The position numbers and the translations under genes are program-made. A stretch of DNA of 42,754 bases from assembly GCA_029210815.1 (NCBI GenBank), contig JARGGB010000022.1, positions 1 to 42,754 on the forward strand, in the 5' to 3' direction. This stretch comes from Candidatus Brevefilum sp. (lineage in GTDB: Bacteria > Chloroflexota > Anaerolineae > Anaerolineales > Anaerolineaceae). The notes below the pieces were generated by a model that worked only from the letters and a program-made list of their open reading frames with translations, had not been told where the DNA came from and did not search any database. Each line of letters starts with the position of its first letter. The stretch's first letter is position 1. Below, in pieces: positions 1-42,754 of the stretch.

Positions 1-215
1 TCTACCAGCAGCTCATCTAAAAACGAACCCGCAGCTCCCACGAAGGGCAGTCCCTGTTGATTCTCATGAAATCCAGGTCCTTCCCCGATAAACATAAGCG
101 AGCTATTGGGGTTGCCCGCACCCGGCACAGCATTTCTACGGGAATAATGCAGCTTACAACGTGTACAAACTGATGTTTGCTCTCCAATTTCTTTGAGTAC
201 CGCTTCTGCGTTCAC
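1..215 (-). CDS. Uracil-DNA glycosylase, family 4/5 type (partial, N-terminal part)
   Basis: This is the N-terminal ~71 residues of a uracil-DNA glycosylase, which removes uracil from deaminated DNA; the rest runs off the left edge. The GTG start at 215 is chosen because AGGAGG lies five bases upstream (221-226 on the plus strand). Visible features are CTRC near residue 17-20, the first cysteine pair of the iron-sulfur cluster in this family, followed by VPGAGNPNSSLMFIGEGPG-type sequence and LPFVGAAGSFLDELL, which match the family's uracil-pocket and cluster-proximal motifs. It is the last gene visible in the tsaE-tsaB-rimI run, 36 bases after rimI, so it is probably co-transcribed. The remaining cluster cysteines and the C-terminal catalytic motif lie outside the window. 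Confidence 0.88.
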   Translation of the reverse strand, partial: MNAEAVLKEIGEQTSVCTRCKLHYSRRNAVPGAGNPNSSLMFIGEGPGFHENQQGLPFVGAAGSFLDELLV

Positions 216-251
216 AATGACCTCCTACAAGAATTCCAAACTTCAATAATC

Positions 252-770
252 TTATCCGCCTTGTGCCAGCTGAGCAAGGTTTTCCGAATTAAACGCCTCA
301 AGAGTCATCAAAACAGCATCCTCGTGGGTATCTTTATAATAATCCTTTCGCAAACCAACAGCCTCAAAGCCAAATTTTCGGTAAAGCGCTTGAGCCGCAT
401 GGTTGCTCTGGCGCACCTCAAGCATTGCCTGTCTTGCACCGCGCTGCTGGCATTCTAAAAGCGTCAAAGCCAGCAGTTTTTGTCCAATTTTCTGGCCGCG
501 ATAGCCAGGTTTGACTGCCAGCGTGCCAATATGCGCTTCATCCAAAACCAGCCAAATGACAATCGATGCCACAACCTGGATTTTGCCGCCGGATTCCGCT
601 TGCTCTGCGACCCAGCAAACCGAATTTCGCCCACGTTTGATCTCATAAAGAAACGCGTCTTTTGGCCAGGGTGTCGGGAAGGCGGCACGGTCAACAGCTG
701 CCACCTGGTCCAGATCTGAAGTGGTCATGGGACGAAAAATAAGCTGCGCCTGGTGCTGATTCTCAGGCAT
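252..770 (-). CDS. rimI: Ribosomal-protein alanine N-acetyltransferase RimI
   Basis: This is a 172-residue GNAT acetyltransferase that transfers acetyl from acetyl-CoA to an N-terminal amine, classically that of ribosomal protein S18. The acetyl-CoA loop RGQKIG is at residues 91-96 and is preceded by the beta-strand HIGTLAVKP. EVR (118-120), the following N123 and YRKFGF (130-135) are the RimI-typical motifs, with a conserved YY near 144. Its start lies one base after the tsaB stop, so the two are translationally linked. The order tsaE-tsaB-rimI is widely conserved in bacteria, which supports rimI over a generic GNAT. The actual substrate cannot be read from sequence. Confidence 0.9.
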   Translation of the reverse strand: MPENQHQAQLIFRPMTTSDLDQVAAVDRAAFPTPWPKDAFLYEIKRGRNSVCWVAEQAESGGKIQVVASIVIWLVLDEAHIGTLAVKPGYRGQKIGQKLLALTLLECQQRGARQAMLEVRQSNHAAQALYRKFGFEAVGLRKDYYKDTHEDAVLMTLEAFNSENLAQLAQGG

Positions 771-771
771 C

Positions 772-1440
772 TTAATCTGGGATAGAATTGCTCGTGCTCA
801 GGTAAATGGGTGCCAGTGTTACAGGATCATCTGCCTGGTCGTTTTGCAGTCTTTCCCAGCCAATCTCTGCCAGGAAGCCGGCACGACGCAAGGACAAAGA
901 TGGTGAGGCAAGAATGGCATTTTTCCAGCGTCGGCCGATTGTTGAGCGCGCTTCTTGTGAAAGTCCCCCGCATACCAATGTTGGCTCTTTGATCATTTTG
1001 ACCAATTCTTTAGGGTCAATCACCGCTGGGTCTTCCTGGGCTTGCCATAAGCCATTTTCAACCCTGTAAGGCGCATAAGCCAGGCGCGAACGCCCTGCTT
1101 GAAGCACGGCTATCATCGGTTTTTCATCCAGCGGCTGTGCTTTTGCAATCACATCCAGTGAGGGCACCCCTGCTACCGGCAGGTGTAAAGCCAATGAAAG
1201 CCCCTTGGCTGTCGCTAATCCGATTCGCAAACTGGTAAATGAGCCTGGGCCAATTGCCACAGCCAAGCCAGTCAGATCATCGCTTGTTGTTTGCGTGTGA
1301 CGAAAAAGAGCGTCAATGGCAGGTGCCAGCTCAACGGTGTGGTGATGCTGGCTCTTCCAGCTCATCTCATATCGAATAAAGACACCATCATAAAGCGCCA
1401 GGCTGATCCAGGATGTCGATGTATCAAAGGCTAATAACAC
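772..1440 (-). CDS. tsaB: tRNA threonylcarbamoyladenosine biosynthesis protein TsaB
   Basis: TsaB is the catalytically inactive ASKHA-fold partner of TsaD in making t6A37 on ANN-decoding tRNAs. The 222-residue product begins MLLAFDTSTSWISLALYDG, the typical N-terminal strand pair, and carries GPGSFTSLRIG at 65-75, the family hallmark. It is close to the usual length (220-240). The GTG start at 1440 overlaps the tsaE stop by one base (TAGTG), indicating coupling. TsaD, which must complete the complex, is not in this window. Confidence 0.93.
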   Translation of the reverse strand: MLLAFDTSTSWISLALYDGVFIRYEMSWKSQHHHTVELAPAIDALFRHTQTTSDDLTGLAVAIGPGSFTSLRIGLATAKGLSLALHLPVAGVPSLDVIAKAQPLDEKPMIAVLQAGRSRLAYAPYRVENGLWQAQEDPAVIDPKELVKMIKEPTLVCGGLSQEARSTIGRRWKNAILASPSLSLRRAGFLAEIGWERLQNDQADDPVTLAPIYLSTSNSIPD

Positions 1441-1937
1441 TAGAAATCTCCATACAATTTACGTCTTAATTGGTCAATAATCTTTTCATGGCGCTTGCCC
1501 TGGGATGTCAACCGCATTGCACGGTGTTCCATCCCGGTGTATTTCAAAGAAATCCACAGATAAGACTCCGGCAAAACGCCCTTGACCTTCTCTGCCCATT
1601 CAATCACAATCGGACCCTGGCTGAGCATGCGATCAAAGTCCAGAAGGTCTGCATCCATGCTGCCATTCAGACGGTAAGCATCCAGATGATACAGGCGTTC
1701 CTGGTCTGCCCGCCGATATTCGTTCACAATCATAAATGTGGGGCTGGATACGGGATCCAAAGCACCCCACCCCTGGGCAATCCCCTGCACAAGCGTGGTT
1801 TTGCCAGACCCAAGGTTACCCTCCAGGCAAATGACATCCCCTAGGCGCAGGTAACCACCCAGGTGAATCCCTAAACGCCGGGTCTGATCCGGGCTGTGGC
1901 TGAAAAATTCAAAAATGCTGTCATCTAATATCGGCAT
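1440..1937 (-). CDS. tsaE: tRNA threonylcarbamoyladenosine biosynthesis ATPase TsaE
   Basis: TsaE is the P-loop ATPase that drives turnover of the TsaB-TsaD complex in t6A synthesis. The 165-residue product shows a Walker A motif GNLGSGKTT at 40-48, SSPTFMIVNEY at 64-74 and HLDAYRL at 84-90, all signature segments of the family, and VIEWAEK near 111-117, which carries the Walker B acidic residue and conserved tryptophan. It is the first gene of the tsaE-tsaB-rimI-UDG run. It starts 20 bases after the stop of the glycosyltransferase gene, so read-through from that operon is possible. Confidence 0.94.
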   Translation of the reverse strand: MPILDDSIFEFFSHSPDQTRRLGIHLGGYLRLGDVICLEGNLGSGKTTLVQGIAQGWGALDPVSSPTFMIVNEYRRADQERLYHLDAYRLNGSMDADLLDFDRMLSQGPIVIEWAEKVKGVLPESYLWISLKYTGMEHRAMRLTSQGKRHEKIIDQLRRKLYGDF

Positions 1938-1957
1938 AATTTATCTTTAATATCATA

Positions 1958-3100
1958 TCAGATTTGTGGATTATTAACAATCTTAATTATCTCACCTGCA
2001 ATATCCATGGATGCATCCGGGCGTGCCAGGCTTTTTGAAACCGCTGCTACCCTTTGCCTTTCAGAAGGGTTATCAAGCCACAGCTGCAGGGTCTCAACCA
2101 CATCCATCGGACGCGGTGCCCAAACACCAGATCCCTTATCAACCACGTAATCAATATTGCCATCTTCCTGACCCGGCATCCGGGAATAAAGGATAATGGG
2201 CAAGCCCGCAACAAAGGCTTCAGAAATCGTCCCTGGGCCAGCCTTGGTGACAATGATGTCAGCAGCATTCATCAAGTCCGGCATGTTTTCAACAAAGCCC
2301 AAAACTTCGTTGGGCGTCTGAAGGGTTGCGTCCTCCAGGTTTTGCTTCAATGATTGATTCCGTCCGGCAATCACCACCATCATCAAATCCAATCCAGCCT
2401 CATCCACCGCTCGGACCGTTTCTTCGATCGGTCCCATGCCCTCACCACCGCTGACCATCAAAACAACAGGCAAATCCTCTGGCCACCCAAATTTCCTCCT
2501 TAACTCATTTTTGGGTGCTGAAGGCCTTCGGAATTGGTCTGCTATCGGCTGGCCAATCACCTTGATTTTGTCCGGATTTAACCCAAATTCAAGCCCTCTA
2601 TCTCGAGCTTCTTCTGTTGGCGTCAGGGTCTGGTTTGCCCTTTTGTTGTACCAAAATGCGTGGGTGGTTACCATATCCGTAATCACAATCATGTATGGGA
2701 TGGGGTTCTCTTCCAATGCCCTTAAAATCGGCGTGTTGACAATGGGATGAACAGAAAGGAATAGATCACAGGGATGTTCCTGTAACAAATTTGATGTTGC
2801 CTTGCGAATGTAAGGCCACAATACTTCTTGAATAAATTTTGAGCGGCGTTTGCCATCGCTCAGTTTATAGCCAAGCTTCCATAATTCAGGCACCTGTCCC
2901 ATCTGTGCATAGGTCGCTGGCGCTAAATCAAATGGCGGCGGCGCATACTCAACAAAGAAATCCACCATTTCGGTCGTAACCTGGTTGGGATAATAAATTT
3001 CTAAAGCTTCAATGATCGCCTGGGCAGCGCTGCGATGTCCTCCGCCGGTATCCGAAAACAAAAAAACAATATGAGGTATTTTATTATTCCTGGGCATCAT
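1958..3100 (-). CDS. MGDG-synthase/MurG-like glycolipid glycosyltransferase (GT28 type)
   Basis: This is a 380-residue GT-B glycosyltransferase that probably adds a hexose from a UDP-sugar to a diacylglycerol-type lipid at the inner face of the membrane. The N-terminal [14 protein letters not shown] (16-29) is the conserved acceptor-side glycine-histidine motif of MGDG synthase/UgtP relatives. A middle segment PYMIVITDM and the C-terminal donor-side motif [19 protein letters not shown] match the same family. Two adjacent ATGs exist at 3100 and 3097; AGGAGA directly abuts the first, so the second is the better-spaced start. It overlaps the DUF951 gene by 17 bases. Sugar and lipid specificity cannot be deduced; MurG is less likely given the N-terminal motif. 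Confidence 0.82.
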
Positions 3101-3293
3101 TCTCCTCAGCTTTGCTCACAATGGTTTTCATCCGGTTCCTGAGAGAGCGTCGATCTAGCATGATCCGCCTGCCGCAGGTCAGACACACCAAACCAATATC
3201 CGCGCCCAACCGTACAACACGCCACTCATAACCGCCGCATGGATGGGGCTTACGCATTCGAATCACATCGTTTAAATCTAAATCGGGTAACAT
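3084..3293 (-). CDS. DUF951 family small protein
   Basis: This is a 69-residue protein of the DUF951 family, common next to housekeeping genes in Firmicutes and Chloroflexi. It contains the family pattern [13 protein letters not shown], then [16 protein letters not shown]. Cysteines at 19, 37 and 40 form a compact possible metal-binding set (C-x17-C-x2-C). The fold is predicted to be SH3/OB-like in this family; its biochemical role is unknown. Its 3' end overlaps the start of the glycosyltransferase by 17 bases, so the two are co-expressed. Confidence 0.85.
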
Positions 3294-3370
3294 TTTTGGA
3301 TTATACCACCGTGAAAAAATCAGTCATCCATTATTGAACGGCTCAGAATTGTGTACTGAGATTCGATTTG

Positions 3371-4045
3371 CTACTTCGTCTCTCCAGCCAGTAATTCCTT
3401 CAACCGAGGATGACCTTCATAAAAACCGCGATATTCTGGTGGCAGCAAGGCAGCAATGCGGCACATAATCTCATCGGTATTGCGAGCAAGCCAGCCCTGG
3501 CGATCGTCCCGATCCATTTCTGGCAGCATGTAGGCTTCCCCCACGCGAACAGTAACAGGGGGTCGCTTCAGTTTGAGAAAATGTGCATTGATTTTTTCTG
3601 AACCAATAATGCCAACCGGGACAATCGGGACTGAAGCCCTCGCCGCCATCAAAGCAGCGCCAGGTTTGCCTTCCAGCAGTCCCCGGAATTCTCTACTGCG
3701 GGTGCCTTCAGGAGCTATACCCACGATGGCACCGTGCCTCAGTTGATCAAGCGCATCTCTCACAGCCGCAAAGTCGGTTGTTGTCCGATCCATCCAGACC
3801 ATTGTCCCAACCTTCTCCAGTACCCACTTAAAAAACGGCTTTTCCTGGTATTTCTTCGCAATGATCGCGACCAGATCCTCCCGGTCAGTGATTGCAAGCA
3901 GGATTGGGGTGTCCAGCCGGCTGAGGTGATTGGTGGTGATCAACACACCGCCTGTACCTGGAATTCGCGATTGATTTTCTACTGTAAATTTAGTGAGCGT
4001 CCTCACTAAAAATCGTACCGGTTCTAATAAGGGGTATTTATTCAT
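3371..4045 (-). CDS. plsC: 1-acyl-sn-glycerol-3-phosphate acyltransferase (PlsC family)
   Basis: This 224-residue membrane-associated acyltransferase probably converts lysophosphatidic acid to phosphatidic acid. The catalytic HX4D motif is NHLSRLD (H40, D45), the phosphate-binding motif is PEGTRSR (112-118), and the later block VPIVPVGIIGSE (139-150) is the third conserved region. Length is typical for the short bacterial PlsC class. It lies 77 bases upstream of the DUF951-glycosyltransferase pair and on the same strand, consistent with a membrane-lipid gene group. Other LPLAT-family members (ornithine-lipid or lyso-ether acyltransferases) cannot be excluded. Confidence 0.85.
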   Translation of the reverse strand: MNKYPLLEPVRFLVRTLTKFTVENQSRIPGTGGVLITTNHLSRLDTPILLAITDREDLVAIIAKKYQEKPFFKWVLEKVGTMVWMDRTTTDFAAVRDALDQLRHGAIVGIAPEGTRSREFRGLLEGKPGAALMAARASVPIVPVGIIGSEKINAHFLKLKRPPVTVRVGEAYMLPEMDRDDRQGWLARNTDEIMCRIAALLPPEYRGFYEGHPRLKELLAGETK

Positions 4046-4087
4046 GCGTAAATGCTCCTGGGGAACCCGGGATATGATTCAGGATTC

Positions 4088-5368
4088 TCAATTGGCAAAC
4101 TGCTCCTCGTTTTCAAGATCCTGATCGATGATCGCTGACTCAAGATGATTTTGTTTTCTAAAATGATGGCTGATTAAACCAATGCCAATCACAGAAATGA
4201 TGAGAAGGATAAGCGTGGGCAAACTGTATAAAAGATTTTGCCAGACTGTCGCGTTATTATCAAGAAATAGAAGTGAAGCAATCCCGGTGAGCAGTGCCAC
4301 AGCATTCCAAAGGCCGTGTAAGATTATGGCAAATAAAGTGGTCCCTGATAAAATGAGCCATTTGCCATCACGCCAGGCAAGTGCCAGCCCCCATCCAATC
4401 AGCCCGGATGCCAGCATGTGTAAAACACCTGTGCCTGCACGCCCGATTGCTAAAATTAACCAATCCATCGCTGTGATCGACACTGTGAAATACAACACAT
4501 TTTCAATAAAAGCAAAGCCAGCCCCGCATAATAAGCCGCCCACAAAACCCTCCTGCGGCGTGATCTTTTGGCCAGCCATCGGCCATAAGGCAATGGTCTT
4601 TATAACTTCTTCAATAATTGGAATGACACCGGCAAAAAGAACAAGCACCCACACAATGACACCCGGTTGAAGAATCGCTGGTCTTAATAGTTCAAGCAGT
4701 CCATCAAGGTCATTCTGATAGATTGAAACCTGGTTGAACAAATACGTCAGATCTCGTTCAAAAGACAGATCAACGGATGTTCGGTATGACACCCAGAGGG
4801 CGCCCAAGCCGCCTAAAATCAATATGGCGACGAGCTCTAAAATGATAACAATAAAGGGTGTGATCGTCAGGCTGAATCCAAAGATTCGCCACTGCCTTAC
4901 CTGCAAGCCTCGCTTTAAACCCATGCTGGCAAATAAATAAACCCACAAAATCGGCAAACCGGCGACCAGGAGGTTAATCGGTCCTAAAAGAAAAGCCGCC
5001 GCCATAGGGCGGTCAGCGACATACCAACCGATCAACACGATCACCGGCCACAAGGACAGCAGCCATGAAACATTTTTTCGATAAGTGGGACGGCTGGTAT
5101 CCAGCCATACAGGGGGATCTTGCCCCCGCAGTTTGGAAAGGCTCAACAAAAAAACTGGCACAAGCATCAAGCCAGAAAGAATTGAAGACCAGACCAATAA
5201 ACCATAGTTAATCACCTGGTCTATGCCGCTCTGCGGCGACCTGAAATTCGAGACCCACAGAACAGTGTAACTAATAGCCTGGATCAGAAAATAGGCTATT
5301 CCCAACCCGCTCAGACCCAGGCTTAATTTCGTACGCCAATCCCGAGTGTTCGTGTCTCGAGCTTCCAT
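4088..5368 (-). CDS. PrsW-type intramembrane protease, polytopic membrane protein
   Basis: This is a 426-residue protein with about ten hydrophobic segments. It carries the PrsW/CAAX-like signatures EEVIK (E253, E254, K257), FAFIEN (E289, N290), a histidine in a membrane helix (H317, in VLHMLASG) and ILHGLWN (H351). In the family these residues cluster in the membrane; members cleave anti-sigma factors, or act as glutamic-type proteases. An N-terminal extension of ~240 residues with five or so extra helices precedes the catalytic half. No sigma/anti-sigma pair is encoded nearby, so its substrate is unknown. It sits 42 bases upstream of plsC. Confidence 0.83.
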   Translation of the reverse strand: MEARDTNTRDWRTKLSLGLSGLGIAYFLIQAISYTVLWVSNFRSPQSGIDQVINYGLLVWSSILSGLMLVPVFLLSLSKLRGQDPPVWLDTSRPTYRKNVSWLLSLWPVIVLIGWYVADRPMAAAFLLGPINLLVAGLPILWVYLFASMGLKRGLQVRQWRIFGFSLTITPFIVIILELVAILILGGLGALWVSYRTSVDLSFERDLTYLFNQVSIYQNDLDGLLELLRPAILQPGVIVWVLVLFAGVIPIIEEVIKTIALWPMAGQKITPQEGFVGGLLCGAGFAFIENVLYFTVSITAMDWLILAIGRAGTGVLHMLASGLIGWGLALAWRDGKWLILSGTTLFAIILHGLWNAVALLTGIASLLFLDNNATVWQNLLYSLPTLILLIISVIGIGLISHHFRKQNHLESAIIDQDLENEEQFAN

Positions 5369-5389
5369 AAAAAGCGAATTCCTTATCGC

Positions 5390-6658
5390 TTAATTTTCAA
5401 TGATTTCAATCCCGTTAATGATCGTTGCACCTTCAAAATCCACCGCTGTGTTTGGATCGCGCAGTGCAATCTCATCCAGGACTGGCAGGCTTTCTTGTTT
5501 GACCTCGCCAAAGATGGTATAGCCGCCGTCAAGATCCGTTGTCGGTCCGAGGGTGATAAAGAATTGGCTTCCATTGGTATTTACGCCAGCATTTGCCATT
5601 CCCAGAACCCCGGCGCTGTCAAAGGACAGCCCATTCCCGGTTTCATTATCAAAGGCATAACCCGGGCTAACCGCACCTAAACCAGATGGGTCACCTGCCT
5701 GGGCAACAAAATCTTCAACAACTCTATGGAAATAAACACCATCATACCAACCCTCCTGGGCAAGGAAAACAAATGAATTGACCGCGAGGGGTGCGACATC
5801 GGCAAAGAGATCAATCTGAATCTCGCCGGCGCTGGTGTCCAAAACTGCGGTATAGGATTTTTCTGGCTCTATCACCCATGGTGGGCATTCTTCATAACCA
5901 TCAAATGCATAAATACCGATCAGACCAAATAAATTCGGGTTATTATCACGATACACCCGCCCATTGACGACGACAAAGGGTGTGTAGTGCATGCCCAATT
6001 CAAGGCGATAAGCGTTTGTTTCTTCCAGTTCCTGCCGATCCGCCTCATTTGTTAGATCGGCTTCAAACTGTTCAACATCCATCCCCATATTTTCTGCCTG
6101 TACAAGTATCCAATCGATAAAGCCATCCTCGGTGAAAGTATTCCATTGGCTCTGGTTTGCATACAAAAAATCATGCATTTCCCAGAACATGCCCTGGGCG
6201 CCAGCAGCTTCCCCAGCCATACCGGCTATAAATGCCAAATTATGAATGGATGGAAGCGGCAAATGTCTGAATACCACTTTAATGGTATCAGGGAAAGTTT
6301 CAAGCAAGAGCTCGGTATATTGCGCAAAACCCACACATGCCGGGCATTGAAAATCCGCATATTCAAAGATTGTAATTGGCGCTTCAGGGTTGCCGCGCAC
6401 CCAATCCTCTTCTAAATCCAGGGGCGGCATCTGATCCGCTACGGCTTGGTATTGGTCTGTTTCCGCCGTGGTCTCATAGTTATAAACCGTCGTACACGGC
6501 ATGGTATCACCCTGCAATACATCCTCAGGTTCTGTAACTTCCTGGGTGGGTTCTTCCGTTGGTACAGGTGTTGCTGTGGGTTCAGGTGTTTTTGACGAAC
6601 AGGCAGAGAGCAAGAAAACACCAATAATCAAAATGGCAAATAGTTTTTTGAACATCAA
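5390..6658 (-). CDS. Lipoprotein with fused DsbA-like thioredoxin and cyclophilin PPIase domains
   Basis: This is a 422-residue predicted lipoprotein: LLSAC ends at Cys20, followed by a Thr/Pro/Glu-rich linker. Residues ~85-250 form a DsbA-like thioredoxin domain with a CPAC active site (C105, C108) and a cis-proline loop YTPFVV (T226, P227). Residues ~266-420 form a cyclophilin: FHRV (310-313, catalytic Arg312), QFFITL (365-370) and a TIFGEV strand are intact. The fusion would join disulfide-bond chemistry and proline isomerisation in one surface-anchored folding enzyme. No redox partner (CcdA, DsbB or VKOR) is visible nearby. Both active sites look complete. Confidence 0.9.
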   Translation of the reverse strand: MMFKKLFAILIIGVFLLSACSSKTPEPTATPVPTEEPTQEVTEPEDVLQGDTMPCTTVYNYETTAETDQYQAVADQMPPLDLEEDWVRGNPEAPITIFEYADFQCPACVGFAQYTELLLETFPDTIKVVFRHLPLPSIHNLAFIAGMAGEAAGAQGMFWEMHDFLYANQSQWNTFTEDGFIDWILVQAENMGMDVEQFEADLTNEADRQELEETNAYRLELGMHYTPFVVVNGRVYRDNNPNLFGLIGIYAFDGYEECPPWVIEPEKSYTAVLDTSAGEIQIDLFADVAPLAVNSFVFLAQEGWYDGVYFHRVVEDFVAQAGDPSGLGAVSPGYAFDNETGNGLSFDSAGVLGMANAGVNTNGSQFFITLGPTTDLDGGYTIFGEVKQESLPVLDEIALRDPNTAVDFEGATIINGIEIIEN

Positions 6659-6723
6659 TCGACCTTTCTCATTGTCAATACTTTTAATAGTCCTGCTTGA
6701 ATCTTAATCCATGCAGCATCAAT

Positions 6724-7344
6724 TTATTTTTGTTTAAGTCGGCTGATCACAGCCTGACGCATATATTGCTGAACCTGGTCTTTTCCCTTTGAAGCATCAA
6801 TGATCTCCCATCGTTCAGGTTCTAATTTCGCCAGTTCCAAATATCCCTGACGGACTCGTTTATGGAAAGCTTCTGCATACGCATCGAGTCGATTCCATTC
6901 GGAGTCATTTTTTCGCTTTCGTTCCAAACCCATCTCAACTGGAATGTCCAAAAGCAAGGTCAAATCCGGTTTTAAGCCGCCAGTTGCATAATTAAGCAGG
7001 TAGCGCAGGGTGTCCAAATCAGTTTTGTGCCCATAACCCTGGTAAGCAAGGGTCGAATCGCCGTAACGATCGCAAAGTACAAGCTTTCCAGCTTCGAGGG
7101 CAGGTCTGATCAATCCCTCAACGTGCTGGGCGCGTGCTGCCAGGAATAATAAGATTTCTGTTCGGGGGACAATCGACACATTCTTCAAATTCATCAAAAC
7201 GTCCCGAATTTGATCGCTTACGGCTGTGCCGCCGGGCTCCCGTGTGACGACCACATCAAAGCCTTCTCCCCGTAAATAATCTGCCAGAGATGGAACCTGG
7301 GATGTCTTCCCGCTGCCTTCCGGACCTTCAAGGGTAATAAACAT
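6724..7344 (-). CDS. tmk: Thymidylate kinase
   Basis: Thymidylate kinase phosphorylates dTMP to dTDP with ATP. The 206-residue product has the P-loop GPEGSGKT (7-14), the REPGGT nucleotide-site motif (35-40), DRYGDSTLAYQG (92-103) and an arginine-rich lid region (ERKRKN, 141-146). It starts two bases after the stop of the R3H ATPase gene, so the two are one transcription unit. The length is normal for the family. Confidence 0.95.
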   Translation of the reverse strand: MFITLEGPEGSGKTSQVPSLADYLRGEGFDVVVTREPGGTAVSDQIRDVLMNLKNVSIVPRTEILLFLAARAQHVEGLIRPALEAGKLVLCDRYGDSTLAYQGYGHKTDLDTLRYLLNYATGGLKPDLTLLLDIPVEMGLERKRKNDSEWNRLDAYAEAFHKRVRQGYLELAKLEPERWEIIDASKGKDQVQQYMRQAVISRLKQK

Positions 7345-7346
7345 GG

Positions 7347-8990
7347 TTATTCTCTAAATATCCTTACATGTCTGTTGGGTTCTTTACCATATGAATGGGA
7401 AACGAGTTCAGCCTGCCGCGCCATCTCATGCTGTAAACGTCGAATGGTTGAAGAAGCTGGCGCTAAATCGACCCAGCGTTCACCGTTCAGCACAGCCTGA
7501 ATCGCCGCCTGGGTTTGATCAACAGCCACATTCTCCGACCCTTGCTTATTGTTCGCATCACTGAGGTTGAAAAGATCAACCAGGAATTGCTCCATTTGCT
7601 GGCTCGTGTTGGATCGCAGCACAAAGATGGGCATGCCGCGCTGCTCAGCCTCAATAACAGGCTGCTGACGTTCCCGATAATATCGTCTTAAGGTCAGCAA
7701 AGCATCTGCGTCTTTGAGGTTTCTCACAATTTTTGCCGGTACTTTTAATTGCTTTCCCGCTTGCAGCAACCGATTTCTTGCTACCCCATAGGGATAGATA
7801 GCAACTGGTTTTAGCGCCTGGCGTTCTTCCTGGAGCATTTCCATCGATTCTTCAAGGGTATCGACTTCACGCCCACCATTGGTCTGGCGCTGCCCGCCGG
7901 TCGAACGCGAAAATGGCGTGGTATCTCGCTTGCCAGAGCGGCTGAGTGCCTGTGCGGCTGTGCTCAGCCTGGGTGCGGCTGGCTTCTGAATGTGAATTTT
8001 GTTCTCATCGTCACGGTAGCGTATTTCAGGCGGCAGTGGGTACCCCCGTAAGAGCGCATCCACAGCAGCAGCTACATCGCTTTGAACAGCGATACGATTG
8101 CGATCCTGAATTTCCACAAGGACATCGAATGTCGGTGGTGCCCTGCGTTCGAGCACTGTCTTCTGTGTACCTCGCCGACGTGCTTCATCATCTGAAAGGG
8201 TGACGGATTCAATACCGCCGACCAGGTCTGAAAGGGTTGGGTTGAGAAGCAGGTTTTCCAGAGTATTACCGTGCGCTGTGCCGATCAACTGTACACCACG
8301 CTCGGCAATGGTTCTGGCAGCCATCGCTTCAAGCTCTCGCCCAATCTCATCGATAACGATCACTTCAGGGTTGTGATTCTCAACTGCCTCGATCATCACT
8401 TCGTGCTGCAATGAGGGCTGCGCAACCTGCATCCTGCGTGCGCTGCCAATCGCCGGGTGCGGAACATCCCCATCGCCGCCGATCTCATTGCTGGTATCAA
8501 CGATAATGACACGAGCAGTTTCAGCCAAGATCCTTGCAGCTTCTCGCAAAATCGTGGTTTTCCCCACACCAGGACGTCCTAAAATCAGGATGCTTGCCCC
8601 CGATTCAATCAAATCCTGGATGATATCACTGGTGCCGTAGACGGCACGCCCTATTCGGCAGGTTAAACCCACAACATCACGATGGCGGTTGCGGATCGCA
8701 GAAATTCGATGCAAGGTACGTTCAATGCCAGCGCGGTTGTCCGCGTCAAAATCACTGATTGATTTGGTGATCGTATGAATCTCTTCATACGTTACCTCTT
8801 TATCGCTCAAGACAGCTTCGCGCTGAACGAAACGGGCTGTTGGCAAACGCCCCAAATCCATGACTATTTCCAAAAGATTGTCACTGTCATCCAGCTCACG
8901 CACAACTTTTACAATGTGCGGCGGCAGGACGTCCAGCAGCAAATCCAAATCATCTGTTATTTTTTGATGTTCTAACATAAATTTTTTCAA
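7347..8990 (-). CDS. AAA ATPase with C-terminal R3H nucleic-acid-binding domain (Ycf45/SpoIIIAA-like)
   Basis: This is a 547-residue cytosolic protein. An N-terminal region resembling SpoIIIAA/Ycf45 contains the P-loop GRPGVGKTT (138-146) and the Walker B strand [10 protein letters not shown] (~205-214). After a low-complexity linker and a second globular region, the extreme C-terminus carries an R3H domain (RRLQH and [14 protein letters not shown], ~513-545), which binds single-stranded nucleic acid. Such proteins occur in cyanobacteria, plastids and Chloroflexi; their role is unresolved. The TTG at 8990 gives the longest frame, but the ATG at 8978 is equally plausible. It heads the operon with tmk. 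Confidence 0.85.
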
Positions 8991-9001
8991 AACTTTTTTC
9001 C

Positions 9002-9030
9002 ATAATAATTTTTTATTCTTTTCAAATCAA
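9002..9030 (-). promoter_or_regulatory. Predicted sigma-70-type promoter for the R3H ATPase-tmk operon
   Basis: On the minus strand TTGATT (plus 9025-9030) is followed after exactly 17 bases by TATTAT (plus 9002-9007). Transcription would start a few bases before the TTG/ATG start codons at 8990/8978, giving a very short leader and favouring the ATG. The call rests on consensus matching in an AT-rich gap only. Confidence 0.45.
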
Positions 9031-9096
9031 CAATCAATAATTGTATCCGATTTTTGTTAACATCTTCTTTGAATACCTGGCAGGAGCCTTAGCGGC

Positions 9097-9969
9097 TTAT
9101 TGCTGATTATTCTTAATTGGCGCAAGTGGAACCGTAGGTTCAGGATTTCCATTTTCGACTGCACCAAAAGGAAATTCTGCTTTTACCCTTTGTCGAAGCG
9201 CCAGGTAACGCACCATCAATGCCTGTTCAGGGCCTGGTCTGGCTGGCGAGCTTACCAAAGCATTTTCGAGCCAGGGTTGATATGAACGGGCAATTAAATA
9301 AACCGTCCTGCCGTTAAGATCCGGCAGGTCTTCAAGCAATTGACCTATCAGTTCGAGAGGGCTTTCTTTTGTTTGAGGATGCAAAAAAGGTAAAACCCAG
9401 GCACCAGCCGGGCCGTACACCAGGTCTGCATAAGCCTTCAAATCGCCATCCTGATCGTAATATACCATGCCCAACATTTTACGTTTTGTCAGCGGTTCTA
9501 CCGTTTGGATGACGGGCGGCACCAATTTGGCATAAAGCCCTCGCATGGCTTTTACATCACTGCTGGTCCAGATTTGCCATTGATTGATCCCCTTTTTTGC
9601 ACCTACCCAGGGTTTTTCAAATCGGAACACACGCTGTTTGGCTAAAACTGAAAACCCTGACTGGCGAAAAGCGCTAAAAAGGTCAGAATCAAGCGACAAA
9701 TCAGCAGTGATATGCTTTGCGCACCATTGTCCTGCCTGGTGAATCAAGCCTTCCAGCAGCAGCACCATATCCTGAGCGCCTTGATCTTCAGATGACAGCA
9801 GGTAGTGCAGCTGCGTTCCATCCCAATCCCCTGGTTGATAAATTTGTCCAATAATTTTTGACCCCGCATCTTCGGGATCAAAAACACCTGTGAACACGTG
9901 GTCCATCGGGTTGAAGGATGATATCAATTGCGTCCATGAAAGTGGGGTGCCGCGCGTTAAAGCCAGCAC
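9097..9969 (-). CDS. GNAT-like protein, uncharacterised (start uncertain)
   Basis: This is a protein of at least 290 residues that resembles GNAT acyltransferases only loosely: a central segment FSAFRQSGFSVLAKQRVFRFEKP and a later YYDQDGDLKAYADLVYGPAGAW look like acetyltransferase strands, but no clear acetyl-CoA loop is seen. The annotated GTG at 9969 has no Shine-Dalgarno site. The same frame continues upstream without a stop to within the end of pdxT, encoding plausible protein (WYDWPYVFRHRSQLI), but offers no ATG, GTG or TTG. The true start may therefore be a rare codon near 10050. It lies downstream of pdxS-pdxT on the same strand. Function unknown. Confidence 0.6.
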   Translation of the reverse strand: MLALTRGTPLSWTQLISSFNPMDHVFTGVFDPEDAGSKIIGQIYQPGDWDGTQLHYLLSSEDQGAQDMVLLLEGLIHQAGQWCAKHITADLSLDSDLFSAFRQSGFSVLAKQRVFRFEKPWVGAKKGINQWQIWTSSDVKAMRGLYAKLVPPVIQTVEPLTKRKMLGMVYYDQDGDLKAYADLVYGPAGAWVLPFLHPQTKESPLELIGQLLEDLPDLNGRTVYLIARSYQPWLENALVSSPARPGPEQALMVRYLALRQRVKAEFPFGAVENGNPEPTVPLAPIKNNQQ

Positions 9970-10043
9970 ATTGTCTGTGCTGATTAATTGGCTGCGGTGA
10001 CGAAAGACATAAGGCCAATCGTACCAAAGGATCGGTCTGACTT

Positions 10044-10619
10044 TTATGATTGTGTTAACTCCACAAAATATCGGTGAAAACGGTCGTCTTCAGTCAATTC
10101 TGGATGGAAAGAAGTCGCCAATAAGCGTCCTTGCTTTGCAGCAACAATTGCACCATCCGGAAGTTTCAATAAAATTTCCGCTTTACCATAAACGGATTTG
10201 ATCATTGGCGCTCGAATAAAGACGGCATGGTAAGGCTGTGATTCACCATACTCTAAAAAGGGCGCTTGTAAATCAATTTCAAAACTATCGACCTGCCTGC
10301 CAAAGGCATTGCGCTGCACTTCAATGTCCATCAATCTCAGCAAAGGCTGGTCTCGCTTGACATCCTTGGATAAAAATATTGCACCAGCACAGGTTCCCCA
10401 AATAGCGTGCAACTGCCCAAATTGACGCAATGGTTCAATAAGGTCGTAATCTTCAGCCAATTTGCCAATGGTGGTTGACTCTCCGCCAGGAATGATCAAG
10501 CCATCAAGCCCTGTCAGGTCTCGCGGCAGCTTGACCAGGCGTGAGGAAACACCAATGGATTGGAGAACCTTAGTGTGCTCGTGAAAATCTCCCTGCAGAG
10601 CAAGGACGCCGATATTCAT
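10044..10619 (-). CDS. pdxT: Pyridoxal 5'-phosphate synthase glutaminase subunit PdxT
   Basis: PdxT hydrolyses glutamine and passes ammonia to PdxS in the DXP-independent route to pyridoxal phosphate. The ATG at 10619 gives a 191-residue protein starting MNIGVLALQGDFHEH, the normal family N-terminus; a longer frame from a TTG at 10664 would lie inside pdxS and is less likely. Visible are GGESTT (45-50), the nucleophile Cys78 in GTCAGA, and FHPELTED at the C-terminus, completing the Cys-His-Glu triad. It starts 25 bases after the pdxS stop. Confidence 0.95.
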   Translation of the reverse strand: MNIGVLALQGDFHEHTKVLQSIGVSSRLVKLPRDLTGLDGLIIPGGESTTIGKLAEDYDLIEPLRQFGQLHAIWGTCAGAIFLSKDVKRDQPLLRLMDIEVQRNAFGRQVDSFEIDLQAPFLEYGESQPYHAVFIRAPMIKSVYGKAEILLKLPDGAIVAAKQGRLLATSFHPELTEDDRFHRYFVELTQS

Positions 10620-10644
10620 CGTTTTTCGCAATGAACCTTGCGGA

Positions 10645-11532
10645 TTACCAGCCGCGTGATGCAATCAATTCAGATTCCGGGATATCCGTCACCTGGCGGC
10701 CAACCATGGGTTCACCTAAATTCCGGCTGACCTCAGCCAAAATCGCAGGATCATTATAATGGGTTGTCGCTTTTACAATCGCTTTAGCACGCTTTGCGGG
10801 ATCGCCTGATTTAAAAATACCAGAACCCACAAAAACGCCGTCAACGCCAAGCTGCATCATCAAACCGGCATCTGCCGGGGTAGCAATACCGCCCGCCGCA
10901 AAATTAACAACGGGTAAGCGTCCCAATTCCCGGGTTTCTTTCACCAGGTTATAAGGTGCACCGATCTCCTTGGCAAAGGACATCAGCTCTTCTTCGGGCA
11001 TATTCTGCAATCGACGAATTTCACCCATCACTGTGCGTGCATGCCGGACAGCTTCAACGACGTCGCCTGTTCCGGCTTCACCTTTCGTGCGGATCATTGC
11101 AGCACCCTCACCAATGCGGCGTAAAGCTTCACCCAAATTACGGCAGCCGCAAACAAAAGGGATCTTGAAGTCGTGTTTGTTGATATGGTGTTCTTCATCA
11201 GCGGGGGTTAAAACTTCTGATTCGTCAATGTAGTCCACACCAAGGGATTCAAGGATCTGGGCTTCAACAAAATGCCCGATACGTACTTTTGCCATGACCG
11301 GAATGGAGACCGTCTCCATAATTTTTATGATCAATTCAGGGTCGCTCATACGGGCAACGCCGCCATCAGCACGAATATCAGCTGGCACACGCTCCAGGGC
11401 CATTACCGCAACTGCACCTGCGTCTTCTGCAATTTTGGCATGCTCTGGTGTTACCACATCCATAATCACACCGCCCTTGAGCATCTGCGCCAAACCTCTT
11501 TTAACTTTTTCTGTTGCGACCTGCTGTTCCAT
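10645..11532 (-). CDS. pdxS: Pyridoxal 5'-phosphate synthase lyase subunit PdxS
   Basis: PdxS condenses ribose 5-phosphate, glyceraldehyde 3-phosphate and ammonia to pyridoxal phosphate in a dodecamer with PdxT. The 295-residue product is highly conserved throughout: [20 protein letters not shown] (Asp25), [20 protein letters not shown], the Schiff-base lysine Lys82 in [10 protein letters not shown], and the second lysine in [18 protein letters not shown] (around 150). A strong GGAGGT lies three bases before the ATG at 11532. It heads the pdxS-pdxT unit. Confidence 0.97.
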
Positions 11533-11633
11533 AGCACCTCCGACTTATTTTATTCACACGAATTCTACCACGCGGAAGGTCAAGGAACAATAAACACCCC
11601 CCCTACCTTCAGTGGGCTAAGAAGCAAAAGGAC

Positions 11634-12404
11634 TTAATTATCATCAAAATATTTCGTTTCTTCCAGTAAATCCTTTTCATCTTTCTCAACGTCAAACCCT
11701 GGCAAATCCGCCACAGCAGATTCCAATTCCGTTTCCTCAGCAAGGCGTAAAGCTTTAGGAGTTGCTCGAATCGTCATGGACCATTTCCCGCAATTGTCAC
11801 AACGGTCAAGCCTGCCCACAACCAGGTTAAACCCCCAGATATGCCTTGGGAAAGGCCGCCCGCATTTTTTGCAGATTGTACCGCCTAAGATCCCATAATT
11901 TCGAGGTGCACCAGCCTGGCGGGGGCTTTCACTGCTTTTCTTAATAATTAAATTTTGGATCAAAGCCACAAGCAGCAGTGCGCCTACGATGACACCACCA
12001 ATAACAAGAAATACCGTCCTCATTTGACGATTAGCTTCACTTCGGCTGAGGAAGTTATACTGCGCATAAGATGTCATTTGCTTGCCCCCGTCATTTAATT
12101 CAATCTCAGCATAAACACGATGTATCCCGGGATCAAATTCATCTGTCTGGAATTGGTATTTGAACGGTTCAGTCTCAAGTCGCTGCACCAGGACATCATC
12201 AACATAGAAATTTACGCTGTCGATCGCTTTCTCATCACCTATCAGGCTGATGGTGAAACGCCCCTGGATATTGCTCCCCATGTTGTAACCAAAATCCTTC
12301 CGGACGCGAATCAGGAAGTCGGAATCCTGTGCATTTACAGTCAGAGTCGAAGCGATGGATAAGCAAAGGCTGAGGAATAAAACAATAATGGTTTTGATTT
12401 TCAT
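11634..12404 (-). CDS. Membrane protein with extracytoplasmic domain and C-terminal zinc ribbon
   Basis: This is a 256-residue protein with no recognised family name. Residues 1-25 form a signal peptide (possible cleavage after VNA). Residues ~28-120 look like an extracytoplasmic beta-sandwich (alternating strands such as VNFYVDDVLVQRL and GIHRVYAEIEL). One transmembrane helix spans ~129-154. The cytoplasmic tail holds two CxxC pairs (C178/C181 and C202/C205), a zinc-ribbon-like module, then an acidic end. The layout suggests sensing or scaffolding across the membrane, but this is inference. It is monocistronic between pdxS and the DUF1801 gene. Confidence 0.7.
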   Translation of the reverse strand: MKIKTIIVLFLSLCLSIASTLTVNAQDSDFLIRVRKDFGYNMGSNIQGRFTISLIGDEKAIDSVNFYVDDVLVQRLETEPFKYQFQTDEFDPGIHRVYAEIELNDGGKQMTSYAQYNFLSRSEANRQMRTVFLVIGGVIVGALLLVALIQNLIIKKSSESPRQAGAPRNYGILGGTICKKCGRPFPRHIWGFNLVVGRLDRCDNCGKWSMTIRATPKALRLAEETELESAVADLPGFDVEKDEKDLLEETKYFDDN

Positions 12405-12469
12405 TGTGTTCTTTCTAAATTTTAGGTGTGTTGAATAGCCAGAGGTAAATTCTATCTTCTTTTTTGAAT

Positions 12470-12856
12470 TCAGGTGATGGTAAAAGAGCGTGGATCAAAA
12501 TCAGCATGCGCCGAGATTAAATCTCGAATTTCCTCCCAGGGAACGGATTCAAATTTGGTTAATTTCAGATATCGCATAGCTTTACCTGATCCCTTTAGCA
12601 AGTGCGTTCTATCCGGGATAAACGCCCCCTGGGTAAAATACAATCTTACATGATCAGCTTTGATGGCTATCCCACAAACACCAGCACTGACAGGACCGCC
12701 CAATTCCACAAAGTAATACACAATTCCCCCATGACGGATATACTCTGCGATACCAGGTGCAACCTGTGCGACAATATTACGCAGTTCCAACACAATTTCA
12801 CGCAGACCCGGGTCTGTAAATTTCAGAAAACCTTCAATGGTATGGTAAGGGAGCAT
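12470..12856 (-). CDS. DUF1801 (YdhG-like) domain protein
   Basis: This 128-residue protein matches the DUF1801/YdhG fold: an N-terminal helix IEGFLKFTDPGLREIVLELR, then IRHGGIVYY and a hydrophobic strand pair GVCGIAIKADHVRLYFTQG, and the C-terminal YLKLTKFESVPWEEIRDLI typical of the family. Relatives include the frataxin-like Fra/YdhG iron chaperones, but most members are uncharacterised. It starts nine bases after the stop of the small membrane protein gene and is probably co-transcribed with it. Confidence 0.75.
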   Translation of the reverse strand: MLPYHTIEGFLKFTDPGLREIVLELRNIVAQVAPGIAEYIRHGGIVYYFVELGGPVSAGVCGIAIKADHVRLYFTQGAFIPDRTHLLKGSGKAMRYLKLTKFESVPWEEIRDLISAHADFDPRSFTIT

Positions 12857-12865
12857 AGACCAAAA

Positions 12866-13204
12866 TTACTTTTTTCTATCCCCTGACCAGGCTAATAAAT
12901 ACAATATTGCTGGTGGAATAACCAAAGCCCAAATCAACAGGAAATTTACCGTCCATTCCCGGTAAAAAAGGACATAAAGTGCTTCGCGCACCGGTATTAT
13001 GATGATGGTGATTAGTGCACCCATGCGCTCAAACCGCCATCCCAGGACCAAACCCAGGATCGCAATCAGCCAGAGGCTCAACATAAAGAGCTCCCGCGCT
13101 GTAATTGGGTTTACGGCATATGGGTCCGGGCTTATTGCGATAACCAGCGCAAGTATTAAAGCCAGCAAACTCCAAATACGTGCAATCCAGCGCAGAATCT
13201 TCAC
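12866..13204 (-). CDS. Small four-helix membrane protein, uncharacterised
   Basis: This 112-residue protein has four hydrophobic segments (about 10-26, 41-58, 62-78 and 87-105) and a basic C-terminus, the pattern of small integral membrane proteins of unknown function widespread in environmental bacteria. The GTG start at 13204 lacks an obvious ribosome binding site; the frame continues about 20 codons upstream without another standard start. The typical N-terminus MKILRWIARIWSLLAL supports the GTG. Confidence 0.65.
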   Translation of the reverse strand: MKILRWIARIWSLLALILALVIAISPDPYAVNPITARELFMLSLWLIAILGLVLGWRFERMGALITIIIIPVREALYVLFYREWTVNFLLIWALVIPPAILYLLAWSGDRKK

Positions 13205-13278
13205 ACGAACCGTTGAATCCGGATTTCCTAAAATCCGATGGCCTTTTCTTTTTTCATAATGGTTTTACCTGCTTTCGT

Positions 13279-13767
13279 TTAGATAACCTTTTCTGTTTTT
13301 CCAGCCAGGTTGCGCAGATACTCCAACTGTCCTAAATGAAAAGTGTTATGGAAAAAGTAGAAGAATGCCACATAGCCTCGCCGGCTCTTTCCCTGCCAGA
13401 AATCTATCTCCTCTTCAAAATCATCTTCATTCATTTGAGAGAGCCTATCAACAATTTTATTGGTCAACTGCTCATAAAGATCAACCAGATTATCTAATGC
13501 CAGAACACTGGCTTCTTCACCGCGTATCGGTTCAGAACCGATGCGGTAGCGGGTCAGGTCGGGAAGGTCTGCCAAAAGTTCCCCATCCAGAACATCAAGT
13601 ATCTCTACCAAATTGACCACCAGGTGTCCCATCACCCAATTTAAGCAATTGCCGCCCGGTTGTGGCTGCAGCAGGCTGTCTTTTGTCGTTAGTCCCGCCG
13701 TCTGTTGTTTTAGAATATCCAGCTCCCCAGAGAGCATTTTCGAAAAATCATCAACTCGTATCATCAT
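13279..13767 (-). CDS. DinB-superfamily protein
   Basis: This 162-residue protein is predicted to be a four-helix bundle of the DinB/YfiT superfamily. The histidines typical of the metal site appear in WVMGHLVVNLVEIL (first) and FHNTFHLGQLEYLRNL (the pair near the C-terminus). Members act as metal-dependent thiol-S-transferases (bacillithiol or mycothiol type) or remain uncharacterised. Two ATGs (13767 and 13764) follow AAAGGAAA. It lies among several small single-domain enzymes on the same strand. Confidence 0.75.
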   Translation of the reverse strand: MMIRVDDFSKMLSGELDILKQQTAGLTTKDSLLQPQPGGNCLNWVMGHLVVNLVEILDVLDGELLADLPDLTRYRIGSEPIRGEEASVLALDNLVDLYEQLTNKIVDRLSQMNEDDFEEEIDFWQGKSRRGYVAFFYFFHNTFHLGQLEYLRNLAGKTEKVI

Positions 13768-13822
13768 TTTCCTTTCAATAAACCATTAGGACGCTGTTTG
13801 ATAGTTTAATATTGATGCTGAT

Positions 13823-14251
13823 TTAAACGACCAGGCTCCCGTCCTCGTTAAATTCCCAAAATTCTGCCCAGGCAACCTCCCAATAATAGCCATCCGGATC
13901 CGTGAAGTAACCGCTGTAACCACCCCAAAAGACCATCTGTGCGGGTTTTACGATCATACCGCCAGCTTTTTCTGCCAACTGCAGCACCCGGTTCACCTCT
14001 TCCTTGGTGCGTGTGTTATGCGCCAGGGTGAAACCTGGGAATCCTGATCGGTCTGAATTCATCTGCGGCGATACATCTTCCACCAGTTTATCCAAAGGGT
14101 AGAGCGCAAGACGCGTTCCTGATGTTTGAAAGAAAATGATCCCATCTTCAAGCTTGCCCTGCATCGGGAAACCCAAACCTTCTTTATAAAAACGATAAGA
14201 CTTTTCCAAATCTCTAACGCCCAATGAAATAATGCTTATTCGTGATTCCAT
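13823..14251 (-). CDS. VOC-family (glyoxalase/bleomycin-resistance-like) protein
   Basis: This 142-residue protein contains two beta-alpha-beta-beta-beta repeats of the vicinal-oxygen-chelate fold: LGVRDLEKSYRFYKEGLGF at the N-terminus and FTDPDGYYWEVAWAEFWEFN at the C-terminus. A glutamate metal ligand candidate lies in the last strand (YWEVAW). Members are metal-dependent isomerases, dioxygenases or drug-binding proteins; the substrate cannot be assigned. It starts 17 bases after the stop of the tandem-GNAT gene, suggesting co-transcription. Confidence 0.82.
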   Translation of the reverse strand: MESRISIISLGVRDLEKSYRFYKEGLGFPMQGKLEDGIIFFQTSGTRLALYPLDKLVEDVSPQMNSDRSGFPGFTLAHNTRTKEEVNRVLQLAEKAGGMIVKPAQMVFWGGYSGYFTDPDGYYWEVAWAEFWEFNEDGSLVV

Positions 14252-14268
14252 TGATTCCTCCTTTTGAA

Positions 14269-15204
14269 TTACCAGGTTTTTTCCCAGGATTGGTAGTGAC
14301 CATATTCCGGGCCAAGGGTGGTTTCATAAAGCCTGTTTGGTCCGGGTTCAAAACCTGCCACAAACGCCCACAAACAGCCCCTACGCTTTAGCCGGTGCAA
14401 GCCTTCTGTCAACAGAGCTCGGCTCAATCCCCGGCGTTGATGTGAAGGTACGGTCGCAACGGGTTCAAAATACGCACTACGGGTGACATCATCAAACCAA
14501 ATGGTGCAAAAAGATACGACAGCGCCATCAGGCGCGATGGCAGCTAAATCCAGATCCCTTCGGTATAGCGGCGCTGTCTGAATATTTCGGTACCAGGTGG
14601 GGTCATCCCGGTTTTCAACAGCAATCTTTATATCCCCTTGATGGAAGCCCAAACCGGAGGCATAGCAGCGCTCCAGGAGTTCCAGTCCGTCACCCAGTGA
14701 GCGAATGGTGTATTTTTCCGGTACCGGCACATGGGGGATGGGAAGGCTCAGGTCACGCCGATGCTGGGTCTCCACCCAGCCTTTTCGTTCATAACCATGT
14801 TCAGCCAGCAGCGCCCGTCGAAGAGGGTCATCTTCCATTGCCCATACATGCAAAAATCGCTTCCCCTCTTCATTAATAATGGACAACTTCTCCTCAGCAA
14901 TGGCGAGCATCGATTCTTCCAGCGCCTTGTTTTCATAATCCGGATGGATCATGAAGTGTGCTTCATCAGGGCCGCCATCAGGCATCGCTATCGCAATTAA
15001 TTCGCCATCTGCCTCCCAAAGGTGTGCGACATCATGTAGTGTAAGATTGTGGCAGTTCAAACAAGTATGCCAGCGGGCATATTCCAGGCGCGCCACGTGC
15101 CAGGCTCGCTCTCGAAAGCCGTTCAACACAAACACTTCTCTCAGAAAAGCGCGCATCCTCCAAAAGTCGTCTTCGGATTGGTAGGGTCGATAATTAATCA
15201 TCAT
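14269..15204 (-). CDS. Tandem GNAT-domain acetyltransferase
   Basis: This 311-residue protein appears to carry two GNAT folds. The N-terminal half (to ~150) has degenerate GNAT strands and the segment LLAEHGYERKGWVE; the C-terminal half has a complete acetyl-CoA loop, ATVPSHQRRGLSRALL, followed by GLHRLKRRGCLWAFVAGF and a terminal YETTLGPEYGHYQ. Only the second domain looks active. AAAGGA lies five bases before the ATG at 15204. Its place beside DinB, VOC and macrodomain genes suggests detoxification or small-molecule modification, but the substrate is unknown. Confidence 0.8.
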   Translation of the reverse strand: MMINYRPYQSEDDFWRMRAFLREVFVLNGFRERAWHVARLEYARWHTCLNCHNLTLHDVAHLWEADGELIAIAMPDGGPDEAHFMIHPDYENKALEESMLAIAEEKLSIINEEGKRFLHVWAMEDDPLRRALLAEHGYERKGWVETQHRRDLSLPIPHVPVPEKYTIRSLGDGLELLERCYASGLGFHQGDIKIAVENRDDPTWYRNIQTAPLYRRDLDLAAIAPDGAVVSFCTIWFDDVTRSAYFEPVATVPSHQRRGLSRALLTEGLHRLKRRGCLWAFVAGFEPGPNRLYETTLGPEYGHYQSWEKTW

Positions 15205-15238
15205 GAAATTCCTTTCAAAATATACCTGACAAGAAAAA

Positions 15239-15748
15239 TCATCTCTGATCTAGCAATTTTTGGTAAATGAGGAAGTCTTTATCCAGGAAACAACAAAATA
15301 TGACCACTTCTAAGGATGATTCTGACTTTAGAAAGTCATTCACTGCAGCAATTGCTATTTCTGCGGCTGCTTGGTTGGGATAGCCATAAACCCCAGTGCT
15401 GATGCAAGGGAAGGCGATTGATTTGATATTATTCTCAACAGCAATCTCCAGGCTGCGCTGGTAGCAGGAAGCCAGGAGTTTTGCTTCATCACGGGTGCCG
15501 CCATGCCAGATGGGTCCAACAGCATGGATAACATGCCTGGCAGGCAAATCATAACCGCCTGTGATGCGAGCATCACCCGTAGGACATCCACCCAAAAGCC
15601 GGCATTCCTCAATTAAACGAGGACCAGCCGCTCGATGGATGGCACCATCCACACCGCCGCCGCCCAACAATGATGAATTGGCAGCATTAACAATGGCATC
15701 TACATTTAGCGTAGTGATATCAGCTTGGATACATCTACGGATTGTCAT
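15239..15748 (-). CDS. Macrodomain ADP-ribose/O-acetyl-ADP-ribose hydrolase (YmdB-like)
   Basis: This 169-residue stand-alone macrodomain probably hydrolyses O-acetyl-ADP-ribose or removes ADP-ribose from proteins. It has the classic ADI-x-DAIVNAAN start, the [18 protein letters not shown] substrate loop (N24, D34) and the diphosphate loop [12 protein letters not shown] (~116-127). Length is typical of the MacroD/YmdB class. It overlaps the upstream DinB gene by four bases (ATGA), so it is translated from the same message. No sirtuin or ADP-ribosyltransferase is visible nearby. Confidence 0.9.
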
Positions 15749-16437
15749 TTACTAAAAGCTTTCTTCAGCTTCTTCTTGATTTTAAGAGCTTCAGTTAAAT
15801 GGGTCAAAATATGACGTGTCGCTGGCATCAATAGCAGACCTGCAACATCTCGCTTTGACCAGTATTCTGCAATCCCTCGTGCTTCTTCAAGCACGGCACC
15901 CTCATCAAATATTCTCTGCACAGCATATGGGTTCATTTTTCGATGAAGTGACTCTTGCGTAAGCTCATTGATAATGTCCTGGGTATTCCGTCCTACTGCT
16001 GTACGGTAGCTCAGCAAAGCATTCAAATTGATTAATTGGCTAAAATTGAAGATTTCCTCAGGGGACATGGCATTACCGGTATCACGCCATGAGCAATTTA
16101 GCTTCTCAATCCAAGCCTGTGAAAACAGGATCTGGTCAATTTCTGCCACCAGCAGATTCATGGTGATGTCTTCGCAGCGGGTCAGATGCCATAACAGCCA
16201 GGCTATTGAATGGTCCTCACCTTCAGGGATAATCCGCATCCAATCTTCTGGAATATCAGCTAAGACTGCATCCTGGTAAGACCAATCCCCACCATTTACC
16301 AAATCTTTTGAATGTAACCGAGCATGTTGTTGGAGAAGCAGCGGTCTGATTTTGTTAAAATCCTGATTCGCTGACAGCATTTTCCGAAGCAAAACCTGGT
16401 TCGAATTCAATAATTTCCCATATGGCACTGAAACCAT
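15745..16437 (-). CDS. DinB/DUF664-like protein
   Basis: This 230-residue protein resembles the DinB four-helix superfamily: [20 protein letters not shown] carries the first conserved histidine, and the C-terminal block [18 protein letters not shown] carries the last. Middle helices are longer than in the 162-residue DinB protein at 13279-13767. GGAG lies six bases before the ATG at 16437. It is coupled to the macrodomain gene by an ATGA overlap, making a functional link between them likely, although none is established. Confidence 0.72.
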
Positions 16438-16486
16438 GCTGACTCCAGAATTGATTGGATATTAGTTATTTATATTATACAAATTT

Positions 16487-17290
16487 TTATTTCCAGCGGG
16501 TCAAGATATTTTCTCGTTGAAAGATACTTGTCCCTAAATAGACCATACCAATATCAACCAAAATCATTCCGCCGATAAAACTGAGCATAACCATCACATT
16601 GATCACAATCACACCGGCTAATTGCGCAAAAAGCAAACCAAGAATTGGGAGCAAAAATAGGGTGGAGATTTGCTCTGCAGTTCGTGGATCGTTGACACGG
16701 GAAGACACAAAAATCGTCAGGTTGACGGAAGCAATCGCCATCAAAGGGCCTGCAATAATGATCGCCAGCAGCCAGGTTGGTCCGGCAATGTAATTGATGA
16801 CGGACTTCGTCACACCAAGCAATGGTAAGGCTGCAACGAAAAGGCCGAAGGAAATCCAACCGACAATAATCGCCGGCAGGGACGCCGCAAGACTCTTCCC
16901 TACCAATAGTTCAAACGTTGAAATCGGCGTTGCTAATAAGGGCTCCAGGCTGTGCGTGGTCTTCTCACCAACAATGCTGTAAGCCGCAATGGTGACGGGG
17001 ATGATCACCGGCACCATCATGAATAACAGCAGAAACTGGTTGACCAGATAAACTTGCATGCACTCTGCGCCGGTCATATCGCTGCTGCAGGCAGAAAGAA
17101 ATTCTGCAGGTACATCCGCTGTACCCACCCCGCCCATGTCGCCCATTTCCTGCCCGGTAAAATATAACATCACCAGCGGAAGAACAGTGAAAATCAGCGG
17201 CATAAAGATCATGGTGAAAAGCACCATGCGATTTTTAAAGACTTCTGCCCATTCTTTGTCGATAATCGTTCGAATACTTTTAAAGTTCAT
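16487..17290 (-). CDS. ABC-2 type transporter permease
   Basis: This 267-residue membrane protein has about six transmembrane segments and the ABC-2 exporter layout: an N-terminal helix after IRTIIDKEWAEVFKNRM, a large external loop (~residues 45-80), and VGEKTTHSLEPLLATPISTFELLVGKSL, the conserved cytoplasmic motif of NatB/YhaP-like permeases. It overlaps its ATPase gene by 11 bases, so the two form one exporter. The substrate (sodium, drug or lipid) cannot be inferred. Confidence 0.87.
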   Translation of the reverse strand: MNFKSIRTIIDKEWAEVFKNRMVLFTMIFMPLIFTVLPLVMLYFTGQEMGDMGGVGTADVPAEFLSACSSDMTGAECMQVYLVNQFLLLFMMVPVIIPVTIAAYSIVGEKTTHSLEPLLATPISTFELLVGKSLAASLPAIIVGWISFGLFVAALPLLGVTKSVINYIAGPTWLLAIIIAGPLMAIASVNLTIFVSSRVNDPRTAEQISTLFLLPILGLLFAQLAGVIVINVMVMLSFIGGMILVDIGMVYLGTSIFQRENILTRWK

Positions 17291-18224
17291 CTTTTATCAC
17301 CCCTTCTTCCTCCAGGGTCTGAAGATAAATATCTTCAAGGGAATGGCGTAATTCGCCAACAAATAAGAGGTCAGCACCATTTTCAACCAGCAGTCGAATA
17401 ATTTTCGGGTTGAGACCTTCAGGATCTTCCATCCCAACAACTATTTTTTGATCCACCAATTGAACATCTCTGACACCTTCGATGGTACCAATTAATTTCT
17501 TCCAGGCTGGATCAAGCGCCCTCAAATGAAATACCACCTTGCGACCGTAAATTTCCTGGCGTAAATTCGCTGGCGTGTCAACAGCAATTAAGCGTGATTT
17601 AAAAATCCCAATGCGATTACAAAGGCGGTCTGCTTCGTTTAAATTATGCGTGCATAAAAAAATTGTTCGTCCCTGGTCACCCAGCTCTTCAATAAAAGAT
17701 CGCACCAATCGCGCTGCTTCTGGATCCAATCCGCTGGTGGGTTCATCCAGGAAAAGTGCCTGGGGTTCATGCAATAATGCCCTTGCAATCGCCAATTTTT
17801 GCCGCATACCCTTGGAAAAACTCCCCGCCGGATCATCTCGACGTGACCACAGCCCCAGCATATGCAGGTATTTTTCCACTTGTTTCTCAGCACTTTCAAC
17901 ATCATGAAGGTTGGCATAAATCATGAGGTTCTTAAAGGCACTCAATCGCTCATACAAACCCGGGTGCTCCGTCAAAACGCCAACGTTCCTGCGAATTTCC
18001 TGATCTTCTTTGCCAACTTCAAAACCATTCACCCAGGCTTGACCGGATGTTGGTCCAATCAGGCTGGTCAACATACGCACCGTTGTGGTTTTTCCGGCAC
18101 CGTTGGGTCCCAAAAAACCAAACACCTCTCCCTGTGCAATAGACAGGTTGAGATCAACCACAGCAGGGATATCATCCCCTTTCTTGATTTCAAAAATTTT
18201 CGTTAATGCTTTTGCTTCTATCAT
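17280..18224 (-). CDS. ABC-2 type transporter ATP-binding protein
   Basis: This 314-residue nucleotide-binding subunit of an exporter has the Walker A motif GPNGAGKTTT (39-48), an ABC signature of the SKGMRQKLAIARALL form, Walker B ALFLDEPTSGLDP and the switch histidine in FLCTHNLNEADRL. The C-terminal ~85 residues after the ATPase core form the extra domain usual in NatA/CcmA-type proteins. It is the first gene of the two-gene exporter and pairs with the permease by overlap. Confidence 0.93.
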   Translation of the reverse strand: MIEAKALTKIFEIKKGDDIPAVVDLNLSIAQGEVFGFLGPNGAGKTTTVRMLTSLIGPTSGQAWVNGFEVGKEDQEIRRNVGVLTEHPGLYERLSAFKNLMIYANLHDVESAEKQVEKYLHMLGLWSRRDDPAGSFSKGMRQKLAIARALLHEPQALFLDEPTSGLDPEAARLVRSFIEELGDQGRTIFLCTHNLNEADRLCNRIGIFKSRLIAVDTPANLRQEIYGRKVVFHLRALDPAWKKLIGTIEGVRDVQLVDQKIVVGMEDPEGLNPKIIRLLVENGADLLFVGELRHSLEDIYLQTLEEEGVIKDEL

Positions 18225-18253
18225 AATTCCTTTTACTTGATAATAATGAATAA

Positions 18254-18889
18254 CTAAACAAAGGACAACCAGTAAGCAGCAATACCAAAAGCAACCCCCA
18301 CATTGAGAGAGCCTTTCCCGCCCATCATTGGAATTGCCAATACCTGTTCACATAGATCCATGATCCCGGGATCAACCCCGGCTTTCTCGTTACCAACCAC
18401 CAAGGCCAGAACGCGTTGATCTGCTCGATCAGGGTGAAAATTAAAGATGGGAGTAGATGATACCGTCCTCTCCAGGGCGATCAATTGCAGACCTTCCGAT
18501 TTGCGGTCTTCAACCAAATTCAAGGCGTTGGGATGATACTCCCAGGGGACATGATCCTCTGCACCCAGAGCCGTTTTCTCTAATCCTGCCTCGTTTCCAG
18601 GCGTGGGGGTGATCCCACACAGGAATAATTTTTTAATGCCAGCGCCGTCTGCAGTCCGAAAAATTGCCCCAACATTATAAGCACTGCGTAAATTATCCAG
18701 AATAACGACCATCTCGCGCTTCGGTTGAGTGCTTGTTCCTGGTGAGCCCATAAAACCTAATGGGTCAGTAACAAATTCCATGGGTTCGCCGCATACTGGA
18801 CAAAATTTTCCGCTGTACTGATTCAGATCAATGGGCATGCGTAAATTACAGACAGTATTGACGCATTGCATGAATTTAAAATTTGGCAT
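18254..18889 (-). CDS. TrmH-family (SpoU) RNA 2'-O-methyltransferase with N-terminal zinc-finger-like segment
   Basis: This is a 211-residue SPOUT methyltransferase that uses S-adenosylmethionine to methylate a ribose 2'-hydroxyl in RNA. The knot motifs are visible: NLRSAYNVGAIFRTADGAG (motif 1), ALVVGNEKAGVDP (motif 2) and MMGGKGSLNVGVAFGIAAY (motif 3). Before the catalytic domain, residues 9-33 hold C9, C14, C30 and C33, a possible zinc site not seen in standard TrmH; the usual N-terminal substrate-binding domain is absent. It is divergent from the dehydrogenase remnant. The RNA target is unknown. Confidence 0.85.
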   Translation of the reverse strand: MPNFKFMQCVNTVCNLRMPIDLNQYSGKFCPVCGEPMEFVTDPLGFMGSPGTSTQPKREMVVILDNLRSAYNVGAIFRTADGAGIKKLFLCGITPTPGNEAGLEKTALGAEDHVPWEYHPNALNLVEDRKSEGLQLIALERTVSSTPIFNFHPDRADQRVLALVVGNEKAGVDPGIMDLCEQVLAIPMMGGKGSLNVGVAFGIAAYWLSFV

Positions 18890-19396
18890 TGCTCACTCCA
18901 ACAAGCTGTTCGCAAAAACAGAAGCGTCTTTATTTTATCGCTTTTTGGAATTATCCTGGTGAAAAGACTTGTTTAACAAATTTGCCTATTAAAGCGCCAA
19001 ACGCCTGGGTGAGGGGGGCACCCAGACGTTTGACGATATAAAATATATCACAACCATAAATGTTTAGCAAGAGTTTTTATTTATTAATTTTACATTAGAG
19101 TTTTCTGAATATTCTGCTTCTGAAAGCTGAAAAATATTAACTCAATGCATTAAAAAAACCGCAAATCGTCAATTTTTATGTAACCTATTCCCAAATTATC
19201 AATCTAAAAATAAAAGCAAAATAATTTGAATCACACATTCTTGCCAGTATGATTAATTAAAGGATAAAAACCACAATAATTGTCTGTGTTATGAGCAATA
19301 ATACACTCCCTTTGAACACCCCTGGGCTCATAAGCAACCATGAATTATCGAACGATAAATAAATAAAAGTAATAAATAAGCTTCGGGAGGTAAGAT
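18890..19396 (+). other. 507-base AT-rich divergent intergenic region with inverted repeats
   Basis: No ORF is convincing here. The region contains a 13-base stem with one mismatch (18999-19011 against 19019-19031) around a G-rich loop; an 8-base inverted repeat, TTATGAGC (19289-19296) with GCTCATAA (19326-19333); and the palindrome TTATCG-AA-CGATAA (19345-19358). The last two lie just before the GGGAGG ribosome site of the dehydrogenase remnant and could be operators. No clear -35/-10 pair was found. Confidence 0.5.
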
Positions 19397-19813
19397 ATGT
19401 CGCTCTCTAATGAGAAAAAGAAGGAAATGTTCTGGATTATGCTGTTGTCCAGGCGCCTGGACGAACGCGCCTGGGTGCTGCATCGCCAGGGAAAGATTGC
19501 TTTTCACATTTCCGGTATTGGACAGGAGGCTGCCCAGGTCGGCGCCGTCTATGCCATTGAAAAAGGAAAAGACTGGCTGGTTCCCTACTACCGCGATCTT
19601 TCAATGATGATAGCGATGGGAATGAGCCCAGCAGAATTTGTGATGAGCCTGATGGGCAAAGCACAGGAACCAACCTCTGGTGCCCGGCAGATGCCAAGCC
19701 ATTTCAGTTTAAGGCGTGCTAACATTGTCAGCCATTCAGCCCCGGTTGCAACGCAATCACCGCATGCTTCTGGCATCGGTTTGGGGATCAAAATGGATGG
19801 CGGTGATGATCCA
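19397..19813 (+). pseudogene. 2-oxo acid dehydrogenase E1 alpha subunit, truncated N-terminal fragment
   Basis: The first ~139 codons encode an E1 alpha subunit of the pyruvate/branched-chain 2-oxo acid dehydrogenase type: residues such as LDERAWVLHRQGKIAFHISG, QEAAQVGAVYAI, PYYRDLSMMIAMGMSPAEF, SGARQMPSHFSL and VSHSAPVATQ are characteristic. A full subunit has ~320-360 residues; here homology stops at about 19805-19813, before the GDG thiamine-diphosphate motif. The frame then runs 44 nonsense codons to a stop at 19945. GGGAGG lies seven bases before the ATG at 19397, so the fragment is probably still translated. It cannot be an active decarboxylase. See the E2 remnant and the findings. Confidence 0.88.
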
Positions 19814-19958
19814 AAAGCGACCAGTCGTTGTCAACGACGCGATCGCCATCAAACCAATGGTTTACCTGAGCTACACTTTCGATCACCGGATCCTGGATGG
19901 CGCTTCAGCGGATACATTCCTGGCGCATGTCGTGGACACCCTTGAAAACTGGCAATAA
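19806..19958 (+). pseudogene. 2-oxo acid dehydrogenase E2 acyltransferase, C-terminal remnant
   Basis: In a different reading frame from the E1 alpha fragment, the last ~50 codons of a dihydrolipoyl acyltransferase remain: IQKRPVVVNDAIAIKPMVYL, then SYTFDHRILDGASAD with the catalytic HRxxDG motif, and FLAHVVDTLENWQ at the end. The lipoyl domain, the E3-binding domain and most of the catalytic domain are missing. The remnant has no start codon of its own. It directly follows the E1 alpha fragment, so roughly the E1 alpha C-terminal half, the entire E1 beta gene and most of E2 are absent. Confidence 0.87.
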
Positions 19959-20072
19959 AGATAAATTACATCACATTAAGCTTATTAACTTCGGTATAAT
20001 GGATGAAGCTGTGTGAATTGACTGATGACAAAACTGAACTAAAGAAACTTAGATTGAAAGGAATTCCATCCT

Positions 20073-21470
20073 ATGAAAGAATATGATGTCGTTGTTATTG
20101 GCGCTGGTCCGGGAGGATATGTATCTGCGATTCGCAGTGCCCAGCTTGGTTTGAAAACTGCGATTGTTGAAAAACGTTTCCTTGGCGGTGTTTGTTTGAA
20201 TATTGGCTGCATTCCGTCCAAAGCCTTACTAAAGAATGCGGATGTTGCCCATACTTTGCGAGAGCAAGGTAAAGAATTTGGCTTCAGCTTTGATAATCTT
20301 GAGCTCGATTATAGTGTTGCTTTCAAGCGAAGCCGCAAAGTTTCAGATCGGTTGACACGCGGCGTCGGGTTCTTAATGAAAAAACACAATATCGACGTTC
20401 ATATGGGTGCTGCAAAGCTAACTGCTAAGGATACTGTCGAAGTCACGCCTGATGAAGGCGATGTGGAAACACTGAAAGCCAAGGATATTATCATTGCGAC
20501 AGGCTCCCATCCCTTCATTATTCCTGGTATTGAACTGGACGGTGAGAAAATCGTCGATTATGAAGCTGCCATCATGCGGGATACCTTACCGGAATCAGTC
20601 GTGATCATTGGCGGTGGGGCCATTGGCGTGGAATTTGCCACCGTTTGGAACGCCTATGGGGTTGATGTATCCATTGTTGAAATGCTGGACCACCTCTTAC
20701 CGCTGGAAGATGAAGCCGTCAGCAAAGAAATTGAGAAGGCTTACAAGAAACGCGGCATCAAGGTGATGACCAAATCCAAAGTTAAATCAGTCGAGGCCAC
20801 TGACAAAGGGACCAAGGTAACTGTAGAAACCGAAGATGGCGAAGAAGTGATCGAAGCTGAAACGACCATGGTGGCAATTGGTTTCAAACCCAATACCAAG
20901 GGTCTGGGTCTGGAAGACGTCGGTGTGAAATTGACCGAGAGGGGTCATATCGACATTGATGACCGCATGTCGACCAATGTTGACGGCATCTGGGCGATTG
21001 GTGATGTCACTGGCAAACTGCTTCTTGCGCATGTTGCACAGGCGATGGGCGTGGTCGCTGCTGAGAATATCGCCGGGGTCGAAACCGTTACCCTCGATTA
21101 TGATATGATGCCCCGTGCGACCTACTGCCATCCGCAAGCAGCCTCCTTTGGTTATACGGAAGAACAGGCAAAGGAAAAAGGCTATGATGTCGCTGTGGGT
21201 GAATTCCCATTCCAGGCAAATGGTAAAGCCCTCGGTTTGGGCGACTACCAGGGTTTTGTCAAAGTCATCAGCGATAAGAAATATGGCGAGATTCTCGGTG
21301 CGCAAATGGTCGGACCGGATGTTTCAGAACTCTTACCGGAATTGACCCTGGCGCAGCGTTTTGAATTGACAACCCATGAAATTGGTCGCAACGTGCACGC
21401 GCATCCCACCCTGACAGAAGCGATCATGGAAGCCGCTGAGGGTGCACTGGATAAATCCATTCACATATAA
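20073..21470 (+). CDS. lpdA: Dihydrolipoyl dehydrogenase (E3)
   Basis: E3 reoxidises dihydrolipoamide with NAD+ via FAD and a disulfide. The 465-residue product is complete: FAD motif [14 protein letters not shown] (7-20), redox pair C41/C46 in [16 protein letters not shown] motif [14 protein letters not shown] (near 180), [16 protein letters not shown], and the catalytic [13 protein letters not shown] at the C-terminus. AAAGGA precedes the ATG at a normal distance. A TATAAT at 19995-20000 could give it a separate promoter. With E1/E2 broken it may serve another complex (glycine cleavage or another 2-oxo acid dehydrogenase). Confidence 0.96.
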
Positions 21471-21523
21471 GCTTGAAATTACTAAATTTGACTTAACAGA
21501 CGTACCTAAAATATTCCCTTATG

Positions 21524-21558
21524 TAGCGTCGATGCTAATAACATCGGCGCTATTATAT
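21524..21558 (+). terminator. Intrinsic terminator after lpdA
   Basis: TAGCGTCGATG (21524-21534) pairs with CATCGGCGCTA (21542-21552) in an 11-base stem with one G-U pair and a 7-base loop, followed by a T/A-rich run. It lies about 55 bases after the lpdA stop. Confidence 0.7.
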
Positions 21559-21706
21559 TAATGAAAGATGTCTCTAGGTTCTTACTTTTATCCTTTAATT
21601 AACAGGTTATTGTTTAAATTTTGGGTAATTAAGTCGGATTTAGATCGAGTAATTATCACCCCCCCTTACATCCCCCCAAACTAAACTCAAAGCTAATTGG
21701 TAACAC

Positions 21707-21760
21707 TCAAAGAGATGATTCACTGTTCTCTTTGACAAGATGTAAAATTACAATTAAAAT
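21707..21760 (+). promoter_or_regulatory. Promoter and operator-like palindrome for the nucleoside transport operon
   Basis: TTGACA (21732-21737) and TAAAAT (21755-21760) are separated by 17 bases, a near-consensus sigma-70-type promoter about 45 bases before the lipoprotein start. A perfect 9-base inverted repeat, TCAAAGAGA (21707-21715) with TCTCTTTGA (21727-21735), separated by 11 bases, overlaps the -35 box and could bind a repressor. The rest of the 334-base gap (21471-21804) holds only the lpdA terminator. Confidence 0.6.
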
Positions 21761-21804
21761 ATTACATGTTTATTCCCATAACAATCAAATAGGAGAAAAG
21801 GAAA

Positions 21805-22932
21805 ATGAAAAAGTTTTTACTGGTTTTACTAATTGCAATAATGGCGCTGTCCTTTGCCGGCTGTGCCACAGAATCTGAAACGGTTGATGAACCAGAAGCG
21901 CCTGAGGAGGGTGAAAAGGTCTACAACGTTGTCAGCTTGGTAAATGGTAACCTGGGTGATAAGTCTTTCTTTGATTCAGCTGAATCAGGCCTCAAAGAGC
22001 TTGCTGACGCTGGGCGGATAACCTACAAAACCATTGAGATGGGTGGAACAGATCAGGATCAGCCAAAGTGGCTTGAAATCCTAAACGAAGTTTCCAGCTC
22101 TGGTGAATATGACCTGGTCATTGTTGGTACATACCAGATGCCAGATTACCTCAAGGAAGCGGCAACTGCCTATCCTGATCAGAAGTATTTAATTTATGAT
22201 GACAATACTTACGTTGGCGAAAATGATAATGTCGCAAACATCACCTACAAGCAGAACGATATGGGCTACCTGATTGGCGTTTTTGCCGGCAGTATGACAA
22301 TCCAAACAGAAGTCGAAAAAATCAATCCGGAATCTGTGGTTGGTTTTATTGGCGGTATTGACAGCCCTGTGATCAATGACTTCCTGTACGGTTTCTTGCT
22401 GGGTGCCCAGGCTGCCAATCCCGATATCAAGGTAGATACACGCTATGTCAACAGCTATGTTGATACAGCCACCGCGAAGGAAATGGGTTTGTCCATGATC
22501 AACGACAACAATGCAGATATCCTGTGGGGTGTGGCTGGTTTATCTGGAAATGGCGCGGCAGAAGCGGCTCTCGAGAGCGGTAAAGCCTGGTTTATTGGTG
22601 TTGATTCTGACCAGGAACTGACCTTGCCCACAGATCAGGCAGCCATCACACTGACATCCGGTCTCAAGAATGTCGGTCAATCCATCGTCTGGTTCATTGA
22701 CGAATGGGATGCCGGCAGAACCTATTTTGGTGAGGAAGTACGCCTTGGTATTTCTGAAGGTGGCGTTGGTGTTGTTACCGACAAAAACTTTGCCGAGATT
22801 GCACCGCAGGCTGTTCAGGATGCTGTTTTAGCCGCACAGGAGCAAATCGTAAGTGGTGAAATTGTTGTACCCACTGCCATTGGAGATACAACTAACGCTG
22901 TCGTTACATTAAGAGACTCCTTACAACCCTGA
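21805..22932 (+). CDS. BMP-family nucleoside-binding lipoprotein of an ABC importer
   Basis: This 375-residue lipoprotein (Cys20 in SFAGC) has a BMP/Med/PnrA periplasmic-binding fold: VYNVVSLVNGNLGDKSFFDSA at the start of the mature domain, LGAQAANPDIKV and WGVAGLSGNGAAEAALE are typical of BmpA-like proteins, which bind purine or pyrimidine nucleosides. AGGAGAAAAGGAAA precedes the ATG. It is first in an operon with the ATPase, two permeases and nucleoside hydrolases, which supports nucleoside uptake. A hairpin after the gene would let it be made in excess over the membrane parts. Confidence 0.9.
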   Translation: MKKFLLVLLIAIMALSFAGCATESETVDEPEAPEEGEKVYNVVSLVNGNLGDKSFFDSAESGLKELADAGRITYKTIEMGGTDQDQPKWLEILNEVSSSGEYDLVIVGTYQMPDYLKEAATAYPDQKYLIYDDNTYVGENDNVANITYKQNDMGYLIGVFAGSMTIQTEVEKINPESVVGFIGGIDSPVINDFLYGFLLGAQAANPDIKVDTRYVNSYVDTATAKEMGLSMINDNNADILWGVAGLSGNGAAEAALESGKAWFIGVDSDQELTLPTDQAAITLTSGLKNVGQSIVWFIDEWDAGRTYFGEEVRLGISEGGVGVVTDKNFAEIAPQAVQDAVLAAQEQIVSGEIVVPTAIGDTTNAVVTLRDSLQP

Positions 22933-22970
22933 TCGTTTACGAAAAAATTTCGTTATGTAATATCAAATGG

Positions 22971-23012
22971 ATCGGGGAGGAGCCTGTCAGCTTCTCCCCG
23001 ATTCTTATTATT
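22971..23012 (+). terminator. Attenuator-like hairpin between binding protein and ATPase genes
   Basis: ATCGGGGAG (22971-22979) pairs with CTCCCCGAT (22994-23002); an inner AGC/GCT pair extends the stem, and a T-rich run TTCTTATTATT follows. It lies 38 bases after the lipoprotein stop and before the ATPase gene. It probably terminates part of the transcripts, giving high binding-protein levels, and protects the upstream mRNA end. Confidence 0.65.
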
Positions 23013-23030
23013 GAATAGGAACACCCGCAT

Positions 23031-24593
23031 ATGGAAAATGACAATTTTATTATCCAAATGAAAGGGATCAGCAAGGTGTATCCCAATGGAATCGCAGCCA
23101 ACCGCAATGTTGATTTCTTCGTGAAAGAGGGTGAAATTCATGCTTTAATGGGTGAAAATGGTGCGGGGAAGTCAACTTTAATGAAAATCTTGTTTGGTTT
23201 AGAACAACCAACAGAAGGGGAAATTATCATTAATGGTGAAGAAGTAAGCCTCACCTCACCAAGCGATGCAATATCAAGAGGGATTGGCATGGTACATCAG
23301 CATTTTATGCTTATTCCCAGTCTGACTGTTGCGGAAAACATTGTCCTCGGCATGGCGCCAATAAAAAAGGGTATTTTAATAGATTATAAAAAAGCTGTTC
23401 AAATCACAGAAGAAGTATCACAAAAATACAACCTAAATGTGAATCCAAATGCGAAAGTGATGGATATCCCCGTAGGTATGAAACAAAAGGTTGAGATTCT
23501 TAAAGCGCTGGTGCGGGGTGCTAATATCCTCATTCTGGATGAGCCTACTGCTGTATTGACCACCCAGGAGACTTCTGAACTTTTCAAGGAACTCATTATC
23601 CTTAAGCAACTTGGCTATACAATCATCTTCATATCCCATAAGTTAAATGAAATCAAACAAATCACAGACCGTCTTACAATCATGCGCGGCGGCAAGTCGA
23701 TGGGTGTTTATGAAACGGCATCGACATCTGAGCAGGAAATATCACGACTAATGGTTGGACGGGATGTCATTTTAAATGTTGAAAAAGATAAATCCCAGCC
23801 TACTGAAACTGTTTTAAAAGTCCGCAACCTGGAATATACAAATAAGTGGAACAAGAAGATGCTCGATTTTTTATCATTCTCTGTTCGCCAGGGAGAGATA
23901 TTGGGGATTGCCGGTGTTGAGGGAAATGGTCAGCGTGAACTTGTTGAAATGCTGTTCAACCTGAACACGCCTGACAGCGGTACGATTACAGTAAACGGTG
24001 TAAATATCATAAATTTACCGCAAGACAAGATCCGCGATAACCGAGTTTCACTTATCCCTGAAGATCGGATGACATATGGCATTGCAGATGCTGCGTCGAT
24101 TGAAGAAAACGTCATCTCTGATCGCTACACTGAAAAACACTTTAACAATGGACCACTTTTCGATATGAAGATGATTCATAAAGAAAGTGATAAATTGATT
24201 AAAAATTATGCTATCCTGTGTAAGTCACGCAAACAACAGGTTAAAATGCTATCCGGTGGTAATATCCAAAAAGTTGTCGTAGCCCGTGAATTATCAAGCG
24301 ATCCCATCCTGATCATTGCTGATCAACCGACGCGCGGTATTGATGTGGGTTCTACGGAATTTATCAGGAATAAACTCGTCCATCTGAGCCGGGCTGGTGC
24401 AGCTGTATTGCTGGTATCCGCCGACCTCAACGAGGTGATGGAGTTGAGCGATAGTCTAATTGTTCTTTATGGGGGGAAGGTGGTGGCGTACTTTGATGAT
24501 ACATCAGCATTGGATGATACAGTTATGGGTGAGTATATGCTTGGCTTAAAACACCAGTCCCCAGAGGAGATTGAGAGAGTGTGTCATGAGTAA
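23031..24593 (+). CDS. BMP-type ABC importer, tandem ATP-binding subunit
   Basis: This 520-residue protein has two nucleotide-binding domains, as in NupA/RbsA-type importers. Domain 1 has Walker A GENGAGKST (41-49) and Walker B ILILDEPTAVLTTQ. Domain 2 starts near 260 with the degenerate P-loop GVEGNGQREL that is normal for this subfamily, and has signature LSGGNIQKVVVAREL and Walker B LIIADQPTRGIDVGS. It energises nucleoside import by the two downstream permeases. Its last codons overlap the first permease gene by eight bases. Confidence 0.93.
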   Translation: MENDNFIIQMKGISKVYPNGIAANRNVDFFVKEGEIHALMGENGAGKSTLMKILFGLEQPTEGEIIINGEEVSLTSPSDAISRGIGMVHQHFMLIPSLTVAENIVLGMAPIKKGILIDYKKAVQITEEVSQKYNLNVNPNAKVMDIPVGMKQKVEILKALVRGANILILDEPTAVLTTQETSELFKELIILKQLGYTIIFISHKLNEIKQITDRLTIMRGGKSMGVYETASTSEQEISRLMVGRDVILNVEKDKSQPTETVLKVRNLEYTNKWNKKMLDFLSFSVRQGEILGIAGVEGNGQRELVEMLFNLNTPDSGTITVNGVNIINLPQDKIRDNRVSLIPEDRMTYGIADAASIEENVISDRYTEKHFNNGPLFDMKMIHKESDKLIKNYAILCKSRKQQVKMLSGGNIQKVVVARELSSDPILIIADQPTRGIDVGSTEFIRNKLVHLSRAGAAVLLVSADLNEVMELSDSLIVLYGGKVVAYFDDTSALDDTVMGEYMLGLKHQSPEEIERVCHE

Positions 24594-25707
24594 CAGGAGA
24601 ATGCTCGTTTTTAATATTTTACGCGGCGCTGCAGCGATTTTCCTCGCATTGGGGGTAGGTTTCATCTTTATCGTATTGAGTTCAGATGAACCCCTGAATG
24701 CGCTGCGCTATTTGTTGATCGGCCCGGTTTTCAGAATCAGGGACGGGGTATTGTCCTTCAATACAACCAGCTTTCAAACCATACTTGCTGCCATGATTCC
24801 AACCATCTTCACCGGTCTGGCTGTGTGCGTCATGTTCTCTGCCAGCCAGTTCAATTTAGCTGGTGAGGGAGCGGTTATGCTTGGCGGGTTTGTTGGCGCA
24901 CTTTGCGCGATTTATCTGAATATACCAGGCTGGATTCATCCCGTTGTCTGTGTTCTAATCGGCGCTGCGGTAAGCGGTTTGATCATGCTCATCCCGGCTT
25001 TACTAAAAGTTAAGCTAGGGGCGAGCGAATTGGTGACGTCATTGATGTTGAACTATATCATCATGTTCATTGTTCTCCATTTCCTAAATTATTATTTTGC
25101 AGATCGCAGTAAAGGCGCAACGCAGACTTTTTCTTTTCAACCCACTGCGCAAATCCCAGCGCTGATCGAGGGCAGCTCTAAGCTCAGCTGGGGTTTCATT
25201 GTCGCCCTAATTTTTGTGGTGATTGTAGCTTTGTTCATGTACCGGACAAAATGGGGTTATGCCATCCGCATGATCGGTATAAACCAGCCATTTTCCAAAT
25301 ATTCTGGCATGAAAGTTGGCGCCACAATTATTCTTTCCCAGGTTATCGGCGGCATCCTATCAGGCATGGGCGGCAGCATTGAAGTTTTAGGACGCTATAA
25401 TACCTACTTGTGGCGGGAATTACCAGGCTATGGTTGGACCGGCATCACGATTGCCATCCTTGCCAAAAACAATCCCATTTTTATTCCTTTTGCCGCATTA
25501 TTTATCGCGTATCTTGATAAAGGTTGTCAATTGATGTCGACCTACAGTGATGTGCCATCTGAGATGATTGATATTATCCAGGCGGCCATTTTCCTCTTCT
25601 TTGCTGCTGAACAGTTCCTGGCGAAATATCGCCAGAAGATTGTGGTTAAGAATTCACGCCTTGAAATGGAAAACAACAACCTTTCACAAGAAGGGAGAAA
25701 TGCCTGA
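24586..25707 (+). CDS. BMP-type ABC importer permease 1
   Basis: This ~373-residue polytopic membrane protein belongs to the BPD_transp_2 (NupB/YufP-like) family. It shows about nine hydrophobic segments and the conserved FNLAGEGAVMLGGFVGAL and LGASELVTSLMLNYI blocks. The ATG at 24586 is preferred over a TTG at 24571 because it overlaps the ATPase stop in the usual coupled fashion. It ends in TGATG, shared with the second permease. Together they form the heterodimeric pore. Confidence 0.92.
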   Translation: MSNRRMLVFNILRGAAAIFLALGVGFIFIVLSSDEPLNALRYLLIGPVFRIRDGVLSFNTTSFQTILAAMIPTIFTGLAVCVMFSASQFNLAGEGAVMLGGFVGALCAIYLNIPGWIHPVVCVLIGAAVSGLIMLIPALLKVKLGASELVTSLMLNYIIMFIVLHFLNYYFADRSKGATQTFSFQPTAQIPALIEGSSKLSWGFIVALIFVVIVALFMYRTKWGYAIRMIGINQPFSKYSGMKVGATIILSQVIGGILSGMGGSIEVLGRYNTYLWRELPGYGWTGITIAILAKNNPIFIPFAALFIAYLDKGCQLMSTYSDVPSEMIDIIQAAIFLFFAAEQFLAKYRQKIVVKNSRLEMENNNLSQEGRNA

Positions 25708-26666
25708 TGTTTGAACAATTTCTGGACACAATTCTTAAAGCAGACTTCTTATTCTCAATTATCCGCATTACAGCCCCGATCCTGTTTGCCGCGTTAGGTG
25801 CGGTTGTTGCAGAAAAAGCTGGTGTGGTGAATATCGGTCTTGAAGGTATCATGAGCATTTCAGCGCTCTTTGGCGTACTTTTTAGCTATTGGACGCAAAG
25901 CTGGTTAGTGGGTGTTTTGGGCGCTTTAGTTGTTGGTGTTCTGCTCGGCTTATTAATCGGTTTCTTTGCGCTCAAGTTGAAAACGGATATCATCCTCGCT
26001 GGTATTGCTGTCAACATGATTGGCGGCGGGGGTACAATTTTCCTCCTTTACATGTTCACCGGCATGCGCGGCAACACTGGCGCATTGGTCAGTCAGAATA
26101 TATTGATCCCAACAATTAACATCCCGTTGATTAAAAGTATTCCAATTCTTGGTGAATCGATATCAGGTCATTCCGTACTGACTTATTTGGCTTTCATTTT
26201 AGTGTTCCTGATTGCTGGCCTGCTCTATAAGACATCTTTGGGTTTGAACATCCGCGCTGTTGGAGAGAATGATCAAGCAGCCCAAAGTGTTGGCATTTCA
26301 GTACTACGGATCAAATATATTGCTATTGGTATTTCTGGTGCTCTGGCCGGGTTGGGCGGCGCTTTTATGTCGATGTACTATTCCCAGGGATGGAACTCAG
26401 GTATGATCGCCGGACGCGGCTTCATTGCGCTGGCAGCCCAGGCGATGGGGCGCACGGAGCCTATTGGTACAATGCTTTCGTCCTTGCTTTTCGGCTTTGC
26501 CCAGGCGCTGCGAACAAAAGTCTCCGGTTTGCAGGGCGTGTCAAGCTACCTGGTGTCGCTCATCCCATATGTGTTCACGATTGTTGGATTGGTTCTCTAT
26601 GCAATCAGCACAACGAAAAAGGTTCACAAGTACCGACAAACACAAGCAGAGGCGGTTGAGGCATGA
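25707..26666 (+). CDS. BMP-type ABC importer permease 2
   Basis: This 319-residue membrane protein is the partner permease (NupC/YufQ-like, BPD_transp_2). Typical blocks are VVNIGLEGIMSISALFGV, LKTDIILAGIAVNMIGGGG, and NIRAVGENDQAAQSVGISVLR, the cytoplasmic coupling segment, followed by GMIAGRGFIALAAQAMG. It overlaps permease 1 by one base (TGATG) and the nucleoside hydrolase by ATGA, tying uptake directly to nucleoside cleavage. Confidence 0.93.
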   Translation: MFEQFLDTILKADFLFSIIRITAPILFAALGAVVAEKAGVVNIGLEGIMSISALFGVLFSYWTQSWLVGVLGALVVGVLLGLLIGFFALKLKTDIILAGIAVNMIGGGGTIFLLYMFTGMRGNTGALVSQNILIPTINIPLIKSIPILGESISGHSVLTYLAFILVFLIAGLLYKTSLGLNIRAVGENDQAAQSVGISVLRIKYIAIGISGALAGLGGAFMSMYYSQGWNSGMIAGRGFIALAAQAMGRTEPIGTMLSSLLFGFAQALRTKVSGLQGVSSYLVSLIPYVFTIVGLVLYAISTTKKVHKYRQTQAEAVEA

Positions 26667-27604
26667 ACAAGATACCCGTCATTCTGGATGGTGATCCCGG
26701 TCACGATGATGCAATTGCATGGGTGCTAGCGAATGCGAGCCCATTGCTTGATATCCGTGCTTGCACGTCTGTCTGTGGTAATCAAACTATTGAAAAAACC
26801 AGCTACAACTCGATGCGGGTTATGGCGCTGATCGGTTTGAATGTTCCTTTTGCGATGGGTCGTAAAAAACCCTTACTGAGGGAACCAATCATTGCACCGA
26901 ATGTGCATGGCGAGACAGGCCTGGATGGACCAGCGTTGCCTGAACCAGCAATTAAGCCCGAACCAATTGATGGGGTAGAGCTTATGGCGAAGGTGCTCAA
27001 GGAAAGTGCTGAACCAGTAACCCTGGTTCCTACAGGACCACTCACAAACATTGGTGCTCTACTGCTTTTATACCCGGAACTCAAACCAAAAATCGCCCGC
27101 ATCTCCTTGATGGGCGGCGGGATCTATTTTGGCAATTGGACACCGGCAGCGGAGTTTAACATCCTGGTCGACCCGGAGGCGGCAAATATTGTTTTCCGCT
27201 CAGGGGTACCCATCACCATGTCAGGACTGGATGTGACAGAGGAAGCATTGGTATTTCCTGAAGATTTTGAAAGGATACGCGCTCTCAATAATCCCGTTGC
27301 AACTGTGGTTGCCGAATGGCTCGATTTCTTTTATAAATTTCATCGTGGAAAAGGCTACGATGGCGCGCCTGTTCATGATGCATTGGCTGTGACTGCCCTG
27401 GTAAAACCAGAAATCCTGACCATGAAAGATTATTACGTCCAGGTTGAAACAGCGGGAGATTTTACTACCGGAATGACCATCGCGGATCATTTTGGCGTTT
27501 TGCGGCAGCAGCCCAATGCCACTGTTGTGCTAGGGATTGACCGCCAGGCATTTGTGGATCTGTTAGTGGAAGCAGCAGCCTATTATGGGAAGGTGGCAGG
27601 ATGA
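26663..27604 (+). CDS. Inosine/uridine-preferring nucleoside hydrolase 1
   Basis: This 313-residue enzyme cleaves the N-glycosidic bond of nucleosides to free base and ribose. The calcium-binding motif DGDPGHDD (9-16) is intact, GPLTNIGALLLLYPEL and SLMGGGIYFGNWTPAAEFNI (ligand loop) follow, and PVHDALAVTALVKPE carries the C-terminal His-Asp pair. It overlaps permease 2 by four bases and the next hydrolase by four bases. Substrate preference between purine and pyrimidine nucleosides is not readable. Confidence 0.93.
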   Translation: MNKIPVILDGDPGHDDAIAWVLANASPLLDIRACTSVCGNQTIEKTSYNSMRVMALIGLNVPFAMGRKKPLLREPIIAPNVHGETGLDGPALPEPAIKPEPIDGVELMAKVLKESAEPVTLVPTGPLTNIGALLLLYPELKPKIARISLMGGGIYFGNWTPAAEFNILVDPEAANIVFRSGVPITMSGLDVTEEALVFPEDFERIRALNNPVATVVAEWLDFFYKFHRGKGYDGAPVHDALAVTALVKPEILTMKDYYVQVETAGDFTTGMTIADHFGVLRQQPNATVVLGIDRQAFVDLLVEAAAYYGKVAG

Positions 27605-28527
27605 ACCGGATACCTGTTATTTTAGATTGCGACACGGGTGTGGATGATGCCATAGCCATCATGCTCATAAATAAATTACCCCAATTCAACCTATTAGCAT
27701 TGACTTCTGTTGCAGGCAATGTCGAGTTGGAGAAAACAACGAACAATGCACTGCGCGTATTAGAATTGATCAAGTCAGACATCCCTGTCTACCGGGGTGC
27801 TGCCAAACCAATTTTCCGCGAACATGTAAAGGCAGTCTATATCCATGGAGAAAATGGATTGGGCGGAATTGAACTCCCGCAAACCAGCCATGTAGTGCCA
27901 GGTATTACTGCCTGGGACTACATCTACCAGGAAGCGCTCAAATGGCAGGGCGAATTAGAGATCATTGCCATTGGTCCGCTGACCAATTTGGGCTTGGCTT
28001 TTATCAAATATAAGCAGTTGCCTGAACTTATCAAACGCATCGTCATCATGGGTGGTTCAGCCTCTATTGGTAATGTCACCCCGGCTGCTGAGTTCAATAT
28101 CTACGTTGATCCTGAAGCTGCTGATATTGTCTTCCGCTCCGGTGTGCCGGTTTATATGTGCGGTTTAGACATAACGATGAAAGCTTATCTGACGGCTGAA
28201 GAGATCTCGCAGGTTGGTGCTTTGGGCACAAAACCAGCTAAATTTTTTCAGGAAGTAGCCCAGGGTCCGCTTAATTTTTCACTGCGGATTGGTCTGGCAG
28301 GCATGAGCCTGCATGACCCGGCTGCGGTTCTTTATGCCAGTGATCCATCCATCTTTGAAACCCACCAGGTTGGCATGCGAGTTGAAACAAAAGGACCGTT
28401 GTCAATCGGGCGGACGGTGACGGACCTCTACAGCGATACCCAATGGCAAAATAATGGGTTTATCATCACTGATGTTGACCGAAAAGCCTTTTATCAAAAA
28501 GTGATTGCCTTGATGTCACAATACTGA
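27601..28527 (+). CDS. Inosine/uridine-preferring nucleoside hydrolase 2
   Basis: This 308-residue paralogue of the preceding gene is clearly alike along its whole length. The metal motif reads DCDTGVDD (9-16): the three ligand aspartates are kept, but Pro is replaced by Thr and the next position differs. GPLTNLGLAF, IMGGSASIGNVTPAAEFNIY and LHDPAAVLYASDPSIF match the family. The tandem pair probably arose by duplication and may split substrates (for example purine versus pyrimidine nucleosides). It is the last gene of the transport operon, ended by a strong terminator. Confidence 0.92.
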   Translation: MNRIPVILDCDTGVDDAIAIMLINKLPQFNLLALTSVAGNVELEKTTNNALRVLELIKSDIPVYRGAAKPIFREHVKAVYIHGENGLGGIELPQTSHVVPGITAWDYIYQEALKWQGELEIIAIGPLTNLGLAFIKYKQLPELIKRIVIMGGSASIGNVTPAAEFNIYVDPEAADIVFRSGVPVYMCGLDITMKAYLTAEEISQVGALGTKPAKFFQEVAQGPLNFSLRIGLAGMSLHDPAAVLYASDPSIFETHQVGMRVETKGPLSIGRTVTDLYSDTQWQNNGFIITDVDRKAFYQKVIALMSQY

Positions 28528-28530
28528 TCA

Positions 28531-28566
28531 AAAAAGCCTTCCGAAAAATTTGGAAGGCTTTTTTTA
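28531..28566 (+). terminator. Bidirectional intrinsic terminator
   Basis: AAAAAGCCTTCC (28531-28542) and GGAAGGCTTTTT (28552-28563) form a perfect 12-base stem with a 9-base loop, flanked by A-run and T-run, so it works on both strands. It separates the convergent nucleoside hydrolase and nucleoside phosphorylase genes. Confidence 0.9.
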
Positions 28567-29301
28567 TTGGCTGATCCTGTAAAAGGCTTCTAATGCTGTC
28601 TGGATTTCCTGTTTTTCCCCCTCCATGGCAAGATTTTCACCATCAACATATTGGGCAATCGAATCAGCAGTATCTTCCTCATAGCTGACAACATTATTGA
28701 GAATAGAAGCTGCGCGCACACCACGCAGCCTCCCAATTGTGAACAGCGCAGCCGTTTCCATGTCAGCGGCTAACACGCCTCTTTCTGACCAATAAGCATC
28801 GATCGCTTCTTCCCGATCGGTGTAAAAACTATCATGGCTGCGTGCGATTCCAACATGGAAGGGAAAGCCAAGATCTCGAGCACTCATAATGCAGGCCTGC
28901 ATCAAGTATGGATCTGGTACAGCAGGATACACTGCGTCAATATAGGTTTTTGAAGCGCCGTCATCCCTGACCGCACCGTTGACAATCACCAGGTCTCCCA
29001 GCTTCACTTCTTTTTGCAAACTGCCGCAGCTGCCGATGCGGATCATGGCTGAAACGCCAATATTGTGCAGCTCTTCGACAGCAATCCCGGCGGATGCGCC
29101 GCCAATGCCAGTTGATATTGCCAAGATTTCGATGCCCTTATACAAACCTTTCAGACTTCTGAACTCACGGTTATAGGCGAGTTCTTTCACATCATCAAGA
29201 AAAACGGCAATGCGGTCCAGGCGGGCAGGGTCACCCGGCAGAAGGGCAAATTTTATTTGCAAGCTGGTGTCCAGGTGGATATGGGGTTGTAAATTATTCA
29301 T
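28564..29301 (-). CDS. Nucleoside phosphorylase (uridine phosphorylase-like)
   Basis: This 245-residue NP-I family enzyme catalyses phosphorolysis of nucleosides to base and ribose-1-phosphate. The phosphate-binding PGDPAR (22-27), STGIGGASAGIAVEEL (63-78), RIGSCG (88-93) and ADMETAAL (~183-190) match the uridine phosphorylase/PNP group; the last is the ribose-binding Met-Glu segment. GAGGAAGG lies just before the ATG at 29301. It is convergent with the transporter-hydrolase operon and gives a second, energy-conserving way to split imported nucleosides. Uridine and purine specificity cannot be separated here. Confidence 0.9.
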   Translation of the reverse strand: MNNLQPHIHLDTSLQIKFALLPGDPARLDRIAVFLDDVKELAYNREFRSLKGLYKGIEILAISTGIGGASAGIAVEELHNIGVSAMIRIGSCGSLQKEVKLGDLVIVNGAVRDDGASKTYIDAVYPAVPDPYLMQACIMSARDLGFPFHVGIARSHDSFYTDREEAIDAYWSERGVLAADMETAALFTIGRLRGVRAASILNNVVSYEEDTADSIAQYVDGENLAMEGEKQEIQTALEAFYRISQ

Positions 29302-29330
29302 AATTTCCTTCCTCAGTGGTATTTCATAAG

Positions 29331-29380
29331 TATAATATGAGAAATCGTTTTATCCTAGCCCACAGTGAGGTTATTTAATG
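29331..29380 (+). promoter_or_regulatory. Possible promoter and translation start region for the reductase-amidohydrolase unit
   Basis: TATAAT at 29331-29336 is a perfect -10 box, but no good -35 lies 16-18 bases upstream. A GTGAGG ribosome site at about 29365-29370 precedes the ATG of a small ORF at 29378. The call rests on the -10 match alone. Confidence 0.35.
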
Positions 29381-29515
29381 CCGTCGTCCTTTATTCAATC
29401 TAACCTTTGCCACTTGCATTTCACACGCACTGACTCAGCCCTGTTTGATTGGCGCTCTGGTGAACAGCATTCGCTTTCAACCAACTTCTGCTTGTATCTG
29501 GAACCGTTACAATGA
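29378..29515 (+). CDS. Small 45-residue ORF coupled to the flavodoxin-fold reductase
   Basis: An ATG at 29378 with GTGAGG eight bases upstream opens 45 codons that end in TGA overlapping the next ATG (ATGA at 29512-29515). The peptide starts MPSSFIQSNLCHLHF, has two cysteines (residues 11 and 38) and shows ordinary codon use. No family is recognised. The coupling geometry, the same as elsewhere in this operon-dense window, suggests that it is translated, either as a small protein or as a leader that feeds ribosomes into the reductase gene. Confidence 0.45.
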   Translation: MPSSFIQSNLCHLHFTRTDSALFDWRSGEQHSLSTNFCLYLEPLQ

Positions 29516-30102
29516 TTAAAGTCCTGTACATTGATTGCTGTATTCGCCGGGAATTATCTCGCACACGTATCCTGGCTGAATCTTTCCTAAAGTTAATTGA
29601 GAATAACAATGTTTACAAGATCGAAAAACTTTGCCTGATGGATGAACCGCTGCATTATTTTGTGGATGGATTCTTTGAACAGCGCGAACGACTCATAGGG
29701 GAGGGTCGCTTTGATCATCCCAGATTCCGCTATTCTCATCAATTTCAGGGGGCTGATAAAATCATCATCGCAGCACCTTTTTGGGATCTTAGTTTTCCCG
29801 CTTTATTGAAGGTATATATCGAGAACCTGTGCGTTGAGGGCATTACATTTGGCTGTGACGAGACAGGCACCTTTGGGACCTGCCGCGCTGATCGATTGCT
29901 CTATCTGACCACGCGCGGTGATGATTTATCTGATTCCCCTTTAGAAATGGGTGCACGCTACCTGGAAGCAATGTGTGTCTTTTTTGGCATCAAGCGCTTT
30001 GACTACATCGCAGCGGATGGCATGGATTTAGGACTGGAAGCACCTCAAGCTATTCTTGCACGAGCGATTCAAAAGGCTTCAGATTTGGCGGTAAATTTCT
30101 AA
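29512..30102 (+). CDS. Flavodoxin-fold NAD(P)H oxidoreductase (azoreductase/quinone reductase type)
   Basis: This 196-residue protein has a flavodoxin_2 fold like AzoR/NQO enzymes: an N-terminal VLYIDCCIRRELSRTRILAE phosphate-binding loop, IIIAAPFWDLSFPALLKVYIE (the conserved APxW-x-x-P motif contacting FMN), GTFGTCRADRLLYLTTRGD, and a C-terminal helix. It would reduce quinones or azo compounds using NAD(P)H and FMN. It follows the small ORF by overlap and precedes the M20 gene by 12 bases. Confidence 0.82.
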   Translation: MIKVLYIDCCIRRELSRTRILAESFLKLIENNNVYKIEKLCLMDEPLHYFVDGFFEQRERLIGEGRFDHPRFRYSHQFQGADKIIIAAPFWDLSFPALLKVYIENLCVEGITFGCDETGTFGTCRADRLLYLTTRGDDLSDSPLEMGARYLEAMCVFFGIKRFDYIAADGMDLGLEAPQAILARAIQKASDLAVNF

Positions 30103-30114
30103 AAGGAGGTTTTT

Positions 30115-31296
30115 TTGACCTTTGAACCTGCAGTACTTACCATAAAAGATGATCTAATTGCCTGGCGCAGGCATATTCATCAATATCCAGAACTTTCCTT
30201 TAAGGAATTTGAGACGACCCAATTTATCCAGAAAAAACTAAAAACATTTGGTCATATGATCATCGATCGCCCAACCCGAACTGGATTAATAGCTCGAGTT
30301 CGTGGCAGAAAACCCGGCATACCTCGGACAATAGCTATTCGGGCTGATATTGATGCTTTGCCGATACAAGAAAACAACAATCTGCCTTTTATCTCAAAGA
30401 ATTCAAATGTCATGCATGCCTGCGGGCATGACGGCCATACGGCTATCCTTTTGGCGCTCGCCAAATTGCTGATCCAGGATCCTTGTTGCATCTGTGGTGA
30501 GGTGCGCTTGATCTTTCAACATGCTGAGGAGCTGCCGCCCGGCGGCGCCATTGAATTGCTTGAAGCCGGCTCTGTAAAGGGCGTGGAAGCTGTGCTTGGG
30601 CTGCACCTATCCTCAAATTTCGATACCGGGATTTTTGGCGTTAAGCAGGATGTCCTGACTGCGGCTGTGGACCGTTTTGATATCACACTCTCGGGCAAAG
30701 GGGGGCACTGCGCCTACCCTGAACAAAGCCTTGATCCTGTGCCAGCTATGGCAGAACTGATCCTGGCACTCCAAACAGTGGTATCACGAAAAATCGCACC
30801 CCAGGACCCTGTGGTTGTTTCCGTTTGCATGGCACGAACTGGAACTGCCTATAACATCATTCCCGATGATGCTGCGATTACTGCTTCTGTACGTAGTTTT
30901 AATCCTGAGACCAGGAAACAAATTGAACGTGAGGTGCGCCAGATTGCTTCCGGAATTGCTCTCTCATATGGTCTTGAAGCCGTCATCGACTATGAATATG
31001 GCTATCCTTCTGTGATTAATGATCCTGGGCTGACCCAACTGGCAGAGAAAACCCTGGTCAGACGCTTTGGAGAAAACCAGGTTATGCATATTGACAGCCT
31101 GATGCCGGGGGAGGATTTCTCTTACTTCTTGCACGACTGCAAGGGTTTCTTTGTTGAATTAGGCTCACGAAATACAGCCAAAGGGACTGATCAACCGCAT
31201 CATAATTCCAAATACCAACTTGATGAGGACGCGCTGCTTTATGGTGTACAGTACTTCCTGGACATGGTACGCGTAATGTTAAACGGTGTTTCATAA
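30115..31296 (+). CDS. M20-family amidohydrolase (N-acyl-amino acid/hippurate hydrolase type)
   Basis: This 393-residue M20D metallohydrolase probably cleaves N-acyl amides. Metal ligands and catalytic residues are visible: RADIDALPI (76-84), HACGHDGHTA (101-110, Cys103 and His105), HAEELPPGGA (136-145) and MPGEDFSYF near 334; a dimerisation domain with GKGGHCAYPEQSLDPV sits between. The TTG start at 30115 is set by AAAGGAGG five bases upstream. It lies between the reductase and the MTA/SAH-deaminase-like gene on one strand. Confidence 0.9.
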   Translation: MTFEPAVLTIKDDLIAWRRHIHQYPELSFKEFETTQFIQKKLKTFGHMIIDRPTRTGLIARVRGRKPGIPRTIAIRADIDALPIQENNNLPFISKNSNVMHACGHDGHTAILLALAKLLIQDPCCICGEVRLIFQHAEELPPGGAIELLEAGSVKGVEAVLGLHLSSNFDTGIFGVKQDVLTAAVDRFDITLSGKGGHCAYPEQSLDPVPAMAELILALQTVVSRKIAPQDPVVVSVCMARTGTAYNIIPDDAAITASVRSFNPETRKQIEREVRQIASGIALSYGLEAVIDYEYGYPSVINDPGLTQLAEKTLVRRFGENQVMHIDSLMPGEDFSYFLHDCKGFFVELGSRNTAKGTDQPHHNSKYQLDEDALLYGVQYFLDMVRVMLNGVS

Positions 31297-31345
31297 GATC
31301 GAGAGCAGCTACAAGCTTGATTTATATAAGCAGAGAGGAAGTACT

Positions 31346-32671
31346 ATGGAAAAGAAAACGCTGATCCAAAATTGCACCGTGCTGACCTTCGACGGGACAA
31401 AGCCGAAATTTCTTAGCAACAGGGATATTTTGATCCAGGGTAGCACCATTACAGCTGTTGAGCCAACATCATCCTTTGAAAATGTGAATGCGGTTATCAT
31501 TGATGCTGCTGGCAAGCTGGCAGTTCCCGGGATGATCAACACACATGCGCATGTGCCCATGGTTTTGTTCCGCAATGCCGGTCCGGATCTTAACGCAAAC
31601 GACTGGTTTAATAAAATTATCTTCCCACTGGAAGCCAACCTGACGCCGGAAGACGTCTACTGGGGCGCCATGCTGGGCATTGCCGAGATGATTGAATCCG
31701 GTATTACCTGTGCGGCGGATCATTATTTTTATATGGATTCAGTTGCGCGTGCGGTTGAACAGAGCGGTATGCGGGCTAACCTCGTTTGGGCTGTCTTCGG
31801 CCATGAGGGCTATCAAAAGTTAGAAGAAACCCTGGTTTTCATTGAGCGCTGGCAGGGCAAAGGGGACGGCCGTATCACCACATGGATTGGGCCACATTCG
31901 CCATATTTATGTGACCCCGACTTTCTTTCCAGGTGTGCATCAGAAGCCAAAAGTCTCGGAATTGGATCGCATATCCATGTCTCTGAAACCGCTGAGCAAG
32001 TGACTCTCTCCTTTGACCGATACGGTAAATCACCCGTCCGTGTGCTGCAGGATTCAGGTATCCTCGATTATCCTTGCATCATGGCACACTGCCTTTATCC
32101 CTCAGACGAGGACCTGGAAATCATCGCAGATCACCCCAGCGGGATTGCACAAGCGCCCAAAACATACCTGTCACTGGCGATGGGTCTCGCAGATCTCCCA
32201 AAATATTTGCGTTACGGCATCCCTGTTGGGCTGGCAACCGATGGCGCTGTCAGCAGCAGCAACCTCGATCTCTTTGAGCAAATGCGGCTCACAGGGCTTA
32301 CCCAAAAACACCATCATCGTGATGCCGAGATGATGGATTTAGATACCCTGCTGGACCTTGCATTCCAAGGCGGCGCAAGGGTTTTGCACCAGCCTAAATT
32401 AGGCAATCTGAAGCCGGGATATTTGGCGGACCTGGTATTGCTCAAGCAGGACCGGGCTAGTGTACATCCCGTCATCAATCATGCCGCAAATCTGGTTTAC
32501 AACCTGGGTGCAGGTGATGTGGATACGGTTATCTGCAATGGTGAGGTGATCTACCTAAATGGAGAACACCAAACCCTGAACAAGGCAGAAATTTATGCAG
32601 AGGTCGATCAGCGCCTTGAACGGTTGTTGAAAATTGACCTCAAGCGAAAGGTCGCTGATTATCCTTCCTGA
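31346..32671 (+). CDS. Amidohydrolase, 5'-methylthioadenosine/S-adenosylhomocysteine deaminase-like
   Basis: This 441-residue amidohydrolase deaminates an aminated heterocycle such as MTA, SAH or guanine. The ATG at 31346 follows GAGAGG and is preferred over one at 31286. Motifs are NTHAHVPM (65-72, metal histidines), HIHVSET (metal His and substrate Glu), IMAHCLYPS, and GLATDGAVSSSNLDLFEQMRL, where the family usually has GTDSAASNNxLD. It fits a nucleoside salvage and breakdown role beside the transporter genes. Chlorohydrolase-like activity on other ring amines is possible. Confidence 0.83.
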   Translation: MEKKTLIQNCTVLTFDGTKPKFLSNRDILIQGSTITAVEPTSSFENVNAVIIDAAGKLAVPGMINTHAHVPMVLFRNAGPDLNANDWFNKIIFPLEANLTPEDVYWGAMLGIAEMIESGITCAADHYFYMDSVARAVEQSGMRANLVWAVFGHEGYQKLEETLVFIERWQGKGDGRITTWIGPHSPYLCDPDFLSRCASEAKSLGIGSHIHVSETAEQVTLSFDRYGKSPVRVLQDSGILDYPCIMAHCLYPSDEDLEIIADHPSGIAQAPKTYLSLAMGLADLPKYLRYGIPVGLATDGAVSSSNLDLFEQMRLTGLTQKHHHRDAEMMDLDTLLDLAFQGGARVLHQPKLGNLKPGYLADLVLLKQDRASVHPVINHAANLVYNLGAGDVDTVICNGEVIYLNGEHQTLNKAEIYAEVDQRLERLLKIDLKRKVADYPS

Positions 32672-33243
32672 TCAAGGCAAGAGGGCATATGTGTCCCTTT
32701 AAAAATCGTGTTGGATATCCAATAATTTTACAATTTATATAGAAGGAGATATGACACCAAGCAGAAACTCTCTTCTATAACCTATTCAAATGAAATAGTA
32801 CATTTCATTTGAATAGGAAGAATAGCTTCCGACCTGCAAGATTTCGCAGGTCACGTGTGGCGTCCCCAGACGCCTACGTGACAAAAAGAATTACCCGTGG
32901 TACGTAATGAGTCAACTCAGGCACAAAGAAGTAAGACCTGAGAAATGAGAAAAGTGTTGCGTTGGCACGAGTTCACTATTGATGTAAAAACAATCACAAT
33001 CATCCCCCTGCCCCCCGCAAGCGGGGAAAAATGTCGCTTGTATCATTTATTTATTGTTCGATTTTTAAGCCTTCTCCTGCACCTAAAGGTGTTCCACTGC
33101 GTTCCAGGAGAAGGTGGCTCGCCGCAGGCGACCCGGATGAGGGAATATGAGCATAATTTGATATTTTCCAAACCAATAACTTAATTGCTCATGCGTAATA
33201 AAAATATTACTCAAGTTGCTCCGCAACCATACATGACCTACAA
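32672..33243 (+). repeat. 572-base gene-free interval with a cluster of inverted repeats
   Basis: No supported gene lies here. A weak hairpin (32682-32698) could end the upstream operon. A perfect 16-base inverted repeat, CCTATTCAAATGAAAT (32781-32796) with ATTTCATTTGAATAGG (32802-32817), follows. Next are GACCTGC/GCAGGTC (32831-32852) and a 12-base-pair stem with a small bulge (32851-32881). Then come CCCCGC/GCGGGG (33013-33026) and a nested hairpin CTTCTCCTG/CAGGAGAAG (33071-33113) enclosing CACCTAAAGGTG. GGCTCGCCGCAGGCGACCC nearby resembles short interspersed repeats of other bacteria. GTTGC/GCAAC (33215-33227), read on the minus strand, could terminate the SbcC-like gene. Confidence 0.65.
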
Positions 33244-35820
33244 CTACACCACCCTCAACTGGGAGCCCTGCGGGGTTTTTTCAACTTCAATTCGGTTGGG
33301 AAAGACATCCTTCAACTCCTCAAGATGCGTGATCACCAAGATCTTTTCAAAATCATCCCGTACCATGTTGATTGCCTCCACCAATCGCTGCCGACCCTGC
33401 GCATCCTGACTGCCAAAACCCTCGTCAATCACCAGGGTCTGCAGGCGAGCCCCAGCCCGACGCGCCAGCACCTGCGAAAGCGCCAATCGAATCGAGAAAT
33501 TCACCCGGAAAGCTTCACCACCCGAGAACATCTCATAATCGCGCTCTCCGAGGCTGTCGCTGATGATGATATCAAGGGTTTCCCTCAGGTCCTCCCGGCT
33601 GGCGTCCTTATACTCCCGCTGGGTCACAAAACTAAAAGACATTTGGCCGTTGGTCAGGCGTGACAGCAGGTCATTGGTTTCCTCTTCAATCTCCGGCAAG
33701 GCTTGTTCAATCAATAATGCCGGCACACCGTCCTTGCCAAAAGCCCTTTCCAGCTGCTTCAAATTTGCAATTAGCTGGGTCAATCCTTCACGTTCCTCAA
33801 CAAAGCCAGCCTTGCGTGCCTTCAGGGTTTCCAAAACAGCGACCTTCTGCCTGGCACCGCCCACCTCCATCCGCAGGCGATTCTCCTGCTCCTGGATATC
33901 ATGCAAATCCGATTCTGCCTTCACCAGGTCAGGCATGTCCACCTCTGCAGCTGCCAGATGGGCAACCGCCTCATCATGGGTCACCTGCAAGCTTTCCAAA
34001 TCTTTGTCTTGTTCTTCAAGCTGTGCCTGCAGTCCCTCAATCTCACGTTTGATCGGCGCCAGGGCTGCTCGGGCACCTTCTAACCCGCGCAGATCAGCCT
34101 CTGCCTCTCGGCCTGTCTGCTCTGCTTCCCGCAAGGATTGGTGGGCTTCAATATCATAACCAAGGGCTTCCAGCTCGCCGTCAATTTCCTTCAATCGCGT
34201 TCGCGCTGCCTCAGCAAAAGATTCCCCGGCGATTGCCGTCCTGATTTCCGTCAAACGCGGTGCGCCAATTTCCCGCCACGCTTTTTCTTCTTCTTCCAGG
34301 TGTTTGAGCCGATTTTCTAATTGATCTGCTGTCCTTGTTGCCTCTCGCAGTTCAACTTCAACCCCCTTCAGGTCTGCCAGCTCAGCACCCATCTCCTGCA
34401 AACGACCCTCAAATCCTTTCAGCAGTTTTTGGTTCTCACGATAACGGTCACCCCTTTTTTCACCATCTTCTGTTAAAGATTGGATCAGCGCCTCCCGCTC
34501 CTCAGCGGACAGCGGCTGGCCGCAAAGGGGACAATCCACGCCGTGCGCAGCTTTTAGTTGATCGATGCGTTCTCGAAGTTCCTTCATCTCCGCGTACAAT
34601 CGGGGGTTTTCTGCCTTTGCATCAGCATGCTTCACCTGAAGCTGACGGATTTCGTCATCCAATGCTTCCCGACGTTTGAGCCGCGCCTTTGCATTTTCAG
34701 CCTTTTCCCGAGTTTCACTTAATCGCGTCTTCAGGTTCTCCGCTTCCGTCCGTGCTTTTTCCAGTGCGGTTTGTTTCTCTTCCAGGCTTTGCATTTCCTG
34801 GCTCAGCCGCGCCTGTTCTGCCCTTATCAGGCTCAAGGGTTCGTGTCGGAGCGCTTCATGTTTACGAAATTGTTCCGCCAAAACCTCCATCGCTTCCAAT
34901 GCCTGGCGCGCTTTTTGCCAATCATCGTAAGCCTTTTCAATTTGATCGCCTTTAGCAATGATGGCGTCATATTCCTGTTTCTCGGTATGCCGTGCTTCCA
35001 GGGTTTGCGCCGTTCGCTCGCGTTTCTGCGCTGCTGCATCAAGCTGTGTTCGTAAGGCAGTCACCATCTTGCGCTGTTCATCGAGAGCAGCCTGCAAGCG
35101 GCGGATATTTTCCAGGGCTTGTGCACGCTCTTTCCGCTGCTGCGAAAGATTCTCTAACCGCGCTTCCAGTTCCGCTAACCTTTCCTTTCGCTGCGGTCCC
35201 TCATCCAATTCCGCCTGGATCTCGCTGATGCGCCCTTCTAAAGCTTTGACTTCTTTTTCTTTTTCACGCCGACGCAAAGCCGCTGTCTCCCGATAGGTCT
35301 CCCACACTTCCAGGCCTAAAATGTTGCTCAGAATGCGTTTTCGCTCCCCGGGACGTGCCATTGCAAATTGATCTGCCTTACCCTGCAGGAAAAAAGAAGC
35401 ATTGGTAAAAGTTTCAAAATCCATCCGGAGGGTGTCTTCAATCTTTTTATCTGTCTCACGCAGGGTGCGTTCTGTTAAAGGCTTCCATCGAGTGTCCTCC
35501 CCCGGAATTTGAGATAGGATAAAAAACTCCACAGAAGAAGTTTTGCCGCGCGGATTCGCCCGTTGAACACGGTAGCGATTGCCCTCGTAATCAAAATCAA
35601 AGGTCACCTGCGCCGCCTCAACAGATGGATGATTATTGATCACCGATTCATCACGCTTACGCGCTTGCCCAAACAATGCCCATGTGATGGCATCTAGCAA
35701 AGCGGACTTACCTGCCCCATTCTGACCTGAAATACAAGCCAGGTTGAAACCAGTAAAATCCAATTCCACCGGGTCACGATAGGAAAGAAAACCTTCGATT
35801 TTCAGTTTTATGGGGATCAT
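33244..35820 (-). CDS. Rad50/SbcC-like SMC-family ATPase
   Basis: This 858-residue ATPase has the Rad50/SbcC layout. An N-terminal ATPase half carries Walker A SGQNGAGKS (31-39) and the Q-loop region FFLQGKADQFAMARPGERK. Two long coiled coils (about 180-415 and 445-700) are joined by a zinc hook CPLC (430-433). The C-terminal half has signature FSGGE (765-769), Walker B LVIDEGFGSQD and VITHLEE. Usually it pairs with the Mre11/SbcD nuclease to process DNA ends, but no such gene is adjacent. It is the last gene of a tight operon with NurA, a HAS-barrel protein and HerA; its start is one base after the herA stop. Confidence 0.92.
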   Translation of the reverse strand: MIPIKLKIEGFLSYRDPVELDFTGFNLACISGQNGAGKSALLDAITWALFGQARKRDESVINNHPSVEAAQVTFDFDYEGNRYRVQRANPRGKTSSVEFFILSQIPGEDTRWKPLTERTLRETDKKIEDTLRMDFETFTNASFFLQGKADQFAMARPGERKRILSNILGLEVWETYRETAALRRREKEKEVKALEGRISEIQAELDEGPQRKERLAELEARLENLSQQRKERAQALENIRRLQAALDEQRKMVTALRTQLDAAAQKRERTAQTLEARHTEKQEYDAIIAKGDQIEKAYDDWQKARQALEAMEVLAEQFRKHEALRHEPLSLIRAEQARLSQEMQSLEEKQTALEKARTEAENLKTRLSETREKAENAKARLKRREALDDEIRQLQVKHADAKAENPRLYAEMKELRERIDQLKAAHGVDCPLCGQPLSAEEREALIQSLTEDGEKRGDRYRENQKLLKGFEGRLQEMGAELADLKGVEVELREATRTADQLENRLKHLEEEEKAWREIGAPRLTEIRTAIAGESFAEAARTRLKEIDGELEALGYDIEAHQSLREAEQTGREAEADLRGLEGARAALAPIKREIEGLQAQLEEQDKDLESLQVTHDEAVAHLAAAEVDMPDLVKAESDLHDIQEQENRLRMEVGGARQKVAVLETLKARKAGFVEEREGLTQLIANLKQLERAFGKDGVPALLIEQALPEIEEETNDLLSRLTNGQMSFSFVTQREYKDASREDLRETLDIIISDSLGERDYEMFSGGEAFRVNFSIRLALSQVLARRAGARLQTLVIDEGFGSQDAQGRQRLVEAINMVRDDFEKILVITHLEELKDVFPNRIEVEKTPQGSQLRVV

Positions 35821-35821
35821 G

Positions 35822-37585
35822 TTAGAAACCTATGTCTCTCAAAATATCACGATTGCTGCGGCGAGCTTTCTTTTCCAGCAATTCTTCCCAAAAGGCATCA
35901 TCATATCGGCGGGAGTGAACCACGATGGGCATCGGTACGCCCCACCCCAGCATGAGCACTTCCTCTTTTGGCTGCAAGTGCGCCAGCATCCCGCGCAGGG
36001 CTTCCCTGCCGGCAAGACCGGTTAACACCGATTGAATATCATCGGAGTCGCCCAGCCAGCCCGTAATGCGTGTGCCCAATTGCGACATCACTTCGTCGTA
36101 AATCTGTGAAGGACGCTGATCTATGATCAACAAAGTGACATAATATTTGCGCATCTCCCGGGCGATGGTGCTGAAGGTTGTCTGAGATGCCATCTCACGG
36201 TTGAGCAGTTTGTGGGCTTCTTCAACCGCAATTACCAGCGGACGGGGTTCCGTCGCGCCCTGGTGTCCGCTGCGGAAGTTATTCGTGCGGTATTCCCACA
36301 CATCCCGGATCCGGCGGGTGAGCAAATTGGAGACAAACAAATAATCTAAATCTTTCTCATGGTTGCCAAATGATAATACAATATGCTGCCCATTATCCAA
36401 ATTATTTATCATTTGATTGACAGCATCACCAGCAGGATTTTCCACGATGTATTCACAATTAAAAAGTCGGTTAAGTTTGGAGTGTAATCCTATTGCTGCT
36501 AATTGATGAATATTAGCCTCATTTGCCCAAGCTTCTATACTATCATCAGCTGGTACTTTATTTCCTTCTTCATCTTCTTGAACTGCATGAGGACGCATAT
36601 TCTTGAATTTATGGAACCAGTCTCTGCCGTATTGGTTAAATAAGGCATTTAAGGTTGCAGGTGTTGTTTCTCGTAGATTTAATTCTTGCGTCAACATAAG
36701 AATATCTTCTGGCATGATATCTGATTCTGCGATCTCCAAAGTATAATCTGGTGTCTTTCCGCGAATGGTCGCCCCCCGTCCTAACCCGACCATGCGCACT
36801 TTAGATGGAAATTTTCCCTTCAAGCCCGGTACACGCATGCCGGTGTCCGAAGCTGTGTCGTCCGGACCATACTCATTGTGCATATCAAAAATCAACACAG
36901 CCGTCTTATCCCGCTTGATCAAGCCGGCGAGTATCACCCGGGTCAGGAAGGATTTGCCAGTGCCCGTTGCACCAAAGATTCCAGATGAACGCTGAACCAG
37001 TTTGTCGAGGTCCACACAGACAGGATGCCCGCCCTCAATGGTATCCCCAATGCGGAAGTACCCCTTTTTGCCTTCCTTGCCAAATATCTCAGCGATGTCC
37101 CCGGCACCTGCCAAGCGCACCTCAGAATGGTGCTGCGGAACAGTCTTAACAGGTTCGGGGCGAATTTCTTCTTCCATCACCTTTTGGAACCAGGCTTGAT
37201 AAGCTTCTGGATCTTCATCCATATCCGGTCCCTGTTCCATCATCAATGCTGCCATAACTTCGAGGTTGGTGAACAGGGTTTGACCATGAAGGAGTTTCGC
37301 TAATTCAGGGGGCAGGCGGGTCTCGGTTTGCTCATCGGCAAAACGCGGATCGGTAGAACCGAGCTGCATATCCGTCACAAGGCCGTAAAACAACCAGTTT
37401 CCACTTTCGACCACCACAAAAGCCCCTTCCTGCACCTTTTGTGCAGGGACAGTCAGGCGCGCCTGTAAGTTCGCCTTCAGACCGCCGCCAACAATGTAGC
37501 CAATCGGTTTTTGCGCTTCCGCTGAGCTTGTAACACTTTGTTCACTCATCTCACTGCCATTCCTATCTACATGCGAATTGAACAT
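35822..37585 (-). CDS. herA: HerA-like DNA translocase ATPase
   Basis: This 587-residue hexameric FtsK/HerA-type motor drives DNA during end resection with NurA. Residues ~25-100 form a HAS-barrel (IGYIVGGGLKANLQARL and VVESGNWLFYGLVTD). Walker A is GATGTGKS (205-212), followed by VLIFDMHNEYG (230-240). Walker B is VIAVEEAHKL (451-460), with sensor/arginine-finger region REMRKYYVTLLIIDQRPSQI. An alternative start at 37549 gives MSEQ. About 380 bases in the middle (36361-36740) are clearly AT-richer than the rest of the gene. It follows the HAS-barrel gene by one base. Confidence 0.9.
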   Translation of the reverse strand: MFNSHVDRNGSEMSEQSVTSSAEAQKPIGYIVGGGLKANLQARLTVPAQKVQEGAFVVVESGNWLFYGLVTDMQLGSTDPRFADEQTETRLPPELAKLLHGQTLFTNLEVMAALMMEQGPDMDEDPEAYQAWFQKVMEEEIRPEPVKTVPQHHSEVRLAGAGDIAEIFGKEGKKGYFRIGDTIEGGHPVCVDLDKLVQRSSGIFGATGTGKSFLTRVILAGLIKRDKTAVLIFDMHNEYGPDDTASDTGMRVPGLKGKFPSKVRMVGLGRGATIRGKTPDYTLEIAESDIMPEDILMLTQELNLRETTPATLNALFNQYGRDWFHKFKNMRPHAVQEDEEGNKVPADDSIEAWANEANIHQLAAIGLHSKLNRLFNCEYIVENPAGDAVNQMINNLDNGQHIVLSFGNHEKDLDYLFVSNLLTRRIRDVWEYRTNNFRSGHQGATEPRPLVIAVEEAHKLLNREMASQTTFSTIAREMRKYYVTLLIIDQRPSQIYDEVMSQLGTRITGWLGDSDDIQSVLTGLAGREALRGMLAHLQPKEEVLMLGWGVPMPIVVHSRRYDDAFWEELLEKKARRSNRDILRDIGF

Positions 37586-37586
37586 C

Positions 37587-38183
37587 TTAAATCTCGCTGA
37601 CTGCGCTGAGGGTCTTGATCAAACCCTGGTAATCATCCCGCATCAAGGTGATCAATTCTCCCACCGCCTTTTGATACCAGGCTTCATTACCGGCATCCAC
37701 CTGGGCTGCCCGAGCCTGGTACAGGTGCGCCGCCAAAAGTTCTTCTACTGGCTTATCTCTGTCACGCAGCATATGGCGAAAATAACCAAAGCGGCCTTGC
37801 CCGGTAAAATGTGCCACCTCACTCGGGCTGCATAAAAAGATCGCATCCAGGCTCAATGGCGGTCTTGGCGGCAGCAGGTGGAATATTCGCCCCTCCTGCT
37901 CATAACCCAGCACCAAAACGCCAATTTCAACAGGTACATTACGGTTTTCCCGGTTATCTTTCAGCACTTCTTCAGGCACATCCTGGGCAGTGATCAACTG
38001 CCGCACCAAGCCGTCATCCTCAATGTGAATGTCGTAAATCACACCGTAAACCTGGTACTGCGCTTCCAACGGCACCCTCACCATGGCACCAAAACCTGGC
38101 GCATTTAACTGGTTTACCTTGCAGCCAACGACAAACCCGGTTGTGCCAGAGCGCAGTAAGCGCCCAATTTCAATTTCGCTCAT
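37587..38183 (-). CDS. Stand-alone HAS-barrel-like protein of the NurA-HerA operon
   Basis: This 198-residue protein has an N-terminal beta-rich half with the pattern RSGTTGFVVGCKVNQ, VRVPLEAQYQVYGVIYDI and NVPVEIGVLVLGY, resembling the HAS barrel at the start of HerA. The C-terminal half is helical (EELLAAHLYQARAAQVD, YQKAVGELITLM). It lacks a P-loop. Translation is coupled to nurA (ATGA overlap) and to herA (one-base gap), so the three products probably work together, perhaps as an adaptor between nuclease and motor; that role is inferred. Confidence 0.7.
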   Translation of the reverse strand: MSEIEIGRLLRSGTTGFVVGCKVNQLNAPGFGAMVRVPLEAQYQVYGVIYDIHIEDDGLVRQLITAQDVPEEVLKDNRENRNVPVEIGVLVLGYEQEGRIFHLLPPRPPLSLDAIFLCSPSEVAHFTGQGRFGYFRHMLRDRDKPVEELLAAHLYQARAAQVDAGNEAWYQKAVGELITLMRDDYQGLIKTLSAVSEI

Positions 38184-39367
38184 CCCTGATACCTCGTTTT
38201 CGTTGTATCTAAGTCCTTATGATATTGCTTGTTCGATTTTTCATCCACGGAAATGCCCCGCCGGTTAAACTCTGCTACGATCATCTCTTCCACATGTTGA
38301 TGTTCGGGCAGCGTCACCACGGCAACCTCATGCGCCCTGTGCAAAATGTAAGGATAGGGTCGTGAGCCCATGATGCATGATTGCTCGGTGAGCACTGCCT
38401 GCAGAATCCCAACCAGATCGTGGTCACAGGCAACCCAGGCTGGAATTTCCACACGGGCTAAATGAGGTTTTCCGGGCGTCCCAACATTCAGGTAAAAGAA
38501 ATGCAGCGCCAGGTCACCTTTAAACCGTCGTGATGTTTCAGAGTGAATGGCAAAAATCGCCGATCGATCCCCCGGGTTGACCAGTAAATCAGACAGGAGA
38601 CTGACGTCATTCACCCCGGCAAATTTCCGCTGGCGTTGACTGTAGGCTTCCAATTCTTGATCACTGAGCTCCACCAATTCCAACAGCTGCCCAATCAGGC
38701 TGCTGCCGGGTTTGTCCACATAGCCCAATGTCATCAATCCCTGTTCACGCAATCGTTTTAGGACCCCAAGGTACTGATCCAGGGTCTTTTCAAATTCCTT
38801 GCTCTCTTGTGGTTCGCGATACAGCTCAAGGGGGCCGTCTGTCATGGAAATGGCAGGCAAGAGGAGATCTTCCGCCAGATCAGCCAGCGCTTCCCTTTCA
38901 CGCAAGTCGCGCTTGAGCGCCACCATCCCTTCGGAAATCAAAACACCGGAGGGTGTGAACAGCGAATCGTAATCTAAAAGCTGGCTTTGTGTAAAAATCT
39001 CCGGGGTCAAGCCTGAACCACGCACCATTTTGATCAGCCCAACATTGATCACACAAAAAGCCACCCGGGCATGCCGACTGGGATTTATTTGTGACCCATC
39101 CGCAGCCATCACTGTGAATTTTTCTGGCAGAGGGGGCTTGGGAACAACCGTATCCAGCGGTTCATCGACCGGCAGCGCACAGCGCAGGTGCCTGACGACA
39201 TCTGCCGCATAGCTGACCCTGGCTTTGAGCTCATCCAATCGATGGGCATAGCCCCGGATTAAGTCCGTGACTTCTTTTTGGCGGACGGCAATTTCTTCCC
39301 TGCGTGCCAAAGCCTGGGCACTGAACCCCTTTAGTTTTTTCTGAATGTCGAGCAGATTGACGGGCAT
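38180..39367 (-). CDS. nurA: NurA-domain 5'-3' nuclease
   Basis: This 395-residue NurA-family nuclease resects DNA 5' ends with HerA in archaea and some bacteria. The first catalytic motif is MAADGSQINPSRHA (Asp90), and the second is SMTDGPLELY. Downstream, FAIHSETSRRFKG and the C-terminal VVTLPEHQHVEEMIVAEFNRRG complete the RNase H-like fold. An N-terminal coiled region (~10-60) precedes the domain. GAGGGAAG sits just before the ATG at 39367. It is the first gene of the nurA-HAS-herA-rad50-like operon. Confidence 0.88.
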   Translation of the reverse strand: MPVNLLDIQKKLKGFSAQALARREEIAVRQKEVTDLIRGYAHRLDELKARVSYAADVVRHLRCALPVDEPLDTVVPKPPLPEKFTVMAADGSQINPSRHARVAFCVINVGLIKMVRGSGLTPEIFTQSQLLDYDSLFTPSGVLISEGMVALKRDLREREALADLAEDLLLPAISMTDGPLELYREPQESKEFEKTLDQYLGVLKRLREQGLMTLGYVDKPGSSLIGQLLELVELSDQELEAYSQRQRKFAGVNDVSLLSDLLVNPGDRSAIFAIHSETSRRFKGDLALHFFYLNVGTPGKPHLARVEIPAWVACDHDLVGILQAVLTEQSCIMGSRPYPYILHRAHEVAVVTLPEHQHVEEMIVAEFNRRGISVDEKSNKQYHKDLDTTKTRYQG

Positions 39368-39459
39368 GCTTCCCTCATCTAAGTTGGAACATTTGTTTGA
39401 TTATTTTAATGGCTTTTGAGCTTCACGGCAAGATGAGAATTCTAGCTGATAGCAAAACC

Positions 39460-39519
39460 CAAGCTGAAAGCTCAAAGCTGAAAGATGGTAGCTCGTAGAT
39501 CGTAGCTTGTAGCTTGTAG
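39460..39519 (+). repeat. Heptanucleotide tandem repeat, xxAGCTx units
   Basis: Eight consecutive 7-base units and a partial ninth: CAAGCTG, AAAGCTC, AAAGCTG, AAAGATG, GTAGCTC, GTAGATC, GTAGCTT, GTAGCTT, GTAG. The unit drifts from AAAGCTn to GTAGCTn while the 7-base register holds throughout. It lies in the gene-free space between nurA and the riboswitch, where 39368-39459 shows nothing else of note. Confidence 0.85.
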
Positions 39520-39582
39520 TAAGTTACTTCAGCCGAAAGTAAAAAATAATCACCTGGCGCCAAATTGCCCAACACCTAATTT

Positions 39583-39610
39583 CCATTCACCACTCACCAT
39601 TCACAAATCA
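39583..39610 (+). repeat. Second heptanucleotide tandem repeat, CCAyTCA units
   Basis: Four 7-base units, CCATTCA, CCACTCA, CCATTCA and CAAATCA, lie 63 bases after the first heptamer array. The unit length is the same but the sequence differs. The array is just upstream of the riboflavin transporter promoter. Confidence 0.7.
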
Positions 39611-39626
39611 AGCCTTCGCACTTTCA

Positions 39627-39655
39627 TTGACATTACATACTTCTCCAGATATACT
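39627..39655 (+). promoter_or_regulatory. Promoter of the FMN riboswitch-controlled transporter operon
   Basis: TTGACA (39627-39632) and TATACT (39650-39655) are 17 bases apart, a near-consensus sigma-70-type promoter. The predicted transcript start (~39662) lies about 16 bases before the first riboswitch stem. Confidence 0.7.
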
Positions 39656-39677
39656 TCATTCAGAATTAAATAAACAA

Positions 39678-39819
39678 ATCCTTCGGGGCAGGGTGAGGGT
39701 CTTTGACCCAATTCCCGACCGGTGGTAATCCCAGAAATTGGGCAGCCCACGAGTGCCAAACAGCACATGAACCGGTGAAATACCGGTGCCGGCGGTTAGA
39801 GTCCGAATGAAAGAAGGTA
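39678..39819 (+). promoter_or_regulatory. FMN riboswitch (RFN element)
   Basis: The element is readable block by block: ATCCTTCGGGGCAGGGTGAG starts P1/P2; then come AATTCCCGACCGGTGGTAAT, CAGCCCACGAG, ACCGGTGAAATACCGGTG, GCCGGCGGTTAGAGTCCG and a closing ATGAAAGAAGG, whose GAAGG (39813-39817) pairs with CCTTC (39680-39684). These are the conserved RFN blocks in order. Binding of FMN should reduce expression of the three transporter genes behind it. This identifies the cargo as riboflavin or a related flavin. Confidence 0.96.
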
Positions 39820-39843
39820 TCTGCGTTCTATAACGCGATCTCT

Positions 39844-39873
39844 TGCCCCGAGTATATTTCCGGGGTTTTTCTT
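39844..39873 (+). terminator. Riboswitch expression platform: terminator with competing antiterminator
   Basis: CCCCG (39846-39850) pairs with CGGGG (39861-39865), followed by TTTTTCTTT: an intrinsic terminator ending just before the permease ATG. The 5' arm TGCCCCG (39844-39850) is exactly complementary to CGGGGCA (39684-39690) in the riboswitch P1/P2 region, giving a mutually exclusive antiterminator when FMN is absent. A short GCGTT/AACGC hairpin (39823-39836) lies between. Confidence 0.8.
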
Positions 39874-39874
39874 T

Positions 39875-40681
39875 ATGTCAGCAGCAGGGTCAATCTCAAA
39901 ACTTCATAAAGCCCATCCGCTAAAGCGGATTTTAATATTATTCCTTTCTCTGGTTATTGGGATTTTAATCTGGTCCGCCGCAGCCAGCTTATTTGACCTG
40001 CCTGCTTTTATCCTGCCCGGACCTGGGTTGGTCTGGGAACGATTTTTGCGTTCCCTTGCAAGCGGACAGTTATTGCAGCACAGTATTGCAACCCTCTCAG
40101 AAGTCCTGGCAGGCTTATTCCTGGGCGGCTTTGTCGCAACAGTGCTGGGTTACCTGATCGCAAAATCACCGGCTCTGGAAAATTTGATCTCCCCTTACCT
40201 GGTTGCAAGTCAATCCATCCCTATTGTGGCTATTGCCCCCCTTTTGGTGATCTGGTTCGGACCCGGTATTTTCTCAAAGATCCTGATCTGCAGCCTGACC
40301 GTGTTCTTCCCGGTATTGATCAACACCGTCGTTGGTTTACGGGAAGTTCCCCAGGACCTGCGTGACCTGATGCGTTCTTTAAATGCCTCAAGATTCCAGA
40401 CTCTGACAAAACTCGAAATACCCGCTGCCCTCCCAATCTTTCTGGGTGGCTTGCGCGTGGGTGCAACACTATCCGTTATCGGTGCTGTGGTCGGAGAACT
40501 GGTCGGTGCTGATCGCGGGCTCGGCTTTTTGATCAACGTCGGACGAGGGCAGTACGACACTGCCCTGGTCTTTGTTGCTGTGATCACCCTGGCTGTGATC
40601 GCCATGTCCTTATATGGATTGGTTTTGCTGATTGAAACGCAGGTCCTATCCTGGCAATCATGGCGTGATGAGGCTAAATAA
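39875..40681 (+). CDS. ribX: Riboflavin-type ABC importer permease
   Basis: This 268-residue permease of the BPD_transp_1 (ThiX/SsuC-like) family has six predicted helices and the EAA-loop SLNASRFQTLTKLEIPAALP before GLRVGATLSVIGAVVGELVG. It is the first gene after the FMN riboswitch. The ATG at 39875 directly follows the terminator U-tract; the ribosome site is weak, so initiation may also depend on riboswitch state. RibXY-type riboflavin transporters under RFN control are described in Chloroflexi, which supports the name. Confidence 0.85.
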   Translation: MSAAGSISKLHKAHPLKRILILFLSLVIGILIWSAAASLFDLPAFILPGPGLVWERFLRSLASGQLLQHSIATLSEVLAGLFLGGFVATVLGYLIAKSPALENLISPYLVASQSIPIVAIAPLLVIWFGPGIFSKILICSLTVFFPVLINTVVGLREVPQDLRDLMRSLNASRFQTLTKLEIPAALPIFLGGLRVGATLSVIGAVVGELVGADRGLGFLINVGRGQYDTALVFVAVITLAVIAMSLYGLVLLIETQVLSWQSWRDEAK

Positions 40682-40708
40682 TAATTTCAATTTAAGGATT
40701 TTAAGTAT

Positions 40709-41692
40709 ATGACTAAAAAAATGACATTAATCACTTTTCTCTTGACCAGCACAATCATTCTTTCTGCCTGTCAATCCATCAATCCTGCGGGCGAACCCGA
40801 AATCATCCCAACCCGGCTGACAATGGGATATATCCCCAACATCCAGTTTGCACCGGTGTATGTGGCAATTGAAAAGGGCTATTTCCGTGATGCCGGATTT
40901 GAGGTGGAACTGGAGTATGGCAATGAAGCTGACGCCGTGGCATTAATCGGTGCTGGCGAGCAGACCTTTGCCATTGCCAGCGGGGAACAGGTCTTGCTGG
41001 CAAGAGCCCAGGGACTGCCCATAACCTATGTAGCTGCCTGGTATAAAGAATTTCCAGTGGGCGTGGTCTCACTCAGCGATCAAAACATTAGCTCTCCTGA
41101 GGACCTGGCAGGAAAAACTGTGGGGATTCCAGGGCTTTACGGTGCCAGCTACATCGGGTTCCGAGCCCTGATGGCCGCTTCGCAATTAAAGGAAGAAGAC
41201 CTGACACTCCTTTCGATTGGATTTAACCAGGTTGAAGCCCTGGTTTCTGGGCAGGTTCAATCCGCTGTGATCTACCTTGCCAACGAACCATCGGTACTGC
41301 ATTCCCAGGGATACAATGTTGATGTGATCGCGGTTGCAGATTATCTGAAGCTTGTGGCAAATGGCCTTGTGACCAACGAAAAAACGATTCAGGAAGAACC
41401 GGAATTGGTCCGGGCATTCAGTGAAGCGCTGCTAAAGGGCATTTCAGATGCTGCTGAAGACCCGGAAGAAGCCTACGAAATTAGCAAAAAATATGTGGAG
41501 AACCTGGAAGAAGCGGATGAAGCCCTTCAGAAAGAAGTCTTATCTGAATCGATCAAACTCTGGCAATTAGACCAACCTGGTTACAGCGATCCTGCAGGTT
41601 GGGAGAATATGCAAGCGGTGATGGTTGAAATGGGGCTGCTTGAATCCCCCCTCGAACTTGAAAAGGTTTTTACAAATGACTTCCTCCCCTGA
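40709..41692 (+). CDS. ribY: Riboflavin-type ABC importer substrate-binding lipoprotein
   Basis: This 327-residue lipoprotein (Cys21 in LSAC) has an NMT1/THI5-like binding fold: LTMGYIPNIQFAPVYVAIEK, GYFRDAGFEVELEYG, and LAGKTVGIPGLYGASYIGFR. The family includes ThiY, but the FMN riboswitch upstream indicates flavin binding. It would capture riboflavin outside the membrane and deliver it to the permease. It is 27 bases after the permease gene and overlaps the ATPase gene by 17 bases. Confidence 0.85.
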   Translation: MTKKMTLITFLLTSTIILSACQSINPAGEPEIIPTRLTMGYIPNIQFAPVYVAIEKGYFRDAGFEVELEYGNEADAVALIGAGEQTFAIASGEQVLLARAQGLPITYVAAWYKEFPVGVVSLSDQNISSPEDLAGKTVGIPGLYGASYIGFRALMAASQLKEEDLTLLSIGFNQVEALVSGQVQSAVIYLANEPSVLHSQGYNVDVIAVADYLKLVANGLVTNEKTIQEEPELVRAFSEALLKGISDAAEDPEEAYEISKKYVENLEEADEALQKEVLSESIKLWQLDQPGYSDPAGWENMQAVMVEMGLLESPLELEKVFTNDFLP

Positions 41693-42428
41693 TATTGCAT
41701 TAAGCGTGGAGGGGCTTGAGGTCATCTTCAGTGATGCAAGCGGCGTTGTTCATGCCTTGAGTGACCTTTCCTTCAACCTGGCAGCCAACAGCTTTGCCAC
41801 ATTGATCGGGCCATCGGGCAGCGGCAAGAGCACCCTGCTGCGCGTCCTTGCCGGTCTCGTCCCACCAACGAAAGGGCAGTTCCATTTTCACAACCATCAT
41901 GACCGGGTCGGTCTGGTATTCCAAAAACCAAACCTGATGCCCTGGCGCCGCGTGGCAGAAAATGTGAGCCTCCCCCTTGAATTGGCGGATGTATCCAAAC
42001 AGGAGATTGACGCTCAAGCCCATGAATTAATCAAATTGGTAGGATTGGAAGGTTTTGAGTCCGCTTACCCACGTGATCTTTCAGGGGGTATGGCACAGCG
42101 CGTGGCAATTGCACGGTCCCTGATGCATGACCCGGACATTCTCTTGCTGGATGAACCCTTTGGCTCTCTGGATGCGCTCACCCGGGAGGTCATGGGAGAT
42201 GAACTGCTCCACATCTGGCAGGCGAAGCGAAAAACGGTGTTGATGGTCACCCACTCGATTTCAGAAGCCATTTATCTATCAGATAAAGTCTTCGTTCTCT
42301 CGCACAGACCAGGAAAAATCGTTCTGGAACTGCCCGTGGACCTCCCCCGACCGCGCACACCAGACATGCGTTATTCCCCTGAATTCAGCAGCCTGGCGCA
42401 CACCCTGCGGGATGAACTGAGAGGATAA
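41676..42428 (+). CDS. Riboflavin-type ABC importer ATP-binding protein
   Basis: This 250-residue ATPase of the nitrate/sulfonate/ThiZ type has Walker A GPSGSGKST (45-53), signature LSGGMAQRVAIARSL, Walker B ILLLDEPFGSLDALTR and the switch histidine in MVTHSISEAIYL. The ATG at 41676 is preferred over one at 41625 because it places the start at the usual N-terminus; it overlaps the end of the binding-protein gene by 17 bases. It powers the flavin importer. No terminator is obvious downstream. Confidence 0.9.
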   Translation: MTSSPDIALSVEGLEVIFSDASGVVHALSDLSFNLAANSFATLIGPSGSGKSTLLRVLAGLVPPTKGQFHFHNHHDRVGLVFQKPNLMPWRRVAENVSLPLELADVSKQEIDAQAHELIKLVGLEGFESAYPRDLSGGMAQRVAIARSLMHDPDILLLDEPFGSLDALTREVMGDELLHIWQAKRKTVLMVTHSISEAIYLSDKVFVLSHRPGKIVLELPVDLPRPRTPDMRYSPEFSSLAHTLRDELRG

Positions 42429-42754
42429 CAATCTTCTGTATTCTTATTTAACAACTCATTGAATTTCTTTATATAAAAATACAAGGGGTTAATAAAAAGT
42501 TTATTGAAAGATAATGGCTTTTATAACTTTTAGTAACTTAATCTTATTAGAGCGATGTCAAATATTGAGGGAAATATCATATTATAATTTTATTTACACA
42601 TAACCAGAAGAAGTCGAAATTAAAAAATCTAGATTGTGGCATTTTACAACTTTTCACAGCAGATGATTATAATAATTATGACTCTACTGTAAAAACACGC
42701 ACTTTAAAAACCAAATACACGATTATCAAACGCAAAAGTATCCAAGAAATAATG
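42429..42754 (+). other. AT-rich end of window, no gene seen
   Basis: The last 326 bases are strongly AT-rich with short interrupted frames on both strands. A minus-strand frame at the very end (about 25 residues, hydrophobic) could be the tail of a gene beyond the window, but this cannot be supported. Confidence 0.4.

Follow-up and report, generated by a model that had tools for sequence, protein, structure and literature searches.

A probable deletion remnant of a PDH-type E1/E2 operon in Candidatus Brevefilum, with the E3 gene retained and the E1/E2 genes lost repeatedly in the genus

The window, the whole stretch of 42,754 nucleotides from Candidatus Brevefilum sp. analysed here, carries on its forward strand the beginning of an E1-alpha gene, the end of an E2 gene and an intact lpd gene. 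The E1-alpha head runs from 19397 to about 19804-19809 and comprises codons 1 to about 136 of about 327. Within the ORF at 19397-19945 (182 aa), PF00676 (E1_dh) matches residues 15-136 only (E 7.4e-22), covering positions 4-122 of the 300 in the domain, and the best model, TIGR03181 (PDH E1-alpha), aligns at positions 20-144 of 341 with 101.8 bits, below its cut-off of 411.35. The E2 tail lies at about 19809 to 19958 and ends with its native stop codon. The ORF that contains it (19716-19958, 80 aa) includes the DHRILDGA motif and matches PF00198 at residues 32-79 only (E 3.2e-13); the match spans positions 180-227 of 232, not the whole catalytic domain. The tail begins 412 bases past the E1-alpha start and is therefore in a different frame. 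Both partial matches are much too strong to be due to chance and, falling in two frames, they bear out the proposal of an earlier note that an E1-alpha head is joined out of frame to an E2 tail. The deletion junction is placed at 19805-19809 of the same strand, where at most 3-5 bases are common to both sides. An annotation relying on the E1-alpha fragment would falsely credit this genome with the complex.

The lpd gene, encoding dihydrolipoyl dehydrogenase (E3), follows at 20073-21470 on the forward strand. As that note had also stated, it is intact: it scores 582 bits on TIGR01350 (cut-off 408.8) over positions 1-461 of 461. To the left of the remnant, a SpoU/TrmH-like methyltransferase gene, named from its translation, occupies 18254-18889 on the reverse strand and is the left neighbour at 15 of 16 loci in the genus; the remaining stretch, from G003, was fetched without it.

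The closest intact relative, G012, shows what the window has lost. Its locus has the same left neighbour, followed by E1-alpha (327 aa), E1-beta (328 aa), E2 (433 aa) and lpd, and thus provides an intact orthologue at the same place; the E2 tail in the window corresponds to residues 385-433 of its E2. The window aligns with G012 in two collinear blocks, 18901-19809 (89.5% identical) and 19805-20100 (86.9%), which overlap by 5 bases. From the alignment coordinates, about 2,793 bases of G012 are missing from the window, within the 2.5-3 kb guessed earlier, and the SpoU-like gene and lpd are 1,183 bases apart in the window versus 3,978 in G012. The deletion extends from after the first two fifths of E1-alpha to before the last 49 codons of E2. 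Microhomology, suggested as the cause of the deletion, finds little support: the 5-base overlap contains one mismatch against G012 and shrinks to 3 bases against other relatives, which is too short to argue from.

In gene order, head, tail and E3 sequence, the window resembles a PDH-type E1-alpha/E1-beta/E2/E3 operon (TIGR03181/TIGR03182, PF00676, PF00198, TIGR01350), full orthologues of which are present in G012 and seven further members of the genus. Unlike that operon, the window has lost E1-beta entirely and the greater part of both E1-alpha and E2, and only E3 is intact. The substrate of the ancestral complex was likely pyruvate, judging from model scores. The E1-beta of G012 passes the PDH subfamily model NF006667 (339.1 versus 321), and its E1-alpha and E2 both fall under the equivalog cut-offs of PDH and related models (full E1-alpha 338.4 bits versus 411.35 for PDH E1-alpha).

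We compared the same locus in a genus sample of 16 genomes, consisting of our own (G000) and 15 others, some of them named Brevefilum. An lpd of this type is present in all 16, although the copy in G001 is cut by a contig end. E1-alpha, E1-beta and E2 are full in eight genomes (G001, G002, G003, G004, G009, G011, G012 and G013), and 23 of the 24 frames in these sets are open end to end, the exception being the E2 of G001, which is broken at two N's marking an assembly gap. In the other eight, E1/E2 are collapsed or gone at a contiguous locus. Collapsed sets are found in G000, G006 and G008. What is left in G006 is E1-alpha 1-35, interrupted by a stop after 9 codons, and E2 335-432, with one extra residue within the DHR motif. 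G008 keeps E1-alpha 1-131 (gapped) and 302-323, E1-beta 1-36 and E2 410-431, that is, three separate pieces in addition to the head. No protein-level match to E1/E2 (E 0.01) was found at the locus in G005, G007, G010, G014 or G015; nucleotide-level traces are left of the E1-alpha start in G005 (about 60 bases) and of the E2 end in G007. In these five genomes the SpoU-like gene and lpd are joined by a short contiguous stretch (464-1,748 bases), so the absence of E1/E2 does not result from missing contigs.

These data demonstrate recurrent loss, with three distinct breakpoint sets (G000, G006 and G008) in separate lineages. The losses occupy five positions in the trees, which were built from rpoB, lpd and the SpoU-like gene: G000/G007, G010, G008, G005/G006/G014 and G015. 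The count of about five assumes no regain; G004 and G015 contributed no rpoB, and three more genomes only part of it. IQ-TREE supports are 100 for G008 with the intact G009, 77 for G010 with the intact G013, 94 for G005/G006/G014 and 97 for the grouping of these three with the intact G004. G015 adjoins the outgroups with a support of 70 (IQ-TREE) or 0.97 (FastTree). The grouping of G000 with G007 receives 0.90 in the rpoB tree and 0.68 (FastTree) or 55 (IQ-TREE) in the concatenation, whereas the lpd tree instead pairs G000 with G012 (0.42). The trio G000/G007/G012 is thus poorly resolved, and the losses in G000 and G007 may represent one or two events. One shared deletion for all losses was rejected on the differing breakpoints and the trees. 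The loss genomes are also smaller by estimated size (mean 2.48 versus 3.02 Mb, 8 versus 8, exact Mann-Whitney p 0.028, from rounded sizes divided by completeness and uncorrected for kinship). The comparison with close relatives called for in the earlier note therefore returned a full set in half of the genomes and separate collapses in others, and the orthologous loci agree with its view that the E1-alpha/E1-beta/E2 block was deleted while E3 was kept.

The remnants in the window itself have not decayed. Along the G000 branch the head has accumulated 2 non-synonymous and 8 synonymous changes, compared with 5 and 9 along the branch of the intact G012; one further synonymous change is unassigned. 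Relaxed constraint is therefore not seen in the G000 remnants, as expected if the deletion is recent; by these counts, the head was still evolving like a functional gene until very recently. The undecayed state implies that the deletion is recent, or is a strain variant, or is an artefact. The last two alternatives, in which a chimeric assembly or a minor variant polymorphic in the population hides cells that carry the intact operon, would fit the lack of decay and the draft state of the assembly (2.66 Mb, 99 contigs). Against them, the deleted parts of E1-alpha, E1-beta and E2 were not found on other contigs of this 95.9% complete assembly, the same locus has collapsed separately and with other breakpoints in relatives, and the join shares only 3-5 bases, an overlap too short for a graph assembler to make the connection unaided. 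We therefore consider an artefact or variant unlikely, and misassembly, which had been left open, is disfavoured by the relatives' separate collapses at the same place. We infer that the organism itself, and not just its assembly, carries the deletion.

Two other readings are far less probable. The shortened frame might still make a useful product, either an E1-alpha head peptide or a frameshifted E1-alpha/E2 fusion, and the head frame is indeed open and looks constrained on its own branch. However, a recent deletion accounts for this constraint equally well, neither domain is complete, G006 has an early stop in its head and an altered DHR motif in its tail, and five relatives have no protein-level trace. 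A gain of E1/E2 by some species, to which the absence from half of the genus and from the fetched DNA at 10 of 16 outgroup lpd loci (some on short contigs) might point, is hardly compatible with the remnants in G000, G006 and G008 or with the orthologous operons outside the genus, contiguous in L085 and L088, which belong to other genera, and nearby in L094.

Taken together, we interpret the locus as a recent deletion remnant of a PDH-type E1-alpha/E1-beta/E2/E3 operon in which E3 stays, probably under its own promoter and probably shared with other enzymes; we put the probability of this reading at about 0.8. Under this model, the loss of about 2.79 kb would mean that this complex is no longer made from the locus, lpd would probably be read from a promoter of its own between E2 and lpd, and its E3 would probably serve other lipoyl enzymes, namely those of two E1/E2 operons and of glycine cleavage. 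E3 probably survives because E1/E2 sets without an adjacent E3 remain in the cell and because a promoter-like element lies beyond the deletions.

This element, TTCGGTATAAT (19990-20000, forward strand), is exact in 14 of the 16 genus genomes, with its TATAAT starting 75-85 bases upstream of the lpd ATG. The two exceptions, with a degenerate form, are the intact G003 and the loss genome G010; in the other seven of the eight loss genomes the element sits between the deletion and lpd. Over 183,836 bases of genus loci there are 14 occurrences of the 11-mer, always before lpd, where base composition predicts 0.11. Conservation in the rest of the spacer is low, and the 16 loci show no conserved -35 box beside the element. 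In the outgroup, 7 of 16 lpd loci have a TATAAT 45-61 bases upstream, without TTCGG. For lpd, four pairs of loss genomes give dN/dS values of 0.054-0.085, one intact pair gives 0.068 and two mixed pairs give 0.051 and 0.080; by these estimates, constraint on lpd is similar with or without adjacent E1/E2. A search for plasmid relatives of lpd gave no match.

Other 2-oxo acid routes are left in the cell. Apart from the remnant, our assembly contains three E1-alpha matches (contigs C3, C20 and C36; paralogues at 30-31% identity), three E1-beta matches (33-51% identity) and two E2 matches (C3 and C20). Relocation of the missing genes within the genome was rejected, as the assembly search returned only paralogues. 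The search for an intact E1/E2 set elsewhere, proposed earlier, thus had a divided outcome: the deleted parts are absent and paralogous sets are present on C3 and C20. The C3 set comprises E1-alpha, E1-beta and E2, its E1-alpha scoring 442.2 bits on TIGR03182 (cut-off 393.85), and lies in an operon of PPDK-like, E1-alpha, E1-beta, E2 and lipase-like ORFs, the outer two named by eye; C20 carries a further E1/E2 operon. No lpd was found beside either operon on the stretches read. GcvH is encoded on C11, and C8 encodes a second lipoamide dehydrogenase-like protein (407.4 bits, just under the cut-off of 408.8) that could, on this likeness, serve the lipoyl complexes too. A C3-type E2 is present in 14 of 15 classified genomes and in 7 of the 8 loss genomes (30 of 46 E2 matches classified); G007, which is 71% complete, has no E2 match, and neither of the two loci listed for G003 is C3-type. 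POR_N matches occur in 15 of the 16 genus genomes, and the frame that holds the match in G000 is 1,242 aa long, a length from which we assign it to the single-chain PFOR type. With the C3 set, the C20 set and a PFOR-type enzyme remaining, a complete loss of this kind of activity, as the earlier note might suggest, is not supported.

The passages available from a study of Brevefilum fermentans describe the conversion of pyruvate to acetyl-CoA via PFOR, PDH or pyruvate formate lyase (PMC5481317). Redundancy of this kind would account for the dispensability of one PDH-type set; these passages list the routes, whereas the loss of an E1/E2 set is not described in them.

The gene loss at the locus looks real but fairly ordinary. 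It can be set beside ordinary lineage-specific losses that leave E3 to other lipoyl complexes, and our case is alike in that E3 is retained and constrained while its partners go. It differs in that the loss is repeated at one locus in one genus and that a conserved promoter-like element lies between the deletions and lpd. Members of this genus of fermenters have repeatedly discarded one enzyme complex yet kept its E3 subunit, and the intact, half-broken and empty loci form a defined set for testing why the complex is lost.

Two side observations concern other genes. A further cluster on C36 of our own assembly (L066, 2945-5946, reverse strand) encodes E1-alpha, E1-beta and a lipoyl-type domain joined to a NeuD-like sugar acetyltransferase (TIGR03570, 180.9 bits, cut-off 160.8). 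No E2 catalytic domain was found on C36, and the cluster is perhaps an acyl-transfer complex acting on sugars. Downstream of lpd, the window contains a block from 21805 to about 33240 that starts with lipoprotein- and ABC-transporter-like ORFs and is followed by an 858-aa ORF (33244-35820, reverse strand). G012 has an ORF of equal length about 0.5 kb from lpd, and about 11.8 kb seems to differ between these close relatives, as judged from unaligned ORF lengths.

Upstream of the remnant, a palindrome at 18994-19035 on the reverse strand could form a hairpin RNA with a 16 bp stem and a CCCCCCU loop. The palindrome has been kept, as the earlier note observed, and is present in all eight loss genomes, but it is not an element of the operon: it is a hairpin on the opposite strand that recurs at other loci of the family. 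Its core (at most 2 mismatches) was found in 95 of 121 family genomes, and the reversed control had zero among the matches listed. Genomes of Anaerolineales in which it was found carry 1-5 copies, and the loci with copies include L295, L307 and L310. We aligned 27 of the 49 distinct copies: 97.7% of cells are paired, both sides vary at 12 of the 16 pairs, and covariation scores 0.672 versus 0.225 for shuffled alignments (0 of 500). The nearest downstream ORF faces the hairpin in 20 of 39 places (simple ORF calls, at least 80 aa), which makes a separate short RNA more likely than a leader. Under strict filters, the hairpin model matched 11 of 199 genomes in the class (our own, nine of one other family and one weak) and 28 of 301 in the phylum (6 of our own family, 17 of family f12, 1 of family f2 and 4 weak).

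Rfam gave no match at the window copy, and on seven further hairpin loci only sub-gathering matches to unrelated families touch the element (RF00512 in L246; RF01796 and RF01822 in L310). The portions of the literature consulted, including parts of PMC2864571, PMC5481317 and PMC12306157, contain no description of the hairpin or of this E1/E2 loss, which is not proof of absence. Two elements would outlast the collapses: TTCGGTATAAT, letting E3 escape each deletion, and an independent hairpin representing an undescribed Anaerolineales small RNA family, whose C-rich loop may, at a guess, pair with G-rich ribosome-binding sites. We hold the odds of this combined proposal to be about even. By eye, a promoter-like CTTG ... 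TAT-A-T pattern often lies upstream of the hairpin. On the reverse strand of L287 (genome G109), three copies stand in tandem at 2363, 2527 and 2698 (spacings of 164 and 171 bases), and every copy has a promoter-like box of its own.
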